Origin: an uncultured Clostridia bacterium
GTDB taxonomy: Bacteria > Bacillota > Clostridia > Oscillospirales > Acutalibacteraceae
Length of the DNA: 64,000 nucleotides
Direction: 5' to 3'
Assembly (NCBI GenBank): GCA_946484175.1
Contig: CAMLSX010000004.1
Coordinates: forward strand, 1 to 64,000
A program made the position numbers and the translations under genes. Numbering within the stretch: position 1 is the first letter of the stretch; the number at the start of each line of letters is the position of its first letter. Positions 1 through 64,000 of this stretch are shown piece by piece. A model generated the notes under the pieces. The model did not search any database, was not told the origin of the DNA, and worked only from the letters and a program-made list of their open reading frames with translations.

Positions 1-2
1 GG

Positions 3-884
3 GAATATACCGGCTGTACGGTCAATTTCAAGACCTACACCAACTCTATCTGGGACAAGAAGCAGCGGGACACGCCTCTGGAAAAGCAGGCGGTTTTCTA
101 TGGCACTCACCCGGCAATCATCGAGCAGGAAGTCTTTGACAAGGTTCAGGAAATCCGTCAGCAGCGCCACCGCAGGACGAAAACCGGCAAGAGCAGCCTG
201 TTTTCCGGCATGGTCTACTGTGCCGACTGTGGGGCGAAAATGCGGTACTGCACCACCAGCTATTTTGAGAAGCGGCAGGACCACTTTGTCTGCGCCAACT
301 ACCGCAGCAACACAGGTAGCTGCTCGGCGCACTATATCCGGGCGGTTGTACTGGAAGATTTGGTCTGGATGCACATGAAAGCGGTCATCTCCTATGTGAC
401 CCGGCACGAAAGCTACTTCCGCGCAGTGATGGAGCATAAGCTCCGGCTGTCCAGTGAGGAAGCCATCCGGGCAAACAAGAAGCGGCTTGCACAGGCTGAC
501 AAACGCCTTGTTGAGCTTGACCGGCTGTTCATCCGCATCTATGAGGACAATGTGGCCGGGAAACTCTCGGACGAGCGGTTTGCTATGATGAGCCAGTCTT
601 ACGAGGATGAGCAGACGCAGCTCAAGGCGGAAATCCAGACCTTACAGCAGGATATTGAAGTACAGGAACGACAGATTGAAAATTTGGAGCAGTTCATCCA
701 GCGGGTACACAAGTACGAGGATTTACAGGAGCTGACCCCCTATGCTCTGCGGGAGCTTGTGAAGGCGATCTATATTGAAGCGCCGGACAAGAGCAGCGGC
801 AAACGGCGGCAGGGCATCCGCATTTCCTATGACCTTGTGGGATTTATCCCCGTGGACGAGCTGATGAAACAGGAAACGGCATGA
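3..884 (+). CDS. Large serine recombinase, C-terminal part (recombinase zinc-ribbon region plus coiled coil), 5' truncated by window edge
   Basis: Open frame from the window start; FSGMVYCADCGAKMRY zinc ribbon, long coiled-coil and VKAIYIEAPDKSSGKRRQGIRISYD tail typical of transposon/ICE serine recombinases. Confidence 0.88.
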   Translation, partial: EYTGCTVNFKTYTNSIWDKKQRDTPLEKQAVFYGTHPAIIEQEVFDKVQEIRQQRHRRTKTGKSSLFSGMVYCADCGAKMRYCTTSYFEKRQDHFVCANYRSNTGSCSAHYIRAVVLEDLVWMHMKAVISYVTRHESYFRAVMEHKLRLSSEEAIRANKKRLAQADKRLVELDRLFIRIYEDNVAGKLSDERFAMMSQSYEDEQTQLKAEIQTLQQDIEVQERQIENLEQFIQRVHKYEDLQELTPYALRELVKAIYIEAPDKSSGKRRQGIRISYDLVGFIPVDELMKQETA

Positions 885-931
885 CCGAAGCCATGCCGTT
901 CCTGCGAAAGGTAAATATTACTTTCTTATGA

Positions 932-958
932 CCCCCGGACCTCACTCCGAGGGCTTTT
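932..958 (+). terminator. Rho-independent terminator after recombinase
   Basis: CCCCCGGA-CCTCAC-TCCGAGGG followed by cTTTT. Confidence 0.6.
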
Positions 959-979
959 CATTATTTAACAGAACTCAGG

Positions 980-1780
980 TTATCCGCGTTCCCCGCATCC
1001 ACAGCCACAGTCACCGGCTTTGGGCGGGAAGAATTCATCGGTAGGGAACTCGATGCGGCGGAAGAGCTCACAGGGGTTATCGGACGAAGTTTCACATTCT
1101 TTCTCCGGTACACAGAAGTCATAAGCGGGAATCAGCATCTGCACATTGCGCACGATTTGTACAATGATGAACAGGCCAATGGTGGCATAAATTGCGCGTC
1201 CGCAGTTGGTGGTTTCAAAGTCGCCGCCATACCGTTTGCAAATACATTCGGGAATCCGGCAGCAGGGTTCGCAGCAGTGGTGGCCTGCATCACAGATTCT
1301 TGCAGACAGTGCGATCGGCTGTGCGACCTGAACGGTGGCTTTCGGCAGGACTTTACATCCGGTGTTGTCAATTTCCTCGGGCGAGCCGTCGGAAGTGAAC
1401 ATCTTCACATTGCCTTCGCTGCCGTACAGAATCACCTTCTTGCTGAAAATAGAGATACCATGTACTGCAACGGGGCCGGAAGCCGGGGCACGGAACAAAT
1501 CCAGAGACACGTCGAAGAAGAAGGTCATGTCAACGGAATAGAAGCCCTTATTGAACGGAACAGGCTGCAGATCCAGGTAAACGGTAAGCACCTCGACATC
1601 CCGGATGCGGACATTGGTGGCGCAGTTTACCAGTTCCTGCTGTGCTTTGGGGAAGAGGACACGGATATCCTCAAGGCAGTCTTTATCGCTGCAGGAATCA
1701 TAGATTCTCATTGCATCGATACAAACCGCTTCCTTGAAGGTACCTTTGTCGGGTGCCGGGCAGAAATCATGTTCGGCCAT
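980..1780 (-). CDS. Conserved Cys-rich hypothetical protein (possible spore/envelope-associated)
   Basis: 266-aa ORF with clustered Cys (CEPCCRIPECICKRY; C-terminal CGCGCG); RBS-like sequence upstream on the minus strand. Confidence 0.75.
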   Translation of the reverse strand: MAEHDFCPAPDKGTFKEAVCIDAMRIYDSCSDKDCLEDIRVLFPKAQQELVNCATNVRIRDVEVLTVYLDLQPVPFNKGFYSVDMTFFFDVSLDLFRAPASGPVAVHGISIFSKKVILYGSEGNVKMFTSDGSPEEIDNTGCKVLPKATVQVAQPIALSARICDAGHHCCEPCCRIPECICKRYGGDFETTNCGRAIYATIGLFIIVQIVRNVQMLIPAYDFCVPEKECETSSDNPCELFRRIEFPTDEFFPPKAGDCGCGCGERG

Positions 1781-1966
1781 ATGAAATTCCTCCTTTGCGG
1801 GCAGAATACCCGTGGTTTCCTTCCATAATATGGTGTAAAAAATTCATGGTGCCTGTTCGGCTTGTACATAAAATGATAATAGAGATATTTCAAAATAAAC
1901 ACTTGCATTTTTAAAAGATTTATGATAAAATAATAAACCACAATTATGAAAGGAAGGTCTTTGAAA

Positions 1967-2431
1967 ATGGAAAAGAAAGCGCTTCGCACGATTGCGCAGA
2001 ATAAAAAGGCCTTTCATGATTACTTTGTGGAAGAAAGCATGGAAGCCGGCATAGAGTTGACTGGTACTGAAGTCAAGTCGCTGCGGCAGGGAAGAGTAAA
2101 TCTGAAAGATTCCTGGTGCTCGGTGGTCAACGGAGAATTGCTGCTCAACGGTGTGCACATCAGCCCTTATGAGCACGGTAATATCTTTAACCGCGACCCG
2201 GTACGGGTTCGGCGTCTGCTGATGCATCGGCGGGAAATCATGCGGCTGTTCGGCCTTGTGAAGCAGGACGGTTATTCCCTGATTCCCCTTTCTCTTTATT
2301 TCAAAGGTTCCCGTGTGAAAGTACAGGTCGGTTTGTGTAAAGGTAAGAAAAATTACGACAAGCGGGCTGATATGGCTGAACGGGCAGCAAAGCGGGATAT
2401 GGAACGCGCTATGAAGGAGCGGAACCGGTAA
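1967..2431 (+). CDS. smpB: SsrA-binding protein SmpB
   Basis: [50 protein letters not shown]...; adjacent to ssrA; internal ATG preferred after AAGGAAGG. Confidence 0.97.
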
Positions 2432-2452
2432 GGTTTTCTCCTTTTGATACAT

Positions 2453-2801
2453 GGGGATGCAAAGGTTTCGACGGGGGTTGTGAGCCTTCGTAAGCGAGTA
2501 GCGGTGCGGAGCCGCTATAAAATCCGCAAACTTAAAATTAAACGACAACAAAACTGTTGCTGTTGCTGCCTAATTAAGGCGGCCGTCTTTACCGGGAGTA
2601 CCGCGGCCCGGATAAAGGCGTCGATTAGCGGTGAACGTGAACCGGGCTACGCCCTTACCCCGGTCACGGTTTAAGGGCTGCCAAAGCGCAGAGCCTGCCG
2701 ATAGGCGCTGTGCCGCGGGAGATTTAAAATATCGGCTACACTCGTAGAAAGCGTTGGTAAGTGACTTTCGGACAGGGGTTCGACTCCCCTCATCTCCACC
2801 A
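2453..2801 (+). ncRNA. ssrA: tmRNA (one-piece SsrA); tag reading frame gives ANLKLNDNKTVAVAA
   Basis: 5' GGGGATGCAAAGGTTTCGACGGGGG and 3' GGGTTCGACTCCCCTCATCTCCACCA; tag ORF GCA(2526)...TAA(2571-2573). Confidence 0.97.
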
Positions 2802-2803
2802 GC

Positions 2804-2857
2804 GAGAGCACAGAAAATTCCAGTATTTATGCGGAGTTTTCGGTGCTCTCTTTTTTT
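2804..2857 (+). terminator. Terminator downstream of ssrA, overlapping the 3' end of the integrase gene
   Basis: GAGAGCAC(2804-2811)...GTGCTCTC(2843-2850)+T7. Confidence 0.8.
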
Positions 2858-4047
2858 ATGTTTATGGGATTGGTCTTTGTTTGGTCTTTATTATTTTCAA
2901 TTGCACCAGCGATCACGTCAACTGCCGCGGTTTTTAGCTGGTCAATTTCATGGCTATATATGTTGAGAGTGGTGGAAGGCTTTGCGTGGCCAAGCACCGC
3001 CGAAACGGTTCTGACGTCAATCCCAGAGCCGATCATCTGGGTAGCCGCAAAATGCCGGAAGGCATGAAGACCATAAAACGGGATCTGATATGCTTCACAC
3101 CATCGGTTCATCCAGTTATACATAGAGGAGTTTCCATGGAAATCCCCGCCGGAAGAAAAAACACGGTCTCCGGCCTTCCAGGCATCTCCCAGCGCCAGAC
3201 GCTCTTCCGATTGGATTTTCCGAAAACCTCTCAGTTCGCAGAGCAAAGTATCAGGCAGCTTGATCGTTCGGATAGAGGCTTTTGTTTTTGGGGTGTCTGT
3301 GTAGGTTCCGGCCTCCACCGTATGGCCCACAGCCCTCTGTAAATTCCATGTACCGTTGGTAAAGTCAATATCCTGCCATTCCAGCCCCAGTGCTTCTCCT
3401 TTACGGCAGCCGGTATAAGCCAGAAACATGGCAAACAGGCGCCGAACCGGCGGAGCCTCTTCCAGTGTGCGTAAAAGATGCTGCACTTCTTCCAGGGAAT
3501 AACATTTCCGTTCAGACTTGGGCGCTCCCAGCACTCGTATTTCCCTGCATGGGTTAGCCGGGATAAGATCCAGCTCTACCGCATAGGACATGGCAGCAGA
3601 CAGGAAAGAGAGGTAGTGCCGGATGGATTTGGCGGACAGCTTTTTGTCCTCGTTTCGCCCCTTGTCGCTGATACCGTTTTCTGAAAGCCGATAAATAAAC
3701 GCCTGGACATCCCGGTGCGAGATTTTATCTAGGCGCATATGCCCCAAATATTGATAGACCCGCTTTGTCAGCTGGCGGTATTTTGTCCGGGTGCTTTCTT
3801 TAAGAACGTGATCCACCCGCTCTTGAAAAAATCGCTCGATAAACGGTTCCAACTTTATGGAGGATGCAGAACTGCTGCCTTCTTCAAACAGCACAGCCTG
3901 CCGGTTCAGCTCCTTTTCAATTTGCCGTGGTGTCATTCCCGGAGAAGGTCTCCAAGTCATGGAACGGACTTTCTGCTTTCCATGGGCGTCATATCCATCT
4001 GACACACGGATGCGGTAACTCTCGCCACGTTTTGTAATTGTAGCCAT
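2827..4047 (-). CDS. Tyrosine recombinase / phage-type site-specific integrase
   Basis: C-terminal catalytic motifs TGCRKGEALGLEW ... HAFRHFAATQMIGSGIDVRTVSAVLGHAKPSTTLNIYSH; N-terminal Arm-type DNA-binding region; abuts the ssrA 3' end. Confidence 0.95.
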   Translation of the reverse strand: MATITKRGESYRIRVSDGYDAHGKQKVRSMTWRPSPGMTPRQIEKELNRQAVLFEEGSSSASSIKLEPFIERFFQERVDHVLKESTRTKYRQLTKRVYQYLGHMRLDKISHRDVQAFIYRLSENGISDKGRNEDKKLSAKSIRHYLSFLSAAMSYAVELDLIPANPCREIRVLGAPKSERKCYSLEEVQHLLRTLEEAPPVRRLFAMFLAYTGCRKGEALGLEWQDIDFTNGTWNLQRAVGHTVEAGTYTDTPKTKASIRTIKLPDTLLCELRGFRKIQSEERLALGDAWKAGDRVFSSGGDFHGNSSMYNWMNRWCEAYQIPFYGLHAFRHFAATQMIGSGIDVRTVSAVLGHAKPSTTLNIYSHEIDQLKTAAVDVIAGAIENNKDQTKTNPINIKKESTENSA

Positions 4048-4074
4048 AAAAAAATACCACCTTTCAGGTATGAC

Positions 4075-4104
4075 TTGCCAAGCCTACCCCGGAAGTGGTA
4101 TAAT
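4075..4104 (+). promoter_or_regulatory. Candidate sigma-A promoter TTGCCA-N18-TATAAT
   Basis: TTGCCA 4075-4080, TATAAT 4099-4104; no plus-strand CDS follows. Confidence 0.55.
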
Positions 4105-5285
4105 CACATTGGTTTGGATGGGATTATTCCATGATGGAGTAAGCTCGTTCTATTGCCGCTCGTTCCTGCGCCAACAGGAGCGGGCGGTTTTTTATTGTCA
4201 GGTTTATTGTTTAAAGCATTTTCTATCAATAATATAAATTCTTTTTCTGTGATAATCTGCAACTTTCCACCTTTATCAAGAAACTCTTTGGCTTTTAGGT
4301 ATTTTCGTTCCAAAGCCCATTGTGGTAAGTTTGCCAATTCACCAGCTACTAAATAATCAGTATTGCGGTTTACTTGAGGACGAAGGTTAGCACCTACTTT
4401 TTCCAATTCTTCTTGCAACTGATCGCGGTCATTTTCAAAGTCCCCTGTAAATACAAAATTTTTCTCAAGTAGCGGCGACCATTTAAATGCAATTGCTTTT
4501 TCGGCTTTTTTTCGTTCTCTTTCTATTTTGCGCTCCGCAAGTTCTTTTTTGTACGCATCCATAATGGCTATACGACATAATTCAAACAGTTTTGCCGTTA
4601 ATTCAACATCTTCTAGTGCGCGATGAGCTTGAGAGTTCGAAATTTTTAAATTGGTAACAAGGTCTACCAATTTATAACTCGCCAAACCTGGGAAAGCACG
4701 TTTTGACAGAGATACCGTATCAATATATTCGATTACCAAATCTTCCTGTTCTTGTGGGATTGCACATCCCAGAAAGCCTAAGTCAAACGAAACGTTATGG
4801 CCTATAATTAGGTTTCTGTCAATAATACGCAGAACGTCAGACAAAACAGTTTCGATAGTGGGAGCGTTGGCAACATCTTCATTTGTTATGTGATTTACAG
4901 CACTTGCTGCAGGAGATATTGGAATTTGAGGATTTATCAGAGAACTAAACCTGTTTATTTCTTTTCCGTCCCTATAGTGAATAACTGCAATCTCGATAAT
5001 TCGATCATTACTACGGCTGAAACCAGTGGTTTCAACATCCAAAACAACATATTCTCTTATTGTTTCTAAATCTTTTGCCGTAAAAATTTTTTTAGGAGTT
5101 GCCTCGATTTTACTATGTGTAATTTTGGCAGACGAAGTATCCGCAGGACTGTTTGCAATAGATATTACACGAAGGGTTTCCTCAAGAAGTTTGTTTCCCT
5201 TGGTAGTTGTTTCGATTTTATTGCATATAGGTCTTACGGAAGGAAGTTTTTCTTTTTTGCCAAATAATCGTTTTAGAAAATTCAT
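4104..5285 (-). CDS. DnaQ-like 3'-5' exonuclease (DEDDh) with C-terminal BRCT domain
   Basis: YVVLDVETTGFSRSNDRIIEIAVI ... HNVSFDLGFL ... SQAHRALEDVELTAKLF; FVFTGDFENDRDQLQEELEKVGANLRPQVNRNTDYLVAG = BRCT. Confidence 0.9.
   Translation of the reverse strand: MNFLKRLFGKKEKLPSVRPICNKIETTTKGNKLLEETLRVISIANSPADTSSAKITHSKIEATPKKIFTAKDLETIREYVVLDVETTGFSRSNDRIIEIAVIHYRDGKEINRFSSLINPQIPISPAASAVNHITNEDVANAPTIETVLSDVLRIIDRNLIIGHNVSFDLGFLGCAIPQEQEDLVIEYIDTVSLSKRAFPGLASYKLVDLVTNLKISNSQAHRALEDVELTAKLFELCRIAIMDAYKKELAERKIERERKKAEKAIAFKWSPLLEKNFVFTGDFENDRDQLQEELEKVGANLRPQVNRNTDYLVAGELANLPQWALERKYLKAKEFLDKGGKLQIITEKEFILLIENALNNKPDNKKPPAPVGAGTSGNRTSLLHHGIIPSKPM
4110..4194 (+). ncRNA. Candidate ~85-nt small RNA ending in a strong terminator
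   Basis: Promoter-like element followed by CCGCTCGTTCCTG-CGCCAA-CAGGAGCGGGCGG-TTTTTT (4156-4193). Confidence 0.4.
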
Positions 5286-5322
5286 TATATTCCCTCGTTT
5301 CAATTGGTTGTTTCAAGATGAA

Positions 5323-5697
5323 TCAACCTACCTCTGTTTCCCCCTCGGAAACGGGATCACATTTTTTATATTTGGGCATATATGTAAGGCTTTCCGCCTG
5401 ATCTGCCAGTTGCTGCTGGCCGGCCTCGTTCAACTGGTGATAGTTTTCTATAATATCATCCAGCCGCTTGTCCCCTGTATCCGCTTCGGCGGGTGCGGGG
5501 GATTTTTCTATTCCCAGTATGTAGTCGGTGGTCACGTTGTAATATTTGGCCAACGCAACAATAGAATCTGACCCCGGCTCTCGACTTCCAGTTTCATACC
5601 CATAATATGTGGTGTATTTCATTCCCATTTCTTCCGCAAATTTTCGTGCGCTCATACCGTTTTTTTCACGGAGCGCTCGGATTCTATCACAAATCAC
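5323..5697 (-). CDS. XRE-family repressor (cI-like), island
   Basis: VICDRIRALREKNGMSARKFAEEMGMKYTTYYGYETGSREPGSDSIVALAKYYNVTTDYILG; divergent to 5864 XRE; GTG start after AAGGAGGG. Confidence 0.88.
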   Translation of the reverse strand: MICDRIRALREKNGMSARKFAEEMGMKYTTYYGYETGSREPGSDSIVALAKYYNVTTDYILGIEKSPAPAEADTGDKRLDDIIENYHQLNEAGQQQLADQAESLTYMPKYKKCDPVSEGETEVG

Positions 5698-5754
5698 GGT
5701 ATCCCTCCTTTTGAAATTATTATACATCTTGTTTCCTTTTCAGTCAATAGAAAT

Positions 5755-5846
5755 ATTCGCAAAATGCGTAAATTGCTTTTCAAAAAGGCTTGATATATAC
5801 GCAAAACGAGAATATAATATAGTCACAACATTCGCGATACGCGAAT
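5755..5846. promoter_or_regulatory. Three 17-bp operators in the divergent XRE switch; a promoter spans the middle site
   Basis: ATTCGCAAAATGCGTAA (5755-5771), ATACGCAAAACGAGAAT (5797-5813), ATTCGCGATACGCGAAT (5830-5846); TTGATA(5790)-N17-TATAAT(5813-5818). Confidence 0.8.
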
Positions 5847-5863
5847 ATATTGGAGGTGACACG

Positions 5864-6079
5864 ATGAAATACCCTAATATCGAAGCAGAGAGAGCCCGTT
5901 ATAACCTTACACAGGCAGAGTTAGCGGAAAGCCTTTCTGTGTCCAGAGCCACCTATAAGAACTGGCAGAGTGGCAGAAGCGAAATTCCCGGTTCACAAAT
6001 TATCGCCATGACCAAGCTCTTCGGTGTGTCGTCCGATTACCTGCTTGGCCTCACCCAACATGAGCCGAAGCCGGCGTAA
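5864..6079 (+). CDS. Small XRE-family regulator (Cro-like)
   Basis: MKYPNIEAERARYNLTQAELAESLSVSRATYKNWQSGRSEIPGSQIIAMTKLFGVSSDYLLGL; GGAGG upstream. Confidence 0.88.
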   Translation: MKYPNIEAERARYNLTQAELAESLSVSRATYKNWQSGRSEIPGSQIIAMTKLFGVSSDYLLGLTQHEPKPA

Positions 6080-6095
6080 GAAAGGAGGAATAACC

Positions 6096-6284
6096 ATGTG
6101 GGTTTCAAGGAAAAGGTTTAAGGCCTTAGAGCAGCGCGTGGAGAAGCTGGAAGAGGATACATCTCGTCCGCATTTCGTGTTAACTTCCGAACACGGACCG
6201 AAAACAGTTGCGTGGTACATCAGGTTTTTTTCCGCAAACATAAAAGACGACCCCAGCAAAAAACTGAGGTCGTGGGGGGGTTAG
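6096..6284 (+). CDS. Small hypothetical island protein
   Basis: 62-aa ORF with AAAGGAGG RBS. Confidence 0.5.
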   Translation: MWVSRKRFKALEQRVEKLEEDTSRPHFVLTSEHGPKTVAWYIRFFSANIKDDPSKKLRSWGG

Positions 6285-6463
6285 TCAAGTGCTTCCTCTA
6301 TGATTTTTGCCAGTTCCGAAATAGCGTAAAAAGTCATAGTGGAAAGCCTTGAGAGATCAGCAACTGTGGCAGGCTGTGTCGAATCATCCTCAAAGATGGC
6401 CATATCTTTTCGATAGTTTTCAACAAGCTGTGCCAACTGAGCTGAACATTCAGGTTTTTTCAA
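6281..6463 (-). CDS. Small hypothetical protein
   Basis: 60-aa ORF, minus strand, GGAGG-type sequence upstream. Confidence 0.45.
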   Translation of the reverse strand: MKKPECSAQLAQLVENYRKDMAIFEDDSTQPATVADLSRLSTMTFYAISELAKIIEEALD

Positions 6464-6579
6464 ATCATCACCTCCTTCCTGTCTTATTATAACGCGTACA
6501 TAGTGGGAAGGAAAGCGTAAACACCCCGAGCCGAAACCAGCATAACAACCGCCGTATGGCGGGGAAAGGAGAAGAAGAT

Positions 6580-6855
6580 ATGGGAAGATTTTTTGCCCCC
6601 GATTTTGGGGAACTGGAAATTACGCCTTTTTATTCAGATAATGAGATCTATTGCCAAGAAGTACGGTTTTCTGTTCCGTATGACCGATGGCCTGAATTTG
6701 AAAGGTCACCGGAGTTCCAGCGGATAAAGGAATTGGCCGCTGAGTTAAAAGCTCAATATAAAAAATTTCAGTATCCCGAGCCGGAACGCGAATTGGCAGA
6801 CGAGCAGATATGCTGTACAGCGGAACCTACATCACAAGCGGCACTTGCAAAATGA
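6580..6855 (+). CDS. Small hypothetical island protein whose 3' end runs into P-ATPase DNA
   Basis: MGRFFAPDFGELEITPFYSDNEIYCQEVRF...; C-terminal residues after ~6797 are an out-of-frame read of the ATPase. Confidence 0.45.
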   Translation: MGRFFAPDFGELEITPFYSDNEIYCQEVRFSVPYDRWPEFERSPEFQRIKELAAELKAQYKKFQYPEPERELADEQICCTAEPTSQAALAK

Positions 6856-8864
6856 TTGTTACATCTGTCGGCGGCGCAACCGAATTTGGCACGATTGCAA
6901 ACAGCCTGTCCGGTGAAGAAACCGCACAAACACCGCTGCAGGAAAAGCTGGCCAAACTGGGAAAGAATATCACGATTCTTGGCGTGATTGCGGCGGCGAT
7001 TGTCTTTATCTCCCAGCTGATTTCTTTTGCTCTTCACGATGGACTCATTCTGGATGAGATTATCGAGGCATTTGTCACCAGCATCGTGCTGATTGTTGCG
7101 GCTGTCCCTGAAGGGCTTCCCACCATCGTGGCTGTTTCCCTCTCTATCAATATCATCAAACTGTCCAAAAAGAACGCGTTGGTGAAAAAGATGATCGCTT
7201 CCGAGACGGTTGGCTGCATCAATGTTATTTGTTCGGATAAAACTGGAACGCTGACGGAAAATAAAATGAAAGTCCAGGCTTTCTACGACGGGCAATTTCA
7301 CAAGGATTGTTCTGAACTGTCCGATCAATATTTTATCCAAAACATCTGTATCAACGCTACGGCAGATTTGGGCGCAGAAGGACAATTCATCGGGAACCCC
7401 ACGGAATGTGCCATGCTGCGGTTTTATGAAGAATCCGGCGTATGTAAGACAAGCGGGAAATCATACAAACAAGAGCGGGAGAGCTATCCGGTCATTCAGA
7501 CATTCCCCTTTAATTCCGACCTGAAGCACATGACCACCATAGCGGAAATCGGCGGCAAAATGGTAGCCTTTACCAAGGGCAGCCCCGAAGCAATCCTCTC
7601 CATGTGCGCTGTTTCAAAGGAAAGGCGGAAAGAAGCAGAAGAATATATCGTTTCAGTACAGCAGCAGGCCATGCAGGTCATTGCCTTTTCCCATAAAGAG
7701 CTTTCAGAACAACAGGATTATGAAGCTGAGCACCATCACCAGGCCATGGAAAGCGGCATGATCTTTGACGGCTTTGTGGCCATTGCCGACCCGCTGCGCA
7801 AAGAGGTGTACGATGCAGTCCGAACTTGCGAAGCAGCCGGGATTGAATTGAAAATCCTCACCGGCGACAATATTGTCACCGCTGCCGCCATTGCCAACGA
7901 ACTGAATCTGCTGGAAAACGGCAAATTCGCAGTTGAAGCCCGGGAAATCGCGGAAATGACCGATGAAGAACTCAGCCGCAGATTAGATTCTATTTGTGTT
8001 ATTGCCCGCAGTACGCCCAGCATTAAAATGCGTGTGGTGCGGCTCTTGAAGGCAAAAGGAAATGTAGTTGCCGTTACCGGCGACGGAATCAACGATGCAC
8101 CTGCTCTGAAAAATGCGGATGTGGGGATAGCCATGGGCATTTCCGGAACCGAAGTATCCAAAGAGGCCAGCGATATTGTCCTTCTGGATGATTCTTTTGC
8201 TACAATCGTAAAAGCAGTGGAATGGGGCCGTAATATCTACGAAAATTTCAAACGTTTTATCAGTTTCCAGCTGACGGTGAACTTCGCTTCAGTCGTGGTG
8301 GTATTTGTATCCATTCTGATGGGTCTTAAAGCACCGTTTACAGCTTTGGAGCTTTTATGGATCAACATTATCATGGACGGTCCGCCGGCACTCACTCTGG
8401 GGCTGGGACCGAACTATAAAGACCTGATGAAACGCAAGCCCACCCGTAGAGAAGAAAGTATCATTTCAAAGGCAATACTTTTGCGGATCGGGTTGACCGG
8501 CACTTATATTTCCGTTGTATTCATATGTCAGTATGTGTTTAATTTTCTGGGTGCAGCTCTCGATGAACAGGCTACCGTTCTGTTTACACTGTTTGTCCTT
8601 TTCCAACTGTTCAACTCGTTTAACTGCCGGGAATTGCACAGCGAAAGCATTTTAAAGCATCTGCTGCGAAACAAAATCATACTCTGGGTGGTTGGAGCAA
8701 CCTTTGTCTTGCAGATCGTGTTCATCCAATTTGCGGGAGCATTTTTCGGAACGGTTCCGCTGGGAATCACCATGTGGCTTAAACTGTTCGGGGTTGCTTT
8801 TAGTATCATTGTTCTTTCAGAAATTGTTAAGCTGGCATATCGTACTGCAAAGAAAAAAACATGA
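6798..8864 (+). pseudogene. Cation-translocating P-type ATPase (Ca2+-ATPase-like), N-terminally truncated
   Basis: Starts mid-protein at LYSGTYITSGTCKMIVTSVGGATEFGTIA; retains CSDKTGTLT, TGDGINDAPALKNADVGIAMG; lacks the M1-M2 and TGES actuator regions. Confidence 0.85.
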
Positions 8865-9068
8865 ATATGTATATGTTCTATTCACTCGGTATTCTATGCA
8901 GATAAAGATCACCAAATCAGCAGAATTCATAATATTGTTATTCTAATGCCCCCCTAAAGCTTAGTACATTGTATCAAAAAGGGTTATTTGCCAGATGGAC
9001 ATTACACGAACACCTGTTTTTCAAAGGCGGCTTTGCCGTAAGGGTGTGACTGTGATATCAAAACAGAA

Positions 9069-9111
9069 AACGAGGGTCAAGGTACATGTGTGCCTTGGCT
9101 CTCGTTTTTTC
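9069..9111 (+). terminator. Strong hairpin terminator
   Basis: AAACGAGGGTCAAGG...CCTTGGCTCTCGTTTTTTC. Confidence 0.7.
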
Positions 9112-9304
9112 TTTCTGTATGTGCCTTTTATGTCAGGAATTGATTTTGTCGGATTTGTAGTTTGTATATAGCTGCAAATAGTACAGGTCACCCCCGACAG
9201 CATCTCAACGGAAATGCACAGGGAACGAGCAGGTCCAATGGAGGGAAGCTCTGCGCAGCTTTGCTTCTAGTTTACTCTATATAGAAATGTAAGTGTCAAC
9301 TTAC

Positions 9305-9670
9305 TTAAGGAATATATTTCATGCCCCACTGAGAGATGGCATAGAAAACCGGCAGCAGATCCCTGCCTTTTTCTGTCAGAGAATATTCTACTCGGGGTGG
9401 GATCTCGTTGTACTGCTCCCGATGCACCAGTCCGTCCTCTTCCAACTCTTTCAGGGCATTGGTGAGCATCGTGTTCGTGATGGGCTTGAGCATTTTCTTG
9501 AGTTCTCCAAAACGCATGGGGGACTGTATGCACAGTTCATAGATGATTTGGAGTTTCCATTTCCCCTGGAGCATTTGAATGACTGGGGTGACCGGACAAT
9601 TCCCGCTTTCTGTTAGAATTATGTCACTGACCTTTTCCTGGAATTCTTCATAAGTCATATCTTTATTCAT
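9305..9670 (-). CDS. HxlR-family transcriptional regulator
   Basis: CPVTPVIQMLQGKWKLQIIYELCIQSPMRFGELKKMLKPITNTMLTNALKELEEDGLVHREQYNEIPPRVEYSLTEKG. Confidence 0.93.
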   Translation of the reverse strand: MNKDMTYEEFQEKVSDIILTESGNCPVTPVIQMLQGKWKLQIIYELCIQSPMRFGELKKMLKPITNTMLTNALKELEEDGLVHREQYNEIPPRVEYSLTEKGRDLLPVFYAISQWGMKYIP

Positions 9671-9821
9671 AAAAACATCCTTCTCCTTATCGGTATGATT
9701 TTTCATACTAAGTATAAACATTCTGCGTACTTGAACCTTTTTTTATTCTAAGTATAATAATTATATCGACAGAAAACTCCTCTGTCAATTACAGTAATCC
9801 CAGAAAGTGAGGTTTTGAATT

Positions 9822-10325
9822 ATGAAAGAACGGAATATCATGGAGGCCACCGCACTGACATCCCCCAACCCCCTGACCCTGATCTGCTCCCAGAACGAGG
9901 ACGGCACCACGAATCTGGCGCCAATTTGTTTCGTATCCTACCTGTCCTTTAATCCACCGATGATCGGTTTTGCCGCCGGAAAGCAGTCCCACACCGGAAA
10001 ACGGGTTCGGGAAACCGGTAAAGTCATCGTGACCGTTCCGGGTGAGAGCCTGGCCCAGGCTGTGATGGCCTGCGGCAGTTCCACAGGTGCCGCCAGCCAC
10101 AAGGTGGAGGAAAACCACATTGAGATGACTTCTGTAGAGGGCAGTCACATTCAGATTCCTGCAGACACCCGTCTTGCAATGGTTGCGACTTTGCAGCAGT
10201 CCCTGGAAGTGGGCGACCACATCCTGCATATCTGCCAAGTGGACAAGTTCCTGGGGGACGAGAACAAGAAGGGACTCTATGCATGGAACGGATTCGGCAA
10301 AGTGGCCCCGGCTGTGGAAGGCTGA
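9822..10325 (+). CDS. Flavin reductase family protein (FMN-binding split barrel)
   Basis: NLAPICFVSYLSFNPPMIGFAAGKQSHTGKRVRETGKVIVTVPGESLAQAVMACG. Confidence 0.85.
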   Translation: MKERNIMEATALTSPNPLTLICSQNEDGTTNLAPICFVSYLSFNPPMIGFAAGKQSHTGKRVRETGKVIVTVPGESLAQAVMACGSSTGAASHKVEENHIEMTSVEGSHIQIPADTRLAMVATLQQSLEVGDHILHICQVDKFLGDENKKGLYAWNGFGKVAPAVEG

Positions 10326-10351
10326 GCCAGAAAATGACTGGGGGGATTCCA

Positions 10352-11041
10352 ATGGCGGTGTGCATCAAATCTCAGATTCAAAACATGAATCTGGTCATCG
10401 GCTGTACGATCGGCTGTAGTTACTGCTATGCCAGAAATAATGTACGGCGGTTTCACATGATTGATGACTTTGAAAAGCCAGAATACTTCCCAGGAAAACT
10501 GCGGCTGATGGAGAAAGCCCGGCCACAGATTTTTTTGCTCACGGGTATGAGTGATTTTTCCGGTTGGAGGCCAGAGTGGCGGGACGAGGTGTTCGCCAAG
10601 ATGGAGGAAAATCCTCAGCACCAGTATCTGTTTTTGACCAAACAGCCAGAAAAAATCGATTTCTCCACTCATCTGGACAACGCCTGGTTCGGCGTGACCG
10701 TTACTTCCAGCAAAGAAAAGCATCGAATTGAGACACTGCGGGAGCATATTCGCGGGGGACATTATCATGTCACATTTGAGCCTATGTTCGATGACATCGG
10801 TTCGATAGATCTTGCTGGAATAGAATGGATGGTTATCGGTACCGAAACCGGACGCCGAAAAGGAAAATCCGTATCAAAACCGGAATGGGTGAGAAACTTG
10901 ACAAAGCAGGCCCATGATTTAGGTATTCCGGTCTTTATGAAAGAAGATCTGCTTCCCATTATGGGAGAGGAGCAGATGATACAGGAATTGCTCATAGCGT
11001 TTCACAAGGTATTGGAGGAGCAGCGCAAATGGCAGAAATGA
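10352..11041 (+). CDS. Radical SAM protein, first member of a mobile-pair-like gene couple
   Basis: CTIGCSYCYARNNVRRFHM (CxxxCxxC); FLTKQPEKIDF; overlaps the next rSAM gene. Confidence 0.85.
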   Translation: MAVCIKSQIQNMNLVIGCTIGCSYCYARNNVRRFHMIDDFEKPEYFPGKLRLMEKARPQIFLLTGMSDFSGWRPEWRDEVFAKMEENPQHQYLFLTKQPEKIDFSTHLDNAWFGVTVTSSKEKHRIETLREHIRGGHYHVTFEPMFDDIGSIDLAGIEWMVIGTETGRRKGKSVSKPEWVRNLTKQAHDLGIPVFMKEDLLPIMGEEQMIQELLIAFHKVLEEQRKWQK

Positions 11042-11970
11042 TAGAAAACGGCATCTTGATCCGGGATGTGGAGACAAAAAATATCATGACAAAATCAAGC
11101 CTGCCGGTTGGCGGGTACTCGGTAAACCCCTATGTAGGCTGCACCCACGGCTGCAGGTACTGCTATGCCTCTTTTATGAAGCGTTTTACCGGCCATACGG
11201 AGCTATGGGGCACGTTTCTGGATGTGAAACACTGGCCAGAGATCAGAAATCCCCGGAAATATCAGGGACAGCGGGTGGTCATCGGTTCGGTGACTGATGG
11301 GTATCTGCCGCAGGAGGCGCAGTTTCAAAATACCCGCAAGCTGCTGATGCAGCTGAAAGGCAGCGGGGCAGAGATCCTCATCTGTACGAAGTCTGACCTG
11401 GTCGTGCGGGATATTGACCTGCTCAAAGAAATGGGGAAGGTGACGGTCTCCTGGTCCATCAACACGCTGGACGAGGAATTCCGGGCGGAGATGGACAACG
11501 CTGTGAGTATAGAGCGGAGACTGTCCGCTATGAAGCGGGTCTACGACGCAGGAATTCGCACCGTCTGCTTTATTGCACCGGTGTTCCCCGGTATTACGGA
11601 TTGTGAGGCGATTTTCCAGCGGGTCAAAAATCAGTGTGATTTGGTCTGGCTCGAAAACTTAAATCTTCGGGGCGGTTTCAAGCAGGAGATTCTGGACTGC
11701 ATCGGCCAAAAATATCCCCACCTGATTTCTCTCTACGATGCCATTTACCATAAGGGAGATCGAAGCTATTTTCACTCTCTGGAAGAGCGGGCAGAACAAT
11801 TAGCCCAAGAAAACGGATGTCTGTTTGTGGATAATGAGCTGCCTTACGGTCGGGCACAGCCTGGCCATCCGGTGATCGTGGATTACTTCTACCACGAAGA
11901 GATCCGAGGGTCGGAGAATACCGGAAAACGCAAAAAAGTTTGTTGTGAGAAAAGCCCGGCGACTCAATAA
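11029..11970 (+). CDS. Radical SAM protein, second member of the pair (SPL-like)
   Basis: SVNPYVGCTHGCRYCYASFMKRFTGH (CxxxCxxC); 13-bp overlap with upstream gene. Confidence 0.88.
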   Translation: MAEMIENGILIRDVETKNIMTKSSLPVGGYSVNPYVGCTHGCRYCYASFMKRFTGHTELWGTFLDVKHWPEIRNPRKYQGQRVVIGSVTDGYLPQEAQFQNTRKLLMQLKGSGAEILICTKSDLVVRDIDLLKEMGKVTVSWSINTLDEEFRAEMDNAVSIERRLSAMKRVYDAGIRTVCFIAPVFPGITDCEAIFQRVKNQCDLVWLENLNLRGGFKQEILDCIGQKYPHLISLYDAIYHKGDRSYFHSLEERAEQLAQENGCLFVDNELPYGRAQPGHPVIVDYFYHEEIRGSENTGKRKKVCCEKSPATQ

Positions 11971-12024
11971 TATATAAGAATGCTGTTATAGCGTTATAAG
12001 TGCAAAGTCGCTGTGGTGCAGCAG

Positions 12025-12069
12025 AGCTGATATTTGTGACGAATGTCATCAATGTCAGCTCTTTTTTCT
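12025..12069 (+). terminator. Terminator after rSAM pair
   Basis: GAGCTGA...TCAGCTCTTTTTTC. Confidence 0.6.
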
Positions 12070-12184
12070 TGGGATTGCTTCCATGCAACAGCAGAATGAA
12101 AGAAGAGTCATCAAATTGCGAAAGTACTTTACAAATATTTTTACAATGGTTATAATAATACTTGTAAGAAAAAGGGGGGAGCTT

Positions 12185-13177
12185 GTGAAGGACTCGGCAA
12201 GTATTAAAAGAGAAAATAAAGCGCAGATTCGAAAACTTTTGGTCTGTGGGAAATCTTACACCAAACAGCAAATCGCTTTGCAAACCGGCCTTAGTGTGGC
12301 TAGCTGCAACACTTACCTGAACGAAATGGAAATGACCGGTGAGGTAATCGGAGAAAAACAAAAACTCCACGATGTAGGTCGTAACGCGGTAGCCTATAAG
12401 CTCAATGAGGATTTTGAAAGCATCCTTTGTATTTATTTTGAATTGATTCAGGGCATCAAATCCATTGAAGCAGCGGTATTCTCCCCTATAGGAAGGCTGC
12501 TCAGTCAACAAACACGCCAATATGAAATCTTGGATTACACGGTCATTGAGCGGGAAGTCGCTGAGCTTTTCGAGCAATTCCCCAATGCAAGCCGGATCAT
12601 GGTGGGGACCCCCAGTATTGCGGAAAACGGAGTGATTCGTCACAGTGATATTCTGGAATTGGAAAATGTACCGTTGAAAGCCCGACTGGAGGAAAAATTC
12701 AGACTGCCGGTTTTCCTTGCCAATGATATGCACTATAAGGTGTACGGGTACTATCGTCAGGAACAAATTTCCGACAAGATCGTTACGCTCATCAATTATC
12801 CTGCTGGCGTACTGCCTGGAACCGCTACCGTTCACAAAGGTGTTTTGCTGACCGGGAAAAATTTGTTTGCCGGTATGGTTGGTTTTATGGATTACGGGAT
12901 GAGCCGGGAGCAGCAGGTAAAACGACTGCATCGCCCCACAGCGGAGGCTTTGATCATTCAAGCTGCGATTGCACTGATTTCCATTTTGAACCCTCATAAG
13001 CTGCTGTTTACTGGCGATCTTTTGCAGAAAGACGATTTACAGCGAATTCATACAGCCTGCGAAAAGTACATTCCGAAAGAGTATATGCCTGACTTTGTGT
13101 TCCTTCCCAGCACCGAGCAGTATTATCTAAAAGGAATGTACTGGACAGCAATGGACAGAAAGGAGAACGAAGAATGA
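12185..13177 (+). CDS. ROK-family transcriptional regulator/kinase-like
   Basis: N-terminal wHTH KRENKAQIRKLLVCGKSYTKQQIALQTGLSVASCNTYLNEM; ROK-like C-terminus; GTG start after GGGGGGAG. Confidence 0.75.
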   Translation: MKDSASIKRENKAQIRKLLVCGKSYTKQQIALQTGLSVASCNTYLNEMEMTGEVIGEKQKLHDVGRNAVAYKLNEDFESILCIYFELIQGIKSIEAAVFSPIGRLLSQQTRQYEILDYTVIEREVAELFEQFPNASRIMVGTPSIAENGVIRHSDILELENVPLKARLEEKFRLPVFLANDMHYKVYGYYRQEQISDKIVTLINYPAGVLPGTATVHKGVLLTGKNLFAGMVGFMDYGMSREQQVKRLHRPTAEALIIQAAIALISILNPHKLLFTGDLLQKDDLQRIHTACEKYIPKEYMPDFVFLPSTEQYYLKGMYWTAMDRKENEE

Positions 13178-13767
13178 CCGAGCGTGAAAAAATGGAGCAA
13201 GGACTGCTCTACGACGCAAATTATGACAAGGAATTGCTTGAAGCGAGGGCACGGTGCAAAGATCTGTGTTTCTCGTATAATCAGCTGAAGCCTTCTCTTG
13301 TTTCGGAACAGGAGGGAATGATCCGCCAGCTTTTTGGGAAAACGGGGAAGCAATTTTGCATCACCGCACCCTTCTGGTGTGACTACGGATGCAATATAGA
13401 AATCGGAGAAAATTTTTATACCAATCACAACTGCATTATTCTGGATGGGGCCAAAGTCACCTTTGGTGACAATGTTTTTATTGCGCCCAACTGCACTTTT
13501 TCCACGGCGGGACATCCTCTGGACACTGAGCAGCGGAATCAGGGCCTGGAATACGCCTATCCCATTCAGGTGGGGGATAATGTTTGGTTCGGCGCATCGG
13601 TGACGGTGCTGCCCGGTGTCACAATAGGAAGCAATACGGTGATCGGGGCAGGAAGTGTTGTCAATCGGGATATACCGGATGGAGTGGTCGCCGTGGGCAA
13701 TCCCTGCCGTGTGCTGCGAAAAATTACAGAAGAGGACAAGAAGAAATATTGGAGGGAAGAAAAATGA
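13174..13767 (+). CDS. Sugar O-acetyltransferase (maltose/galactoside acetyltransferase, left-handed beta-helix)
   Basis: APFWCDYGCNIEIGENFYTNHNCIILDGAKVTFGDNVFIAPNCTFSTAGHP...VWFGASVTVLPGVTIGSNTVIGAGSVV. Confidence 0.94.
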   Translation: MTEREKMEQGLLYDANYDKELLEARARCKDLCFSYNQLKPSLVSEQEGMIRQLFGKTGKQFCITAPFWCDYGCNIEIGENFYTNHNCIILDGAKVTFGDNVFIAPNCTFSTAGHPLDTEQRNQGLEYAYPIQVGDNVWFGASVTVLPGVTIGSNTVIGAGSVVNRDIPDGVVAVGNPCRVLRKITEEDKKKYWREEK

Positions 13768-14378
13768 AATTCGATGTAAACAACCTGCAATGGACAAGAC
13801 AGCCGAAAAGCTGTACCATCTCTCAAGATCGAATTGAGATTGTGACCCAGCCGCATACGGATTTGTGGCAAAGAACCTATTATCATTTCCGAAACGATAA
13901 CGCTCCGGTGCTTCAAATGGATACCGAGGAAAAATTCTTTTCCTTTGTGGTCAAAACGGATTTTCCTGAAAGCCACCACCGTTTCGACCAGTGCGGCGTG
14001 GTTTTGTATCTGGATGCAGAAAACTGGCTGAAAGGGTCGATTGAATATGAAAACGAACGCTTCCAGCATTTGGGCAGCGTTGTAACCAATCACGGCTACT
14101 CGGACTGGGCAACCACCCAAATCCCCGCCGGTATAAAATCCATGTGGTACCGCCTGAGCCGCAGAGAGGATGATTTCTGTATCGAGTGTTCCGAGGACGG
14201 GGTGGTTTTCCGCCAGATGCGTGTTTGCCATCTGCATGAAGCGAAGGGGAAAATTCGTTTTGGCGTTTATGCCTGCAGCCCGGAGGATTCTTCTTTCCGC
14301 GCGGTTTTCACAAATATGGAATTGACTGAATGCAAGTGGCTGGCACATGACGGGCAAGCGCCGGACAAAGAATGCTGA
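13764..14378 (+). CDS. DUF1349 domain protein
   Basis: VTQPHTDLWQRTYYHFRNDNAPVLQM...FDQCGVVLYLDAENWLKGSIEYENERFQHLGSVVTNHGYSDWA. Confidence 0.85.
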   Translation: MKFDVNNLQWTRQPKSCTISQDRIEIVTQPHTDLWQRTYYHFRNDNAPVLQMDTEEKFFSFVVKTDFPESHHRFDQCGVVLYLDAENWLKGSIEYENERFQHLGSVVTNHGYSDWATTQIPAGIKSMWYRLSRREDDFCIECSEDGVVFRQMRVCHLHEAKGKIRFGVYACSPEDSSFRAVFTNMELTECKWLAHDGQAPDKEC

Positions 14379-14684
14379 TGCTTTTGGAGTGTTTTGCAAG
14401 AAAAGCAAAGAAATTTTAGGCGGTCAGCCTTGACGGTAAGAGTATCTGTTAAGGCAACAGCCGTCTATGGCGTAATTGCATATCGAGTTAAAATATAATG
14501 TGTTATTCTGTGCCCCCTGTATGGCAGCTATGCCATACAGGGGGCACTTGTGTGGTATTGGTTGTATTGAGAAATTGTTTGATGTTTTTATTTCTATTTA
14601 AGCTACAGCGTTTATGCTATAATTACTCTAGAAAAATGAATTGTTTTCTTTTGAATAATTAAGGTGTAAAGAGGAGCGGATGAT

Positions 14685-15358
14685 ATGAGACTTTTGCTGG
14701 CAGAAGATGAACAGGCGCTGTCAAAGGCGCTTACAGCAATATTGGAAAGGAATAATTATTCAGTAGATACAGCTTATGATGGACAGGAAGCCCTGGAATA
14801 TCTGGAGGCAGACAATTATGACGGCGTAATTCTTGACATCATGATGCCTAAGGTGGATGGAATTACAGTATTGCAGGAGATTCAAAAAAAGGAAACCTGA
14901 TCCCAGTCCTGCTGCTGACGGCAAAGTCTGAGGTGGATGATAAAGTTTTAGGGCTTGATGCCGGTGCGAACGATTATCTGACAAAACCCTTTAATTCCCG
15001 TGAATTATTGGCGCGCATTCGCGCCATGACCCGAACCCAGACTACTCACGCAAATTCAGAGCTGCAAGTGGGCAATGTAAAGTTGGATCGCGCGACCTAT
15101 GAGTTGTCTACTGCGTCAGGAACTTACCGGCTGGCCAACAAAGAATTTCAGATGATGGAAATGCTGATGAGCAATCCGAAACATCTGATTTCCTCTGAGC
15201 GGTTTATGGAAAAAATATGGGGATATGACAGTGAGGCAGAGATCAATGTGGTATGGGTATATATTTCCTATCTTCGAAAAAAACTGGCAGCACTTCATGC
15301 AAATATCCAGATTAAGGCCATTCGGAACGCCGGGTACACGTTGGAGGAAATCGTATGA
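14685..15358 (+). pseudogene. OmpR-family response regulator, interrupted by a frameshift at a poly-A tract (indel or programmed -1 shift)
   Basis: Receiver part 14685-14900 (MRLLLAEDEQAL...ILDIMMPKVDGITVLQEIQKK) continues in the -1 frame (GNLIPVLLLTAKSEVDDKVLGLDAGANDYLTKPF... wHTH). Confidence 0.85.
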
Positions 15359-16599
15359 TACGAAAATTGCGGATGAAGCTGGTCATTGCTTCATTATTAT
15401 CTTTGCTCCTGGTTCTGTTTGTCCTGTTCTGTGCTGTCGGGATTCTGAATTACAGAAAGACAGTGACAGATGCGGACAGCATTCTAGCAATTCTGCAGGA
15501 GAATGACGGCAGTTTCCCCATAAAAGATCACGCAAATGATGGATTTCCTGCAAATGAACCTCCCAGAAAAGCGCCTGTTTTTTCTGCTGAATTGCCCTAT
15601 GAGTCACGGTATTTTTCCGTATTCCTGACAGCGGACGGAGAGATAATTTCTGTCAATACAGGAAAAATAGCGGCAGTTGATACGACAACAGCCATTGAAT
15701 ATGCTCAGTCAGTGGTTCAGGATGGGCGCACACAGGGATTTTTACAGGACTACCGTTATACGGTCTATACCGTGGGAGATGAAACCCATGTGATTTTTCT
15801 GGATTATGGACGGGAAATGAGTTCTTTCCGGACGTTTCTTTTTACCAGCGCAGGAGTTTCCATAACCGGGCTTGTGGCTGTAATGCTTCTTCTGATCTTC
15901 CTTTCCGGACGTATTGTCAAACCATTTTCAGAAAACTATGAAAAACAGAAGCAGTTTATTACGGATGCTGGGCATGAGCTGAAAACGCCGCTGACGATTA
16001 TTGATGCTGATGCCGAGGTGCTGGAAATGGATATCGGAGAAAATGAATGGCTGACAGATATCCGGATGCAGACAAAGCGTCTGGCACAGCTGACCAACAG
16101 CCTGATTCAGCTGTCCCGGATGGAGGAGCAGCCGCAATTAGAGAAAATCGAGTTTCCGCTTTCGGATTTGCTGGAAGAAACGGTGGAGGCTTTTCAGGCA
16201 TTGGCAAAAACTCAAAACAAAAATTTTTCCGGAAGAATTCAGCCTATGCTTTCCATGAACGGAGACGAAAAAGCGATCCGCCAGCTGGTCACAATCCTGC
16301 TGGATAATGCCGTCAAGCATTCCGATGACGGAGGCAGAATCGAGATAGCCTTGGAAAAACAGAAAAATTCTATTCAACTGAGCGTGTTTAACACGGCAGG
16401 GTATATCTCCAAAGAAAATCTGCCGCATTTTTTTGATCGTTTTTATCGGGCAGATCCATCCAGAAATTCGCAAACAGGAGGATACGGACTTGGACTCTCC
16501 ATTGCTTCCGCAATTGTTGCTGCGCACAAAGGAAAGATTGGGGCAACTACGCAGGATGAAAAGTCCTCGCTGATTATCGTTACATTCCCCATAAATTGA
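15355..16599 (+). CDS. Sensor histidine kinase
   Basis: KQFITDAGHELKTPLTIIDADAEVLEM ... LLDNAVKHSDDGG ... DRFYRADPSRNSQTGGYGLGLSIASAIV. Confidence 0.95.
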   Translation: MIRKLRMKLVIASLLSLLLVLFVLFCAVGILNYRKTVTDADSILAILQENDGSFPIKDHANDGFPANEPPRKAPVFSAELPYESRYFSVFLTADGEIISVNTGKIAAVDTTTAIEYAQSVVQDGRTQGFLQDYRYTVYTVGDETHVIFLDYGREMSSFRTFLFTSAGVSITGLVAVMLLLIFLSGRIVKPFSENYEKQKQFITDAGHELKTPLTIIDADAEVLEMDIGENEWLTDIRMQTKRLAQLTNSLIQLSRMEEQPQLEKIEFPLSDLLEETVEAFQALAKTQNKNFSGRIQPMLSMNGDEKAIRQLVTILLDNAVKHSDDGGRIEIALEKQKNSIQLSVFNTAGYISKENLPHFFDRFYRADPSRNSQTGGYGLGLSIASAIVAAHKGKIGATTQDEKSSLIIVTFPIN

Positions 16600-16628
16600 A
16601 TAAATACAAAAAACAAATCAACAGTTCT

Positions 16629-16660
16629 AAAGTGCTATTCTCTGACGAATAGCACTTTTT
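16629..16660 (+). terminator. Terminator after TCS
   Basis: AAAGTGCTATTC-TCTGAC-GAATAGCACTTTTTTT. Confidence 0.85.
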
Positions 16661-16973
16661 TTGTAATTTTATAGTCGAGAATGGATTTTAAGTTGAATTA
16701 AGGTTCTGTTTTAAGTTCAGCTAAGCGTCGAACATTATACTTTGATCATAGCAAGAAGATATCCCATAATAAACGGGTAAATGTTTGAAAGGAGCGTAGG
16801 TTATGTATAACGAACAAAAAAACAGAACCATGGACTATATGCCAGAAGTTGCTCGATCGGTATCCAGAATCTCCACGACAAGAAAGCAAGGGAAAGGTGT
16901 TTTTTTCAGAAAGGCAGCTGCGTTTGCTTTAAGTGCTGCTGACTGAATAAGTACGTGAGGAAGGAGAAAAAAG

Positions 16974-17685
16974 ATGGCATATCAGGCAACCTTTAAGCGA
17001 TATGAAATCAAATATCTGCTGACACGGCAGCAAAAACAGGCTGTTTTGCAGGCGATGCAGCCGTATATGAAGCTTGACCAGTATGGACGTACCACGATCC
17101 GAAATATCTACTATGATACGGATACCTACCGGCTGATCCGGCGCTCCCTGGAAAAGCCGGTCTACAAGGAGAAGCTCCGTATCCGCAGCTATCAGGCAGC
17201 AGCGCCGGAGGATCTGGTGTTTGTGGAGCTGAAAAAGAAGTACAAATCAGTGGTCTATAAACGCCGGCTGACTCTGCCGGAAATACAGGTCAGAGATAGC
17301 TTTCAGACCGACTCTCCCTTTCCAGTTCGCTCACAGATCGCGCAAGAAATCGAATATTTCCGTTCCTATTACGAGCGGCTGCATCCGACAGTGTTTCTGT
17401 CATATGAGCGGGAGGCATTTTATGCACTGGACGGCGGTGATTTTCGTGTGACATTCGACGAGAACATCCTTTATCGGACATACGATGTATGGGACGCCGC
17501 TGTTAAACCAAGGGGAAACTTTGATGGAAATCAAGACGGCAGGAGGCCTCCCGCTTTGGATGAGCCATGAACTGAACCGGCTCAGGGTTTTCAAAACGCC
17601 TTTTTCCAAATACGGATTAGCCTATCTGGACTTGATGGCAAAATCCGAGTCAGAAAATCAAAGGGGGATTTCACATGCTTGCTGA
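16974..17685 (+). pseudogene. VTC (polyphosphate polymerase-like) domain protein, frameshifted near 17483
   Basis: FKRYEIKYLLTRQQKQAVLQAM...IRNIYYDTDTYRLIRRSLEKPVYKEKLRIRSY...VFVELKKKYKSVVYKRR in one frame; YGTPLLNQGETLMEIKTAGGLPLWMSHELNRLRVFKTPFSKYG in another. Confidence 0.85.
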
Positions 17686-18025
17686 TATTTTTAAAGGGAT
17701 TTTTGATACGGATATGACAAGCGTCATTGCGCCATCGGATTTTCTGCTCTGTGTGGCCAGCGCTTTGGTGATTGGTTTGATTTTAGCTGGATTTTATATG
17801 TACCGCACCCGATATACCAAAAGTTTCGTTGCAACGCTCGCTTTGCTCCCAGCAGTGGTTTGTGTAGTAATTATGATGGTCAATGGAAATGTGGGAGCGG
17901 GCGTCGCAGTTGCTAAATTCAGGAGAGCAAAACGTGAAAAAAGAAATGAAAACCCAGCCGTAAAAACGGCTGGGTACATCTGTTTTAGAAAAATGTATAA
18001 TCAGAATACGGATAGTCTGAGATAA
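17675..18025 (+). pseudogene. DUF4956-type membrane protein, C-terminally truncated
   Basis: MTSVIAPSDFLLCVASALVIGLILAGFYMYRTRYTKSFVATLALLPAVVCVVIMMVNGNVGAGVAVA then unrelated KFRRAKREKRNEN. Confidence 0.75.
17951..17976 (+). terminator. Short perfect hairpin, terminator-like
   Basis: ACCCAGCCGT-AAAA-ACGGCTGGGT. Confidence 0.5.
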
Positions 18026-18037
18026 AGATGCCCATAA

Positions 18038-18946
18038 TTATATCCCGGCAGATATCGACAGGACATCCTCCAATTCTCTCAAAAAATAATCGGCAGCTTT
18101 TGAAAAAACCTGATAGCGTTTCCATATAATTGATGCCTCAGCCTCCATTTTCGGAGACAAGGGTCTGAAACACAGATTGCTGTCTCCAGTGACATTGATC
18201 AGTTTGTCAAAACAGATAGCATACCCCAGTCCTTCCTCCACCAGCAACGACGCATTAAACACCAGATTATATGTGGCTACTACATTCAGCTTGGCGATAT
18301 CCTGCCCAAACCAGTTGGACATGGGCCAGGAATCTGTTTTTTGTGCCGACAGGATCAACGGTTTATCCCACAGATCCTGGGGCAGGATTCGTTCCTTCTG
18401 CGCCAGCGGAGAATCTTTGCGCATCAAAACGCCCCAGGTATCGCGGATTGGAACTTTGATGGAACTGTAAACATTCGTGTCCACGGGGCTGTACACGACT
18501 CCGAAATCAATCAATCCCCGGTCTAAATGCTCTTGCACAAAAGCAGCATTTCCGCTGAGGATATGGTAATGAATATCGGGGTATTTTTCTTGTATGCTTT
18601 TGGCAGCTCTTGCAAAGATACGAATCATATCGGATTCACCCGTACCAATATAGACATCTCCGGCGATTACTTCATTGGATAGAGAGATCTCGCTTTCCGT
18701 CATGCGGACCAACTCCATAATCTCTTCTGCCCGTTTTCGCAAAAGCATCCCTTCCTCGGTCAAAAGTACTTTGCGCGAGCCTTTTGTTCCACGGATTAAA
18801 AGCTGTTTTCCAAGTTCTTGCTCCAAGGCTTTTAACTGTGTAGAAAGAGTCGGCTGAGAAAGATGCAGCGATTCTGCCGCAGAGGAAATATTCTGCTCTC
18901 TGGCCACTGCTAAAAAATACTGCAGCACACGCAATTCCATATCCAT
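18038..18946 (-). CDS. LysR-family regulator
   Basis: MELRVLQYFLAVAREQNISSAAESLHLSQPTLSTQLKALEQELGKQLLIR. Confidence 0.96.
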   Translation of the reverse strand: MDMELRVLQYFLAVAREQNISSAAESLHLSQPTLSTQLKALEQELGKQLLIRGTKGSRKVLLTEEGMLLRKRAEEIMELVRMTESEISLSNEVIAGDVYIGTGESDMIRIFARAAKSIQEKYPDIHYHILSGNAAFVQEHLDRGLIDFGVVYSPVDTNVYSSIKVPIRDTWGVLMRKDSPLAQKERILPQDLWDKPLILSAQKTDSWPMSNWFGQDIAKLNVVATYNLVFNASLLVEEGLGYAICFDKLINVTGDSNLCFRPLSPKMEAEASIIWKRYQVFSKAADYFLRELEDVLSISAGI

Positions 18947-18988
18947 CGCCTCCTACTTAAAAGAATATCACAAATACAAATAGGTTTC

Positions 18989-19019
18989 AACTATGAAAGA
19001 GTATTATTTATAAGTATTT
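18989..19019. promoter_or_regulatory. Putative LysR operator (copy A)
   Basis: AACTATGAAAGAGTATTATTTATAAGTATTT, 26/31 identical to 31564-31594 upstream of the paralogous LysR. Confidence 0.65.
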
Positions 19020-19083
19020 GATATGATTATTCTTTCCGGCTATAATAAATGTAGAAAGCGAACGGCAAAAGGAGGTTTTTATC

Positions 19084-19854
19084 ATGGAAAAAGAAATGCT
19101 GAAAGGGAAGGTTGCCATCATCACCGGCGCAAGTTATGGGATGGGACAAACCATGGCGGAGTTGTTTGCAGAGGAAGGCGCTGCCGTGGTCCTTACGGCC
19201 AGAGGACAGGAAAAACTTGACCGGGTCGTGGAAGGGATCCGTGCCAAAGGTGGCCGTGCAGTGGGCGTTGTTGCAGACGTTTGCTCTACCGAAGATACCC
19301 AGCGGGTGTTTAAAACCGCTCTGCAAGAGTTTGGCGATGTGGATATTCTGATCAACAATGCAGGCATTGGTGAGCAAAAAATGATCGATGAAACCGACGA
19401 TAATTGGATGCTGTATGTGATGAACACCAACTTGGGAGGTCCCATGCGGTATATCCGTGAGGCACTGAAAATCTTTATGCCCAAGAATGACGGCGTCATT
19501 ATCAATATTTCTTCCGTCAACGGGGAGCGGCCCTTCTGCGGCGCAACCTACACTTCCACCAAGGGAGCCCTGAATACACTAACTAAGAACGTGGCTATGC
19601 GGTTGATCGATACCAACATCCGGTGTAACGCAGTGGCTCCAGGTGCAACGGTCACACCGGCCCATATTGCCAACAAGGCCGGAGAGCAGCCCGGCGGCGC
19701 GAAAATGCTGGAGCACAGCGGCCATTTTGTGTACTTCCCCGGTCCGGAGTGTGATCCCATGGATCAGGCGTATGCCTGTCTGTTCCTGGCCAGCAAAATG
19801 GGGCGTCACGTCAAGGGGCAGGTAATCCAAGTATGTAACGGCGCATTCCTGTAA
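19084..19854 (+). CDS. SDR-family oxidoreductase
   Basis: GKVAIITGASYGMGQTMAELFAEEGAAVVLTARG ... LINNAGIG ... YTSTKGAL. Confidence 0.95.
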   Translation: MEKEMLKGKVAIITGASYGMGQTMAELFAEEGAAVVLTARGQEKLDRVVEGIRAKGGRAVGVVADVCSTEDTQRVFKTALQEFGDVDILINNAGIGEQKMIDETDDNWMLYVMNTNLGGPMRYIREALKIFMPKNDGVIINISSVNGERPFCGATYTSTKGALNTLTKNVAMRLIDTNIRCNAVAPGATVTPAHIANKAGEQPGGAKMLEHSGHFVYFPGPECDPMDQAYACLFLASKMGRHVKGQVIQVCNGAFL

Positions 19855-19869
19855 GGAATCAGGGGGGAT

Positions 19870-20112
19870 ATGAGACGTATGGTACAGACCATTACGGAAC
19901 AGGATCTGATTCTGAATTTGAAAGCAGCTGGATTTGAGGGAACATTGATACAGAAGTTTCTGGATTGCTGGAAAGCCGGAGAAACGACAGAGCAGCTGCG
20001 GCTATTGTCTCAAAAACGAGAAGGGCTGTTGGATCAGGTCCATCAGGAAGAAAAACAAATCCATTGCCTGGACTATTTGGTCTACCAAATTGAGAAGGGG
20101 AAAAATATTTGA
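19870..20112 (+). CDS. Small conserved protein resembling a MerR C-terminal coiled-coil region
   Basis: LLSQKREGLLDQVHQEEKQIHCLDYLVYQIEKGKNI. Confidence 0.6.
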   Translation: MRRMVQTITEQDLILNLKAAGFEGTLIQKFLDCWKAGETTEQLRLLSQKREGLLDQVHQEEKQIHCLDYLVYQIEKGKNI

Positions 20113-20153
20113 CTTTCGATAAATGTATGATATAGAAGCGGAGGAAGAAGCGC

Positions 20154-20879
20154 ATGATGAAACAAACTGCTGGCAGAACAGGGCTGGGAGATCTGGCGCC
20201 TAAGTTTGCCCAATTGAACGACGATGTCCTGTTTGGCGAGGTCTGGTCCAGAGAAGATAAACTGCCGCTGCGAGATCGGTGTATGATCACGGTAGTTGCT
20301 CTTATTTCCAAGGGCATTACCGACAGCTCTTTGGAATACCACATCCGCAACGCCAAAAATCATGGCGTTACCAAGACGGAAATGGTAGAAATCATTACGC
20401 ACATTGCCTTTTATGTGGGTTGGCCCAATGCTTGGGCGGTATTTCCGATGGTTCGGGAGATATATTCTCAGGAAACACAGGGTTCATCGGACCCCCTGTT
20501 CGGTCTGGGCGAACCCAATGCAGCGTATGCGCAATATTTTATTGGAAACAGCTATCTGAAGCCCCTGAACATCAGCGGTGCTGGGGTATACAATGTGACC
20601 TTTGAACCGAAGTGCCGCAACAATTGGCACATCCACCATAAGGGTGGGCAGATCCTGCTCTGCACCGACGGCGAGGGCTGGTATCAGGAATGGCAGCAGC
20701 CGGCCAGAAAACTGCATCCTGGCGACGTGGTATACATTGCCCCAGAGGTAAAGCACTGGCACGGCGCGGGAAGCGACGAATGGTTTACGCATATCGCCAT
20801 CGAAATTCCGGCAGAAGGTGCGTCCAACGAGTGGTTGGAACCTGTGACTGACGAACAGTATGATGCACTTGTCAAATGA
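20154..20879 (+). CDS. Carboxymuconolactone decarboxylase-like / cupin fusion protein
   Basis: CMD region LRDRCMITVVALISKGITDSSLEYHIRNAKNHGVTKTEMVEIITHIAFYVGWPNAWAVF; cupin NNWHIHHKGGQILLCTDGEGWYQ...PEVKHWHGA. Confidence 0.88.
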   Translation: MMKQTAGRTGLGDLAPKFAQLNDDVLFGEVWSREDKLPLRDRCMITVVALISKGITDSSLEYHIRNAKNHGVTKTEMVEIITHIAFYVGWPNAWAVFPMVREIYSQETQGSSDPLFGLGEPNAAYAQYFIGNSYLKPLNISGAGVYNVTFEPKCRNNWHIHHKGGQILLCTDGEGWYQEWQQPARKLHPGDVVYIAPEVKHWHGAGSDEWFTHIAIEIPAEGASNEWLEPVTDEQYDALVK

Positions 20880-20893
20880 AAGGAGAAGAAACC

Positions 20894-21838
20894 ATGAGCG
20901 AGTATATCTGTGCTTTGAGTGAGAATGTAGAAAGAATCCATGTCCGTTATCCCAACCGATACGGCCTGATGTTGGCTGGTGATCTGTACATGGCAAAGGA
21001 CATGGACAAAGCAAAACCTCAGATGGCACTGATCGTGGGCGCACCCTATGGCGGTGTCAAAGAGCAGGGTCCCTGTGTCTATGCCAACGAACTTGCTCAG
21101 CGGGGCTTTGTCGTGCTGACCTTTGATCCCTGCTATATGGGAGAAAGCGCAGGCGAGCCCCGTCATGTTTCGTCCCCGGAGTTGTTCACCGAAAATTTCA
21201 GCGCAGGAGTAGACTTTTTGGGACTCCAGCCTTTTGTGGATCGGGAAAAAATCGCGGTTCTGGGTATTTGCGGCAGCGGTGGTTTTGCGCTGGCAGCAGC
21301 TCAGGTGGATACCCGAATCCGTGCAGTGGTTACCACCAGTATGTATGATATGAGCGTGGCAGCCAGACTGGGGCAGACGCCGGAACAGCTTCTGGCGGCC
21401 AAACAGGCCTTGGCTGAGCAGCGTTGGAAGGATGCGGAAAATGGATATATGCCGGAGTATATTCCTTTCTTCCCTGAGACCCCCATAGAGCAGGTGCCCG
21501 AAGGCATGGAGGAGCCTACCGCCGAGTGGTTCCGGTTCTACGCTGTAAAACGCGGCCATCATGTGCGTGCGCGGGGCGGTTTCACAACGACCAGTAATAT
21601 TCCCCTGATCAACTTTGATCTGCTCAGCCACCTGGATGAAATCAGCCCCCGCCCCATTCTGTTTGTGGTGGGTGACCGGGCACACTCCCGCTTCTTCAGC
21701 GAGGAGGCATACGCCAGGGCACAGGAGCCGAAGGAGCTGTATGTGGTGGAAGATGCAGAGCATATCGATCTGTATGACCGCACAGACCGCATTCCCTTTG
21801 AGAAAATCGAGGCGTTTCTCAAAAGCAATCTGAAATAA
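20894..21838 (+). CDS. Alpha/beta hydrolase
   Basis: GICGSGGFALAAAQVDTRIRAVV nucleophile-elbow region; C-terminal DRAHSRFFSEEAY...EDAEHIDLYD. Confidence 0.85.
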   Translation: MSEYICALSENVERIHVRYPNRYGLMLAGDLYMAKDMDKAKPQMALIVGAPYGGVKEQGPCVYANELAQRGFVVLTFDPCYMGESAGEPRHVSSPELFTENFSAGVDFLGLQPFVDREKIAVLGICGSGGFALAAAQVDTRIRAVVTTSMYDMSVAARLGQTPEQLLAAKQALAEQRWKDAENGYMPEYIPFFPETPIEQVPEGMEEPTAEWFRFYAVKRGHHVRARGGFTTTSNIPLINFDLLSHLDEISPRPILFVVGDRAHSRFFSEEAYARAQEPKELYVVEDAEHIDLYDRTDRIPFEKIEAFLKSNLK

Positions 21839-21854
21839 CAGGAGGAAATAGATT

Positions 21855-23024
21855 ATGTTGGGAAATTTCACCTATTGCAATCCTACCAAGCTGTATTTTG
21901 GAGAAAATTCCCTGAAAGGGCTCTATCAGGAGCTGCCGAAGTATGGCCAGAATGTGCTGCTGGTTTACGGCGGCGGTTCCATCAAGAAAAACGGTATCTA
22001 TGATGATGTCATGGCGATCCTCAAGGAATGCGGCAAGACGGTTGTAGAGGACAGCGGCGTAATGCCCAACCCCACCGTAGAAAAGCTGTATGAAGGCTGC
22101 CGGAGAGCACAGGAAGGCAAGGCAGATCTGATCCTCGCAGTTGGCGGCGGCTCTGTCTGTGACTACGCCAAAGCCGTTTCGGTGTCTGCCCACTGCAAAG
22201 AAGATCCCTGGGAAAAGTATTATCTGCGTATGGAAGATGTGGATAACGAAATTATTCCGGTGGGCTGTGTGCTGACGATGGTGGGCACCGGCTCGGAGAT
22301 GAACGGCGGTTCGGTCATCACAAATCCTGCCCAGAAGCTGAAAATCGGTCATGTGTTTGGTGAAAATGTCATGCCCAGATTCTCCATTCTGAATCCTGTG
22401 TACACCTTCACTCTCCCGAAAGAGCAGATGGTGGCCGGTTTCTTTGATATTATGAGCCACATTCTGGAGCAGTATTTTTCCGGCGAGGACGACAACACTT
22501 CCGACTATGTGATGGAGGGGCTGCTGCGCTCTCTGATCCACAGCTCCCGCATTGCGGTCAAGAACCCCGCCGATTACGAGGCACGCAGCAATATCATGTG
22601 GATCGCAACCTGGGCGCTGAATACCTTTGTAGCGAAGGGAAAATCCACCGACTGGGAAGTGCATATGATTGGTCAGTCCATCGGCGCTTATACCAATGCC
22701 ACGCATGGAATGACGCTTTCCGCAGTATCCATTCCCTATTATCGGTTTATCATGCCCTACGGTCTGCAAAAGTTCAAGCGCTTTGCTGTGAATGTATGGG
22801 ATGTAAGCCCGGAAGAGAAAACCGATGAGCAGATCGCAGGGGAAGGACTTTCTGCCATGGAAGCATGGATGCGGGAAATCGGGCTGGTAATGAACGCACG
22901 GGAGCTGGGCGTCACAGAGGAGATGCTGGACGGAATCGCCCAGGGTACCTTCCTTCTGCAGGGCGGCTACAAGGTGCTGAGCCGTGAAGACGTTGTCCGC
23001 ATTGTAAAGGAAAGCATGCAGTAA
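21855..23024 (+). CDS. Iron-containing alcohol dehydrogenase (butanol dehydrogenase-like)
   Basis: LYFGENSLKGLYQELPKYGQNVLLVYGGGSIKKNGIYDDV ... ILAVGGGSVCDYAKAVS. Confidence 0.93.
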   Translation: MLGNFTYCNPTKLYFGENSLKGLYQELPKYGQNVLLVYGGGSIKKNGIYDDVMAILKECGKTVVEDSGVMPNPTVEKLYEGCRRAQEGKADLILAVGGGSVCDYAKAVSVSAHCKEDPWEKYYLRMEDVDNEIIPVGCVLTMVGTGSEMNGGSVITNPAQKLKIGHVFGENVMPRFSILNPVYTFTLPKEQMVAGFFDIMSHILEQYFSGEDDNTSDYVMEGLLRSLIHSSRIAVKNPADYEARSNIMWIATWALNTFVAKGKSTDWEVHMIGQSIGAYTNATHGMTLSAVSIPYYRFIMPYGLQKFKRFAVNVWDVSPEEKTDEQIAGEGLSAMEAWMREIGLVMNARELGVTEEMLDGIAQGTFLLQGGYKVLSREDVVRIVKESMQ

Positions 23025-23040
23025 AAGGAAGGAATTGCCC

Positions 23041-24078
23041 ATGAATATTTTGGTGCTGAATGGAAGTCCCCGAGCAAGCGGTAACACAGCTGCCATGGTA
23101 AATGCCTTTTCTGAGGGTGCACAGCAAAGCGGTCATCAGGTAGAGGTAGTCAATGTCTGTCAAAAGAAAATAGCCGGCTGTCTGGCCTGCGAGTATTGCC
23201 ATACCAAGGGCGATGGCCGGTGCATTCAGCAGGATGATATGCAGCAGGTCTACCCGCTGCTTCAGGAAGCCGAGATGATCGTATTGGCGTCCCCTATTTA
23301 CTATCACAGCTTTACGGGTCAGCTGCAATGCGCCATCAATCGCATCTATGCTTTGGATAAGCCGAAAAAACTCAAAAAAGCTGCGCTGATCATGAGCTCC
23401 GGCAGCAACCATGTCTACTGCGGTGCGATCTATGAATACCAGAATTCCTTCCTGAATTATCTGAAGCTGGAGGATAGAATCAAACTTTGCGGCCTTTCCC
23501 GTGCCTGCGACATCGAGATGGCCAACCAGTTAAGCCCTGAGTATATCGGATTCGTTTTTACCCCCAAGAGCAAACGATATATACCGCCCGAAAAGGCCGC
23601 CGGTTTAAAAGAGCTGCTCAACCCGGGTATTAAAGCAGTCGGCGTATTTGTAGATGAATCCCCCGAAACAATTGCTCATCTGTTAAACAGCGGTCTTGTT
23701 GACATTGCCCAGCTTCACGGCAGGGAAGATGAATCTTACATTGATCAGCTTCGGCGGCTGACCGACAAGCCTGTTATCAAAGCATTCCGCATCAAATCGG
23801 CAGACGATATGGCGGCCGCCGAACACTGCACCGCTGATTCAGTTCTCCTTGACTCCGGCGCCGGTACCGGAACGGTGTTTGACTGGAAGCTGGTACAAAA
23901 TATTACCAGACTGTATTTTCTTGCCGGAGGTCTTTCTCCCGACAATGTGAAAAATGCTGTCGATGTACTCCATCCTTTCGCCGTCGATGTGAGTTCAGGA
24001 ATTGAATCCGGCGGCGTAAAAGATCCGGTAAAAATGGCGGCATTTGTTGCCGCTGTCAGAAAGGAAGGAAAAGTATGA
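23041..24078 (+). CDS. In-frame fusion: NADPH-dependent FMN reductase/flavodoxin-like protein (C-terminus lost) :: phosphoribosylanthranilate isomerase
   Basis: [23 protein letters not shown]...CLACEYC... to ...LNYLKLED, then [28 protein letters not shown]...(TrpF) to end; junction near 23475-23485. Confidence 0.85.
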
Positions 24079-25265
24079 CCAATCCCAATGGACGCTTCGG
24101 CATTCACGGAGGGCAGTATATTCCCGAAACCCTGATGAATGCAGTCATCGAATTGGAAGAAGCCTATCAGCACTATAAAAACGACCCCGAATTCAACCGG
24201 GAACTTACCGAACTTTTCAATGAATATGCCGGCAGGCCTTCCCGCCTGTATTATGCCGAAAAAATGACAAAAGACCTGGCAGGCGCAAAAATATACCTCA
24301 AACGCGAAGATCTGAACCACACAGGGGCACATAAGATCAACAATGTATTGGGGCAGGCATTGCTGGCCAAAAAAATGGGAAAAACCCGGCTGATTGCGGA
24401 AACAGGTGCCGGACAGCACGGTGTGGCTACCGCCACCGCGGCTGCTCTGATGGGGATGGAATGTGTTGTTTTTATGGGAGAAGAAGACACCATCCGTCAG
24501 GCGCTCAATGTATATCGCATGCGTTTGCTCGGCGCAGAGGTTATCCCCGTAAAAACCGGTACTGCAACCCTGAAAGACGCTGTTTCCGAAGCCATGCGCG
24601 AGTGGACTTCCCGTATTTCCGATACCCATTACTGTCTGGGTTCCGTTATGGGTCCTCATCCTTTTCCCAGCATTGTCCGTGATTTTCAGGCTGTTATTTC
24701 CAAAGAGATCAAGGAACAGCTTTTTGCAAAAGAAGGGTGCTTGCCCGATGTTGTAATCGCCTGCGTGGGCGGCGGCTCTAATGCCATCGGCAGCTTCTAC
24801 CATTTCATCGAGGAGAAAAGTGTACGGCTGATTGGCTGCGAAGCGGCCGGCCGGGGAATTGATACCTTTGAAACAGCCGCTACCGTAAATACCGGACGTG
24901 TGGGGATTTTCCACGGCATGAAGTCTTATTTCTGTCAGGATAAATACGGTCAAATTGCCCCCGTTTACTCCATTTCCGCAGGCCTTGATTATCCTGGTAT
25001 TGGCCCGGAACACGCCTATCTCCACGATATCGGAAGGGCCGAATATGTACCCGTAACCGACGACGAAGCTGTCTGTGCTTTTGAATATCTGGCAAAAACC
25101 GAGGGCATTATTCCGGCTATTGAATCGGCGCATGCAGTTGCCCATGCTATCAAGCTTGCCCCCACCATGGATAAGGACAACATCATCGTAATTACCATAT
25201 CCGGCAGAGGCGACAAGGATTGCGCCGCTATTGCCCGCTACAGAGGGGAGGATCTCCATGAGTAA
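24075..25265 (+). CDS. trpB: Tryptophan synthase beta subunit
   Basis: [19 protein letters not shown] ... [48 protein letters not shown] ... [15 protein letters not shown]. Confidence 0.97.
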
Positions 25266-25401
25266 AATTGGAAAAGCGTTTGAAAATGGAAAAGCTTTTA
25301 TTGCATTTGCCAAACGTCCAGAGAACAAAGGAAAGGTTATTGTTGCCCTTCTCCCAGATTCGGGTGACCGCTATTATTCTACGCCGTTGTTTACCGAGTA
25401 A
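25258..25401 (+). pseudogene. 47-codon chimera: N-terminus of TrpA fused to C-terminus of cysteine synthase
   Basis: [17 protein letters not shown] (TrpA start) then [30 protein letters not shown] (CysK-type C-terminus). Confidence 0.75.
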
Positions 25402-25530
25402 TGTCATAATATAAAGAAAGCTTTGCAAAAAAACGCATGCATGTGCAAAATAGCAAGATATTTCAGGAAGATTGTTTTTGTGCAGTATTTTGCCGCTGAT
25501 ATACGAACCTTTCTGATTAACCGCAAAAAA

Positions 25531-25587
25531 TTCCCCTTCTGTTATTCAGTCACAGTACTGTCTAACAGAAGGGGAATTTAATAATTT
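25531..25587. terminator. Bidirectional terminator-like inverted repeat
   Basis: TTCCCCTTCTGTTA...TAACAGAAGGGGAA, A/T-rich flanks. Confidence 0.75.
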
Positions 25588-25602
25588 TTTATTGCAGCTG
25601 TA

Positions 25603-26331
25603 TTAGCCGTAACATTTTTTACAGGGTTCCCGGCCGCTGGCAATTGCTTCATCCAAAGTCGATTCAATGGGGTTTTTCATATTGCCGCAATTCGGGTTAT
25701 TGTGATATTTCTCACCTGTTCTGGAAAGCCAAACAACATTGCTTTGCGATGCCGGTTCTTCAGTTGGCTGTGGAGTAGGCTTTGGTGTGGGGTTAGCCGT
25801 AGGTTTTATGGTTGGCTTGGTTGTAGCCGTAGGTTTTGGGGTAAAAGATGTACTTTCATCAGCGGAAGAGACGGAAGCTTCTGTATTGCTCTCTGCTTTC
25901 TCAATATTTAGTATTTCACAGTCTTCAAGTTCAATATCGGCAAACCCATTGTCAAGAATTCCCTCAACTGTGACGACATCACCCTTTTTCAGCTGGTCAA
26001 GCTGGGGATCATCAGAATCTTCCAGCTCACATACCACACTTTTTGAGATTGCTCCGCAATCCATGTGAATTTTATCAAACAAAGACACATAGCTGCAGAT
26101 GCCGGTAATGGTAATTTTTTGGTTCTCGTATTCTTCGGCCGCTTCTTTATCGGATTTATATAGATCAGCCAGTTCCTCAGCTGTAAAATCTCTTTTTTCA
26201 GCCGAGGTATCCCGAGAGCTGGCTGGTGTGCTGCTTTCGCTGGATTCCAACAGGCTATCTGTTGAACAGGCAGTGCTTCCCAGACAAAAAACTGCTGCAA
26301 AAATCAATGCAAGGACTTTTTTCATGTTCAT
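25603..26331 (-). CDS. Lipoprotein with OB-fold (tRNA_anti-like) domain, P/T-rich linker and C-terminal Cys motif
   Basis: Lipobox LGSTAC; KITITGICSYVSLFDKIHMDCG...GDVVTVEGILDNG; PTPKPTPQPTEEP; NVVWLSRTGEKYHNNPNCGNMKNP...PCKKCYG. Confidence 0.8.
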   Translation of the reverse strand: MNMKKVLALIFAAVFCLGSTACSTDSLLESSESSTPASSRDTSAEKRDFTAEELADLYKSDKEAAEEYENQKITITGICSYVSLFDKIHMDCGAISKSVVCELEDSDDPQLDQLKKGDVVTVEGILDNGFADIELEDCEILNIEKAESNTEASVSSADESTSFTPKPTATTKPTIKPTANPTPKPTPQPTEEPASQSNVVWLSRTGEKYHNNPNCGNMKNPIESTLDEAIASGREPCKKCYG

Positions 26332-26534
26332 GCCTCTCTTTTGCTTTTTTTAATATCTATTTTATTATAGTATTATAAAAATAAAAATCAATAATAAACC
26401 ATCTGATTTTTTAAAAAGGATTGATAACAGATTTGAGTTCTTCTGGGGCAATCCCGGTTTTTCTTTGAATTTTGGAACCAAAACCTTTCAACTAGAATAT
26501 CATGTAGTATTCCACTTGAAAGGAGATTTTTATC

Positions 26535-26867
26535 TTGGAAAATATGCCAATCATGGAGGACCAGACCTGTCCAACTGTGGGATACCAGTCTGCTTCTATT
26601 TGTGTACCAGTAACAGTGAATCCGTTTGCCAAAACCGGCGCAACCTTTACCAAATGCTGCGGAGCACCTTTGGTTGTGCCTGGAAAGGTTACCTGTGAAG
26701 GTGAGCGCAACGGTGCCTGCGTTTTTACAATTTCTCAGGATATTTGTGTAGCAGTTCCCGTTGAGTTCGGTGCAACCGCAACGGTGGGAGATGCATTTGT
26801 CAGCTGCAATACTGCTTCTGCCGATGACATCTGTACCGACTGCGGCAAACCCCAGCCCTTGGAGTAA
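26535..26867 (+). CDS. Small Cys-rich conserved protein (possible spore coat/structural)
   Basis: TTG start after AAAGGAG; TCEGERNGACVFTISQDICVAVPVEFGATATVGDAFVSC. Confidence 0.6.
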   Translation: MENMPIMEDQTCPTVGYQSASICVPVTVNPFAKTGATFTKCCGAPLVVPGKVTCEGERNGACVFTISQDICVAVPVEFGATATVGDAFVSCNTASADDICTDCGKPQPLE

Positions 26868-27001
26868 TTTTCAAGGCCTGAAAAATGAATCCCCAGAATC
26901 TTTGAATCCTGGGAATTCAAATTTTTTGTTGTTTTGCTGCATCCAGACTCATTCGCAAAGCCGCTCTGTAAGCAGCGGTTCCGAAAATTTTAAAAATGCT
27001 A

Positions 27002-27030
27002 TTGACAAAGGCGGGAAAGTGCTTTATACT
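27002..27030 (+). promoter_or_regulatory. feoAB promoter
   Basis: TTGACA-N17-TATACT. Confidence 0.85.
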
Positions 27031-27036
27031 ATCACA

Positions 27037-27056
27037 TGGTTAGCTTTTGCTAACCA
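27037..27056. promoter_or_regulatory. Metal-regulator-like operator, copy 1
   Basis: TGGTTAGC-TTTT-GCTAACCA perfect palindrome immediately downstream of -10. Confidence 0.8.
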
Positions 27057-27071
27057 ATTTTAAAATCTGTA

Positions 27072-27088
27072 GGTTAGCATGAACTAAC
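27072..27088. promoter_or_regulatory. Metal-regulator-like operator, copy 2
   Basis: GGTTAGCATGAACTAAC (GTTAG-N6-CTAAC). Confidence 0.7.
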
Positions 27089-27134
27089 ATCATAAAATCA
27101 ATCGTCCCTTATGAGGAAGACTGAGGTGAAGAAG

Positions 27135-27347
27135 ATGACTTTAAAAGAAGCCGTTGAAGGAAAAGAGTATATCATCAGGCAAATCGAAACCGATGATGAA
27201 GAAATGGATGCATTCCTGTTTTCTCTGGGCTGCTATACCGGTGAATCGATTACCGTAGTATCCCATCTGAAAGGCGGATGTGTTGTTTCCATCAAAGATG
27301 GAAGATATAACATCGACAATCAGCTTGCCTGTGCTATCGTTGTCTGA
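27135..27347 (+). CDS. feoA: FeoA-family ferrous iron transport protein
   Basis: MTLKEAVEGKEYIIRQIETDDEEMDAFLFSLGCYTGESITVVS; directly before feoB. Confidence 0.88.
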   Translation: MTLKEAVEGKEYIIRQIETDDEEMDAFLFSLGCYTGESITVVSHLKGGCVVSIKDGRYNIDNQLACAIVV

Positions 27348-27385
27348 CAGCGATAGCAGAAAATTCTTTTATTTTTTGTTTGTTG

Positions 27386-27401
27386 GTTAGCGTAAGCTAA
27401 T
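27386..27401. promoter_or_regulatory. Metal-regulator-like operator, copy 3, in the feoA-feoB gap
   Basis: GTTAG-CGTAAG-CTAAT. Confidence 0.65.
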
Positions 27402-27443
27402 TAGATAAAATATCCGCACATACCATTTCGAGGAGGAATGATT

Positions 27444-29474
27444 ATGAGAATTGCTTTAACAGGCAACCCGAATTCGGGAAAGACCACCATGTACAACGCT
27501 CTTACAGGCCGAAACGAAAAGGTAGGCAACTGGGCAGGCGTTACGGTGGAGAAAAAAGAGCATCCGATCAAAAAGGCATATTATGCGGGCAGTGAACAGC
27601 TGATTGCGGTTGATTTGCCGGGTGCTTATTCCATGTCGCCATTTACAAGCGAAGAAAGCATTACCAGTTCTTATGTAAAAAAAGAAAATCCCGATGTCAT
27701 CATCAATATCGTGGACTCGACCAATTTAAGCCGAAGCCTGTTCTTTACCACACAGCTTTTGGAGCTCGGTATTCCGGTGGTTGTGGCGCTGAATAAAAGC
27801 GATGTCAACAAAAAGAAGGAAACCAAGATTGATGCGGCAAAGCTGTCTGAAAAGCTGGGCTGCCCAGTAGTGGAAACCGTTTCCACCTCCGCTGATGGCT
27901 TACATACGGTTGTAGAACAGGCGGCAGCGCGGGTGAACACCACGCAAAGCGCTCCCTATCATCAGGGGGATATTGATTTAACCGATAAAAAATCGGTGGA
28001 GGCTGCCGACCGCAAGCGTTTTGATTTTGTCAACGGAATCGTAAAAGAAGTAGAGACCCGTAAGGTGCTGACGAAAGACAAGAGTATCAATGATAAAATT
28101 GATGCCGTGCTGACGAACAAGTGGCTGGGAATCCCGATTTTTGCCATTGTCATGTTCCTCGTTTTCCAGATTTCTCAGGTCTGGGTGGGTACACCCATTG
28201 CAGATTGGCTGGTTGCGTGGATTGATATGTTTAAGAGCTGGGTAGGCAGTCTGCTGGAAAATGCAAATCCGCTGCTTTCTGCGCTTTTGGTGGATGGTGT
28301 TATTGGAGGCGTAGGTGCCGTTGTGGGCTTTTTGCCTCTGGTTATGGTTCTTTATTTCCTCATTGCCTTACTGGAAGACTGCGGATATATGTCCCGCGTT
28401 TCGGTGGTTCTTGATCCGATTTTCAAAAAGGTTGGCTTATCCGGCAAATCTGTGATTCCTTTTGTTATCGGAATTGGCTGCGGTGTGCCCGGTATTATGG
28501 CAAGCCGTACCATCCGCAACGAGCGTGAACGCAGAGCAACCGCCATGCTGACTCCCATGATGCCCTGCGGCGCCAAAATCCCGGTAATTTCGCTGTTTGC
28601 AGGTGCGTTTTTTGCCGATGCCGGCTGGGTCAGTACCCTGATGTATTTTACCGGTATCCTGCTGATTTTCTTTGGTGCGCTGATTATCAATAAGATTGCC
28701 GGGTACAAGTCCAGAAAATCCTTCTTTATCATCGAGCTTCCCGAGTACAAGCTGCCGTCTCTTTGGGGTGCGTTTAAATCAATGTGTGCCCGCGGCTGGG
28801 CATATATTGTAAAGGCCGCGACGATTATCCTGCTGTGCAATACCATTGTCCAAATCATGCAGACCTTTGATTGGAGCTTCCGCGTTGCTGAAACATCTGA
28901 TTCCTCGATTCTGGCCTCTGTGGCAGGGCCGTTTGCGTATCTTCTGGTTCCCATCGTGGGTGTCCTTTCCTGGCAGCTCGCAGCCGCTGCTGTTACCGGT
29001 TTCATCGCAAAAGAAAACGTCGTCGGTACGCTGGCCGTGTGCTTTGTGGGCCTTGAAAATCTGATTGATACCGATGAGCTTGCCTTGCTGGAAGGCGCCG
29101 GCACCGAAGTTGCAGGAATTCTGGCGATTACCAAAATTGCGGCACTTGCATACCTGATGTTTAACCTCTATACACCGCCCTGCTTTGCGGCGTTGGGTGC
29201 TATGAACAGCGAAATGAAGAGCCGTAAATGGTTCTGGGCAGGTGTTGGCTTCCTGATGGGAACCGGCTATACGGTTGGTTACCTTGTTTACACAATCGGC
29301 ACGCTGGTAACCGCACCCGAAACCCTGAATGTTGGTGCGGCAATCGGCGGGCTTGCAGCGGTTCTTGTTTTTGTTGCGATTCTTGTGGGGCTGATCAACC
29401 ACACCAATAAAAAGTTAAAGGCAGAATACGCGTTGGATAATGCGAAGAAAGCCTATGCGGTGAGCAGATCCTGA
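27444..29474 (+). CDS. feoB: Ferrous iron transporter FeoB
   Basis: MRIALTGNPNSGKTTMYNALTGRNEKVGNWAGVTVEKKE G-domain; GCGVPGIMASRTI. Confidence 0.97.
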   Translation: MRIALTGNPNSGKTTMYNALTGRNEKVGNWAGVTVEKKEHPIKKAYYAGSEQLIAVDLPGAYSMSPFTSEESITSSYVKKENPDVIINIVDSTNLSRSLFFTTQLLELGIPVVVALNKSDVNKKKETKIDAAKLSEKLGCPVVETVSTSADGLHTVVEQAAARVNTTQSAPYHQGDIDLTDKKSVEAADRKRFDFVNGIVKEVETRKVLTKDKSINDKIDAVLTNKWLGIPIFAIVMFLVFQISQVWVGTPIADWLVAWIDMFKSWVGSLLENANPLLSALLVDGVIGGVGAVVGFLPLVMVLYFLIALLEDCGYMSRVSVVLDPIFKKVGLSGKSVIPFVIGIGCGVPGIMASRTIRNERERRATAMLTPMMPCGAKIPVISLFAGAFFADAGWVSTLMYFTGILLIFFGALIINKIAGYKSRKSFFIIELPEYKLPSLWGAFKSMCARGWAYIVKAATIILLCNTIVQIMQTFDWSFRVAETSDSSILASVAGPFAYLLVPIVGVLSWQLAAAAVTGFIAKENVVGTLAVCFVGLENLIDTDELALLEGAGTEVAGILAITKIAALAYLMFNLYTPPCFAALGAMNSEMKSRKWFWAGVGFLMGTGYTVGYLVYTIGTLVTAPETLNVGAAIGGLAAVLVFVAILVGLINHTNKKLKAEYALDNAKKAYAVSRS

Positions 29475-29638
29475 TGGAAAATATCCTGATTATCATAATC
29501 CTTATTTGTATCCTTGGCGGTGTTGTACTTTATCTTTACAGGTCCAAAAAGAGGGGAGAAACGTGCATTGGCTGCCCTTCCTGCAAAAAGTGCGCCGGTA
29601 AAGGAGCATGCAGCCATCATAAAAAAGAATCGCGATAA
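29474..29638 (+). CDS. FeoB-associated Cys-rich membrane protein
   Basis: MENILIIIILICILGGVVLYLYRSKKRGETCIGCPSCKKCAGKGACSHHKKESR; overlaps the feoB stop. Confidence 0.85.
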   Translation: MENILIIIILICILGGVVLYLYRSKKRGETCIGCPSCKKCAGKGACSHHKKESR

Positions 29639-29731
29639 TCCATAACGATGGGGGAGTGCGGGTATAAAAACCGCACTCCTTTTTCCATGCAAAGATCACA
29701 GGATATGCTTTAAAAATTTCTTCGAAGATGC

Positions 29732-29760
29732 TTGACACCGGACCTGTTTTTGGGTATCAT
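29732..29760 (+). promoter_or_regulatory. Promoter for pnuC leader
   Basis: TTGACA-N17-TATCAT. Confidence 0.75.
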
Positions 29761-29766
29761 ATTTTT

Positions 29767-29862
29767 CGTGAATTGAATCAGCTGCCACCGGGTAGCAGAA
29801 TGTAAGAAGCATTCGTTTACACATCGTTAGGTCTTAGAAGATGTGTAGCGGATGCTTTTTTT
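29767..29862 (+). promoter_or_regulatory. pnuC 5' leader ending in an intrinsic terminator hairpin (attenuator/riboswitch candidate)
   Basis: AGCATTCGTTTACACATC...GATGTGTAGCGGATGCT+TTTTTTT, then RBS GGAGG and ATG 29877. Confidence 0.6.
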
Positions 29863-29876
29863 GGAGGCGTTATCAA

Positions 29877-30572
29877 ATGAAAAATCCATTTGCAGAGCTG
29901 TCCCGATTTGAGCTGGGACTGTGGCTCACATCCGTTATTGTCATTGCAGGCTCATTCCTTTTGTCGGGCGGGGGAGACATCCTGACCATTATAGCGTCAT
30001 TGATTGGCGTTACAGCGCTGATTTTTGTTGCCAAGGGCTATGTGCTCGGACAGGTGCTTACCGTAGTTTTTTCAGTGTTTTACGGTGTGATTTCCTTCTT
30101 TTTTCAATATTACGGAGAAGTCATCACCTATCTGTGCATGACTGCTCCCATGGCGGTTTTCAGTATTGTTTCATGGCTGCGTCACCCATACGAAGGCACC
30201 AAAGAGGTAGAGGTCAACCGGCTTTCCATCAAGCAGATGGTGGTTTTGGCGTGCAGTGCGATTGTCACAACGGTTGCGTTTTACTTTATTTTGGCAGCGC
30301 TGGGAAATGCCAACCTGCTGTTCAGCACAATTTCGGTAACCACCAGCTTTGCGGCTTCCGGCCTGACTTTCTTGCGCAGCCCGTACTATGCGGTGGGCTA
30401 TGCTGCCAATGATTTGGTGCTCATCGTATTGTGGGGAATGGCCACCATGGAAAATGTTTCCTATTTGCCGATGGTTTTGTGCTTTGTCATGTTCTTCGCG
30501 AATGACCTGTATGGCTTTTACAGCTGGCAGCAAATGCAGAAACGGCAGACTGCACGCAGCGTGCTTTCCTGA
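29877..30572 (+). CDS. pnuC: PnuC-type nicotinamide (riboside/mononucleotide) transporter
   Basis: Multi-TM; KGYVLGQVLTVVFSVFYGVISFFFQYYGEVITYLCMTAPMAVFSIVSWLRHPYEG ... NDLYGFYSW. Confidence 0.88.
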   Translation: MKNPFAELSRFELGLWLTSVIVIAGSFLLSGGGDILTIIASLIGVTALIFVAKGYVLGQVLTVVFSVFYGVISFFFQYYGEVITYLCMTAPMAVFSIVSWLRHPYEGTKEVEVNRLSIKQMVVLACSAIVTTVAFYFILAALGNANLLFSTISVTTSFAASGLTFLRSPYYAVGYAANDLVLIVLWGMATMENVSYLPMVLCFVMFFANDLYGFYSWQQMQKRQTARSVLS

Positions 30573-30621
30573 AAATCAAAACAGTCTGGCTCCGGAAAGT
30601 TTCCGGCAGTCAGGCTGTTTT

Positions 30622-31521
30622 TTATAGAGAGTTCCCCGCAATTTCCTGATGCAAAACTTCCAGGAATTTTTCAGCGGCTTTTGAAAAAGCCCGATGTTTC
30701 TTCCAGGCGATCACTATGCCGGCTGTCATTTGCGGTTCCAGTGGGCGAAAGCAAAGCGGGCTGTTACCCGAAGTGTTTACCAGCCCGTCAATCGCCAGAG
30801 CACATCCCAATCCTTCCTCTACCAGCAAGGCTGCATTATAAATCAGGTTATAAGTGCCGATGATATGCAGATTTTCGGTAGAATGTCCCAGCCAGCCCGC
30901 CAGTTCATTTTGAATCAATGCCTGTCGGGAACACAAAAGCAGCACGTTTTCAAGTTCTTTAGGCGAAATGCTTGAGCAGGATGCCAGTGGATGATCTTTC
31001 CGCATCAAAAGGCCCCAGTGAACCACATTAGGAAGCAGCAGATAATCATACTTTTTTAAATCTGCTCTCCCCACGAACAAGGCAAAATCAATCAGCCCTT
31101 TATCCAGCTTCTCCGCTGAATCTTCGCCGTTTCCGCTGTACAGGTGAAAATGGATGTTGGGATATTGTTTTCGCAGCCGTTCCAGTGTTCTGGCAATATG
31201 ACGTGTGGCATCGGTTTCACCGCCGCCAATCAGGATATCTCCGCCCACCATATCGTCCTGCATGTGAAAATCCCGCTCCGTTTTGTCCGCAAGCTCTACA
31301 ATCTCCTGTGCGCGTTTTTGCAGAAATAAGCCTTCTTCTGTCAATGTGATTTTCCGTTTTCCACGGTCAAACAATTTCTTTCCCAGCTCGTCTTCCAGTT
31401 CCATCAGCTGCTTCGAAAGAGTCGGCTGTGTAATGTTGAGCTTTTCAGCGGCTGCGGTAATTTTTCCTTCTCTTGCAACCGCCAGAAAATATCGCAGTAC
31501 ACGCAGTTCCATCTGAATCAT
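30622..31521 (-). CDS. LysR-family regulator (paralog of 18038-18946)
   Basis: MELRVLRYFLAVAREGKITAAAEKLNITQPTLSKQLMELEDELGKKLFDR. Confidence 0.95.
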   Translation of the reverse strand: MIQMELRVLRYFLAVAREGKITAAAEKLNITQPTLSKQLMELEDELGKKLFDRGKRKITLTEEGLFLQKRAQEIVELADKTERDFHMQDDMVGGDILIGGGETDATRHIARTLERLRKQYPNIHFHLYSGNGEDSAEKLDKGLIDFALFVGRADLKKYDYLLLPNVVHWGLLMRKDHPLASCSSISPKELENVLLLCSRQALIQNELAGWLGHSTENLHIIGTYNLIYNAALLVEEGLGCALAIDGLVNTSGNSPLCFRPLEPQMTAGIVIAWKKHRAFSKAAEKFLEVLHQEIAGNSL

Positions 31522-31563
31522 GCCTCCTTTTTTATTATTATAGCGATTTTATACATGCCTGTA

Positions 31564-31594
31564 AACTATGAATGACAATATTTTATAAGTATTT
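31564..31594. promoter_or_regulatory. Putative LysR operator (copy B)
   Basis: AACTATGAATGACAATATTTTATAAGTATTT. Confidence 0.65.
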
Positions 31595-31715
31595 ACTATT
31601 TAATTTTTCTTATGGTTGTGCGATCTTAAAAATCCCCTGACTTGTATTTTGGAGGTTGCTATGGTATATTTGATATCGAAGAATGTCGAAATTTGTGCAA
31701 TAAAGAAGGGGTATC

Positions 31716-33005
31716 ATGGAAAAGACGGATCAGCGATATGAAATGTATACGGCGATTCTAAAAGAAGAAATGCTGCTGGCGATGGGCTGTACCGAACCGA
31801 TTGCAGTTGCTTATGCGGCAGCCGCTGCCCGAAGTGTACTGCAAACCCCTTCTGCGATCAAACGCTGTGCAATGCATATCAGCGGGAATATCATCAAAAA
31901 TGCCAAAAGTGTGGTGGTTCCCAACACCAGCGGAATGAAAGGCCTTGAAACAGCGGCCGCCGCCGGAATTGCAGCAGGCAATGAATGTGCGGGGCTTCAA
32001 GTGCTTTCTTGTGTAGGAGAGGCGGAGAAGCAGGCTATCAGCAGCTTGCTGCATGACTGTCATTTTCAGGTTTTTCCGGCCAAAAGCCCTAAAATTTTTT
32101 ATATCGAAATTTGTTTGTACACGCCGGACGAAACCGCCCGAGCTGTGATAGAAGATTTTCATACCAATCTGACCGTTTTGGAGCATAACGGCCAGCCGGA
32201 AAAATGGACGGCATCGGGGTGCTCTGCACAATGCGAGCAGCCGCAGACCGACCGTTCCCGGATGAATGTGGAAGATATTCTTGATTTCGCGTCAACGGTT
32301 GATTTGCAGGACGTGCGCGACTTGATTGAACGGCAGATCCGCTGCAATACGGCGATTTCAGAAGAGGGGCTGCATCATCCCTGGGGCGCACAGGTGGGAA
32401 GAACCATGCTCAAAGCAGATGCAGTGGATGTGTATACCCGCGCTGCCGCTGCTGCCGCTGCGGGAAGTGATGCCCGTATGAGCGGGTGCGAGCTGCCGGT
32501 GGCGATTGTTTCGGGCAGCGGAAATCAGGGTCTGACTGCCTCCATGCCGGTCATCGTCTATGCAAAAGAGACCGGGGCTTCAGAGGAGAAGCTGTTCCGT
32601 GCGCTGCTCATCTCCAACCTGATTACGATCCACCAGAAAACGAGTATCGGCAGATTGTCGGCTTTTTGCGGAGCAACCAGCGCCGGAGTAGGAGCCGCCT
32701 GCGGCATTGCCTATCTGGACGGCGGCGGGTATGAAGAGATCTCGCATACGATTGTAAACGCGCTGGCTGTGCTTTCCGGCATGGTGTGCGATGGTGCAAA
32801 GCCTTCTTGTGCAGCCAAAATTGCCACCGCGGTCAATAACGGAATTTTCGGGTACCGGCTGTTCCGGCAGGGGCTGCAATTTTATGCAGGTGAAGGAATC
32901 GTCACCAAAGGGGTCGAAAATACCATCGCCAATGTAGGGCGTCTGGCCAACCAGGGAATGCGCGATACCGACTGCGAAATTCTCGACATCATGGTAGGCG
33001 AATAA
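31716..33005 (+). CDS. UPF0597 / L-cysteine desulfidase-like (serine dehydratase alpha-type) protein
   Basis: LLAMGCTEPIAVAYAAAAAR...SGNIIKNAKSVVVPNTSGMKGLETAAAAGIAAG...SGSGNQGLTASMPVIVYA. Confidence 0.9.
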   Translation: MEKTDQRYEMYTAILKEEMLLAMGCTEPIAVAYAAAAARSVLQTPSAIKRCAMHISGNIIKNAKSVVVPNTSGMKGLETAAAAGIAAGNECAGLQVLSCVGEAEKQAISSLLHDCHFQVFPAKSPKIFYIEICLYTPDETARAVIEDFHTNLTVLEHNGQPEKWTASGCSAQCEQPQTDRSRMNVEDILDFASTVDLQDVRDLIERQIRCNTAISEEGLHHPWGAQVGRTMLKADAVDVYTRAAAAAAAGSDARMSGCELPVAIVSGSGNQGLTASMPVIVYAKETGASEEKLFRALLISNLITIHQKTSIGRLSAFCGATSAGVGAACGIAYLDGGGYEEISHTIVNALAVLSGMVCDGAKPSCAAKIATAVNNGIFGYRLFRQGLQFYAGEGIVTKGVENTIANVGRLANQGMRDTDCEILDIMVGE

Positions 33006-33114
33006 TAGAATCAAACGAAAAACGGCAGAGGAGAGCAGTGTGCATCCTTTGCCGTTTTTATAATGTATGAAAAAAGTTCGCATGGAACGATAGCCTGATT
33101 TTATTAGAGCCATC

Positions 33115-33462
33115 TTATGACTGTTTTTTACACTGTACGATTTTGACAATATTGTATATTTGGTAGGGGATATACGAGAAGACTCCAACATAGACAACAC
33201 AGAAGAATGTAATCGGCCACAGCAGCGCTGCAACCGTTTTAAACACTGTGCTTTTCTTTTTAAAAAAGCGGACTGCTAACAGAATACTCGACAGCATCAT
33301 ACTGAATCCAATACCGCCTAAAAGTCCCCAGTAAACAAATTTCTGTAATTTAGTCCAGTCTCTTATGGGAAGAGTCGAACCCAAAAAGCCATAAATGATA
33401 AATCCTGTAACAGCAACGCATAGAGTGGAAATCAGATATTCAATACGTTCTTTTCTTTCCAT
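33115..33462 (-). CDS. Small multi-TM membrane protein
   Basis: MERKERIEYLISTLCVAVTGFIIYGFLG...; hydrophobic segments. Confidence 0.6.
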   Translation of the reverse strand: MERKERIEYLISTLCVAVTGFIIYGFLGSTLPIRDWTKLQKFVYWGLLGGIGFSMMLSSILLAVRFFKKKSTVFKTVAALLWPITFFCVVYVGVFSYIPYQIYNIVKIVQCKKQS

Positions 33463-33572
33463 ATAACTGCCCCCAAAAAATAACGATTTTAAGATAACCA
33501 TATCATATTCATTTACATGTTTCAATATATGAAGTCTGTTTTTATTCTTCAAGAAAGCAAAATTGCATAAAT

Positions 33573-33606
33573 AAAGAGACACCTATCAAAATGACAGGTG
33601 TCTCGA
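33573..33606 (-). terminator. Terminator of rubrerythrin gene
   Basis: GAGACACCTgtcattttgatAGGTGTCTC then T-rich on minus strand. Confidence 0.75.
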
Positions 33607-33630
33607 AAAATTCAGGCTATCAGTCGTTTC

Positions 33631-34176
33631 TTATTTGCCGAAGTAACGAGCCAGCAGGCCAGCGAAAGCCTTGCCATGACGTGCTTCGTCGCGAGCCATC
33701 TCGTGAACGGTGTCGTGGATAGCGTCCAGGTTAGCAGCCTTGGCGCGCTTTGCCAGATCGAACTTACCAGCGGTAGCGCCGTTCTCAGCCTCTACGCGCA
33801 TCTCCAGGTTTTTCTTGGTGCTGTCGGTGACAACTTCGCCCAGCAGCTCAGCGAATTTAGCAGCATGCTCAGCCTCTTCCCAGGCAGCCTTCTCCCAGTA
33901 CAGGCCGATCTCCGGATAGCCCTCTCTGTGAGCAACTCTTGCCATTGCCAGGTACATACCAACCTCGGTGCACTCGCCCTGGAAGTTAGCGCGCAGGTCA
34001 GCCATGATGTCCTCGCTGGAACCCTGTGCCACGCCGACAACATGCTCAGCTGCCCAGCTCATCTCGCCGGACTGCTCCACGAACTTCTCGCGGGGAGCCT
34101 TGCACTGGGGGCAGAACTCGGGAGCCTCGGTGCCTTCGAAAACATAACCACAAACAGAACATACGAACTTTTTCAT
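33631..34176 (-). CDS. Reverse rubrerythrin (N-terminal rubredoxin, C-terminal ferritin-like)
   Basis: [73 protein letters not shown]. Confidence 0.95.
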
Positions 34177-34230
34177 TTGTCAGTACCTCCAAAATAATTT
34201 TTCATTCTTATATTTTCGGAATCAGCGGAG

Positions 34231-34650
34231 TTACGCTCCGGCTAAATCCGGTTCCGAACTTTGGTGCGAAAGACAATCATGGCAAACACCATAGAAAGTC
34301 AGTTCGTGGGAATCTACCTGCACGCCGTATTTTTCAGACAGCATCTGATGCAGGGAAGAGGGGAGATAACGTTCTTTCAAATCCAGGATCGCTCCGCACT
34401 TTGTACAGACAAAGTGATTGTGCGGATGTGTATCTGCATCAAAACGTTCCTGCCCATTGACAACGCCCACGCTTACAATAACGCCTTCCTCTTTAAATTT
34501 CGAGAGGTTCCGGTAAACAGTGCCAAGACTTAAATCAGGATATTCCGGTTTAACAGCCTGATAAATCCATTCTGCGGTGGGATGAGTAGTCGTGCTTTGA
34601 ATGGCTTCCAAAATTGCAAACCGTTTCCGACTGAAGTTTTGCCGTTTCAT
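34231..34650 (-). CDS. Fur-family repressor (PerR-like)
   Basis: KRFAILEAIQSTTTHPTAEWIYQAVKPEYPDLSLGTVYRNLSKFKEEG...HNHFVCTKCGAILDL...FYGVCHDC. Confidence 0.92.
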   Translation of the reverse strand: MKRQNFSRKRFAILEAIQSTTTHPTAEWIYQAVKPEYPDLSLGTVYRNLSKFKEEGVIVSVGVVNGQERFDADTHPHNHFVCTKCGAILDLKERYLPSSLHQMLSEKYGVQVDSHELTFYGVCHDCLSHQSSEPDLAGA

Positions 34651-34749
34651 GAAGAACCTCCTTTGCAAAGAAATTGAAAATAAGAATTATTATCGATTGA
34701 CTATATGATACCAGAGAGAGAAAGCATTGTCAATAGCTTTTTATAGAAT

Positions 34750-35451
34750 TTATATTTTATTCAAATCACTGGAATCAAACCGTAACTTTAACTTTTGCAG
34801 TGCTTTTTTTTCGATACGCGATACATAGCTGCGGCTGATGTGAAGCCGGCCAGCCACTTCGCGCTGTGCCAGCGGTTTTCCTCCAGAAAGCCCGTAGCGT
34901 AAAAGTACGATCATACGTTCACGCGGAGAAAGGCATTCTTCAATATAATGCCGCAGCTGTTCCGACTTGATTTTCCCGTCCAGTGTTTCCAGAATATCCT
35001 CCTCAGAGGCCATGGTGTCAATAAGTGTAAGCGTGTTTCCATCCCGGTCTGTTTCAATCGGTTCGTTTAAAGAAATATCCTGTGCATTTTTCTTGCCGCT
35101 GCGAAAAAACATCAGGATTTCATTTTCTATGCATCTGGAGGCATAGCTAGAAAATCGGATATTCTTTTCAGGATCGAAGTTATCGACTGCTTTGATCAAT
35201 CCGATGGTGCCGATAGAGATCAGATCGTCCTGGTCGTTGTTTCCTGCATAATACTTTTTAATAATATGGGCTACCAGCCTCAAATTCCGTTCAACAAGTA
35301 AAGAACGGGCATCAGCATCCCCGTTATGCATTCTTTGCAGGCAGTCCCGTTCCTCCTGTGCAGAAAGCGGTTTGGGAAAAGAGCCTGCCCCTGTAACATG
35401 CAGAATGGAAAAAAACAGGTTAGAGAGCAGTTCTAATAACATCGAAAACAT
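34750..35451 (-). CDS. sigK: Sporulation sigma factor SigK (uninterrupted)
   Basis: FPKPLSAQEERDCLQRMHNGDADARSLLVERNLRLVAHIIKKYY...DDLISIGTIGLIKAVDNFDPEKNIRFSSYASRCIENEILMFFR. Confidence 0.92.
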   Translation of the reverse strand: MFSMLLELLSNLFFSILHVTGAGSFPKPLSAQEERDCLQRMHNGDADARSLLVERNLRLVAHIIKKYYAGNNDQDDLISIGTIGLIKAVDNFDPEKNIRFSSYASRCIENEILMFFRSGKKNAQDISLNEPIETDRDGNTLTLIDTMASEEDILETLDGKIKSEQLRHYIEECLSPRERMIVLLRYGLSGGKPLAQREVAGRLHISRSYVSRIEKKALQKLKLRFDSSDLNKI

Positions 35452-36122
35452 AACGATTCCCTCTTTCATGAGTGATTTTTGTTTGATGCTATCACTATAT
35501 GAAATCGGACAGGACGCTTACCACCTTTCCTAATAATAAGGAATAAAAAATTTATTACAATACAGAAGATGGAATTTTGAATTTTTGCAATATAACAAAA
35601 GATAAAAGAAACAACAATGAAAACAAACTTATTGTGCATTAAATAAATTAAAACTAAATTCAAAATATATTTTACAAAAAACCCAAAATAATAGTATTGA
35701 GTTTTTATTTATTTTTTTAATAAATAATTTTATACAATTAATAAAATTCAAATTATAATTCCATGTTTTTCCATAAATGTTTAAAAATTAGTGTTGAAAT
35801 CAAAAAATATCGATGTTATAATATGGATAACAAAGAAAAATTTGTTCTTTTTTTGAGTAGAAAAACTAAATTTATAAATTCAATCGAAATACTAATAAAA
35901 ATTATGACAAATTTTTAATAATTTGTTGTAATTTGTTGCAGTATTATATAATAAAAGATTTTTACCACTTTTTTTGATTCATACAATCCTAAATATTTGA
36001 CCAGTTTATCAGAAATTTTGCGATATTGATATCTGTTATAACAGATCTTTTTTGAGTTATTGGACTTCTGCAAGATTCATAAAAAACTGGATAAAAACAA
36101 TAAGAATTATGTTTTTGCACAA

Positions 36123-36151
36123 TTGACAAAACAGAAACATGTGATTATACT
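36123..36151 (+). promoter_or_regulatory. Promoter of the large HTH regulator
   Basis: TTGACA-N17-TATACT. Confidence 0.7.
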
Positions 36152-36225
36152 ATAATACGATGTAATATTAAAGAGAATAGGTCTGAAGTGTTTTTCAAAA
36201 AATATTTTTTAATTAGCGTTTGAGC

Positions 36226-36252
36226 ATCTGATAAGGTAAAATCTTGTCAGAT
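36226..36252. promoter_or_regulatory. Interrupted palindrome in the 5' UTR of the HTH regulator
   Basis: ATCTGATAAG-GTAAAAT-CTTGTCAGAT. Confidence 0.5.
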
Positions 36253-36281
36253 ACACAATAAACGGTCAGGATTGGAGTATT

Positions 36282-37799
36282 ATGGAGCCGAAGAACAGAT
36301 TCAGCAGTTTGTTGGAGCATCTGACAACGGTAACCGCAGTGAAACATTATATATTAGCACAGTATTTGCAGTATGATGTTTCTTACATAAGCAAGTGGAT
36401 TGGAGGCAAAGTCCTTCCCTCTGAAAAGCTGGCAGGTGCGATTTCACAGCAAATCAGCCGATGTATAGTAGAAGAAGGAAGCCAGGAAGGCTTGGTTCAG
36501 CTGATTAGTGATTATCAAGTGCAGGATGAGAATGAGCTGCAGCAGGCCATGTATGACAATCTGATTGCAGAATATGATTATGTAAGAGACCTGCAGCAGA
36601 ATAATGGAACAATAGTTGCTCCAGATGTTTCGTTTTATCCGGAACTTGCGCTGAAAGCCTTTATTGATAAAATGCACCATCCTGTGCTGAGACGTGTGAA
36701 GTCGCTGCATATTATGGCAGCTATCGACCTGTTTTCAATGGCTCACGAACATCGTCTTCATGCTTTGCGCATTGAAAAGGGAAGCTTTGTCAATCAGCAT
36801 ATGTACCCGGATGTTCATTTCTCCCTTCTTCTCAATCTGAGGGATTCGGATGAAAACGAATTGATTTATAATGCGATGTTTCTTAACAGCGTGCTTACGG
36901 CTCTTACACCGATTGATTTTCGGTTATACAGCAGTGATTTCGCTTATGGAAAAGCACTGTTTGTGGTACAGAATGATTTTGCAATTTCAGGAATGCTTAT
37001 TCGGCCGGATGCCTGTGCGGCGGTAACGGTTTGTGAAGGTGCAGATAATTCTGCGCCTCTGTATAATACGATTCAGTCTCTTTGTATGAGAGAAGCACTC
37101 CTTTTTCGAAAGATTACAATGCCGGAGCTCGTAATGGGCAGTAAGGTTTATGTTCATTCCCTGCTGTCGCCAAATCCGCGATGGTTTTTGGGGCATATTA
37201 CAGAGCATCTGTTGCCGGACGACCTTTTTGAAGAAGCCATACAAATGGCAGGGGAGACAGCAGAAAGGTTAGGAAAAGACACATTGCGGGAGATTCATAA
37301 ACTGACGGTTGCAGTAATGAAGCAAAGTCAGGTTCGAGTGCTGCTTTATGAATCTGCTATTACAGAGGCAATGATCACCGGCAATATAGACTTCTTTAAT
37401 TTTCGAATACAGTTTAATTTTGAACAGCGTGCAAGGCTGCTGCAGCATCTTCTTTCTGTGTGCTGTTCACAAGAAGGCGAATTACAGGTCCGATTGATTC
37501 ACGGACAGCTGGTAGCCGACTTTCATAATATCATCAATCCCTGCATCTTCCTTTCCAGTATGATTTCATATTTTCGTTTATATAACAGTAATGGAAACTG
37601 GAAGCTCATGTGCATCAATCTGCCGGAGATTCAATCCGTTTATGATACTTTTTTTGAAGATGTGTGGGATGGGAAAAACTGTAATATTGTGCACGACATC
37701 TCACAGATTGATCTTTATATCAATCACCTGCTCCATGGCGTTGAGCTGCTTTCCGGTACGAGACCACAGGAAACAGCTGACATGGATGTGCAGGCATAA
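36282..37799 (+). CDS. Large (505 aa) protein with N-terminal XRE-like HTH and uncharacterised C-terminal region
   Basis: LLEHLTTVTAVKHYILAQYLQYDVSYISKWIGGKVLPSEKLAGAISQQISRCIVEEG; rest not recognised. Confidence 0.7.
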   Translation: MEPKNRFSSLLEHLTTVTAVKHYILAQYLQYDVSYISKWIGGKVLPSEKLAGAISQQISRCIVEEGSQEGLVQLISDYQVQDENELQQAMYDNLIAEYDYVRDLQQNNGTIVAPDVSFYPELALKAFIDKMHHPVLRRVKSLHIMAAIDLFSMAHEHRLHALRIEKGSFVNQHMYPDVHFSLLLNLRDSDENELIYNAMFLNSVLTALTPIDFRLYSSDFAYGKALFVVQNDFAISGMLIRPDACAAVTVCEGADNSAPLYNTIQSLCMREALLFRKITMPELVMGSKVYVHSLLSPNPRWFLGHITEHLLPDDLFEEAIQMAGETAERLGKDTLREIHKLTVAVMKQSQVRVLLYESAITEAMITGNIDFFNFRIQFNFEQRARLLQHLLSVCCSQEGELQVRLIHGQLVADFHNIINPCIFLSSMISYFRLYNSNGNWKLMCINLPEIQSVYDTFFEDVWDGKNCNIVHDISQIDLYINHLLHGVELLSGTRPQETADMDVQA

Positions 37800-37917
37800 G
37801 GATGTGTAAAACTGAGCGGCTGCCTGAAAAGGTGTTGCCAGTTTTATATAAAAATATTCTAAAACCGTGCGGAAACGTGCGGGCAGAGAATGCGAAAACG
37901 AAACGAGGAGGATCCAA

Positions 37918-40900
37918 ATGAACCAATACGTCAAACGGGTTGTGTCAATCGCATTGGCTGCGGCCCTGTCGGTGCAGGTTTGTGCCCTGTGTGCCTGGTC
38001 TTCTCCGGTAAAGGGCGAAGAAACGGTTTCTGTTTCGGGCATGCATCCCTTTACCGGCACTCCTGACCTGATCCAAAGCGCCATCGAAGATTTGAAGGCG
38101 CAAGGTCAGACTGTCACAGAGGACAAACCGGATGCAAAACTGGTGAACCGTGTTGAAAAATCCAGCGGCATGTCCTTTGATACGGTAAAGTCCACTCTGA
38201 CCACTGCCCTGACAGAAGAGCGCGATGCCGGCGTGATTGATGTCGAAGAGCTGGGGCTGAGCAAAGAGGATATGGCAAAAGTGATGCAGGATGCACTGTA
38301 TGACACTTACATGAATAATGCCATTTCCAATGTAAGCTACACAACCTCCGACGGTAAAGTAACCGAAATCTCTTATGAGATGAGCGAAGGTTATGCAGCT
38401 GCCCTGGATGCTGTAGAGGAAGAAGCAGATCCTGAAATCATGGAGAACGCTGATGAAGCTGTACAGGAAGAGGCTGTAAATCAGGCTGCAGAGCAGGCTG
38501 CTTACAGAGTTTCTGTTATGGCAGAGGACGCCGAGGGTTCTGCCTGCACCAACCATACCGTCGGCGGCACTTCCCTGAGAGGCGACTGCAATGGTGATGG
38601 CAGTGTGGATATTTTTGATGTTGTTGAAATCCGCAATATGGTGCTGGGCGAAGCAGAGGAAAAAGACGTTGCTGATTGCAATGAGGATGGCGTTGTAGAC
38701 CTTTACGACGTAGTTAAGGCCCGGAATATTGCCAGCGGCGTTGAGGAAGCTCCCAGCATGGGCGATGGCACCATAGAATTCACTTGGACTGAGTACGTCG
38801 ATATCACTCCTATTACCGATGGAGAGGGCAATGTGCTTAACGGCGGCCTGATCTATAATGCTGAGACCAAGCAGATTGAGCAGGGTATCCTGCCGAATTA
38901 CTACTGGACTCTCACCAAGATCAGCTTCCAGTGCGCAGAGTGTGGGGAAGAGGTTGTCATTGATGATCCCGACGTTTTGCAGAACTTCGTCTCCACCTAT
39001 GACATCTATGTCAATGTCAATACTGGCGCTGTTGTGCAGTGCGAACCCGGTCAGAAGCCTACTTTGGGTGAGGGCGAAACAGAGGATGATTATCTTCTGT
39101 ATACCGATATGAACGTGGCCACCTATATGGACGATACCTTCACAAATACTCAGGATGAAGAAGGTAACTATATTGGCTTGTATGTTGACAGCCGCGATAA
39201 CGGCTCTTTGGAAGTAGAGCGTTATTATGGCATGATGAGTGCTTTTAACGCAGATAATGCGGAGTATTTTGGCGTTTCTGCCGATTACTGGACTTCCAAG
39301 AACACGGAAGGCAACCCCATGGGCGCTGTAAAGTCAATGTGCAACCTTGACCCGAATCAGGATGTGCCTCCGGCACAGATGATTCAGATGGTACAGATGC
39401 TGCCCCAGGCATTCATGGCTTACGTCATGTACTATGGCCCTGAGCTGCTGGCAATGCGTGACCAGGCAATGGCAACTGTAAACGCTCTGCCCGAAGGTAC
39501 TACCGAAGAGCAGAAGCTGCTGGTGCTGCACGACTGGCTGGCAGAAAATGCAACCTTTGATATGGGTGCCATGACTACCATCAACCAGTCTGGCGGTACT
39601 CCCGAAACTGACCCCATCCAGATGACTACTTTCGGTTGCCTGCTGAGCAACCAGCTGAGTGAGATGCCCACTTATGCTGATGAAAATGGTCAGCAGAAGA
39701 AGTACTATGGTGCTATCTGCTTGGGCTATGCAGCAGGATATTCCTATCTCGTGCAGAACATGCATCCCGAGATTTATAAGACTGAAAAGACTGTAACCGA
39801 CGAAGAAGGCAATGAGACCACTGAGCTGGTTTGGTGCACGCCTGAGGAAGTTGATGCCAATGGCGGCGATGTCGTTGACTTCGTGCAGGTTATGTTCTAT
39901 GCCGATACAGCCGACACCAGTGTGGCTGGCGAGGGCTTTGGCGGCGGCGCTTTCAACAACGTTCACTATATGAATGCAGTCCGTTTGCCCGATGCTCCCA
40001 ATGCCGATACCGACGGCGAATGGTTCTTTGTAGATGCCTGCTATGATGACATCTATGTTGAATGCATGACCCAGTATCGCGGCGAAGCCGACGGCAGCGT
40101 CTACCATATGTATTTCCTGGTTTCTCCCGAAACGATGGGAAATCTCTATGAAGGTTCCATTGACTATATTGACAGCCAGTATGATGGCGTCACCTATGTC
40201 CCGCAGGTGGACGAGAACGGTAATGTGCTCGTTCCTTCCGACAATATTCCCGAAGACAGCGAGAGTTACGATCCGAATCATCCCAAGTATGAAAAAGTTG
40301 AAAATCCGGATGAAATCAAGAGCAATAATGTCTGCTACGAAGACAGCTGGTTCAGCGGCGCTATCAGTAAGATCTATAACGACGGTACCAACTGGTATTA
40401 TGTAGATGGCGGCACGACGCTGGCTTCCTACCGCCAGATGATGGAGCAGGGAGACGATTCCGGCAGCAGCGGTGAAGATTACAATATCGATATAGATGCA
40501 ATGATGCACAGTAATCGTGTGGACCGCGAAAACGGCGACAAGATGAAGATGCGTGCAATGACAGACCCCGATTATTGGGAGGACAGCAGCTCCGGCAGTT
40601 CCGGCTTTATGGACAGCGCTAAAGAAGATACCTATGCAGAGATCCTGTTCGATTATGGTACTGGCGAATTCCCGAACGACGATGTTGAAGGCTTGGAACT
40701 GGCTGACGAAGTGAAACTGGACTTCACCTTCAACGAGCAGTATCCTGCACTGACCCACAGCCTGGGCCTGTACGGCAATCAGTTGTATTTCAACCTGAAT
40801 AATACGATTTATACCTACAATCTGGCTGCTGAAGACGGTGTCAGCCCGCTGGGTGTTCTGAAGGAATATAACGACGTCACCTACAGCGGCGATGGACGCG

Positions 40901-42402
40901 CCTTTACCGCTACTTCCTATTATGTAGACCCCGAGGGCGATAAGACGGTTTCCAACAAGCCGATCGCAGCTCTGTGCGTGTACAACGATTACGATTTTGC
41001 AAACAGCTATGATCCGATTATGCAGGACGGTCAAGTTGTCGGCTTGCAGTTTAATCCTGAAAAGCTGAAGGCTGTCCCCACTATGACGGTCAATATTGCA
41101 ACCAATTACACCTTCTCTTATCCGAATATGGACGAGTCCTATACGAAGGAAGCAATTAACTACAACCCGGATTATCAGCTCCGGCTCAGCGATGAAAATG
41201 ATAACGCCAACGAAGAATTCCTGTGGTGTGCCAATATCCGCGAGGATATGCCCATGGAAGCAATGCTGGCTGACCTGAGCGGCGAGGCTTCCGATGTGAG
41301 CGTGGATGCTACCTGCTATTCCCCCGCCTTTACCCAGAAGCGTACCAATGCATATGGCTTGGTTGCTGGTGATAAGGTGATTGCAGAGGGTGCAGAGGCT
41401 ACCGGACACAACTATGTGTATAATGCAGAAGAGCAGGCTTATATCTGCGAAAACTGCAGCCTGCATGCAGCTGTCGTAATGAATGTTGGTGAAAATGGAA
41501 CTGCTACCATGACTTCTCTGGCCGATTCCGGTATGGGCGACCTGGGCGGAATCATGGGCGGTGATTCCGAAGTAACCCCTGTGGATCCTGAGCGTGAGGC
41601 TGCTACCAAGGCAGAAGGCGGCATGATCCAGTTGAATATCACCCCGGACGAAGGATATCAGATTGGCTCCGTTTATTATGTGGCCGAAACTCCGGCAGCC
41701 GAGGAAGAAACCCCCGATGAGCCCGAAACCGCAGCAGAAACCGATGAAACAGTCAATAAGGTTGAGATTGCTCAGAACGGAGAAGGCGTTTATGAATTCA
41801 CCAAGCCCGCTGAGTGCGTAACAGTCTATGTTGAGTTTGAAGAGGTTGTTGTAGAGCCGGAAACTTATACAGTTACCGCTGCTGCAGCAGAAAATGGCAC
41901 TGTAGAGGTTTCCCCCGAAGAGGCAAAAGCCGATGACACTGTAAAGATCACCGCAACTCCTGCTGAGGGATATAAAATCGCAGAAGTAACATACACCTAT
42001 ACGGATGCTGCTTCCAGCGAACAAAAAACAGAGACCATCACCGCTGCTGAGGATGGAACCTATACCTTTACTATGCCGGCAGCTGACGTAACAGTTTCTG
42101 TTAAATTTGAGCAGGATGTTACAGAGCCGGAAACCACTTATTTGGTAAACGTTACTGCAGAAAATGGTACTGTAGAAGTTTCTCCGAAAGAAGCCAAAGC
42201 TGACGAAACCGTAACGGTTACTGCAACTCCTAATGATGGATTCAAAATTGCAGCAGTAACGTACGCTTATACAGATGCAGACGGCGGAGTGCAAAAAGGG
42301 GAACTCACTCCTGCAGAGGATGGAACCTATACCTTTACTATGCCGAAAGCTGAAGTTACGGTAACGGTTATGTTTGAACCAGTGGGGGAAACTGGTGAAT
42401 AA
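37918..42402 (+). CDS. Secreted dockerin-bearing multidomain protein with transglutaminase-like region and C-terminal bacterial repeats
   Basis: Signal peptide MNQYVKRVVSIALAAALSVQVCALCAWS; dockerin GDCNGDGSVDIFDVVEIRNMVLG...ADCNEDGVVDLYDVVKARNIASG; YGAICLGYAAGYSYLV / NNVHYMNAVRL / WFFVDACYDD; repeats YTVTAAAAENGTVEVSPEEAKADDTVKITATPAEGYKI...TFTMPAADVTVSVKFE. Confidence 0.88.
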   Translation: MNQYVKRVVSIALAAALSVQVCALCAWSSPVKGEETVSVSGMHPFTGTPDLIQSAIEDLKAQGQTVTEDKPDAKLVNRVEKSSGMSFDTVKSTLTTALTEERDAGVIDVEELGLSKEDMAKVMQDALYDTYMNNAISNVSYTTSDGKVTEISYEMSEGYAAALDAVEEEADPEIMENADEAVQEEAVNQAAEQAAYRVSVMAEDAEGSACTNHTVGGTSLRGDCNGDGSVDIFDVVEIRNMVLGEAEEKDVADCNEDGVVDLYDVVKARNIASGVEEAPSMGDGTIEFTWTEYVDITPITDGEGNVLNGGLIYNAETKQIEQGILPNYYWTLTKISFQCAECGEEVVIDDPDVLQNFVSTYDIYVNVNTGAVVQCEPGQKPTLGEGETEDDYLLYTDMNVATYMDDTFTNTQDEEGNYIGLYVDSRDNGSLEVERYYGMMSAFNADNAEYFGVSADYWTSKNTEGNPMGAVKSMCNLDPNQDVPPAQMIQMVQMLPQAFMAYVMYYGPELLAMRDQAMATVNALPEGTTEEQKLLVLHDWLAENATFDMGAMTTINQSGGTPETDPIQMTTFGCLLSNQLSEMPTYADENGQQKKYYGAICLGYAAGYSYLVQNMHPEIYKTEKTVTDEEGNETTELVWCTPEEVDANGGDVVDFVQVMFYADTADTSVAGEGFGGGAFNNVHYMNAVRLPDAPNADTDGEWFFVDACYDDIYVECMTQYRGEADGSVYHMYFLVSPETMGNLYEGSIDYIDSQYDGVTYVPQVDENGNVLVPSDNIPEDSESYDPNHPKYEKVENPDEIKSNNVCYEDSWFSGAISKIYNDGTNWYYVDGGTTLASYRQMMEQGDDSGSSGEDYNIDIDAMMHSNRVDRENGDKMKMRAMTDPDYWEDSSSGSSGFMDSAKEDTYAEILFDYGTGEFPNDDVEGLELADEVKLDFTFNEQYPALTHSLGLYGNQLYFNLNNTIYTYNLAAEDGVSPLGVLKEYNDVTYSGDGRAFTATSYYVDPEGDKTVSNKPIAALCVYNDYDFANSYDPIMQDGQVVGLQFNPEKLKAVPTMTVNIATNYTFSYPNMDESYTKEAINYNPDYQLRLSDENDNANEEFLWCANIREDMPMEAMLADLSGEASDVSVDATCYSPAFTQKRTNAYGLVAGDKVIAEGAEATGHNYVYNAEEQAYICENCSLHAAVVMNVGENGTATMTSLADSGMGDLGGIMGGDSEVTPVDPEREAATKAEGGMIQLNITPDEGYQIGSVYYVAETPAAEEETPDEPETAAETDETVNKVEIAQNGEGVYEFTKPAECVTVYVEFEEVVVEPETYTVTAAAAENGTVEVSPEEAKADDTVKITATPAEGYKIAEVTYTYTDAASSEQKTETITAAEDGTYTFTMPAADVTVSVKFEQDVTEPETTYLVNVTAENGTVEVSPKEAKADETVTVTATPNDGFKIAAVTYAYTDADGGVQKGELTPAEDGTYTFTMPKAEVTVTVMFEPVGETGE

Positions 42403-42424
42403 TACCAGCGGCCTTACTGAAGCA

Positions 42425-42558
42425 GGGTTTTCTGTGCAGCAGAAAATCCCATTATAACCACACAGAATCCTGTGTATTCTGTGCAGTTATTCTCTCTTGT
42501 ATCCAATGCAGGAAATGCTTTATAGATTTTCCCGGGCTTTCAAAGCGCGGGAAAATCT
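42425..42558 (+). promoter_or_regulatory. Three consecutive RNA hairpins in the dockerin-cohesin intergenic region, no U tracts
   Basis: GGGTTTTCTG/CAGAAAATCCC (42425-42450); CACAGAAT/ATTCTGTG (42461-42483); AGATTTTCCCG/CGGGAAAATCT (42524-42558). Confidence 0.6.
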
Positions 42559-42604
42559 TGCAGCATCTTTCTGTTTGGGAAAATATTAAGGAGGTATCAT
42601 AACC

Positions 42605-43444
42605 ATGAAAAAGAAAATCATTTCTTTTCTGTGCGTGCTGTGCCTGGCAGTGACTATGTGCACAACTGTTTTTGCGGCTGAAGGCGACACAGAAAAGGGT
42701 AACACCAAGCTTTCTCTGACCGCAGCTCTGAGCGCGGACAAGGCAAAAATTGATGTTACAATCAGCCTTACTGAAACTACCCCCATTAAAGGTATTCAGT
42801 TTGATCTGGCCTATGAGGGAGAGAAAGTAGACCCGGTTGAAACTGCAGATGTCGCAACCAACATTTTTGATAGTGCTCTGACCAGTTTCCCCAAGAACGT
42901 TCCGGATACTTGCAGATATCTGGGCGATAACGGAACTGCTATTACCACTACCGGTCGTTTGGTTACCTTTAGCTTTAACGTTAAGGCAGGCGTGACTGGA
43001 GATATTTCCTTTAATGTGAATGGCTTGAAGGTTGCTGATAAGGATGCTAAGCCTGTAGATGCTACCATTACTCCCAGCGAAATTACCGTGACCATTCCGG
43101 CTGTGCAGCCGACCGCAACTCCCGAGCCGACCGCAGAGCCTACTGCAGAGCCGACCGCAGAGCCTACTGCAGAGCCGACCGCAGAGCCTACTGCTGATCC
43201 GACCACCGATCCGACTACCGATCCTAGCACTGATCCGACCGATAAGCCCACTACTGAGCCGACCACTGCTCCCGGTTCTTCCGAAAGCAGCACCAGCTCT
43301 CAGGCTCCCAACGCTACCACCAATCCCGATAAATCTCCTTCTACGGGAGATGCCACCAATGTAACTCTGTACATTGTTCTGGCACTGGTTTGCGTAGCTG
43401 CTATGGGCGGCGTGGTTGTTTATCGCCGTAAGGTAAGCCACTAA
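42605..43444 (+). CDS. Single-cohesin-like surface protein with P/T/E repeat stalk and SPSTGD-TM-basic sorting-like tail
   Basis: Signal peptide; VTISLTETTPIKGIQFDLAYEGEKVDPVE...LVTFSFNVKAGVTGDISFNVNGLKVAD; PTAEPTAEPTAE...; KSPSTGDATNVTLYIVLALVCVAAMGGVVVYRRKVSH. Confidence 0.85.
   Translation: MKKKIISFLCVLCLAVTMCTTVFAAEGDTEKGNTKLSLTAALSADKAKIDVTISLTETTPIKGIQFDLAYEGEKVDPVETADVATNIFDSALTSFPKNVPDTCRYLGDNGTAITTTGRLVTFSFNVKAGVTGDISFNVNGLKVADKDAKPVDATITPSEITVTIPAVQPTATPEPTAEPTAEPTAEPTAEPTAEPTADPTTDPTTDPSTDPTDKPTTEPTTAPGSSESSTSSQAPNATTNPDKSPSTGDATNVTLYIVLALVCVAAMGGVVVYRRKVSH
43111..43270 (+). repeat. Short tandem repeat encoding PTAEPTAE / PTTDPTTD stalk
   Basis: Repeated ccgaccgcagagcctactgcagag units. 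Confidence 0.9.
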
Positions 43445-43469
43445 TCCATAAATACTTATAATGAATTTC

Positions 43470-43505
43470 AGGAGACGCTGTCGTAATGGCAGCGTCTCTG
43501 TTTTT
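43470..43505 (+). terminator. Terminator after cohesin gene
   Basis: GGAGACGCTGTC-GTAAT-GGCAGCGTCTCTGTTTTT. Confidence 0.85.
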
Positions 43506-43789
43506 GTATAAACAGCAAACAAAGAAAAGTATATTTTTCTAAATGAAGATAAAATTTGAATAAAATTTAGACATAAGAATATTAAATATCGAATTGAATA
43601 AACACAACAGGAAAATCAGCACATTTTGTCAACTTGAATCACAAGACTTCATGATTGAAATATGGTATCGTTAATACCGTCAGCCAAACTTTGGAAGTTT
43701 TAAGCAAAATGCGGTAAATGCTGACGTGCTAACAATATTGTAAAAAATACAACACTCATTTCTTAGTGTCGAGGAGGAAAATCAATTTT

Positions 43790-45535
43790 ATGGAAAAGAC
43801 TGTTTTAACTGGTAAGCCTAGTGTTGATCGTCCTTGGATGAAATTTTATCCCCCGCAGATGATTGCCAATCTACAGGTTCCCCGCTGCACTTTGCGGGAA
43901 TATCTGGAAAAAAATATGCCCGGCTTGGATGTAGTTGCGCTGCATTACTATGGTGACGATATTACCTGGCGTACTTTCTGGGAAAACACAGACGCTGTCG
44001 CCCGTTCTCTTCGTGCAATCGGCTTTGGTGAAGGCGATCAGATTCCGGTTTTTCTCCGTTCTGTGCCGGAATTCCTCTATTTGCTGCTGGCTGCTGAAAA
44101 AATCGGTGCTGCACTGTTGTGCCGCGATAACACCCTGGCAGAAAATGTAGAAGCTGTTGTCCGTTCCGGTGCTAAAACCATTATTGCCCATACTTTCCTC
44201 TCTAAAGAAGAGATGGACGCTTATGTGAATGATGGTAAAGTTGAGAAAATCGTTCTGGTAGATCCTTGCGTTTCCTGCAATTATGATAATCTTCGCGACA
44301 ATGTTCGTGAGACTCTCGATAGCCTCTATCCCGAAGAGTGTGCCAGCGGCGAGCACACCATGAGCTGGGATGAATTCCTTGCTCAGGGTGAGAGCTACAC
44401 CGGCACTGTTGAAGCTGATGTTAACGTAGATCGCCCGTTGTTTTGTGCTTATACCAGTGGTTCTACCGGCCCTTCCAAGCAGGTCATCCATTCTTCCAAT
44501 ACAATGATCGGCATTGTCCATCAGATGAATTTTTATGGTGCTTCTGATGCCTTCCGTCCTACTTGGCTGGTCACTGCGCTGCCGCCCTGTCTGATAGCTG
44601 TCGTGGTTGCCATGTTGATTCTGCCTCTGGCTTCCAATAAGCTGCTGATTCTCGATCCTTTCTGCGATGTAAATGACATCGATATTGAGATGATGCATTA
44701 TAAGCCTAACTGCTGGCCCCTGATCCCCATGTTCATGGAGATTGTTATGAACAGCAAGCGTGTACCGGATGATTATGACATGTCTCACCTCTTCTCTGCT
44801 GGCGCTGGCAGTGAAGCAAGTAATAATAAGCAGCTACGTCGTGCTCAGCAGTATCTGATTGACCATAACTGCAAAGCTACTTATACCACCGGTTATGGCT
44901 GCAGTGAAGCAGGGTCTAGTGTTTCTCTCCCCATGTCTCCCGAGCCAATCCGCAATGGTAATGTAGGCATTCCCATGCCTTTGACTACCATCAGTATTTT
45001 CAAACCCGGCACCCATGAAGAATTGGGGTATAATCAGATAGGCGAAATCTGCAAGACAGGCCCTGGCAATATGCTGGGCTATGATAATCCCGAGGCTACG
45101 GCAAAAGCATTGCAGCTGCACGAAGACGGTAATGTCTGGCTGCATTTGGGCGATTTGGGTTATATGACCGAAAACGGTGTAATTTATACCCTAACCCGTG
45201 GCGAATCCCCCCGTTTTGGCGGCGGCGAGCTGTGCATCCTGCCCATGGAAAACCTGATTGCCGATGCTGAAATCGAGGGTATGAAGGACGAGTTCTTTGT
45301 CTTGATTCCCGATGACGAGCACGAGGGCTTCTTCCTGCCGTATCTGTATGTGGTGCTTGAAGACGGTTATACAGTAGACGATATTCGTGATGCTGTTAAT
45401 GCAGTCCTCGAACCCCATATGATGCCCGTTGAGATTCTGACTTTGCCCGAGCGTCCTTTCTTCCACTTCAAGACGAACCGTATCGGTCTTTCTAAGGAAC
45501 TGATTGCAGCACGCGCCGCAAAGAAGAATCAGTAA
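43790..45535 (+). CDS. AMP-binding acyl-CoA ligase/synthetase family protein
   Basis: AYTSGSTGPSKQVIHSSNTM; TTGYGCSEAGSSVSL; LHLGDLGYMTENGVIYTLTRGES. Confidence 0.9.
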   Translation: MEKTVLTGKPSVDRPWMKFYPPQMIANLQVPRCTLREYLEKNMPGLDVVALHYYGDDITWRTFWENTDAVARSLRAIGFGEGDQIPVFLRSVPEFLYLLLAAEKIGAALLCRDNTLAENVEAVVRSGAKTIIAHTFLSKEEMDAYVNDGKVEKIVLVDPCVSCNYDNLRDNVRETLDSLYPEECASGEHTMSWDEFLAQGESYTGTVEADVNVDRPLFCAYTSGSTGPSKQVIHSSNTMIGIVHQMNFYGASDAFRPTWLVTALPPCLIAVVVAMLILPLASNKLLILDPFCDVNDIDIEMMHYKPNCWPLIPMFMEIVMNSKRVPDDYDMSHLFSAGAGSEASNNKQLRRAQQYLIDHNCKATYTTGYGCSEAGSSVSLPMSPEPIRNGNVGIPMPLTTISIFKPGTHEELGYNQIGEICKTGPGNMLGYDNPEATAKALQLHEDGNVWLHLGDLGYMTENGVIYTLTRGESPRFGGGELCILPMENLIADAEIEGMKDEFFVLIPDDEHEGFFLPYLYVVLEDGYTVDDIRDAVNAVLEPHMMPVEILTLPERPFFHFKTNRIGLSKELIAARAAKKNQ

Positions 45536-45618
45536 GAAATCTTACGACGGATATTTTGCCTTGAATTTTAAAATTCAAATGTGAATTCATCTTGATTCAC
45601 AAGTGCGATCCGATAACA

Positions 45619-45666
45619 AAATCCTCACAGATTCCTGTAAAAGGGAATTTGTGAGGATTTTTGTTT
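45619..45666 (+). terminator. Terminator after acyl-CoA ligase
   Basis: AAATCCTCACA...TTGTGAGGATTTTTGTTTT. Confidence 0.8.
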
Positions 45667-45817
45667 TGGAAACTTATTTTGCTATACAGCGTACGATTTT
45701 TTATAAGTCGCTTTCTAAATGTATGAAAAATAAATAAAATTTTCTTCTAAAGTATTGGTATCATTCCCAATTTCTGCTATACTATAAATGCAAGAAGTGA
45801 GTGGGAGGAAAAAAAGC

Positions 45818-46330
45818 ATGCGGTTATTTATCGCCATACGTTTTTCACCTGAAGTCCGGCGCAGCCTGCTTGATTCGGTCGCACAGCTGAAGCAGCAGAG
45901 CCTTTCGGGAAACTTTACGCACCCTGAGAATCTTCATCTGACACTGGCTTTTATTGGAGAGACCAACCGTCTGCGCGAGGTGCAGCAGGCAATGGAATCA
46001 ATCGATTTCCGGCCCTTTTCCCTCACGCTTTCGGGTACAGGGAATTTTGGAGATCTGTGGTGGGCCGGAATTTGCCGCTCGTCAGAGCTGGAAGTATTGG
46101 TGCGGCAGCTGCGCGATGCGCTGGAAAAACAGGGGCTGCCATTTGACCGCAAGCCTTTTCGCGCTCATATTACATTGGCCCGGCGCGTTGAATTGCCCGC
46201 CCCGCCAACCTTTTCCGCACAGCCCGTATCCATGACAGTGGAATCGATTTCACTGATGCAATCAGAACGGGTGAGAGGAAAGCTGATTTATCGGGAACGT
46301 TTTGTCAAACGGGCAGCACAAAACCCGTAA
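45818..46330 (+). CDS. thpR: RNA 2',3'-cyclic phosphodiesterase (2H family)
   Basis: MRLFIAIRFSPEVRRSLLDSV...FTHPENLHLTLAFIGET...PFRAHITLARRV (two HxT motifs). Confidence 0.93.
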   Translation: MRLFIAIRFSPEVRRSLLDSVAQLKQQSLSGNFTHPENLHLTLAFIGETNRLREVQQAMESIDFRPFSLTLSGTGNFGDLWWAGICRSSELEVLVRQLRDALEKQGLPFDRKPFRAHITLARRVELPAPPTFSAQPVSMTVESISLMQSERVRGKLIYRERFVKRAAQNP

Positions 46331-46353
46331 ACGAAGAAGGAGTTGTCATTTTC

Positions 46354-47256
46354 ATGCAGCGCAGAATTCTCAATTTTGGTTCGATGAATATCGACCACGT
46401 GTATACAGTCGAACACTTTGTCCGGCCGGGAGAAACCATCTCCTCGCTGGAAATGGAGGTTTTCCCCGGAGGAAAGGGGCTGAACCAATCGGTTGCACTG
46501 GCGAAAGCTGGAGCTGAGGTCTATCATGCCGGTAAAATCGGCAAAGATGGAAAATTTCTGCTCCAGCTGCTGCAATCCGCAGGGGTAGATGTCTCTTTTG
46601 TTGAAACAATCAATGGTTATACCGGAAAAGCGATCATTCAGGTGGAGGCCGAATCCGGGCAGAACTGTATTTTGCTGTACAACGGCGCCAACTGGCAGAT
46701 GACCGAGCTGTTTATCGATCAGGTGTTGTCGGGCTTTTCCGGCGAAGAAATTCTGGTGCTGCAAAATGAAATCAACCATGTTGATTACCTGATTGAAAAA
46801 GCGGCGAAAAAGGGGATGAATATCGCGTTGAATCCCTCTCCGGTGCGGGATGACCTGAAGAACTGCAATTTGAACTGCATCACCTGGTTGATTCTCAATG
46901 AGATTGAAGGCGAAGCCCTGACAGGCGAAAAAGAGCCCAACCGCATTGCTGATACCCTGCTGGCCCGATATCCGCATATGAAGGTGGTGCTGACATTGGG
47001 CAGCCAGGGAGTCCTGTACCGTGACAGCGAGAAAAATTTCCGTCATGGCGTGTACAAAACGCAGATTGTAGATACCACCGCTGCTGGCGATACCTTTGCC
47101 GGATATTTTCTGGCCTGTACCGCACGCGGCATGACGCAGGAAGAGGCGGTTGCAGAAGCTTCCAAAGCCTCCGCCATTGCAATTTCCCGTTCGGGTGCCG
47201 CTGTCTCCATTCCCACCCGCGAAGAAGTGCTGAATTCCAAGTTGGAATTGGCTTGA
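46354..47256 (+). CDS. Ribokinase / PfkB carbohydrate kinase
   Basis: NFGSMNIDHVYTVEHFVRPGETISSLEMEVFPGGKGLNQSVALAKAGAEV ... VDTTAAGDTFAGYF. Confidence 0.93.
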   Translation: MQRRILNFGSMNIDHVYTVEHFVRPGETISSLEMEVFPGGKGLNQSVALAKAGAEVYHAGKIGKDGKFLLQLLQSAGVDVSFVETINGYTGKAIIQVEAESGQNCILLYNGANWQMTELFIDQVLSGFSGEEILVLQNEINHVDYLIEKAAKKGMNIALNPSPVRDDLKNCNLNCITWLILNEIEGEALTGEKEPNRIADTLLARYPHMKVVLTLGSQGVLYRDSEKNFRHGVYKTQIVDTTAAGDTFAGYFLACTARGMTQEEAVAEASKASAIAISRSGAAVSIPTREEVLNSKLELA

Positions 47257-47265
47257 ATCAAGTAA

Positions 47266-47310
47266 AAAATGATCCCCCGGACTGCGCTGACGCATTCCGG
47301 GGGATTTTTC
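47266..47310. terminator. Bidirectional terminator between convergent genes
   Basis: GATCCCCCGGACTGCGCTGACGCATTCCGGGGGATTTTT. Confidence 0.85.
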
Positions 47311-47313
47311 TGT

Positions 47314-47490
47314 TTATACAAAGCGGTTCAGCTTTGCATCATATTCATAGCCGATACCGGCAAGCTTGCTTGTTACATCTTCCGGGTCAACCTGCAAGGT
47401 TTTGCAAAGGTCATCAAGGGAAGAATGAAAATCGCGCAGCTTGGTGTTAACAAAGCTCAGAAGAATAACCGGATCGCTGGGAATAGGCAT
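47314..47490 (-). CDS. DUF4250-type small protein
   Basis: MPIPSDPVILLSFVNTKLRDFHSSLDDLCKTLQVDPEDVTSKLAGIGYEYDAKLNRFV. Confidence 0.8.
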   Translation of the reverse strand: MPIPSDPVILLSFVNTKLRDFHSSLDDLCKTLQVDPEDVTSKLAGIGYEYDAKLNRFV

Positions 47491-47548
47491 GAACACCGCT
47501 CCTTTTATTTTTTTCTGTGCTTCATGATACCCTTTTTTTCGCAGAAAG

Positions 47549-48487
47549 TCAACGATTCTGCCCCGTCGGAAAGGAGAAAATTTCCCCTTCATGCGGCGGG
47601 CCTTCGTATATTTCTTCCTGCATGCGCGAGAGTGTTTCGTTTTTCAGCGGGCGCGTTGTACCCTGCGGGGAAAAGAGGCGTTGACGGTCTTCGGAGGGGG
47701 AACAGCCCAAAATTTTGCGATATGTCCGAAAGAAAACCGAATAGTCGTGAAAACCGCATAAGACGGCAGCCTGAGCGGCAGGTTCTCCCGAAAGAATATA
47801 CTGTCTTGCCAGAGAGATGCGTTTGTGATTGATATACTGCAAAATCGTGGTGCCGGTAGCCGTGCGGAACAATCGGTTTAAATGGTCGCGGCTGATGAAA
47901 AAATGTGCAGAAAGATCTTCCAGCCGAATTGGCTCCGTCAAATGCTCGTTGAGATATTGCAATACGCGTGCAATTACCGGCGAAACGGCTTCCTCGGCAG
48001 AAGCCCGCGGTTCTCCCGCACTCATACGCACCAACTGTAAAAGGACATTTTGCAGTGCAATATGTTCGCCCGTTGTTTTGAATTCCGGCGGAAGCTGGGC
48101 GCAGGCAATGAGGTTTTCAAACTGTTCCTGCATGTGTACCTCCTGCGCATGCAGAAAATAAATTTCCCCCCGTGCTGTTTTGCGGTAAAAAGGAGCCAGC
48201 AGAAAAGAGCGTGTTTCAGCGGGCAGTGCCTGCTCTGTAAAATGCAGCACATACCGCTCATACTCACAGTCGTTTTCAAATTTAATGCCGTGCAGCACAT
48301 TGGGGGCCATCAATAACAGGCTGTGCGGCTGCGGCTGATATTGGCGGCCTTCCACCCGGTACAGCACATCCCCGCGAAGAAAATAGTACAGCTCAAAAAA
48401 ACTGTGGCAGTGAATGTCATAACTCGATCGCCGCTGCCTGTCCAGCGTATGCTTGTACATGAGAAAATCAGGCAAAGTTCCTTCCAT
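47549..48487 (-). CDS. AraC-family regulator with N-terminal cupin-like sensor
   Basis: CHSFFELYYFLRGDVLYRVEGRQYQPQPHSLLLMAPNVLHG; C-terminal double HTH LEDLSAHFFISRDHLNRLFRTATGTTILQYINHKRISLARQYIL. Confidence 0.93.
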   Translation of the reverse strand: MEGTLPDFLMYKHTLDRQRRSSYDIHCHSFFELYYFLRGDVLYRVEGRQYQPQPHSLLLMAPNVLHGIKFENDCEYERYVLHFTEQALPAETRSFLLAPFYRKTARGEIYFLHAQEVHMQEQFENLIACAQLPPEFKTTGEHIALQNVLLQLVRMSAGEPRASAEEAVSPVIARVLQYLNEHLTEPIRLEDLSAHFFISRDHLNRLFRTATGTTILQYINHKRISLARQYILSGEPAAQAAVLCGFHDYSVFFRTYRKILGCSPSEDRQRLFSPQGTTRPLKNETLSRMQEEIYEGPPHEGEIFSFPTGQNR

Positions 48488-48617
48488 ACACTGCCTCCTT
48501 ACCAAAAACGTTCATCAAATCTGCTTCTGCATCCCCAAAAAAGAACTTGTTTGCTGAAAAAAAGAAAATGTTCTTTGAAATACTGGGATATTATTATAAA
48601 TCAAAACATCGTTTTTT

Positions 48618-48670
48618 GCAATGTTTTTCCCTGCTTTCGCAATGTTTCCCGGGCAAAGGCGTGCTATACT
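48618..48670 (+). promoter_or_regulatory. AraC-type direct repeats plus promoter
   Basis: GCAATGTTT at 48618-48626 and 48639-48647 (21 bp apart); TATACT -10 at 48665-48670. Confidence 0.65.
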
Positions 48671-48758
48671 GAGGGTAACCAAAACCCGTGGAAATTTTCC
48701 CCGGAAATAAAAGAGCCGTGAAAAAATACAAAGCTAATTTGTAAGGGAGGAATTCGCA

Positions 48759-49520
48759 ATGATGATCGGCGCACAATTGTATACACTTCGCAATTACCTG
48801 CAAAACGAAAAAGATTTTCGCTTCACCATGAAAAAGGTAGCTGAAATCGGCTATAAAAGCGTGCAGCTTTCTGCAATCGGCCCCATCCGTCCGGAATTCA
48901 TCCGTGAAACCTGCGACGAATTTGGTCTGAAAATCGTGTTGACACACAGCAAACCAGACCGCATCCTGAATGACACCGACGCCCTGATTAAAGAGCACGA
49001 TATTTTGGGCTGCGATTATATTGGTATCGGCATGATGCCCGATAAATACCGCACCAAAGAGTGGCTGGAACACTTTGCCATGGACTATAAGGAGCCGGCA
49101 AAGAAAATTGCAGCAGCAGGCAAGAAGTTCATGTACCATAACCACAACGTCGAGTTTGAAAAGTTCGACGGCAAGCGTATTATTGAAACGCTGATGGAGG
49201 ACTTTACCGCAGAAGAAATGGGCTTCACGCTGGATACCTATTGGGTACAGGCCGGAGGCGCTGACATTTATTACTGGATCGATGCTTTGAAAGACCGGAT
49301 TCCCTGCGTGCACCTGAAAGATATGAGCGTAAAAGGCTGGGAATACCGTATGGCCGCAGTAGGCAGCGGAAATATGAACTTCCCCAAAATCATGGAAGCC
49401 TTTGAAAAAACCGGTTGTGTCAAATATGCACTGGTAGAGCAGGACGACTGCTATGGGGAAAGCCCCTTTGACTGCCTGAAGAGCAGCTATGACTATCTGA
49501 ATACCCTTGGCTATCGCTGA
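48759..49520 (+). CDS. Sugar phosphate isomerase/epimerase (xylose isomerase-like TIM barrel)
   Basis: MMIGAQLYTLRNYLQNEKDFRFTMKKVAEIGYKSVQLSAIG ... CVHLKDMSVKG. Confidence 0.92.
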   Translation: MMIGAQLYTLRNYLQNEKDFRFTMKKVAEIGYKSVQLSAIGPIRPEFIRETCDEFGLKIVLTHSKPDRILNDTDALIKEHDILGCDYIGIGMMPDKYRTKEWLEHFAMDYKEPAKKIAAAGKKFMYHNHNVEFEKFDGKRIIETLMEDFTAEEMGFTLDTYWVQAGGADIYYWIDALKDRIPCVHLKDMSVKGWEYRMAAVGSGNMNFPKIMEAFEKTGCVKYALVEQDDCYGESPFDCLKSSYDYLNTLGYR

Positions 49521-49545
49521 GCGGATGAACTGGGAGGAAATGACA

Positions 49546-50718
49546 ATGGAACAGGTTAAAATTGGAATTATTGGCGTAGGTAATATGGGCTCCGACCATT
49601 CCAAACGGATTACAAACGGTGATGTACCGGAACTGAAGCTGGTAGCTGTCGCTGACCGCGCACAGTCCCGCCGGGATTGGGCAAAAGAAAATCTGCCGGA
49701 TGACGTGAAGATTTTCACCGAGGGCGACGACCTGATTGACAGCGGTATCTGCGATGCTGTGCTGATTGCCGTGCCGCATTACCAGCACCCCATATTGGCG
49801 ATGCGTGCGTTTGAAAAGGGACTGCATGTCATGTGCGAAAAGCCCGCAGGTGTTTATACCAAAATCGTGCGCGAGATGAATGAAGCTGCTAAAAAGAGCG
49901 GCAAGGTTTTTGGCATGATGTTCAACCAGCGCACCAACTGTGTCTACCGCAAAATGCACGAGCTGGTACATAGCGGAGAGCTGGGCGCTATCAAGCGTGT
50001 GAACTGGATTATCACCGACTGGTATCGCACCCAGTCCTATTATGATTCCGGTTCCTGGCGTGCTACCTGGGACGGTGAAGGCGGCGGCGTGCTGCTGAAC
50101 CAGTGCCCCCACAATCTGGACCTGATCCAGTGGATCTGCGGTATGCCCAGCCGCGTGCGCGCTTTCTGCCATGAGGGCAAGTGGCACAATATCGAAGTAG
50201 AAGACGACGTGACCGCCTATCTGGAGTACCCCAACGGCGCAACTGGTGTATTTGTCACCACCACCGGCGACGCTCCCGGCACCAACCGTTTTGAAGTTGC
50301 GCTGGAGATGGGCAAGCTGGTCTGCGAGAATGATAAGCTCACTCTGTATAAACTGGCACAGAACGAGCGCGAATTCTGCTACACCTGCCCGCAGGGCTTC
50401 GATAAGCCGAAGATGGAAGTCATCGAGGTGGAAACCGACGGACAGAATCCGCAGCATAACGGTGTGCTCAAGGCCTTTGCCGCCAATATCCTGCGCGGCG
50501 AGCCGCTGGTGGCCGGTGGAGAAGAGGGCATCAATGGATTGACCCTTTCCAATGCGATGCACCTGTCTTCCTGGCTGGATGAGACAGTGGAGCTGCCGCT
50601 GGATGAAGAGCGCTTCCTGGAAGAACTGAATAAACGCCGTGCAAATTCCAAAAAGAAAGAGGAAAAAGAGGCCGTTACCTTTGATGTAGACGGCACCTAC
50701 GGTTCTGAAAGAAAATAA
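49546..50718 (+). CDS. Gfo/Idh/MocA-family oxidoreductase
   Basis: VKIGIIGVGNMGSDHSKRITNGDVPELKLVAVADRA...HVMCEKPAGVYTKIVREMNEAAKKSGKVFGMMFNQRTN. Confidence 0.95.
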   Translation: MEQVKIGIIGVGNMGSDHSKRITNGDVPELKLVAVADRAQSRRDWAKENLPDDVKIFTEGDDLIDSGICDAVLIAVPHYQHPILAMRAFEKGLHVMCEKPAGVYTKIVREMNEAAKKSGKVFGMMFNQRTNCVYRKMHELVHSGELGAIKRVNWIITDWYRTQSYYDSGSWRATWDGEGGGVLLNQCPHNLDLIQWICGMPSRVRAFCHEGKWHNIEVEDDVTAYLEYPNGATGVFVTTTGDAPGTNRFEVALEMGKLVCENDKLTLYKLAQNEREFCYTCPQGFDKPKMEVIEVETDGQNPQHNGVLKAFAANILRGEPLVAGGEEGINGLTLSNAMHLSSWLDETVELPLDEERFLEELNKRRANSKKKEEKEAVTFDVDGTYGSERK

Positions 50719-50813
50719 AGAGTATGTAAAACGAGGCAGGGGGAACTCGGAAACGGGATTTCCCCTACCGGTTTCTCTGCTGATTTGCAAGAGTTGGGAA
50801 GGAGGGCTCGTTT

Positions 50814-51821
50814 GTGAAACGGGTTGGAATTGTTGGCTGCGGCGGCATTGCCCATGTGCATGCAGAAGTGCTGCACCATATGGAAACGATTGAGCTGGCA
50901 GCCTTTGCCGATATCCGTCCGGAGCGGGCGGAAGAATTTGCAGGCAGGCTGGGCGGAAATGCTTATGCCAGCCTGGAAGAAATGCTGGAAAAAGAGAAGC
51001 TGGACGCGCTGCACATCTGCACGCCGCACTATCTGCATGTGCCCATGGCGATAGAAGCGCTGGAAAAAGGACTGGATGTGGTGATGGAAAAGCCCCCGGC
51101 TATTTCTAAAGAACAGCAGGCGCAGCTTCGGGCAGTGCTGGCACAGCACCCGGAGCGTCAGCTGGGCGTGAGCTTCCAGAACCGGTATAATCCCGGCACG
51201 CAGGTTGTGCGCCGTTTCCTGACAGAAAATACTTTTGGCAAAGTGTTGGGCGCAAGAGCTTTTGTTACCTGGAAGCGCGACGTGCCTTACTACACGGAAA
51301 GCGGCTGGCGCGGCACCTGGAAGACAGAGGGCGGCGGCGTGCTGATTAACCAGTCCATCCATACGCTGGATTTGCTGCGGTATTTGCTGGGCGAACCGAA
51401 GAGCGTGGAGGGGCGGGTAGTCAACCATCACCTGAAAGAGGTCATCGAGGTGGAGGACACCGCCGAAGCCTATATCGAATTCCCGAATTGCAATGCCCTG
51501 TTTTATGCAACCACCGCCTATTGTACCGATTCCCCAGTAGTAGTGGAGATCGTGTGTGAAAAGGCCGTGCTGCGTATCGAAGGCGACGAAGTGACTGTAG
51601 CGGAAAATGGGAAAAAGCCGGTAAAACAGGAATTCCCGGCTCTGCCTCATGCGGGAAAAGATTGTTGGGGCGCCAGCCATCAGGCATTGATCGGAGATTT
51701 CTACCGGTGTCTGGAAGACGGCGAGCATTTCGCCATTGATTTTGACGAAGCCTGCCGAACGTTGAATCTGATGCTGGGTATTTACGAATCCAACGAGAGC
51801 AAAACGCCCGCTCTGCTGTAA
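50814..51821 (+). CDS. Gfo/Idh/MocA-family oxidoreductase
   Basis: VKRVGIVGCGGIAHVHAEVLHHMETIELAAFADIRPERAEEF...DVVMEKPPAISKEQQAQL. Confidence 0.95.
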   Translation: MKRVGIVGCGGIAHVHAEVLHHMETIELAAFADIRPERAEEFAGRLGGNAYASLEEMLEKEKLDALHICTPHYLHVPMAIEALEKGLDVVMEKPPAISKEQQAQLRAVLAQHPERQLGVSFQNRYNPGTQVVRRFLTENTFGKVLGARAFVTWKRDVPYYTESGWRGTWKTEGGGVLINQSIHTLDLLRYLLGEPKSVEGRVVNHHLKEVIEVEDTAEAYIEFPNCNALFYATTAYCTDSPVVVEIVCEKAVLRIEGDEVTVAENGKKPVKQEFPALPHAGKDCWGASHQALIGDFYRCLEDGEHFAIDFDEACRTLNLMLGIYESNESKTPALL

Positions 51822-51830
51822 CTCTTGTTT

Positions 51831-52125
51831 CGCGGGGAGAAAGCTGAAAGTGAGAGCTTGTTTTCCCGCGACTATAAAGTTTTCGTCAACCTTTTTCAAA
51901 AGGGCGCCGTGTGCCCGTGGCACACAAACAGGGCGCCGACCGTAGCGGCAGCGAAGACTGCGGGGAATCCAAAGGGGCAGCGCCCCTTTGAGTCGCCCGT
52001 CGCAACGGACGAAATACCTAAACCTGAAAGGCGCATTTTTGGTGGTGAATTGAAAAATATCCCGGTGGGATATTTTTCAAGAGGCCCCTTTTTGAAAGAA
52101 AAAAAGGGGCTTTCTTTGTTTCTGA
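51831..52125 (+). repeat. Composite palindromic intergenic repeat region
   Basis: Successive hairpins: CGCGGGGAGAAAGCT/AGCTTGTTTTCCCGCG; GGCGCC...GGCGCC; GGGGCAGCGCCCC; GAAAAATATCCC-GGT-GGGATATTTTTC; GGCCCCTTTTT...AAAAAGGGGC. Confidence 0.65.
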
Positions 52126-52263
52126 TGAAATCTTCCTCTGTTCCCAAAAAGGGGAATCAGAATCGACAAAGATGTTGCCCACCAACTACATTTGTATGAA
52201 AGATGAAAGTTTCGGGCGCATACTATGCGCCCCACACACCATACAGAAAGGAATAACTGTTTT

Positions 52264-53130
52264 ATGGAAATGAAATATCGCGTTACTATTTCCGGTTTCG
52301 CCGATGAGATTGACCCTTCTCTGGATGAGCAGCTTCGGGTGCTCCGGGATCTGCATATCCCCCAGATGGAAATCCGCGGAGCAGACGGAAAAAATATTAC
52401 CGAATACACCTTGGACGAAACCAAGGAAATCGCCCATCGTCTGGAAGAAGCTGGAATCGGCGTTTCCGCTGTGGGTTCTCCTATCGGAAAAATCAAGATT
52501 ACCGATGATTTTGAGCCCCATATGGAGTTGTTCCGCCATGTTGTGGAGCAGGCCAAAATTCTCGGCATCCATTATATCCGCATGTTCAGCTTCTATATTC
52601 CCGAAGGGGAAGACCCGGCTGCATATCGGGAAGAGGTGCTCCGCCGCCTGAGATGCTTTATCGAGTGCGCACGGGAAAACGATATTGTTCTGCTCCATGA
52701 GAACGAAAAGGGAATTTATGGCGATAATGCCGCCCGGTGCCTGGATTTGTTCCAGGAGCTGTTCGGTGCCCACTTCCGCTGTACTTTCGATTTTGCCAAC
52801 TTCGTGCAGTGTAAGCAGGATACACTGGAAGCCTTTGAGATGCTCAAGCCTTACATCGACTATGTCCACGTGAAAGATGCCCTGTGGGAGGGCGGTAAAG
52901 TGGTTCCCGCCGGCCAAGGCGATGGCCATCTGCTCGAAATCCTCTCTCAGCTGGATGAAAGAGGCTATGCCGGTGTGCTGAGTCTGGAACCCCATCTGGT
53001 GGACTTTTCCGGACTGGCTGCACTCGAAAATGGCCATCGGGAAGAAAAAGAAGCCGCCAGTAAGGGCGAAGCTGCATTCCGTCTGGCGTTTGCTTCCCTG
53101 AAAGAAGTTCTGGAAAAGGAGGCCGTCTGA
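52264..53130 (+). CDS. Sugar phosphate isomerase/epimerase (TIM barrel)
   Basis: [41 protein letters not shown]...[22 protein letters not shown]. Confidence 0.92.
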
Positions 53131-54179
53131 TGAAACTCTCCTTCCGTTGGTATGGCGCGCATGACCCCGTGACGCTGGAAAAAATCCGCCAGATTCCCAA
53201 TATGCGCAGTATCGTCACCGCCGTGTATGACGTGCCGGTAGGCGAGGTGTGGAGCCGTGAGAGCATCCAGGCCCTGAAACAGCAGGTGGAGGACGCCGGT
53301 CTGGTATTCGATGTCATCGAGAGCGTGCCTGTGCACGAGGATATCAAGCTGGGCAAGCCTACCCGCGACCGCTATATCGCTAATTATCAGGAAAATATCC
53401 GCCGTCTGGGCGAAGCCGGGGTAAAGTGTATCTGCTACAACTTCATGCCCGTGTTTGACTGGACTCGTACCCAGCTGGATAAGGTGCTGGCCGACGGCTC
53501 CAATGCGCTGGTTTATTATAAAGACCAGCTGGAAAAGATGGATCCCCTCACTGGGGAGCTCTCATTGCCCGGCTGGGACAGCAGCTACCGCAAAGAGGAT
53601 TTGAAAGCGCTGTTTGAAGAATACAGCCATGTTTCCGAAGAAAAACTGTGGGAGAATCTCCAGTATTTCCTCGAGGCTGTCATCCCCGTGGCCGAAGAAT
53701 CCGGCGTGAATATGGCCATCCATCCCGATGATCCGCCGTGGAATATTTTCGGCCTGCCCCGCATCATCACCTGCAAAGAAAACCTCGACCGCTTTTTGAA
53801 GTTGGTGGACAGCCCCGCCAATGGTCTGACCTTCTGCACCGGTTCTCTGGGCTGCACCAAGGCCAACGATATCTATTCCATGATCGACGAATACAGCAAA
53901 ATGGGCCGCATCCACTTTATGCACGTGCGCAATGTGAAGATTCTGGACGACGGCAGTTTTGAGGAATCCGCTCATTTCTCCGCCTGCGGTTCGCTGGATA
54001 TCCCCCGTATCATGAAGATTCTGCACGACAACGGCTTTACAGGTTATGTCCGCCCCGACCACGGGCGCATGATCTGGGGGGAGACAGGCCGCGCAGGTTA
54101 TGGATTGTATGACCGGGCTTTGGGCGCTGCCTACCTCAACGGTATTTGGGAAACACTGGATAAATATGCAAAGGAGTAA
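53130..54179 (+). CDS. uxuA: Mannonate dehydratase
   Basis: [41 protein letters not shown]...[16 protein letters not shown]...[19 protein letters not shown]. Confidence 0.96.
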
Positions 54180-54184
54180 GTACC

Positions 54185-55036
54185 ATGAATCTGCCTTTTT
54201 CCATTGATTTAAGCGGCAAGACCGCCGTTGTCACCGGTGCAGGCGGCGTGCTGTGCAGCATGTTCGCCAAGGCGCTGGCTGCCTGCGGTGCAAAGGTTGC
54301 CCTGCTGGATAAAAACGGCGAAGCTGCTGAAAGAGAAGCGCAGGCTATCCGCGACGAGGGTGGCTGTGCATTGGCCGTTCCATGCGATGTTCTCAGCAAA
54401 GAGAGCATGGAGCAGGCTCATCAGACCGTGCTCCGGGAACTGGGAAGCTGCGATATTCTGCTCAATGGTGCCGGCGGCAATAATCCCCGCGCCACCACCG
54501 ATAAGGAGTACTGCGAGGACGGCGACGTAGACCGCACCGACATCAAGACCTTTTTCAATCTGGATCCCGAGGGTGTACAGTTTGTGTTTAACCTGAATTT
54601 TCTGGGAACGCTCATTCCGACCCAGGTTTTCGCCCCTGACCTCATCGGCAAGGACGATGCCTGCATCCTGAATGTTTCCTCCATGAACGCCTTTACGCCT
54701 CTGACCAAGATCCCCGCCTATTCCGGCGCAAAAGCGGCTGTCAGTAACTTTACCCAGTGGCTGGCTGTCCACTTTGCTCCGCAGGGCATCCGCGTGAACG
54801 CCATCGCACCGGGCTTCTTTGTCACCAACCAGAACCGCGCTTTGCTGTTCAACGAGGCCGGAGAGCCTACCCCCCGTACCGATAAGATTCTGCGCGGTAC
54901 GCCGATGAACCGTTTCGGCGAGGCGGAAGAACTGGTAGGCGCCCTGCTGTTCCTGGTCTCCAAAAAGGCTGCAGGGTTTGTTACCGGCGTAGTGCTGCCG
55001 GTAGACGGCGGGTTCGCTGCGTATTCCGGCGTGTAA
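54185..55036 (+). CDS. SDR oxidoreductase, probable fructuronate/mannonate oxidoreductase
   Basis: LSGKTAVVTGAGGVLCSMFAKALAACGAKVALLDKN...ILLNGAGGNNPRATT; coupled to uxuA. Confidence 0.9.
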   Translation: MNLPFSIDLSGKTAVVTGAGGVLCSMFAKALAACGAKVALLDKNGEAAEREAQAIRDEGGCALAVPCDVLSKESMEQAHQTVLRELGSCDILLNGAGGNNPRATTDKEYCEDGDVDRTDIKTFFNLDPEGVQFVFNLNFLGTLIPTQVFAPDLIGKDDACILNVSSMNAFTPLTKIPAYSGAKAAVSNFTQWLAVHFAPQGIRVNAIAPGFFVTNQNRALLFNEAGEPTPRTDKILRGTPMNRFGEAEELVGALLFLVSKKAAGFVTGVVLPVDGGFAAYSGV

Positions 55037-55059
55037 AAATCCATTTGGGAGGAATTGTT

Positions 55060-55827
55060 ATGCAGATCGGTTTTTGCGGAGGGTTCGAACAGGCAGAGCT
55101 GGCAAAAAGCTGCGGTTTTGATTATCTCGAATCGGGTATCGCACCTATTTGTGCTATGAGCGAAGAAGAATTTGCAGCAAATCTAGCTCATTTGCAAAAG
55201 GTGGGTTTTCCCATGCTGGCGGCAAACCTGTTTTTGCCGGGTGACTGGCCGCTGGGCCATGCTCCGCTGGACGAAGAACGCAACCGGGCGTATCTGAAAA
55301 CCGCAGCCGAGCGTCTTTCTGCGCTGGGTGTGAAAGCAGCTGTGCTGGGTTCCGGCGGCGCACGCGAGCTAAACGATGATTTTGGCCGGGAAAAGGGAAA
55401 AGAGCAGTTCAAAATCTTTTACCGCCAGGCAGCAGAAATACTGGGGGAAAAGGGAATTGCTGTGGCAATCGAGCCGCTGTGCAAAAAGGAGTGCAGCTTT
55501 CTGAATACGGTGGGCGAGTCGCTTGACCTGCTGGAAAGCCTGCCGGAAGGCCCCAAAGCTGTGCTCTGCGATTTCTATCATGCCGGTCAGGAAAACGAAC
55601 CGCTTTCTGTGCTGAAACGAGCGGGCGACCTGCTGCGTCACTGCCATATTGCGCACCCCATTACCCGAAAAGCCCCGTACCCCGGGGATGGCGCCGATTA
55701 TGAGGCGATTTTCCGTGCGCTGAAAGAATGTGGATATGACGGAACCATCAGCTTTGAAGGCGACTGGGAAAATAACCCCGAACGGCTGCAAGAAACCGCC
55801 GCTTATCTGAAATCGCTGGCAACATAA
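55060..55827 (+). CDS. Sugar phosphate isomerase/epimerase (TIM barrel)
   Basis: MQIGFCGGFEQAELAKSCGFDYLESGIAPICAMSEEEF...VAIEPLCKKECSFLNTVGESLDLLESL. Confidence 0.9.
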   Translation: MQIGFCGGFEQAELAKSCGFDYLESGIAPICAMSEEEFAANLAHLQKVGFPMLAANLFLPGDWPLGHAPLDEERNRAYLKTAAERLSALGVKAAVLGSGGARELNDDFGREKGKEQFKIFYRQAAEILGEKGIAVAIEPLCKKECSFLNTVGESLDLLESLPEGPKAVLCDFYHAGQENEPLSVLKRAGDLLRHCHIAHPITRKAPYPGDGADYEAIFRALKECGYDGTISFEGDWENNPERLQETAAYLKSLAT

Positions 55828-55976
55828 GCTTTGAATCTTTTCGAAACACACATTTACAAACAAAAACGGAGCTACTCTTTAGCTCAGATGTGATAACAAA
55901 GTCTTTATTAAACGGTGGAAAGGTTACTTTTTCACCGTTTATATGTTTATTTTTATATATAGGAAAGAGCTGACAA

Positions 55977-56618
55977 ATGAAGTATTCTATAGAGCAAGCA
56001 AAAGATATCATCTCAAAGTCAATTCGAGTAAAATCTATAGAGTTTATCGGATGTGGAAATCATTCAGAAGTTTTTTGTGTTAATAAAGAGATGGTCATGA
56101 AACTCCCGAAGCATCGCAAAGCAAGCGACTGCTTAAAAGTTGAAATGCAGGTGTTGCAAGGATTGAAACAAAAAGTACCATTAGATATTCCGAATGTTCT
56201 TTTTAGCGGTACATTCTCTGCTGGTCATGAAGAATTCGTGTACTTTGTTTCCAAACGATTAAATGGCAAAAATTTATCTAAAGCAGAGTTTTTAATGTTG
56301 GATGAAAGAACTCTTTTTCAAAATGCAGAAATTATAGCAAAATTCTTATATTGTCTGCATAACAAAAAAGATGTTTTTCCAATCAAAAGAAAAGATTTGG
56401 TTTTGCTACATGGTGACTTCAGCCTTAACCACATATTGTTTAATGATGAAAATGTGGTATGCGGAATTCTTGATTTTGCAGATAGTAGAATTGGAAAACC
56501 CAAAAGCGATTTTTCTTATTTACTTGATGATGAAGATGACGAAGAGTTCGGCGCAAATTTTGGAAGAATGGTTCTTAGCATATATGAAAGTTACAGGTAT
56601 TCTGATATCGGAAAATAA
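55977..56618 (+). CDS. Aminoglycoside phosphotransferase-family kinase
   Basis: SEVFCVNKEMVMKLPKH...VLLHGDFSLNHILFNDENVVCGILDFADSRIGKPKSDFSYL (Brenner-like HGD, D motifs). Confidence 0.88.
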   Translation: MKYSIEQAKDIISKSIRVKSIEFIGCGNHSEVFCVNKEMVMKLPKHRKASDCLKVEMQVLQGLKQKVPLDIPNVLFSGTFSAGHEEFVYFVSKRLNGKNLSKAEFLMLDERTLFQNAEIIAKFLYCLHNKKDVFPIKRKDLVLLHGDFSLNHILFNDENVVCGILDFADSRIGKPKSDFSYLLDDEDDEEFGANFGRMVLSIYESYRYSDIGK

Positions 56619-56713
56619 ATATATAGCAAAAACCGATGTGTAGTCAACAGACCCCACATCGGTTTTTAATTTTCATTACGGAGCCGCTCTTTTGAACGGC
56701 TCCGTTTTTCTGT
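56619..56713 (+). terminator. Two tandem hairpin terminators
   Basis: AAAACCGATGTG...CACATCGGTTTTT and ACGGAGCCGctcttttgaaCGGCTCCGTTTTT. Confidence 0.8.
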
Positions 56714-56731
56714 ATTGTGATCTCTGTCACA

Positions 56732-56899
56732 TTATTTGCTGATGGTGTGCTTTACGCGGTCACGCTCTTCAGCACGCTTTGCGTTGTTCCAACGGTCGGT
56801 GGTGCCAACCAGATATCCGGTGATGCGGCGGATACGCTCAAATCCTACGCCCTCGCCAATTGCCTTTTCTTCGTTGTGGTTTCTCATCTCAGTCATCAT
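56732..56899 (-). CDS. Small NrdD-associated protein (anaerobic RNR C-terminal-like)
   Basis: MTEMRNHNEEKAIGEGVGFERIRRITGYLVGTTDRWNNAKRAEERDRVKHTISK; RBS AAGGAGG; just after nrdD. Confidence 0.75.
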   Translation of the reverse strand: MMTEMRNHNEEKAIGEGVGFERIRRITGYLVGTTDRWNNAKRAEERDRVKHTISK

Positions 56900-56955
56900 C
56901 GTTTCCTCCTTGGCATTTTTTATTTCAAAAGTTTATCATACAAGTTATTGTGTTC

Positions 56956-59271
56956 TCAGCAGTCACAATGATACTGCGGAACATTGGGGTATTTCTTGCG
57001 CAGCTCATCCAGCTTTTCGCGGCTGACGGACTCTCCTGCACGGCGTCCGCAGCGGGGGCATACCTCACCGATAATACCGTTGTAACCGCAAATCGGGTCG
57101 CGGTCTACCGGATGGTTCACGGAACCATAACCGATTCCGGCTTCCTTCATGCAGCGGATGACGCTCTCAAATGCCTCCAGATTCTTGCAGGCATCGCCGT
57201 CCATTTCAACATAGCTGATGTGGCCAGCGTTGGTCAGAGCATGATAGGGGGCTTCCAGCTGAATCTTGCGGTATGCACTGATGGGGTAATATACCGGAAC
57301 ATGGAAAGAGTTGGTGTAGTATTCGCGGTCGGTTACGCCGGGAATCTTGCCGTATTTTTCTGCGTCAATCCGGACAAACCGTCCGCTCAGACCCTCGGCA
57401 GGAGTTGCCAGCAGGCTCCAGTTCAGGCGGGTCTTTTCAGATTCATCGTCCATGCGCTTGCGCATGTGTCCGATAATCTCCAGGCCCAGCTTCTGGCTTT
57501 CAGCGCTCTCGCCGTGGTGCTTGCCGGTGAGCGCTTTCAGCGTCTCTGCCAGGCCGATAAATCCGATGCTGAGTGTACCGTGCTTCAGCACTTCAGCCAC
57601 CGTATCCTCGCGGCCCAGCTTTTCAGAGTCAATCCACACGCCCTGTCCCATCAGGAAGGGATAGTTGTAGACCTTCTTGCTGCACTGAATCTTAAAGCGG
57701 TGCAGCAGCTGTTCGATTACCAGATCAATCCGGCTGTCAAGCAGCTCGTAGAATTTTTTAATATCGCCCTTGGCTTCAATTCCAAGGCGGGGCAGGTTAA
57801 TAGAAGTAAAGCTCAGGTTGCCGCGGCCACAGGTAACTTCGCGGTTGGGGTCATAGGTGTTGCCCATCACGCGGGTACGGCATCCCATATAAGCGACTTC
57901 GCTGTCATAGTCGCCGGGCTTGTAGTATTGCAGGTTAAAGGGAGCATCCAGAAAACTGAAGTTGGGGAAGAGTCGCTTGGCAGAAACCCGAATTGCCAGC
58001 TTGAACAAATCATAGTTGGGGTCTCCGGGATTGTAGTTGATGCCTTCCTTGACCTTGAAAATCTGCACCGGGAAAATGGGGGTTTCACCGTCGCCCAGAC
58101 CGGCCTCGGTAGCCAGCAGCAGATTACGGATGACTATTCTGGCTTCGTCGCTGGTGTCGGTGCCATAGTTCAAAGAGCTGAACGGTACCTGTGCACCGGC
58201 GCGGGAGTTCATAGTGTTCAGGTTGTGTACCAGTGCTTCCATTGCCTGATACGTGGCGTTGTCGGTCTCATCCCAGGCAGTATCGCAGGCATAGCGGTGT
58301 GCTGCCTCAGCAGTCTGTGCATAAATCGGCTGATAGCCGCCCTGCTGCTGGTGAAGCGGCAGGTACTGTACCAGACGCTTGCCGTATTCTTTGGAATCCT
58401 TCAGAGTGATATCGGTTCCCAGATCGTTTTTAATGGCCTCTACCAGCGCTTTGGCATCGCTTGCAGAAAGAGCTTCGTGCAGCTGCAAATACTGTGCCAG
58501 TGCCTTAAAGTATAGCTTGCGGTAGGTTTTTGCCACACCGGGAGCCATACAGCAATCGAAATTGGGGATACTCTGGCCGCCGTGCATTTCGTTCTGGTTC
58601 GCCTGAATGGCGATACAGGCCAACGCCGAATAGCTGCGGATGTCATTGGGCTCACGCAGATAACCATGACCGGTTGAAAAACCGTTGTGGAACAGCTTGA
58701 GCAGGTTGATCTGGCAGCAGGTCTCGGTCAGTGCATAAAAGTCCTTGTCGTGAATATGGATGTCACCATTCTGATGTGCTTCTGCAATCTCTTTGGGGAT
58801 GACATATTCATCATAGAAAGCCTTGGCGCCCTCAGAGCCGTACTTGAGCATGGTACCCATAGCGGTGTCTGCGTCAATGTTGGCGTTTTCGCGCTTCAAA
58901 TCCACATCGGCGCTGGGACGGAAGGTCAGGTGCTCATAAATCTTCATCAGGTTGGCGTCCATCTCGCGCATCTTCTGATGTTCGGCGCGATACAGGATAT
59001 AGGCCTTGGCGGTTTTGGGAAGGTCAAATTCAATGAGCTTTTCCTCTACCGTATCCTGTACCTGTTCTACCGTGGGAATAATTCCGGCTTCATCGTATAC
59101 CGCTACCACCAGCAGGGTGATCTCATCCAGCTGTTCGTCAGAAATCTTCTCGCCGCTGATGTGGGAATTTGCCTTGAAAATTGCATTGCGGATCTTATTG
59201 GAATCAAACGGGACTTGCGTTCCGTTCCGTTTGATAATGGTTTTTACATGACTTTTTTTCTGCTGAACCAA
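56956..59271 (-). CDS. nrdD: Anaerobic ribonucleoside-triphosphate reductase
   Basis: ATP-cone N-terminus KTIIKRNGTQVPFDSNKIRNAIFKAN; GRGNLSFTSINLPRLGIEAKGD; C-terminal CGYNGIIGEVCPRCGRR. Confidence 0.97.
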   Translation of the reverse strand: MVQQKKSHVKTIIKRNGTQVPFDSNKIRNAIFKANSHISGEKISDEQLDEITLLVVAVYDEAGIIPTVEQVQDTVEEKLIEFDLPKTAKAYILYRAEHQKMREMDANLMKIYEHLTFRPSADVDLKRENANIDADTAMGTMLKYGSEGAKAFYDEYVIPKEIAEAHQNGDIHIHDKDFYALTETCCQINLLKLFHNGFSTGHGYLREPNDIRSYSALACIAIQANQNEMHGGQSIPNFDCCMAPGVAKTYRKLYFKALAQYLQLHEALSASDAKALVEAIKNDLGTDITLKDSKEYGKRLVQYLPLHQQQGGYQPIYAQTAEAAHRYACDTAWDETDNATYQAMEALVHNLNTMNSRAGAQVPFSSLNYGTDTSDEARIVIRNLLLATEAGLGDGETPIFPVQIFKVKEGINYNPGDPNYDLFKLAIRVSAKRLFPNFSFLDAPFNLQYYKPGDYDSEVAYMGCRTRVMGNTYDPNREVTCGRGNLSFTSINLPRLGIEAKGDIKKFYELLDSRIDLVIEQLLHRFKIQCSKKVYNYPFLMGQGVWIDSEKLGREDTVAEVLKHGTLSIGFIGLAETLKALTGKHHGESAESQKLGLEIIGHMRKRMDDESEKTRLNWSLLATPAEGLSGRFVRIDAEKYGKIPGVTDREYYTNSFHVPVYYPISAYRKIQLEAPYHALTNAGHISYVEMDGDACKNLEAFESVIRCMKEAGIGYGSVNHPVDRDPICGYNGIIGEVCPRCGRRAGESVSREKLDELRKKYPNVPQYHCDC

Positions 59272-59522
59272 TTCCGGCAGCCTCCTTGATTACTCCTTGA
59301 TTCAGAAAGTGCCGCACCAATCCATGTGGGGCCCGGCCGGCAGCTTTCCAGCGTTCCGAGTCCCGTCGATATGATTACGGCGCAATCGGAGAACGACTTC
59401 TATTATAATACAACATCTTGTGCCTGTAAAGAGCATCTTTCACTAATTGTAGAAATCTCCGAAAATTTTTGCTGGCTTTGTGTTTTTTTCTGGCATCGTT
59501 TTTGGTACAGAAATGGTGTGTT

Positions 59523-60299
59523 TCAGGGCCGCATCCAGCGCAAAATCTGACGTAAATACCGGTCCCAAAAATCCCATTCGTGGTTACCGGCGCCCTCCTC
59601 GTACTCCAGGAAAACCCCTTTTTCCTGTGCTTTTTTCACAAAACGGCGGTTATCGGCAAGAAAACGGTCGTCCAGACCGCAGCAGGCGTACAGCCGGGGC
59701 AGGTCTTCCGGGCGATGGCGGCCCAGCAGTGCAAACAGGTCGTCGTCCGTCCCTTCCAGCGTCCGGTCTTTTAAAAAGATACCGGTGAAGTCAATCTGGG
59801 TTACCGACTCGCCGGGGTAGGGGTGACAGGTGCGCCGCACAATATCCAGTACACCGGACATGGAAGCCGCTGCAGCAAAGCGCTCAGGATAGGTGAGTGC
59901 CATTTTAAATGCGCCGTACCCGCCCATCGAGAGGCCCGCGACAAAGGTGTCCTCCCGCTTGTCAGAGAGAGGGAAGATTGCGCGAACCAGCTGCGGAAGT
60001 TCTTCGGCCACAAAGGTGAACCAGGCGCGCCCGTTGCCGGCGTCGGTGTAGTAGCTGTTTCCCACCGAGGGCAGCACAACCGCCAGCCCGTTTTCCTCTG
60101 CATAACGCTCCACGTTGGTTTTGCGCAGCCAGCAGCTGCCGTCATCATAGCCGCCGTGATACAGGTATACCGTAGGGAATGATTGTTCCCGGGCAGAAAG
60201 AAGCTGGCCGGATTCGGACCGTTTCAGCCCCGGAAGAAGAACAAATACCCGCACAGCAGTGTGCAGAAGTTCAGAAGTAAGCTCACACTGGAATAACAT
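59523..60299 (-). CDS. Esterase-family alpha/beta hydrolase
   Basis: FPTVYLYHGGYDDGSCWLRKTNVERYAEENGLAVVLPSVGNSYYTDAG...FVAGLSMGGYGAFKMAL. Confidence 0.9.
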   Translation of the reverse strand: MLFQCELTSELLHTAVRVFVLLPGLKRSESGQLLSAREQSFPTVYLYHGGYDDGSCWLRKTNVERYAEENGLAVVLPSVGNSYYTDAGNGRAWFTFVAEELPQLVRAIFPLSDKREDTFVAGLSMGGYGAFKMALTYPERFAAAASMSGVLDIVRRTCHPYPGESVTQIDFTGIFLKDRTLEGTDDDLFALLGRHRPEDLPRLYACCGLDDRFLADNRRFVKKAQEKGVFLEYEEGAGNHEWDFWDRYLRQILRWMRP

Positions 60300-60520
60300 A
60301 ATAAAATCCCTCCTCATGTAATATGTGGGAAGTTCCCACAAGCCGCAAAAATCACTGAGAGATAGTTTACCTCTTCCCGGCGTTTGATGCAACGGTTTAA
60401 AAGAATTATAAAAAATTTTTTTGCTGCGAGTCTCCCCACAATTGACGGCAGAAAAGCAGTTGCCTTTTTGATGCAAAACAGGCTATAATAACAAAGAATG
60501 TAGAAAGGACGTGGAAAACC

Positions 60521-61498
60521 ATGCGGACAAAAGAGAAAGTGCTGCAATCTTTACAGCAGGCAGAAGGATTCCTCTCCGGAGAAGCGCTCAGCGAGCAGCT
60601 GGGGGTTTCACGGGCAGCAGTGTGGAAAGCGATTACTTCCCTGCGGGAACAGGGCTATGTCATTGATTCCGTTACCAATAAGGGGTATTGCCTGCTTTCT
60701 TCGCCCGATATCCTCACAGAAGAAAGCATCCGCAGCGGTTTGAAAGGCTCACTGGTGACGGAAATCCATACGCTGGAGGTTGTAGACTCCACGAATAACG
60801 AGGCCAAACGCTGGGCGCAGAAGGGCGCGCCGCACGGGAGTGTGTTTGTAGCCGATGAGCAGACCGGCGGCAAGGGAAGATTGGGCCGTGTGTGGAAATC
60901 TCCGCCTAAAACCGGGCTGTGGTTCACGCTGCTGCTTCGCCCCCAGGCAGCCCCCGAGCAGGTAACAAACCTGACGCTGTTTGCCGGGCTGGCGGTAGCC
61001 AGAGCAATTCGCAGCCTTACCGGCTGTGACGCCCGCATCAAATGGCCCAACGACGTAGTGATTGGCAGCCAGAAAGTCTGCGGTATTTTGACAGAGATGG
61101 CCGCAGAAATGGAGAGCGTTGAATATGTAATTCCGGGAATCGGCGTCAATGTGAATACCGAGGGCTTTCCGGAAGAAATTGCCTACAAGGCGACTTCACT
61201 TTATCTTGCCACAGGGAAAAAATGGTCGCGGGCAGCGGTTTTGCAGGCCATTTTGCTGGAAATGGAAGAACTGCTGAACCGTCAGCAGGAGCAGGGTACA
61301 GAATCGGTGCTTTCAGAGTATCGCGAAAACTGCGTGACCATTGGACGGCAGGTAAGCACCCAGCGCGGGAATATCCGCCTTTCCGGTATTGCAGAAGATA
61401 TCACCGAAGAGGGAGAACTCGTTGTGCGGCAGTCTAACGGCTCTTTGCTGACCATCAATTCCGGAGAAGTCTCGGTACAGGGAATTTACGGGGAATAA
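60521..61498 (+). CDS. birA: Biotin-[acetyl-CoA-carboxylase] ligase / biotin operon repressor
   Basis: wHTH LSEQLGVSRAAVWKAITSLREQGYVIDSVTNKGYCL; VADEQTGGKGRLGRVWKSPPKTGLWFTLLLRP; IKWPNDVVIGSQKVCGIL. Confidence 0.96.
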   Translation: MRTKEKVLQSLQQAEGFLSGEALSEQLGVSRAAVWKAITSLREQGYVIDSVTNKGYCLLSSPDILTEESIRSGLKGSLVTEIHTLEVVDSTNNEAKRWAQKGAPHGSVFVADEQTGGKGRLGRVWKSPPKTGLWFTLLLRPQAAPEQVTNLTLFAGLAVARAIRSLTGCDARIKWPNDVVIGSQKVCGILTEMAAEMESVEYVIPGIGVNVNTEGFPEEIAYKATSLYLATGKKWSRAAVLQAILLEMEELLNRQQEQGTESVLSEYRENCVTIGRQVSTQRGNIRLSGIAEDITEEGELVVRQSNGSLLTINSGEVSVQGIYGE

Positions 61499-62046
61499 AC
61501 CATCAATTTCATAGAAAAGCCGCCCGGCAGGGAAGATTCCCCGTCGGGCGCTTTGTTTTCATTCGAAAGCCTGCCTGCCAGATTGATGACAGACAGGCCT
61601 TTTTGTTTGGCATAGGCGACTGTATAGGCAGTGCCGCCGCTGGGCTTGATGCAATAAGCCACACAAACACTGCTGCAATCCACCAGATGGCGGTTCCGCC
61701 GATGCATACAGCCGCGCGTATAGTTTGGTGAGAGAAAAACCACTTTGTCAGCGCGGTTCATGATATCGCGGTAGATTTTTTGATCCTGTAAATTCCAGTA
61801 CCTATCCTGTTGTGGGCAGGGAAGGACGAGAATCAGGCGAATTTGGGGCATTTCTTCCCGCAAGCGCAGCACAGTACGCGCGGCCAACGTATCGAATCCC
61901 AAAGCTCCGCCAGCTCCATAATACAGCACACCTTGCCGAATCAATCCGCGAAGGGTTTCTTCCAGAGCTTTTGTGAGAGCGGGGTACAAATGCGCGGGGA
62001 TTTCCCGATGACCGGTGAAGCAGCAGGTTTTTTCTTTTATCGTCAT
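61486..62046 (-). CDS. SLOG-family (DUF1273-like) protein
   Basis: KEKTCCFTGHREIPAHLYPAL...YYGAGGALGFDTLAARTVLRLREEMPQIRLILVLPCPQQDRYW...SGGTAYTVAYAKQKGLSVINL. Confidence 0.85.
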   Translation of the reverse strand: MTIKEKTCCFTGHREIPAHLYPALTKALEETLRGLIRQGVLYYGAGGALGFDTLAARTVLRLREEMPQIRLILVLPCPQQDRYWNLQDQKIYRDIMNRADKVVFLSPNYTRGCMHRRNRHLVDCSSVCVAYCIKPSGGTAYTVAYAKQKGLSVINLAGRLSNENKAPDGESSLPGGFSMKLMVYSP

Positions 62047-62067
62047 AACAACACCCTCAAAAAAATA

Positions 62068-62111
62068 ATTCCTTTAAAATTGCACTTATATGGGTGCAAT
62101 TTTAAAGGAAT
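62068..62111. promoter_or_regulatory. Perfect 18-bp-arm inverted repeat between divergent genes
   Basis: ATTCCTTTAAAATTGCAC-TTATATGG-GTGCAATTTTAAAGGAAT. Confidence 0.85.
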
Positions 62112-62156
62112 ATATAGATAAAATCAACACATAATTTTTCCTATTGGTATGGAGGT

Positions 62157-62393
62157 GTGTTGAATATGGATATAACCTATGAGAAAGCAATGGGGCAAAA
62201 AATTCGCGCTTTGCGAAAAAAGGCGGGACTTTCACAAGAACAACTGGCAGCACAGCTTCAAGTGCGCGGATGTGATATCACTCGAAGCGCTCTTGCCAAA
62301 ATAGAAGTTGGTCAGCGGCATATTTATCCAGATGAAATCAGACTATTACATTTGATTTTACAAGTACCATATGAGGAGATTTTCATAGATTAG
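62157..62393 (+). CDS. XRE-family regulator
   Basis: MGQKIRALRKKAGLSQEQLAAQLQVRGCDITRSALAKIEVGQRHIYPDEIRLLHLILQVPYEEIF. Confidence 0.88.
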   Translation: MLNMDITYEKAMGQKIRALRKKAGLSQEQLAAQLQVRGCDITRSALAKIEVGQRHIYPDEIRLLHLILQVPYEEIFID

Positions 62394-62433
62394 TAGAGAA
62401 AAAGTTTGTAGGGGTGCGCCTATGTGTGTCTAA

Positions 62434-62533
62434 ACTCCCCCAGTCTGCTCCGCAGACAGCCCCCTCAAAGAGGGGGCCAAAAAAGCCTCCCTCTTTGAGG
62501 GAGGTGGCACGGCGTAGCCGTGACGGAGGGAGT
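62434..62533 (+). repeat. Intergenic inverted repeat element
   Basis: ACTCCCCCAGTCTGCTCCGCAGACAGCCCCCTCAAAGAGGGGGCC...GCCTCCCTCTTTGAGGGAGGTGGCACGGCGTAGCCGTGACGGAGGGAGT. Confidence 0.75.
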
Positions 62534-62697
62534 AATAAAAGCAGTATTTTCTGTTTCTTTGTGCCTCTTTCTTCTCGCAGAAGAAAGGGCAATCCCTTGT
62601 CCTCGCCGGGGCATCGGAAAAATATTTCGGGCAGTTGGTAACTGCCTGCTGAATAAAAAGTTATGGTCTATATATCACTAATTATAACCTTTATTTG

Positions 62698-62719
62698 AAT
62701 TAGTGACAAGTCACTAATT
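62698..62719. promoter_or_regulatory. Palindromic operator upstream of XRE gene
   Basis: AATTAGTGAC-AA-GTCACTAATT; additional half site TCACTAATTA at 62675-62684. Confidence 0.75.
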
Positions 62720-62763
62720 TGATAAATCGGGATATTCTATCATAAAGATGTAATTTATCTTTA

Positions 62764-63024
62764 ATGAGAGGATATCTTTGTATGAATACACAACAAGCGG
62801 TTGCGGCTCGTATCCGTCAATTATGTAAAGAACGCGGTTTAACACCAAATGGATTGAGTTATCTTGCGGCTGTACCGCAATCCACCATTAAAAGCATTTT
62901 GAATGGTGAAAGCCAGAATCCGGGAGTTATCACGATCAAAAAATTGTGTGACGCATTAGAAATCACTTTAGGTGACTTTTTCTCTTCACCGGAGTTTGAT
63001 GAACTGGAACAGGAGATCAAATAA
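62764..63024 (+). CDS. XRE-family regulator
   Basis: AVAARIRQLCKERGLTPNGLSYLAAVPQSTIKSILNGESQNPGVITIKKLCDALEITLGDFF. Confidence 0.9.
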   Translation: MRGYLCMNTQQAVAARIRQLCKERGLTPNGLSYLAAVPQSTIKSILNGESQNPGVITIKKLCDALEITLGDFFSSPEFDELEQEIK

Positions 63025-63399
63025 ACAAAGATTTAGTTTGTCGCTCAAGTGCCGCGAAGAATATCATGCCTGCAATGGCGTTCTCGAAAAAGCTCGGCCT
63101 TAACAGTGATAAGGAAGTAAATGACATATCAACCGTTAGCTGACGCATTTCTGGTAAATACGAAACTCCCGTCCAATTCCGGTTAGGAACCAGGCGGGAG
63201 TTTTTTATTGATAAAGATATGTGGGATTGTTCGTAATACCGTCTGCTTTTCGCACGGAAAAAAGCTCCGCTGAGGCTGTGAGATGCTCTTCGTCGGTATT
63301 CCTCCACAGGTGTTTAAAAATATATAAGAGTTCTGCTTTTTCATGAACTCTTACTTCCAAACAAGATAAAATCAAAGTAATTTTTAAGGATAAATTGGA

Positions 63400-63807
63400 T
63401 TAGATTCTTTCCAAAAGGACCATTCCATAGTTGTACAGCAGACAGCCATCCACTGTTATGGGAATTTCTGTAAATGGGTCGACTTTCTCTCCGAAAACTT
63501 CTCCCTCAACTTTTGTGTTGTAGTAGAATTTTCCGTTTTCTTCCTTCCATGTTGTGCTCTCAACAACAGTATAGCCGTCCTCACGAACAACAGCCCCATG
63601 CTTTGCTGCCTCGGCTTTCATTTCCTCCGGCACAAACATAAGCGTGTTGAGCACACCATCATCGGCAAATTCAGTCTGGAACCGCATCAGTTCGGAACAT
63701 CCTTCAAACCGGTCGTCATCCGGCAGATTATCGGGCGTAAAGACCTGTTCACCCTCGGGTGTTGGCATACGGATTTCTTTCACTTTCCAGATCCCGCGAA
63801 TGTCCAT
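63400..63807 (-). CDS. Hypothetical (lipocalin-like beta) protein
   Basis: MDIRGIWKVKEIRMPTPEGEQVFTPDNLP...; complete ORF with GGAGG upstream. Confidence 0.6.
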   Translation of the reverse strand: MDIRGIWKVKEIRMPTPEGEQVFTPDNLPDDDRFEGCSELMRFQTEFADDGVLNTLMFVPEEMKAEAAKHGAVVREDGYTVVESTTWKEENGKFYYNTKVEGEVFGEKVDPFTEIPITVDGCLLYNYGMVLLERI

Positions 63808-63843
63808 CTTTGTTCCTCCTTACTCTGATCCAGCATATTTTGG

Positions 63844-63868
63844 AAAAAGGCTTGCCGAAGCAAGCCTC
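63844..63868 (-). terminator. Terminator of the minus-strand gene entering from the right edge
   Basis: Minus strand: GGCTTGCTTCGGCAAGCCTTTTTCC. Confidence 0.85.
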
Positions 63869-63886
63869 CTCCAAGTTATGGATGTA

Positions 63887-64000
63887 TTATGCAATGCACT
63901 CTCTCTTGTTGAACACAGCGCCGATGATGTAGAGAATCGGCAGGACAAGGCCGAGCATCAAAGAAAACACACTGAAAGAACCGCCGCCGATGGAGTTCAG
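63887..64000 (-). CDS. C-terminal fragment of a membrane protein (continues beyond window)
   Basis: Minus-strand read LNSIGGGSFSVFSLMLGLVLPILYIIGAVFNKRECIA*. Confidence 0.6.
   Translation of the reverse strand: MNSIGGGSFSVFSLMLGLVLPILYIIGAVFNKRECIA

Follow-up and report, generated by a model that had tools for sequence, protein, structure and literature searches.

The locus lies at positions 36282 to 43444 of the window, by which we mean the whole 64,000-nucleotide stretch analyzed (positions 1 to 64,000 of contig CAMLSX010000004.1, assembly GCA_946484175.1). The genome to which it belongs (G000) is 61.5% complete. Three open reading frames (ORFs) follow one another on the plus strand at 36282 to 37799, 37867 to 42402, and 42605 to 43444, as the original prediction had placed them. 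The features are listed below in genomic order.

36123..36151, plus strand: sigma-70-like promoter TTGACA-17-TATACT (11/12 consensus match), upstream of the HTH gene
36282..37799, plus strand: ORF for a 505-amino-acid (aa) protein with an N-terminal HTH-like segment (YDVSYISKW...LP); a neighbor, probably outside the tether unit
37918..42402, plus strand: dockerin protein gene; product secreted, signal peptide MNQYVKRVVSIALAAALSVQVCALCAW, without an anchor of its own; near-full-length homologue L003 at 51% identity
38578..38730, plus strand: dockerin domain with two Ca-binding repeats (residues 238 to 288 counted from GTG 37867; PF00404), kept in L003
39493..40071, plus strand: transglutaminase-like region by profile match, with candidate triad Cys618 (codon 39718), His700 (39964), and Asp723 (40033)
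41863..42390, plus strand: divergent InlB B-repeats (PF18998 Flg_new_2, E 3.8e-20, two stretches)
42605..43444, plus strand: ORF for a single-cohesin surface protein of 279 aa with signal peptide, stalk, and anchor; Shine-Dalgarno AAGGAGG
42722..43090, plus strand: cohesin domain, residues 40 to 162 (PF00963; genome-wide match 42716 to 43090)
43106..43324, plus strand: P/T/E-rich stalk (PF04886 PT repeat, E 2e-7, and sequence)
43334..43441, plus strand: SPSTGD, transmembrane helix, and RRKVSH tail, an LPXTG-like sorting signal (TIGR01167; C-terminal hydropathy 2.65)
43471..43499, plus strand: intrinsic-terminator-like hairpin of 13 pairs followed by a T-rich tail, 3' of the cohesin gene

Cohesin and dockerin proteins of the locus

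The second ORF encodes 1,511 aa when counted from a GTG at 37867 and 1,494 aa from an ATG at 37918. The ATG is likely the true start, judging from the AGGAGG that precedes it, the normal signal peptide that begins there, and the similar arrangement of L003, its homologue in the metagenome-assembled genome (MAG) SIG467 (genome G398). The Dockerin_1 profile (PF00404) matches the 1,511-aa protein above the Pfam cut-off (E 2.5e-7; 31.2 bits versus 22.9), and the canonical Ca-loop, D-x-N-x-D-x3-D-x2-D, can be read twice in the sequence, which bears out the complete dockerin duplication claimed for this protein. The dockerin of the window protein is internal, whereas the other surveyed pairs have a C-terminal one. 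No glycosidase family was found above cut-off in the dockerin protein with Pfam and NCBIfam.

The 279-aa protein encoded downstream matches the Cohesin profile PF00963 (E 2.7e-6; 28.0 bits versus a Pfam cut-off of 24.1). Its C terminus combines the sorting motif, hydrophobic helix, and positive tail of LPXTG-type substrates; it scores 17.7 bits with the NCBIfam model LPXTG_anchor (TIGR01167, cut-off 15.9) and 14.0 with Pfam Gram_pos_anchor, under the 20-bit cut-off. Together with the PF04886 match in the stalk, these results agree with the predicted architecture of a single cohesin, a P/T/E stalk, and an SPSTGD-helix-RRK tail. A sortase gene was not detected in the 61.5% of the window genome that is present, and was found in 11/11 other genomes searched. 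Matches of the cohesin protein to PDB entries were rejected, being only of low complexity and to a repeat of an unrelated protein. The gap between the dockerin and cohesin genes is 202 bp, wider than in other pairs (mostly below 50 bp), and no RNA families were matched at the locus.

A genome-wide profile search returned a single dockerin and a single cohesin, both within 36282 to 43444. Since the genome is only 61.5% complete, their status as the only cohesin and dockerin is provisional, and more may exist in the missing part. This incompleteness leaves room for the view that the pair is the remnant of a more extensive cellulosome-like assembly, with further dockerin enzymes and multi-cohesin scaffolds encoded in the ~38% of the genome that is missing and the cohesin acting as a ScaE-like anchor for multiple clients. 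However, no second dockerin occurs in the 61.5% that is present.

The candidate transglutaminase-like region

The original prediction recognized no domains beyond the dockerin in the 1,511-aa protein and none in the C-terminal part of the 505-aa protein. This was correct for the latter, which falls in no family above cut-off in Pfam, NCBIfam, or PHROG, and has to be revised for the former, in which InlB B-repeats and a transglutaminase-like region are present. A profile built from four unrelated transglutaminase proteins gives the window core 29.0 bits, whereas 400 shuffled sequences reach at most 5.3. The profile alignment spans the N-terminal helices and the W-x-x-VD motif, the Cys and His being placed by motif only. 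Cys618, His700, and Asp723 are conserved in L003 within the motifs IC-x-x-YA, NNVHY-x-NAV, and W-F-x-VDACYDD. In addition, a search of 1,463 ORFs with the single transglutaminase sequence L070 (PF01841, 2.1e-11) picks out the window protein as well as L003, and hhalign assigns the region a probability of 83.6% over 52 columns.

The assignment lies below Pfam detection, with no PF01841 match in the window protein or in L003, and profile searches found no PDB relative of either the region or the whole core of the protein. AlphaFold2 models built from two sequences reached a pLDDT of 40 for the region alone, with no credible Foldseek match, and of 30 for the 898-aa core. Given the lack of a Pfam match and these low-pLDDT models, the membership of a divergent region in the transglutaminase-like superfamily is a well-supported suggestion and not a proven fold. 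The region possibly functions as a cysteine peptidase or transamidase, with a surface protein or peptide as its putative substrate.

Recurrence of the gene pair in relatives and across the family

L003 is the only near-full-length relative found for the window dockerin protein; like it, L003 keeps the dockerin and has no anchor. A whole-protein search of 398 genomes gave matches beyond the window only to InlB repeats or the dockerin, and a core profile run against the same 398 genomes yielded no second homologue of the core. A weak core-profile match in G074 was rejected as an unrelated FHA/FtsK-like protein.

The 3' end of L003 is cut by a contig end, inside an 18-nucleotide repeat encoding PVDPET. 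The best cohesin match of SIG467 sits near the end of a second contig which, when read toward the gene, carries the same 18-nucleotide repeat in the same frame, a stop (…PVVPETPVE*), about 240 bp, and then the cohesin gene. The two contig ends share an exact 64-bp overlap, and the repeat, as a double unit, is absent from all other fetched loci. SIG467 therefore appears to carry a dockerin gene followed by a single-cohesin gene, split by an assembly break, a reading that derives from the repeat and not from a sequenced junction. The SIG467 assembly has a low coverage of 1.35x, and the linking repeat could in principle recur elsewhere in that genome. Besides a signal peptide and its single cohesin, the cohesin protein in question (919 aa) has nine InlB-type repeats, a stalk of acidic character, and a C-terminal helix with KKRR. 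Of the ~70 survey cohesins compared, the window cohesin resembles that of this protein most (27%, E 2e-6). SIG467 has two cohesins, one of them under the Pfam cut-off, and two dockerins, arranged as two gene pairs; the genes of the second pair adjoin, 9 bp apart. Having two of each, paired, SIG467 does not resemble what a cellulosome remnant would predict.

The flanking genes differ between SIG467 and the window while the pair persists. This bears on a further explanation, in which the cohesin is a generic adhesive fold and the dockerin a Ca-binding stabilizer, vestigial or independent of one another, and their adjacency reflects operon history only. The maintenance of the pair amid different neighbors argues against it, as do the Ca-ligand positions, which are intact in both dockerin repeats of the window protein and of L003.

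The same comparison separates the pair from the HTH gene, which the original prediction had named as the system's own regulator. Such a role would fit its location on the same strand, 118 bp from the probable dockerin gene start at ATG 37918, with no listed promoter- or terminator-like site in that gap, a promoter-like site 5' of the HTH gene, and a terminator-like hairpin only 3' of the cohesin gene. It is possible that the HTH gene and the pair share one transcript in the window genome. The region is not enriched in promoter-like sites over shuffled sequence, so that the match at 36123 to 36151 is weak evidence. However, a resolvase takes the place of the HTH gene upstream of the SIG467 homologue, and no HTH gene occurs among the annotated neighbors of the surveyed dockerin-cohesin pairs. 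The 505-aa protein has no match in 297/300 genomes of the family. Its two full-length relatives (L035 and L036; 21 to 23% identity), from two genomes of one other genus, adjoin metabolic genes of no apparent relation (glyoxalase-like and BadF-like), with no cohesin nearby. A dedicated regulator of the surface pair is thus unlikely; the gene is probably a neighbor and not a component of the tether, and nothing ties its product to cohesin-dockerin function. In terms of synteny, the trio is conserved in none of the relatives, and the dockerin-cohesin pair recurs.

An intergenic stretch of ~800 bp (35470 to 36281), with a GC content down to about 27% and no RNA family match, separates the HTH gene from a divergent minus-strand gene at 34750 to 35469 that encodes a sigma-70-family protein (Pfam Sigma70_r2/r4).

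No cohesin was found in the four other genomes of the genus, so the window pair is not genus-conserved. The four congeners together hold one dockerin, a further point against a cellulosome remnant. That dockerin, in G001, was considered as a same-genus partner and dropped: it is N-terminal and unrelated, and the stretch fetched around it, which stops at a contig end, has no cohesin-like ORF. This protein (G001:C17:14327; L214, L221), from a congener without a cohesin match, carries the dockerin sequence YGDADGNGKVELLDV..., a type also present in G035, G081, and G276.

At the level of the family, 204/300 genomes have a cohesin match. Only one cohesin match was reported for 80 genomes; by our count, a dockerin is present in 71 of these, and 44 carry exactly one. 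We scanned 78 cohesin loci from single-cohesin genomes and the window (79 in total) with purpose-built dockerin and cohesin profiles. At 21 of the 79 loci, representing 19 genera, the gene immediately 5' of the cohesin gene, in the same orientation, encodes a dockerin protein; the gaps range from -56 to 202 bp and are usually below 50 bp. With ~2,000 genes per genome, chance placement is estimated to give well below one such neighbor. The remaining loci show the reverse order (1), both domains in one ORF (9), or no dockerin next door (48). Most cohesin partners have a C-terminal hydrophobic helix, accompanied in some of them by an LPXTG-like motif, and none of the listed dockerin partners has a helix as strong. 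SIG467 and the 21 surveyed loci thereby repeat the layout of the postulated two-part display device, in which the cohesin protein is anchored and the dockerin protein is not.

These counts weigh on both explanations raised above. Some family members have one detected cohesin and dozens of dockerins, as a multi-client anchor would require, but in 44 of the 80 genomes with one cohesin just a single dockerin was matched; together with the genomic evidence given above, this makes a cellulosome remnant unlikely. The 48 loci without an adjoining dockerin gene indicate that a lone cohesin-like domain can exist without an obvious partner next to it, and cohesin-like folds are described outside cohesin-dockerin systems (PMC6030884). 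Against this, the pairing is repeated across 19 genera, and we consider vestigial or independent domains very unlikely.

The payloads of the dockerin partners vary. Six aligned partners share the order SH3, glucosaminidase, cadherin-like, dockerin, and a profile of these six finds glucosaminidase structures of the SagB and autolysin types (best E 3e-27). Others are leucine-rich-repeat proteins, CHAP or weak NlpC/P60-type proteins with Flg_new and Big_3, or Ig/GLUG-type proteins. These payloads point to cell-envelope enzymes and adhesin-like proteins, not cellulases, as the usual clients of such pairs. The glucosaminidase-dockerin ORFs lie directly upstream of a single-cohesin ORF at L133, L135, L137, L138, L139, and L141 (six genera), and these pairs are possible membrane-tethered autolysins.

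Two other arrangements were observed. One is a class of single-cohesin proteins of ~340 to 420 aa with no adjoining dockerin gene (L146, L152 to L157, L160, L161, L163, L164, L166 to L168, and others); the cohesin genes of L155, L156, L157, L164, and L166 adjoin a gene for a small conserved protein beginning ML..LSFLNMLVWNLVIVGLWH. In the other, found where only one cohesin per genome was reported, cohesin and dockerin share one polypeptide (L159, L165, L183, L205, L209 to L213, G081:C59, and G276:C14), which might permit self-association.

A putative one-to-one tether and its known counterparts

The domains, the anchor asymmetry, and the recurrence of the pair are established at the level of predicted proteins and gene order. 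The dockerin-cohesin pair of the locus is probably a dedicated one-to-one surface tether, with binding, catalysis, and substrate as its predicted properties. After export, the cohesin protein would stay at the envelope through its C-terminal helix, either in the membrane or, after sortase cleavage, at the wall, and the stalk would raise the cohesin outward. The dockerin protein, encoded just upstream, would be secreted without an anchor and captured by the anchored cohesin through its Ca-dependent dockerin. Such capture would retain the transglutaminase-like enzyme, followed by the InlB-type repeats, on the producing cell. The hallmarks of a cellulosome were not observed: there is no multi-cohesin scaffoldin (one cohesin here and two single ones in SIG467) and no set of multiple dockerin-bearing carbohydrate-active enzymes.

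The closest known counterpart of the anchor is ScaE of Ruminococcus flavefaciens, a single-cohesin, sortase-anchored protein with several clients (PMC3573020, PMC4081043). ScaE likewise has one cohesin and a C-terminal sortase-type signal, and captures secreted dockerin proteins, one of them cysteine-peptidase-like; that its cohesin takes several clients, among them an NlpC/P60-like protein (PMC3573020), is a precedent for a multi-client anchor in the window. However, ScaE serves several X-dockerin clients within a large cellulosome, whereas the window has one cohesin gene beside one dockerin gene and no scaffold was found. The counterpart of the client is group 4b of R. flavefaciens FD-1, transglutaminase-like dockerin proteins in which a signal peptide, a transglutaminase-like region, and a dockerin are combined in one secreted protein (PMC2930009), a precedent that also suits a cellulosome remnant. 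These differ in their C-terminal dockerin, their tandem copies, and their place in a cellulosome with 222 dockerin proteins; in the window protein, the dockerin is internal and its own cohesin gene is next downstream.

In R. albus, a single cohesin has been suggested to anchor dockerin enzymes (PMC6118326). Proteins with one cohesin and "of unknown function" also appear in a 2024 genomic survey of cellulosome bacteria; a number of them carry a transmembrane helix at the C terminus, and the survey's account of them, as far as consulted, describes no paired neighboring dockerin gene (PMC11557425). One-to-one, noncellulosomal use is represented by the pairwise cohesin-dockerin contacts of Clostridium perfringens glycosidases, as described in PMC12997984; there, both partners carry glycosidase domains, whereas the window cohesin protein is an anchor only and its partner's payload contains no glycosidase. 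Noncellulosomal use of cohesin and dockerin is already known, and the adjoining anchor-client pair would be a further form of it. In the open-access literature searched, no description of neighboring one-to-one pairs or of cohesin-tethered autolysins was found.

For the family as a whole, one-to-one pairs may form a widespread noncellulosomal envelope tether that holds envelope enzymes (SagB-like glucosaminidases and NlpC/CHAP-type and transglutaminase-like proteins) and leucine-rich-repeat proteins on the cell's own surface, with pair-specific recognition letting several pairs coexist; we regard this generalization as plausible, with belief and doubt in balance.

To our knowledge, research on cohesin-dockerin pairs has dealt almost exclusively with their role in holding cellulosomes together. 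The recurrence of the pairs in at least 19 genera suggests that this chemistry is used well beyond cellulose-digesting complexes. If the pairs bind, they may in this family serve most often in a simpler form, with one anchor, one client, and genes side by side. The adjoining pairs would then offer ready cognate combinations from many genera, making cohesin-dockerin specificity directly testable, as well as orthogonal parts for protein display, and would provide a handle on how gut Firmicutes retain wall-acting enzymes at their surface.
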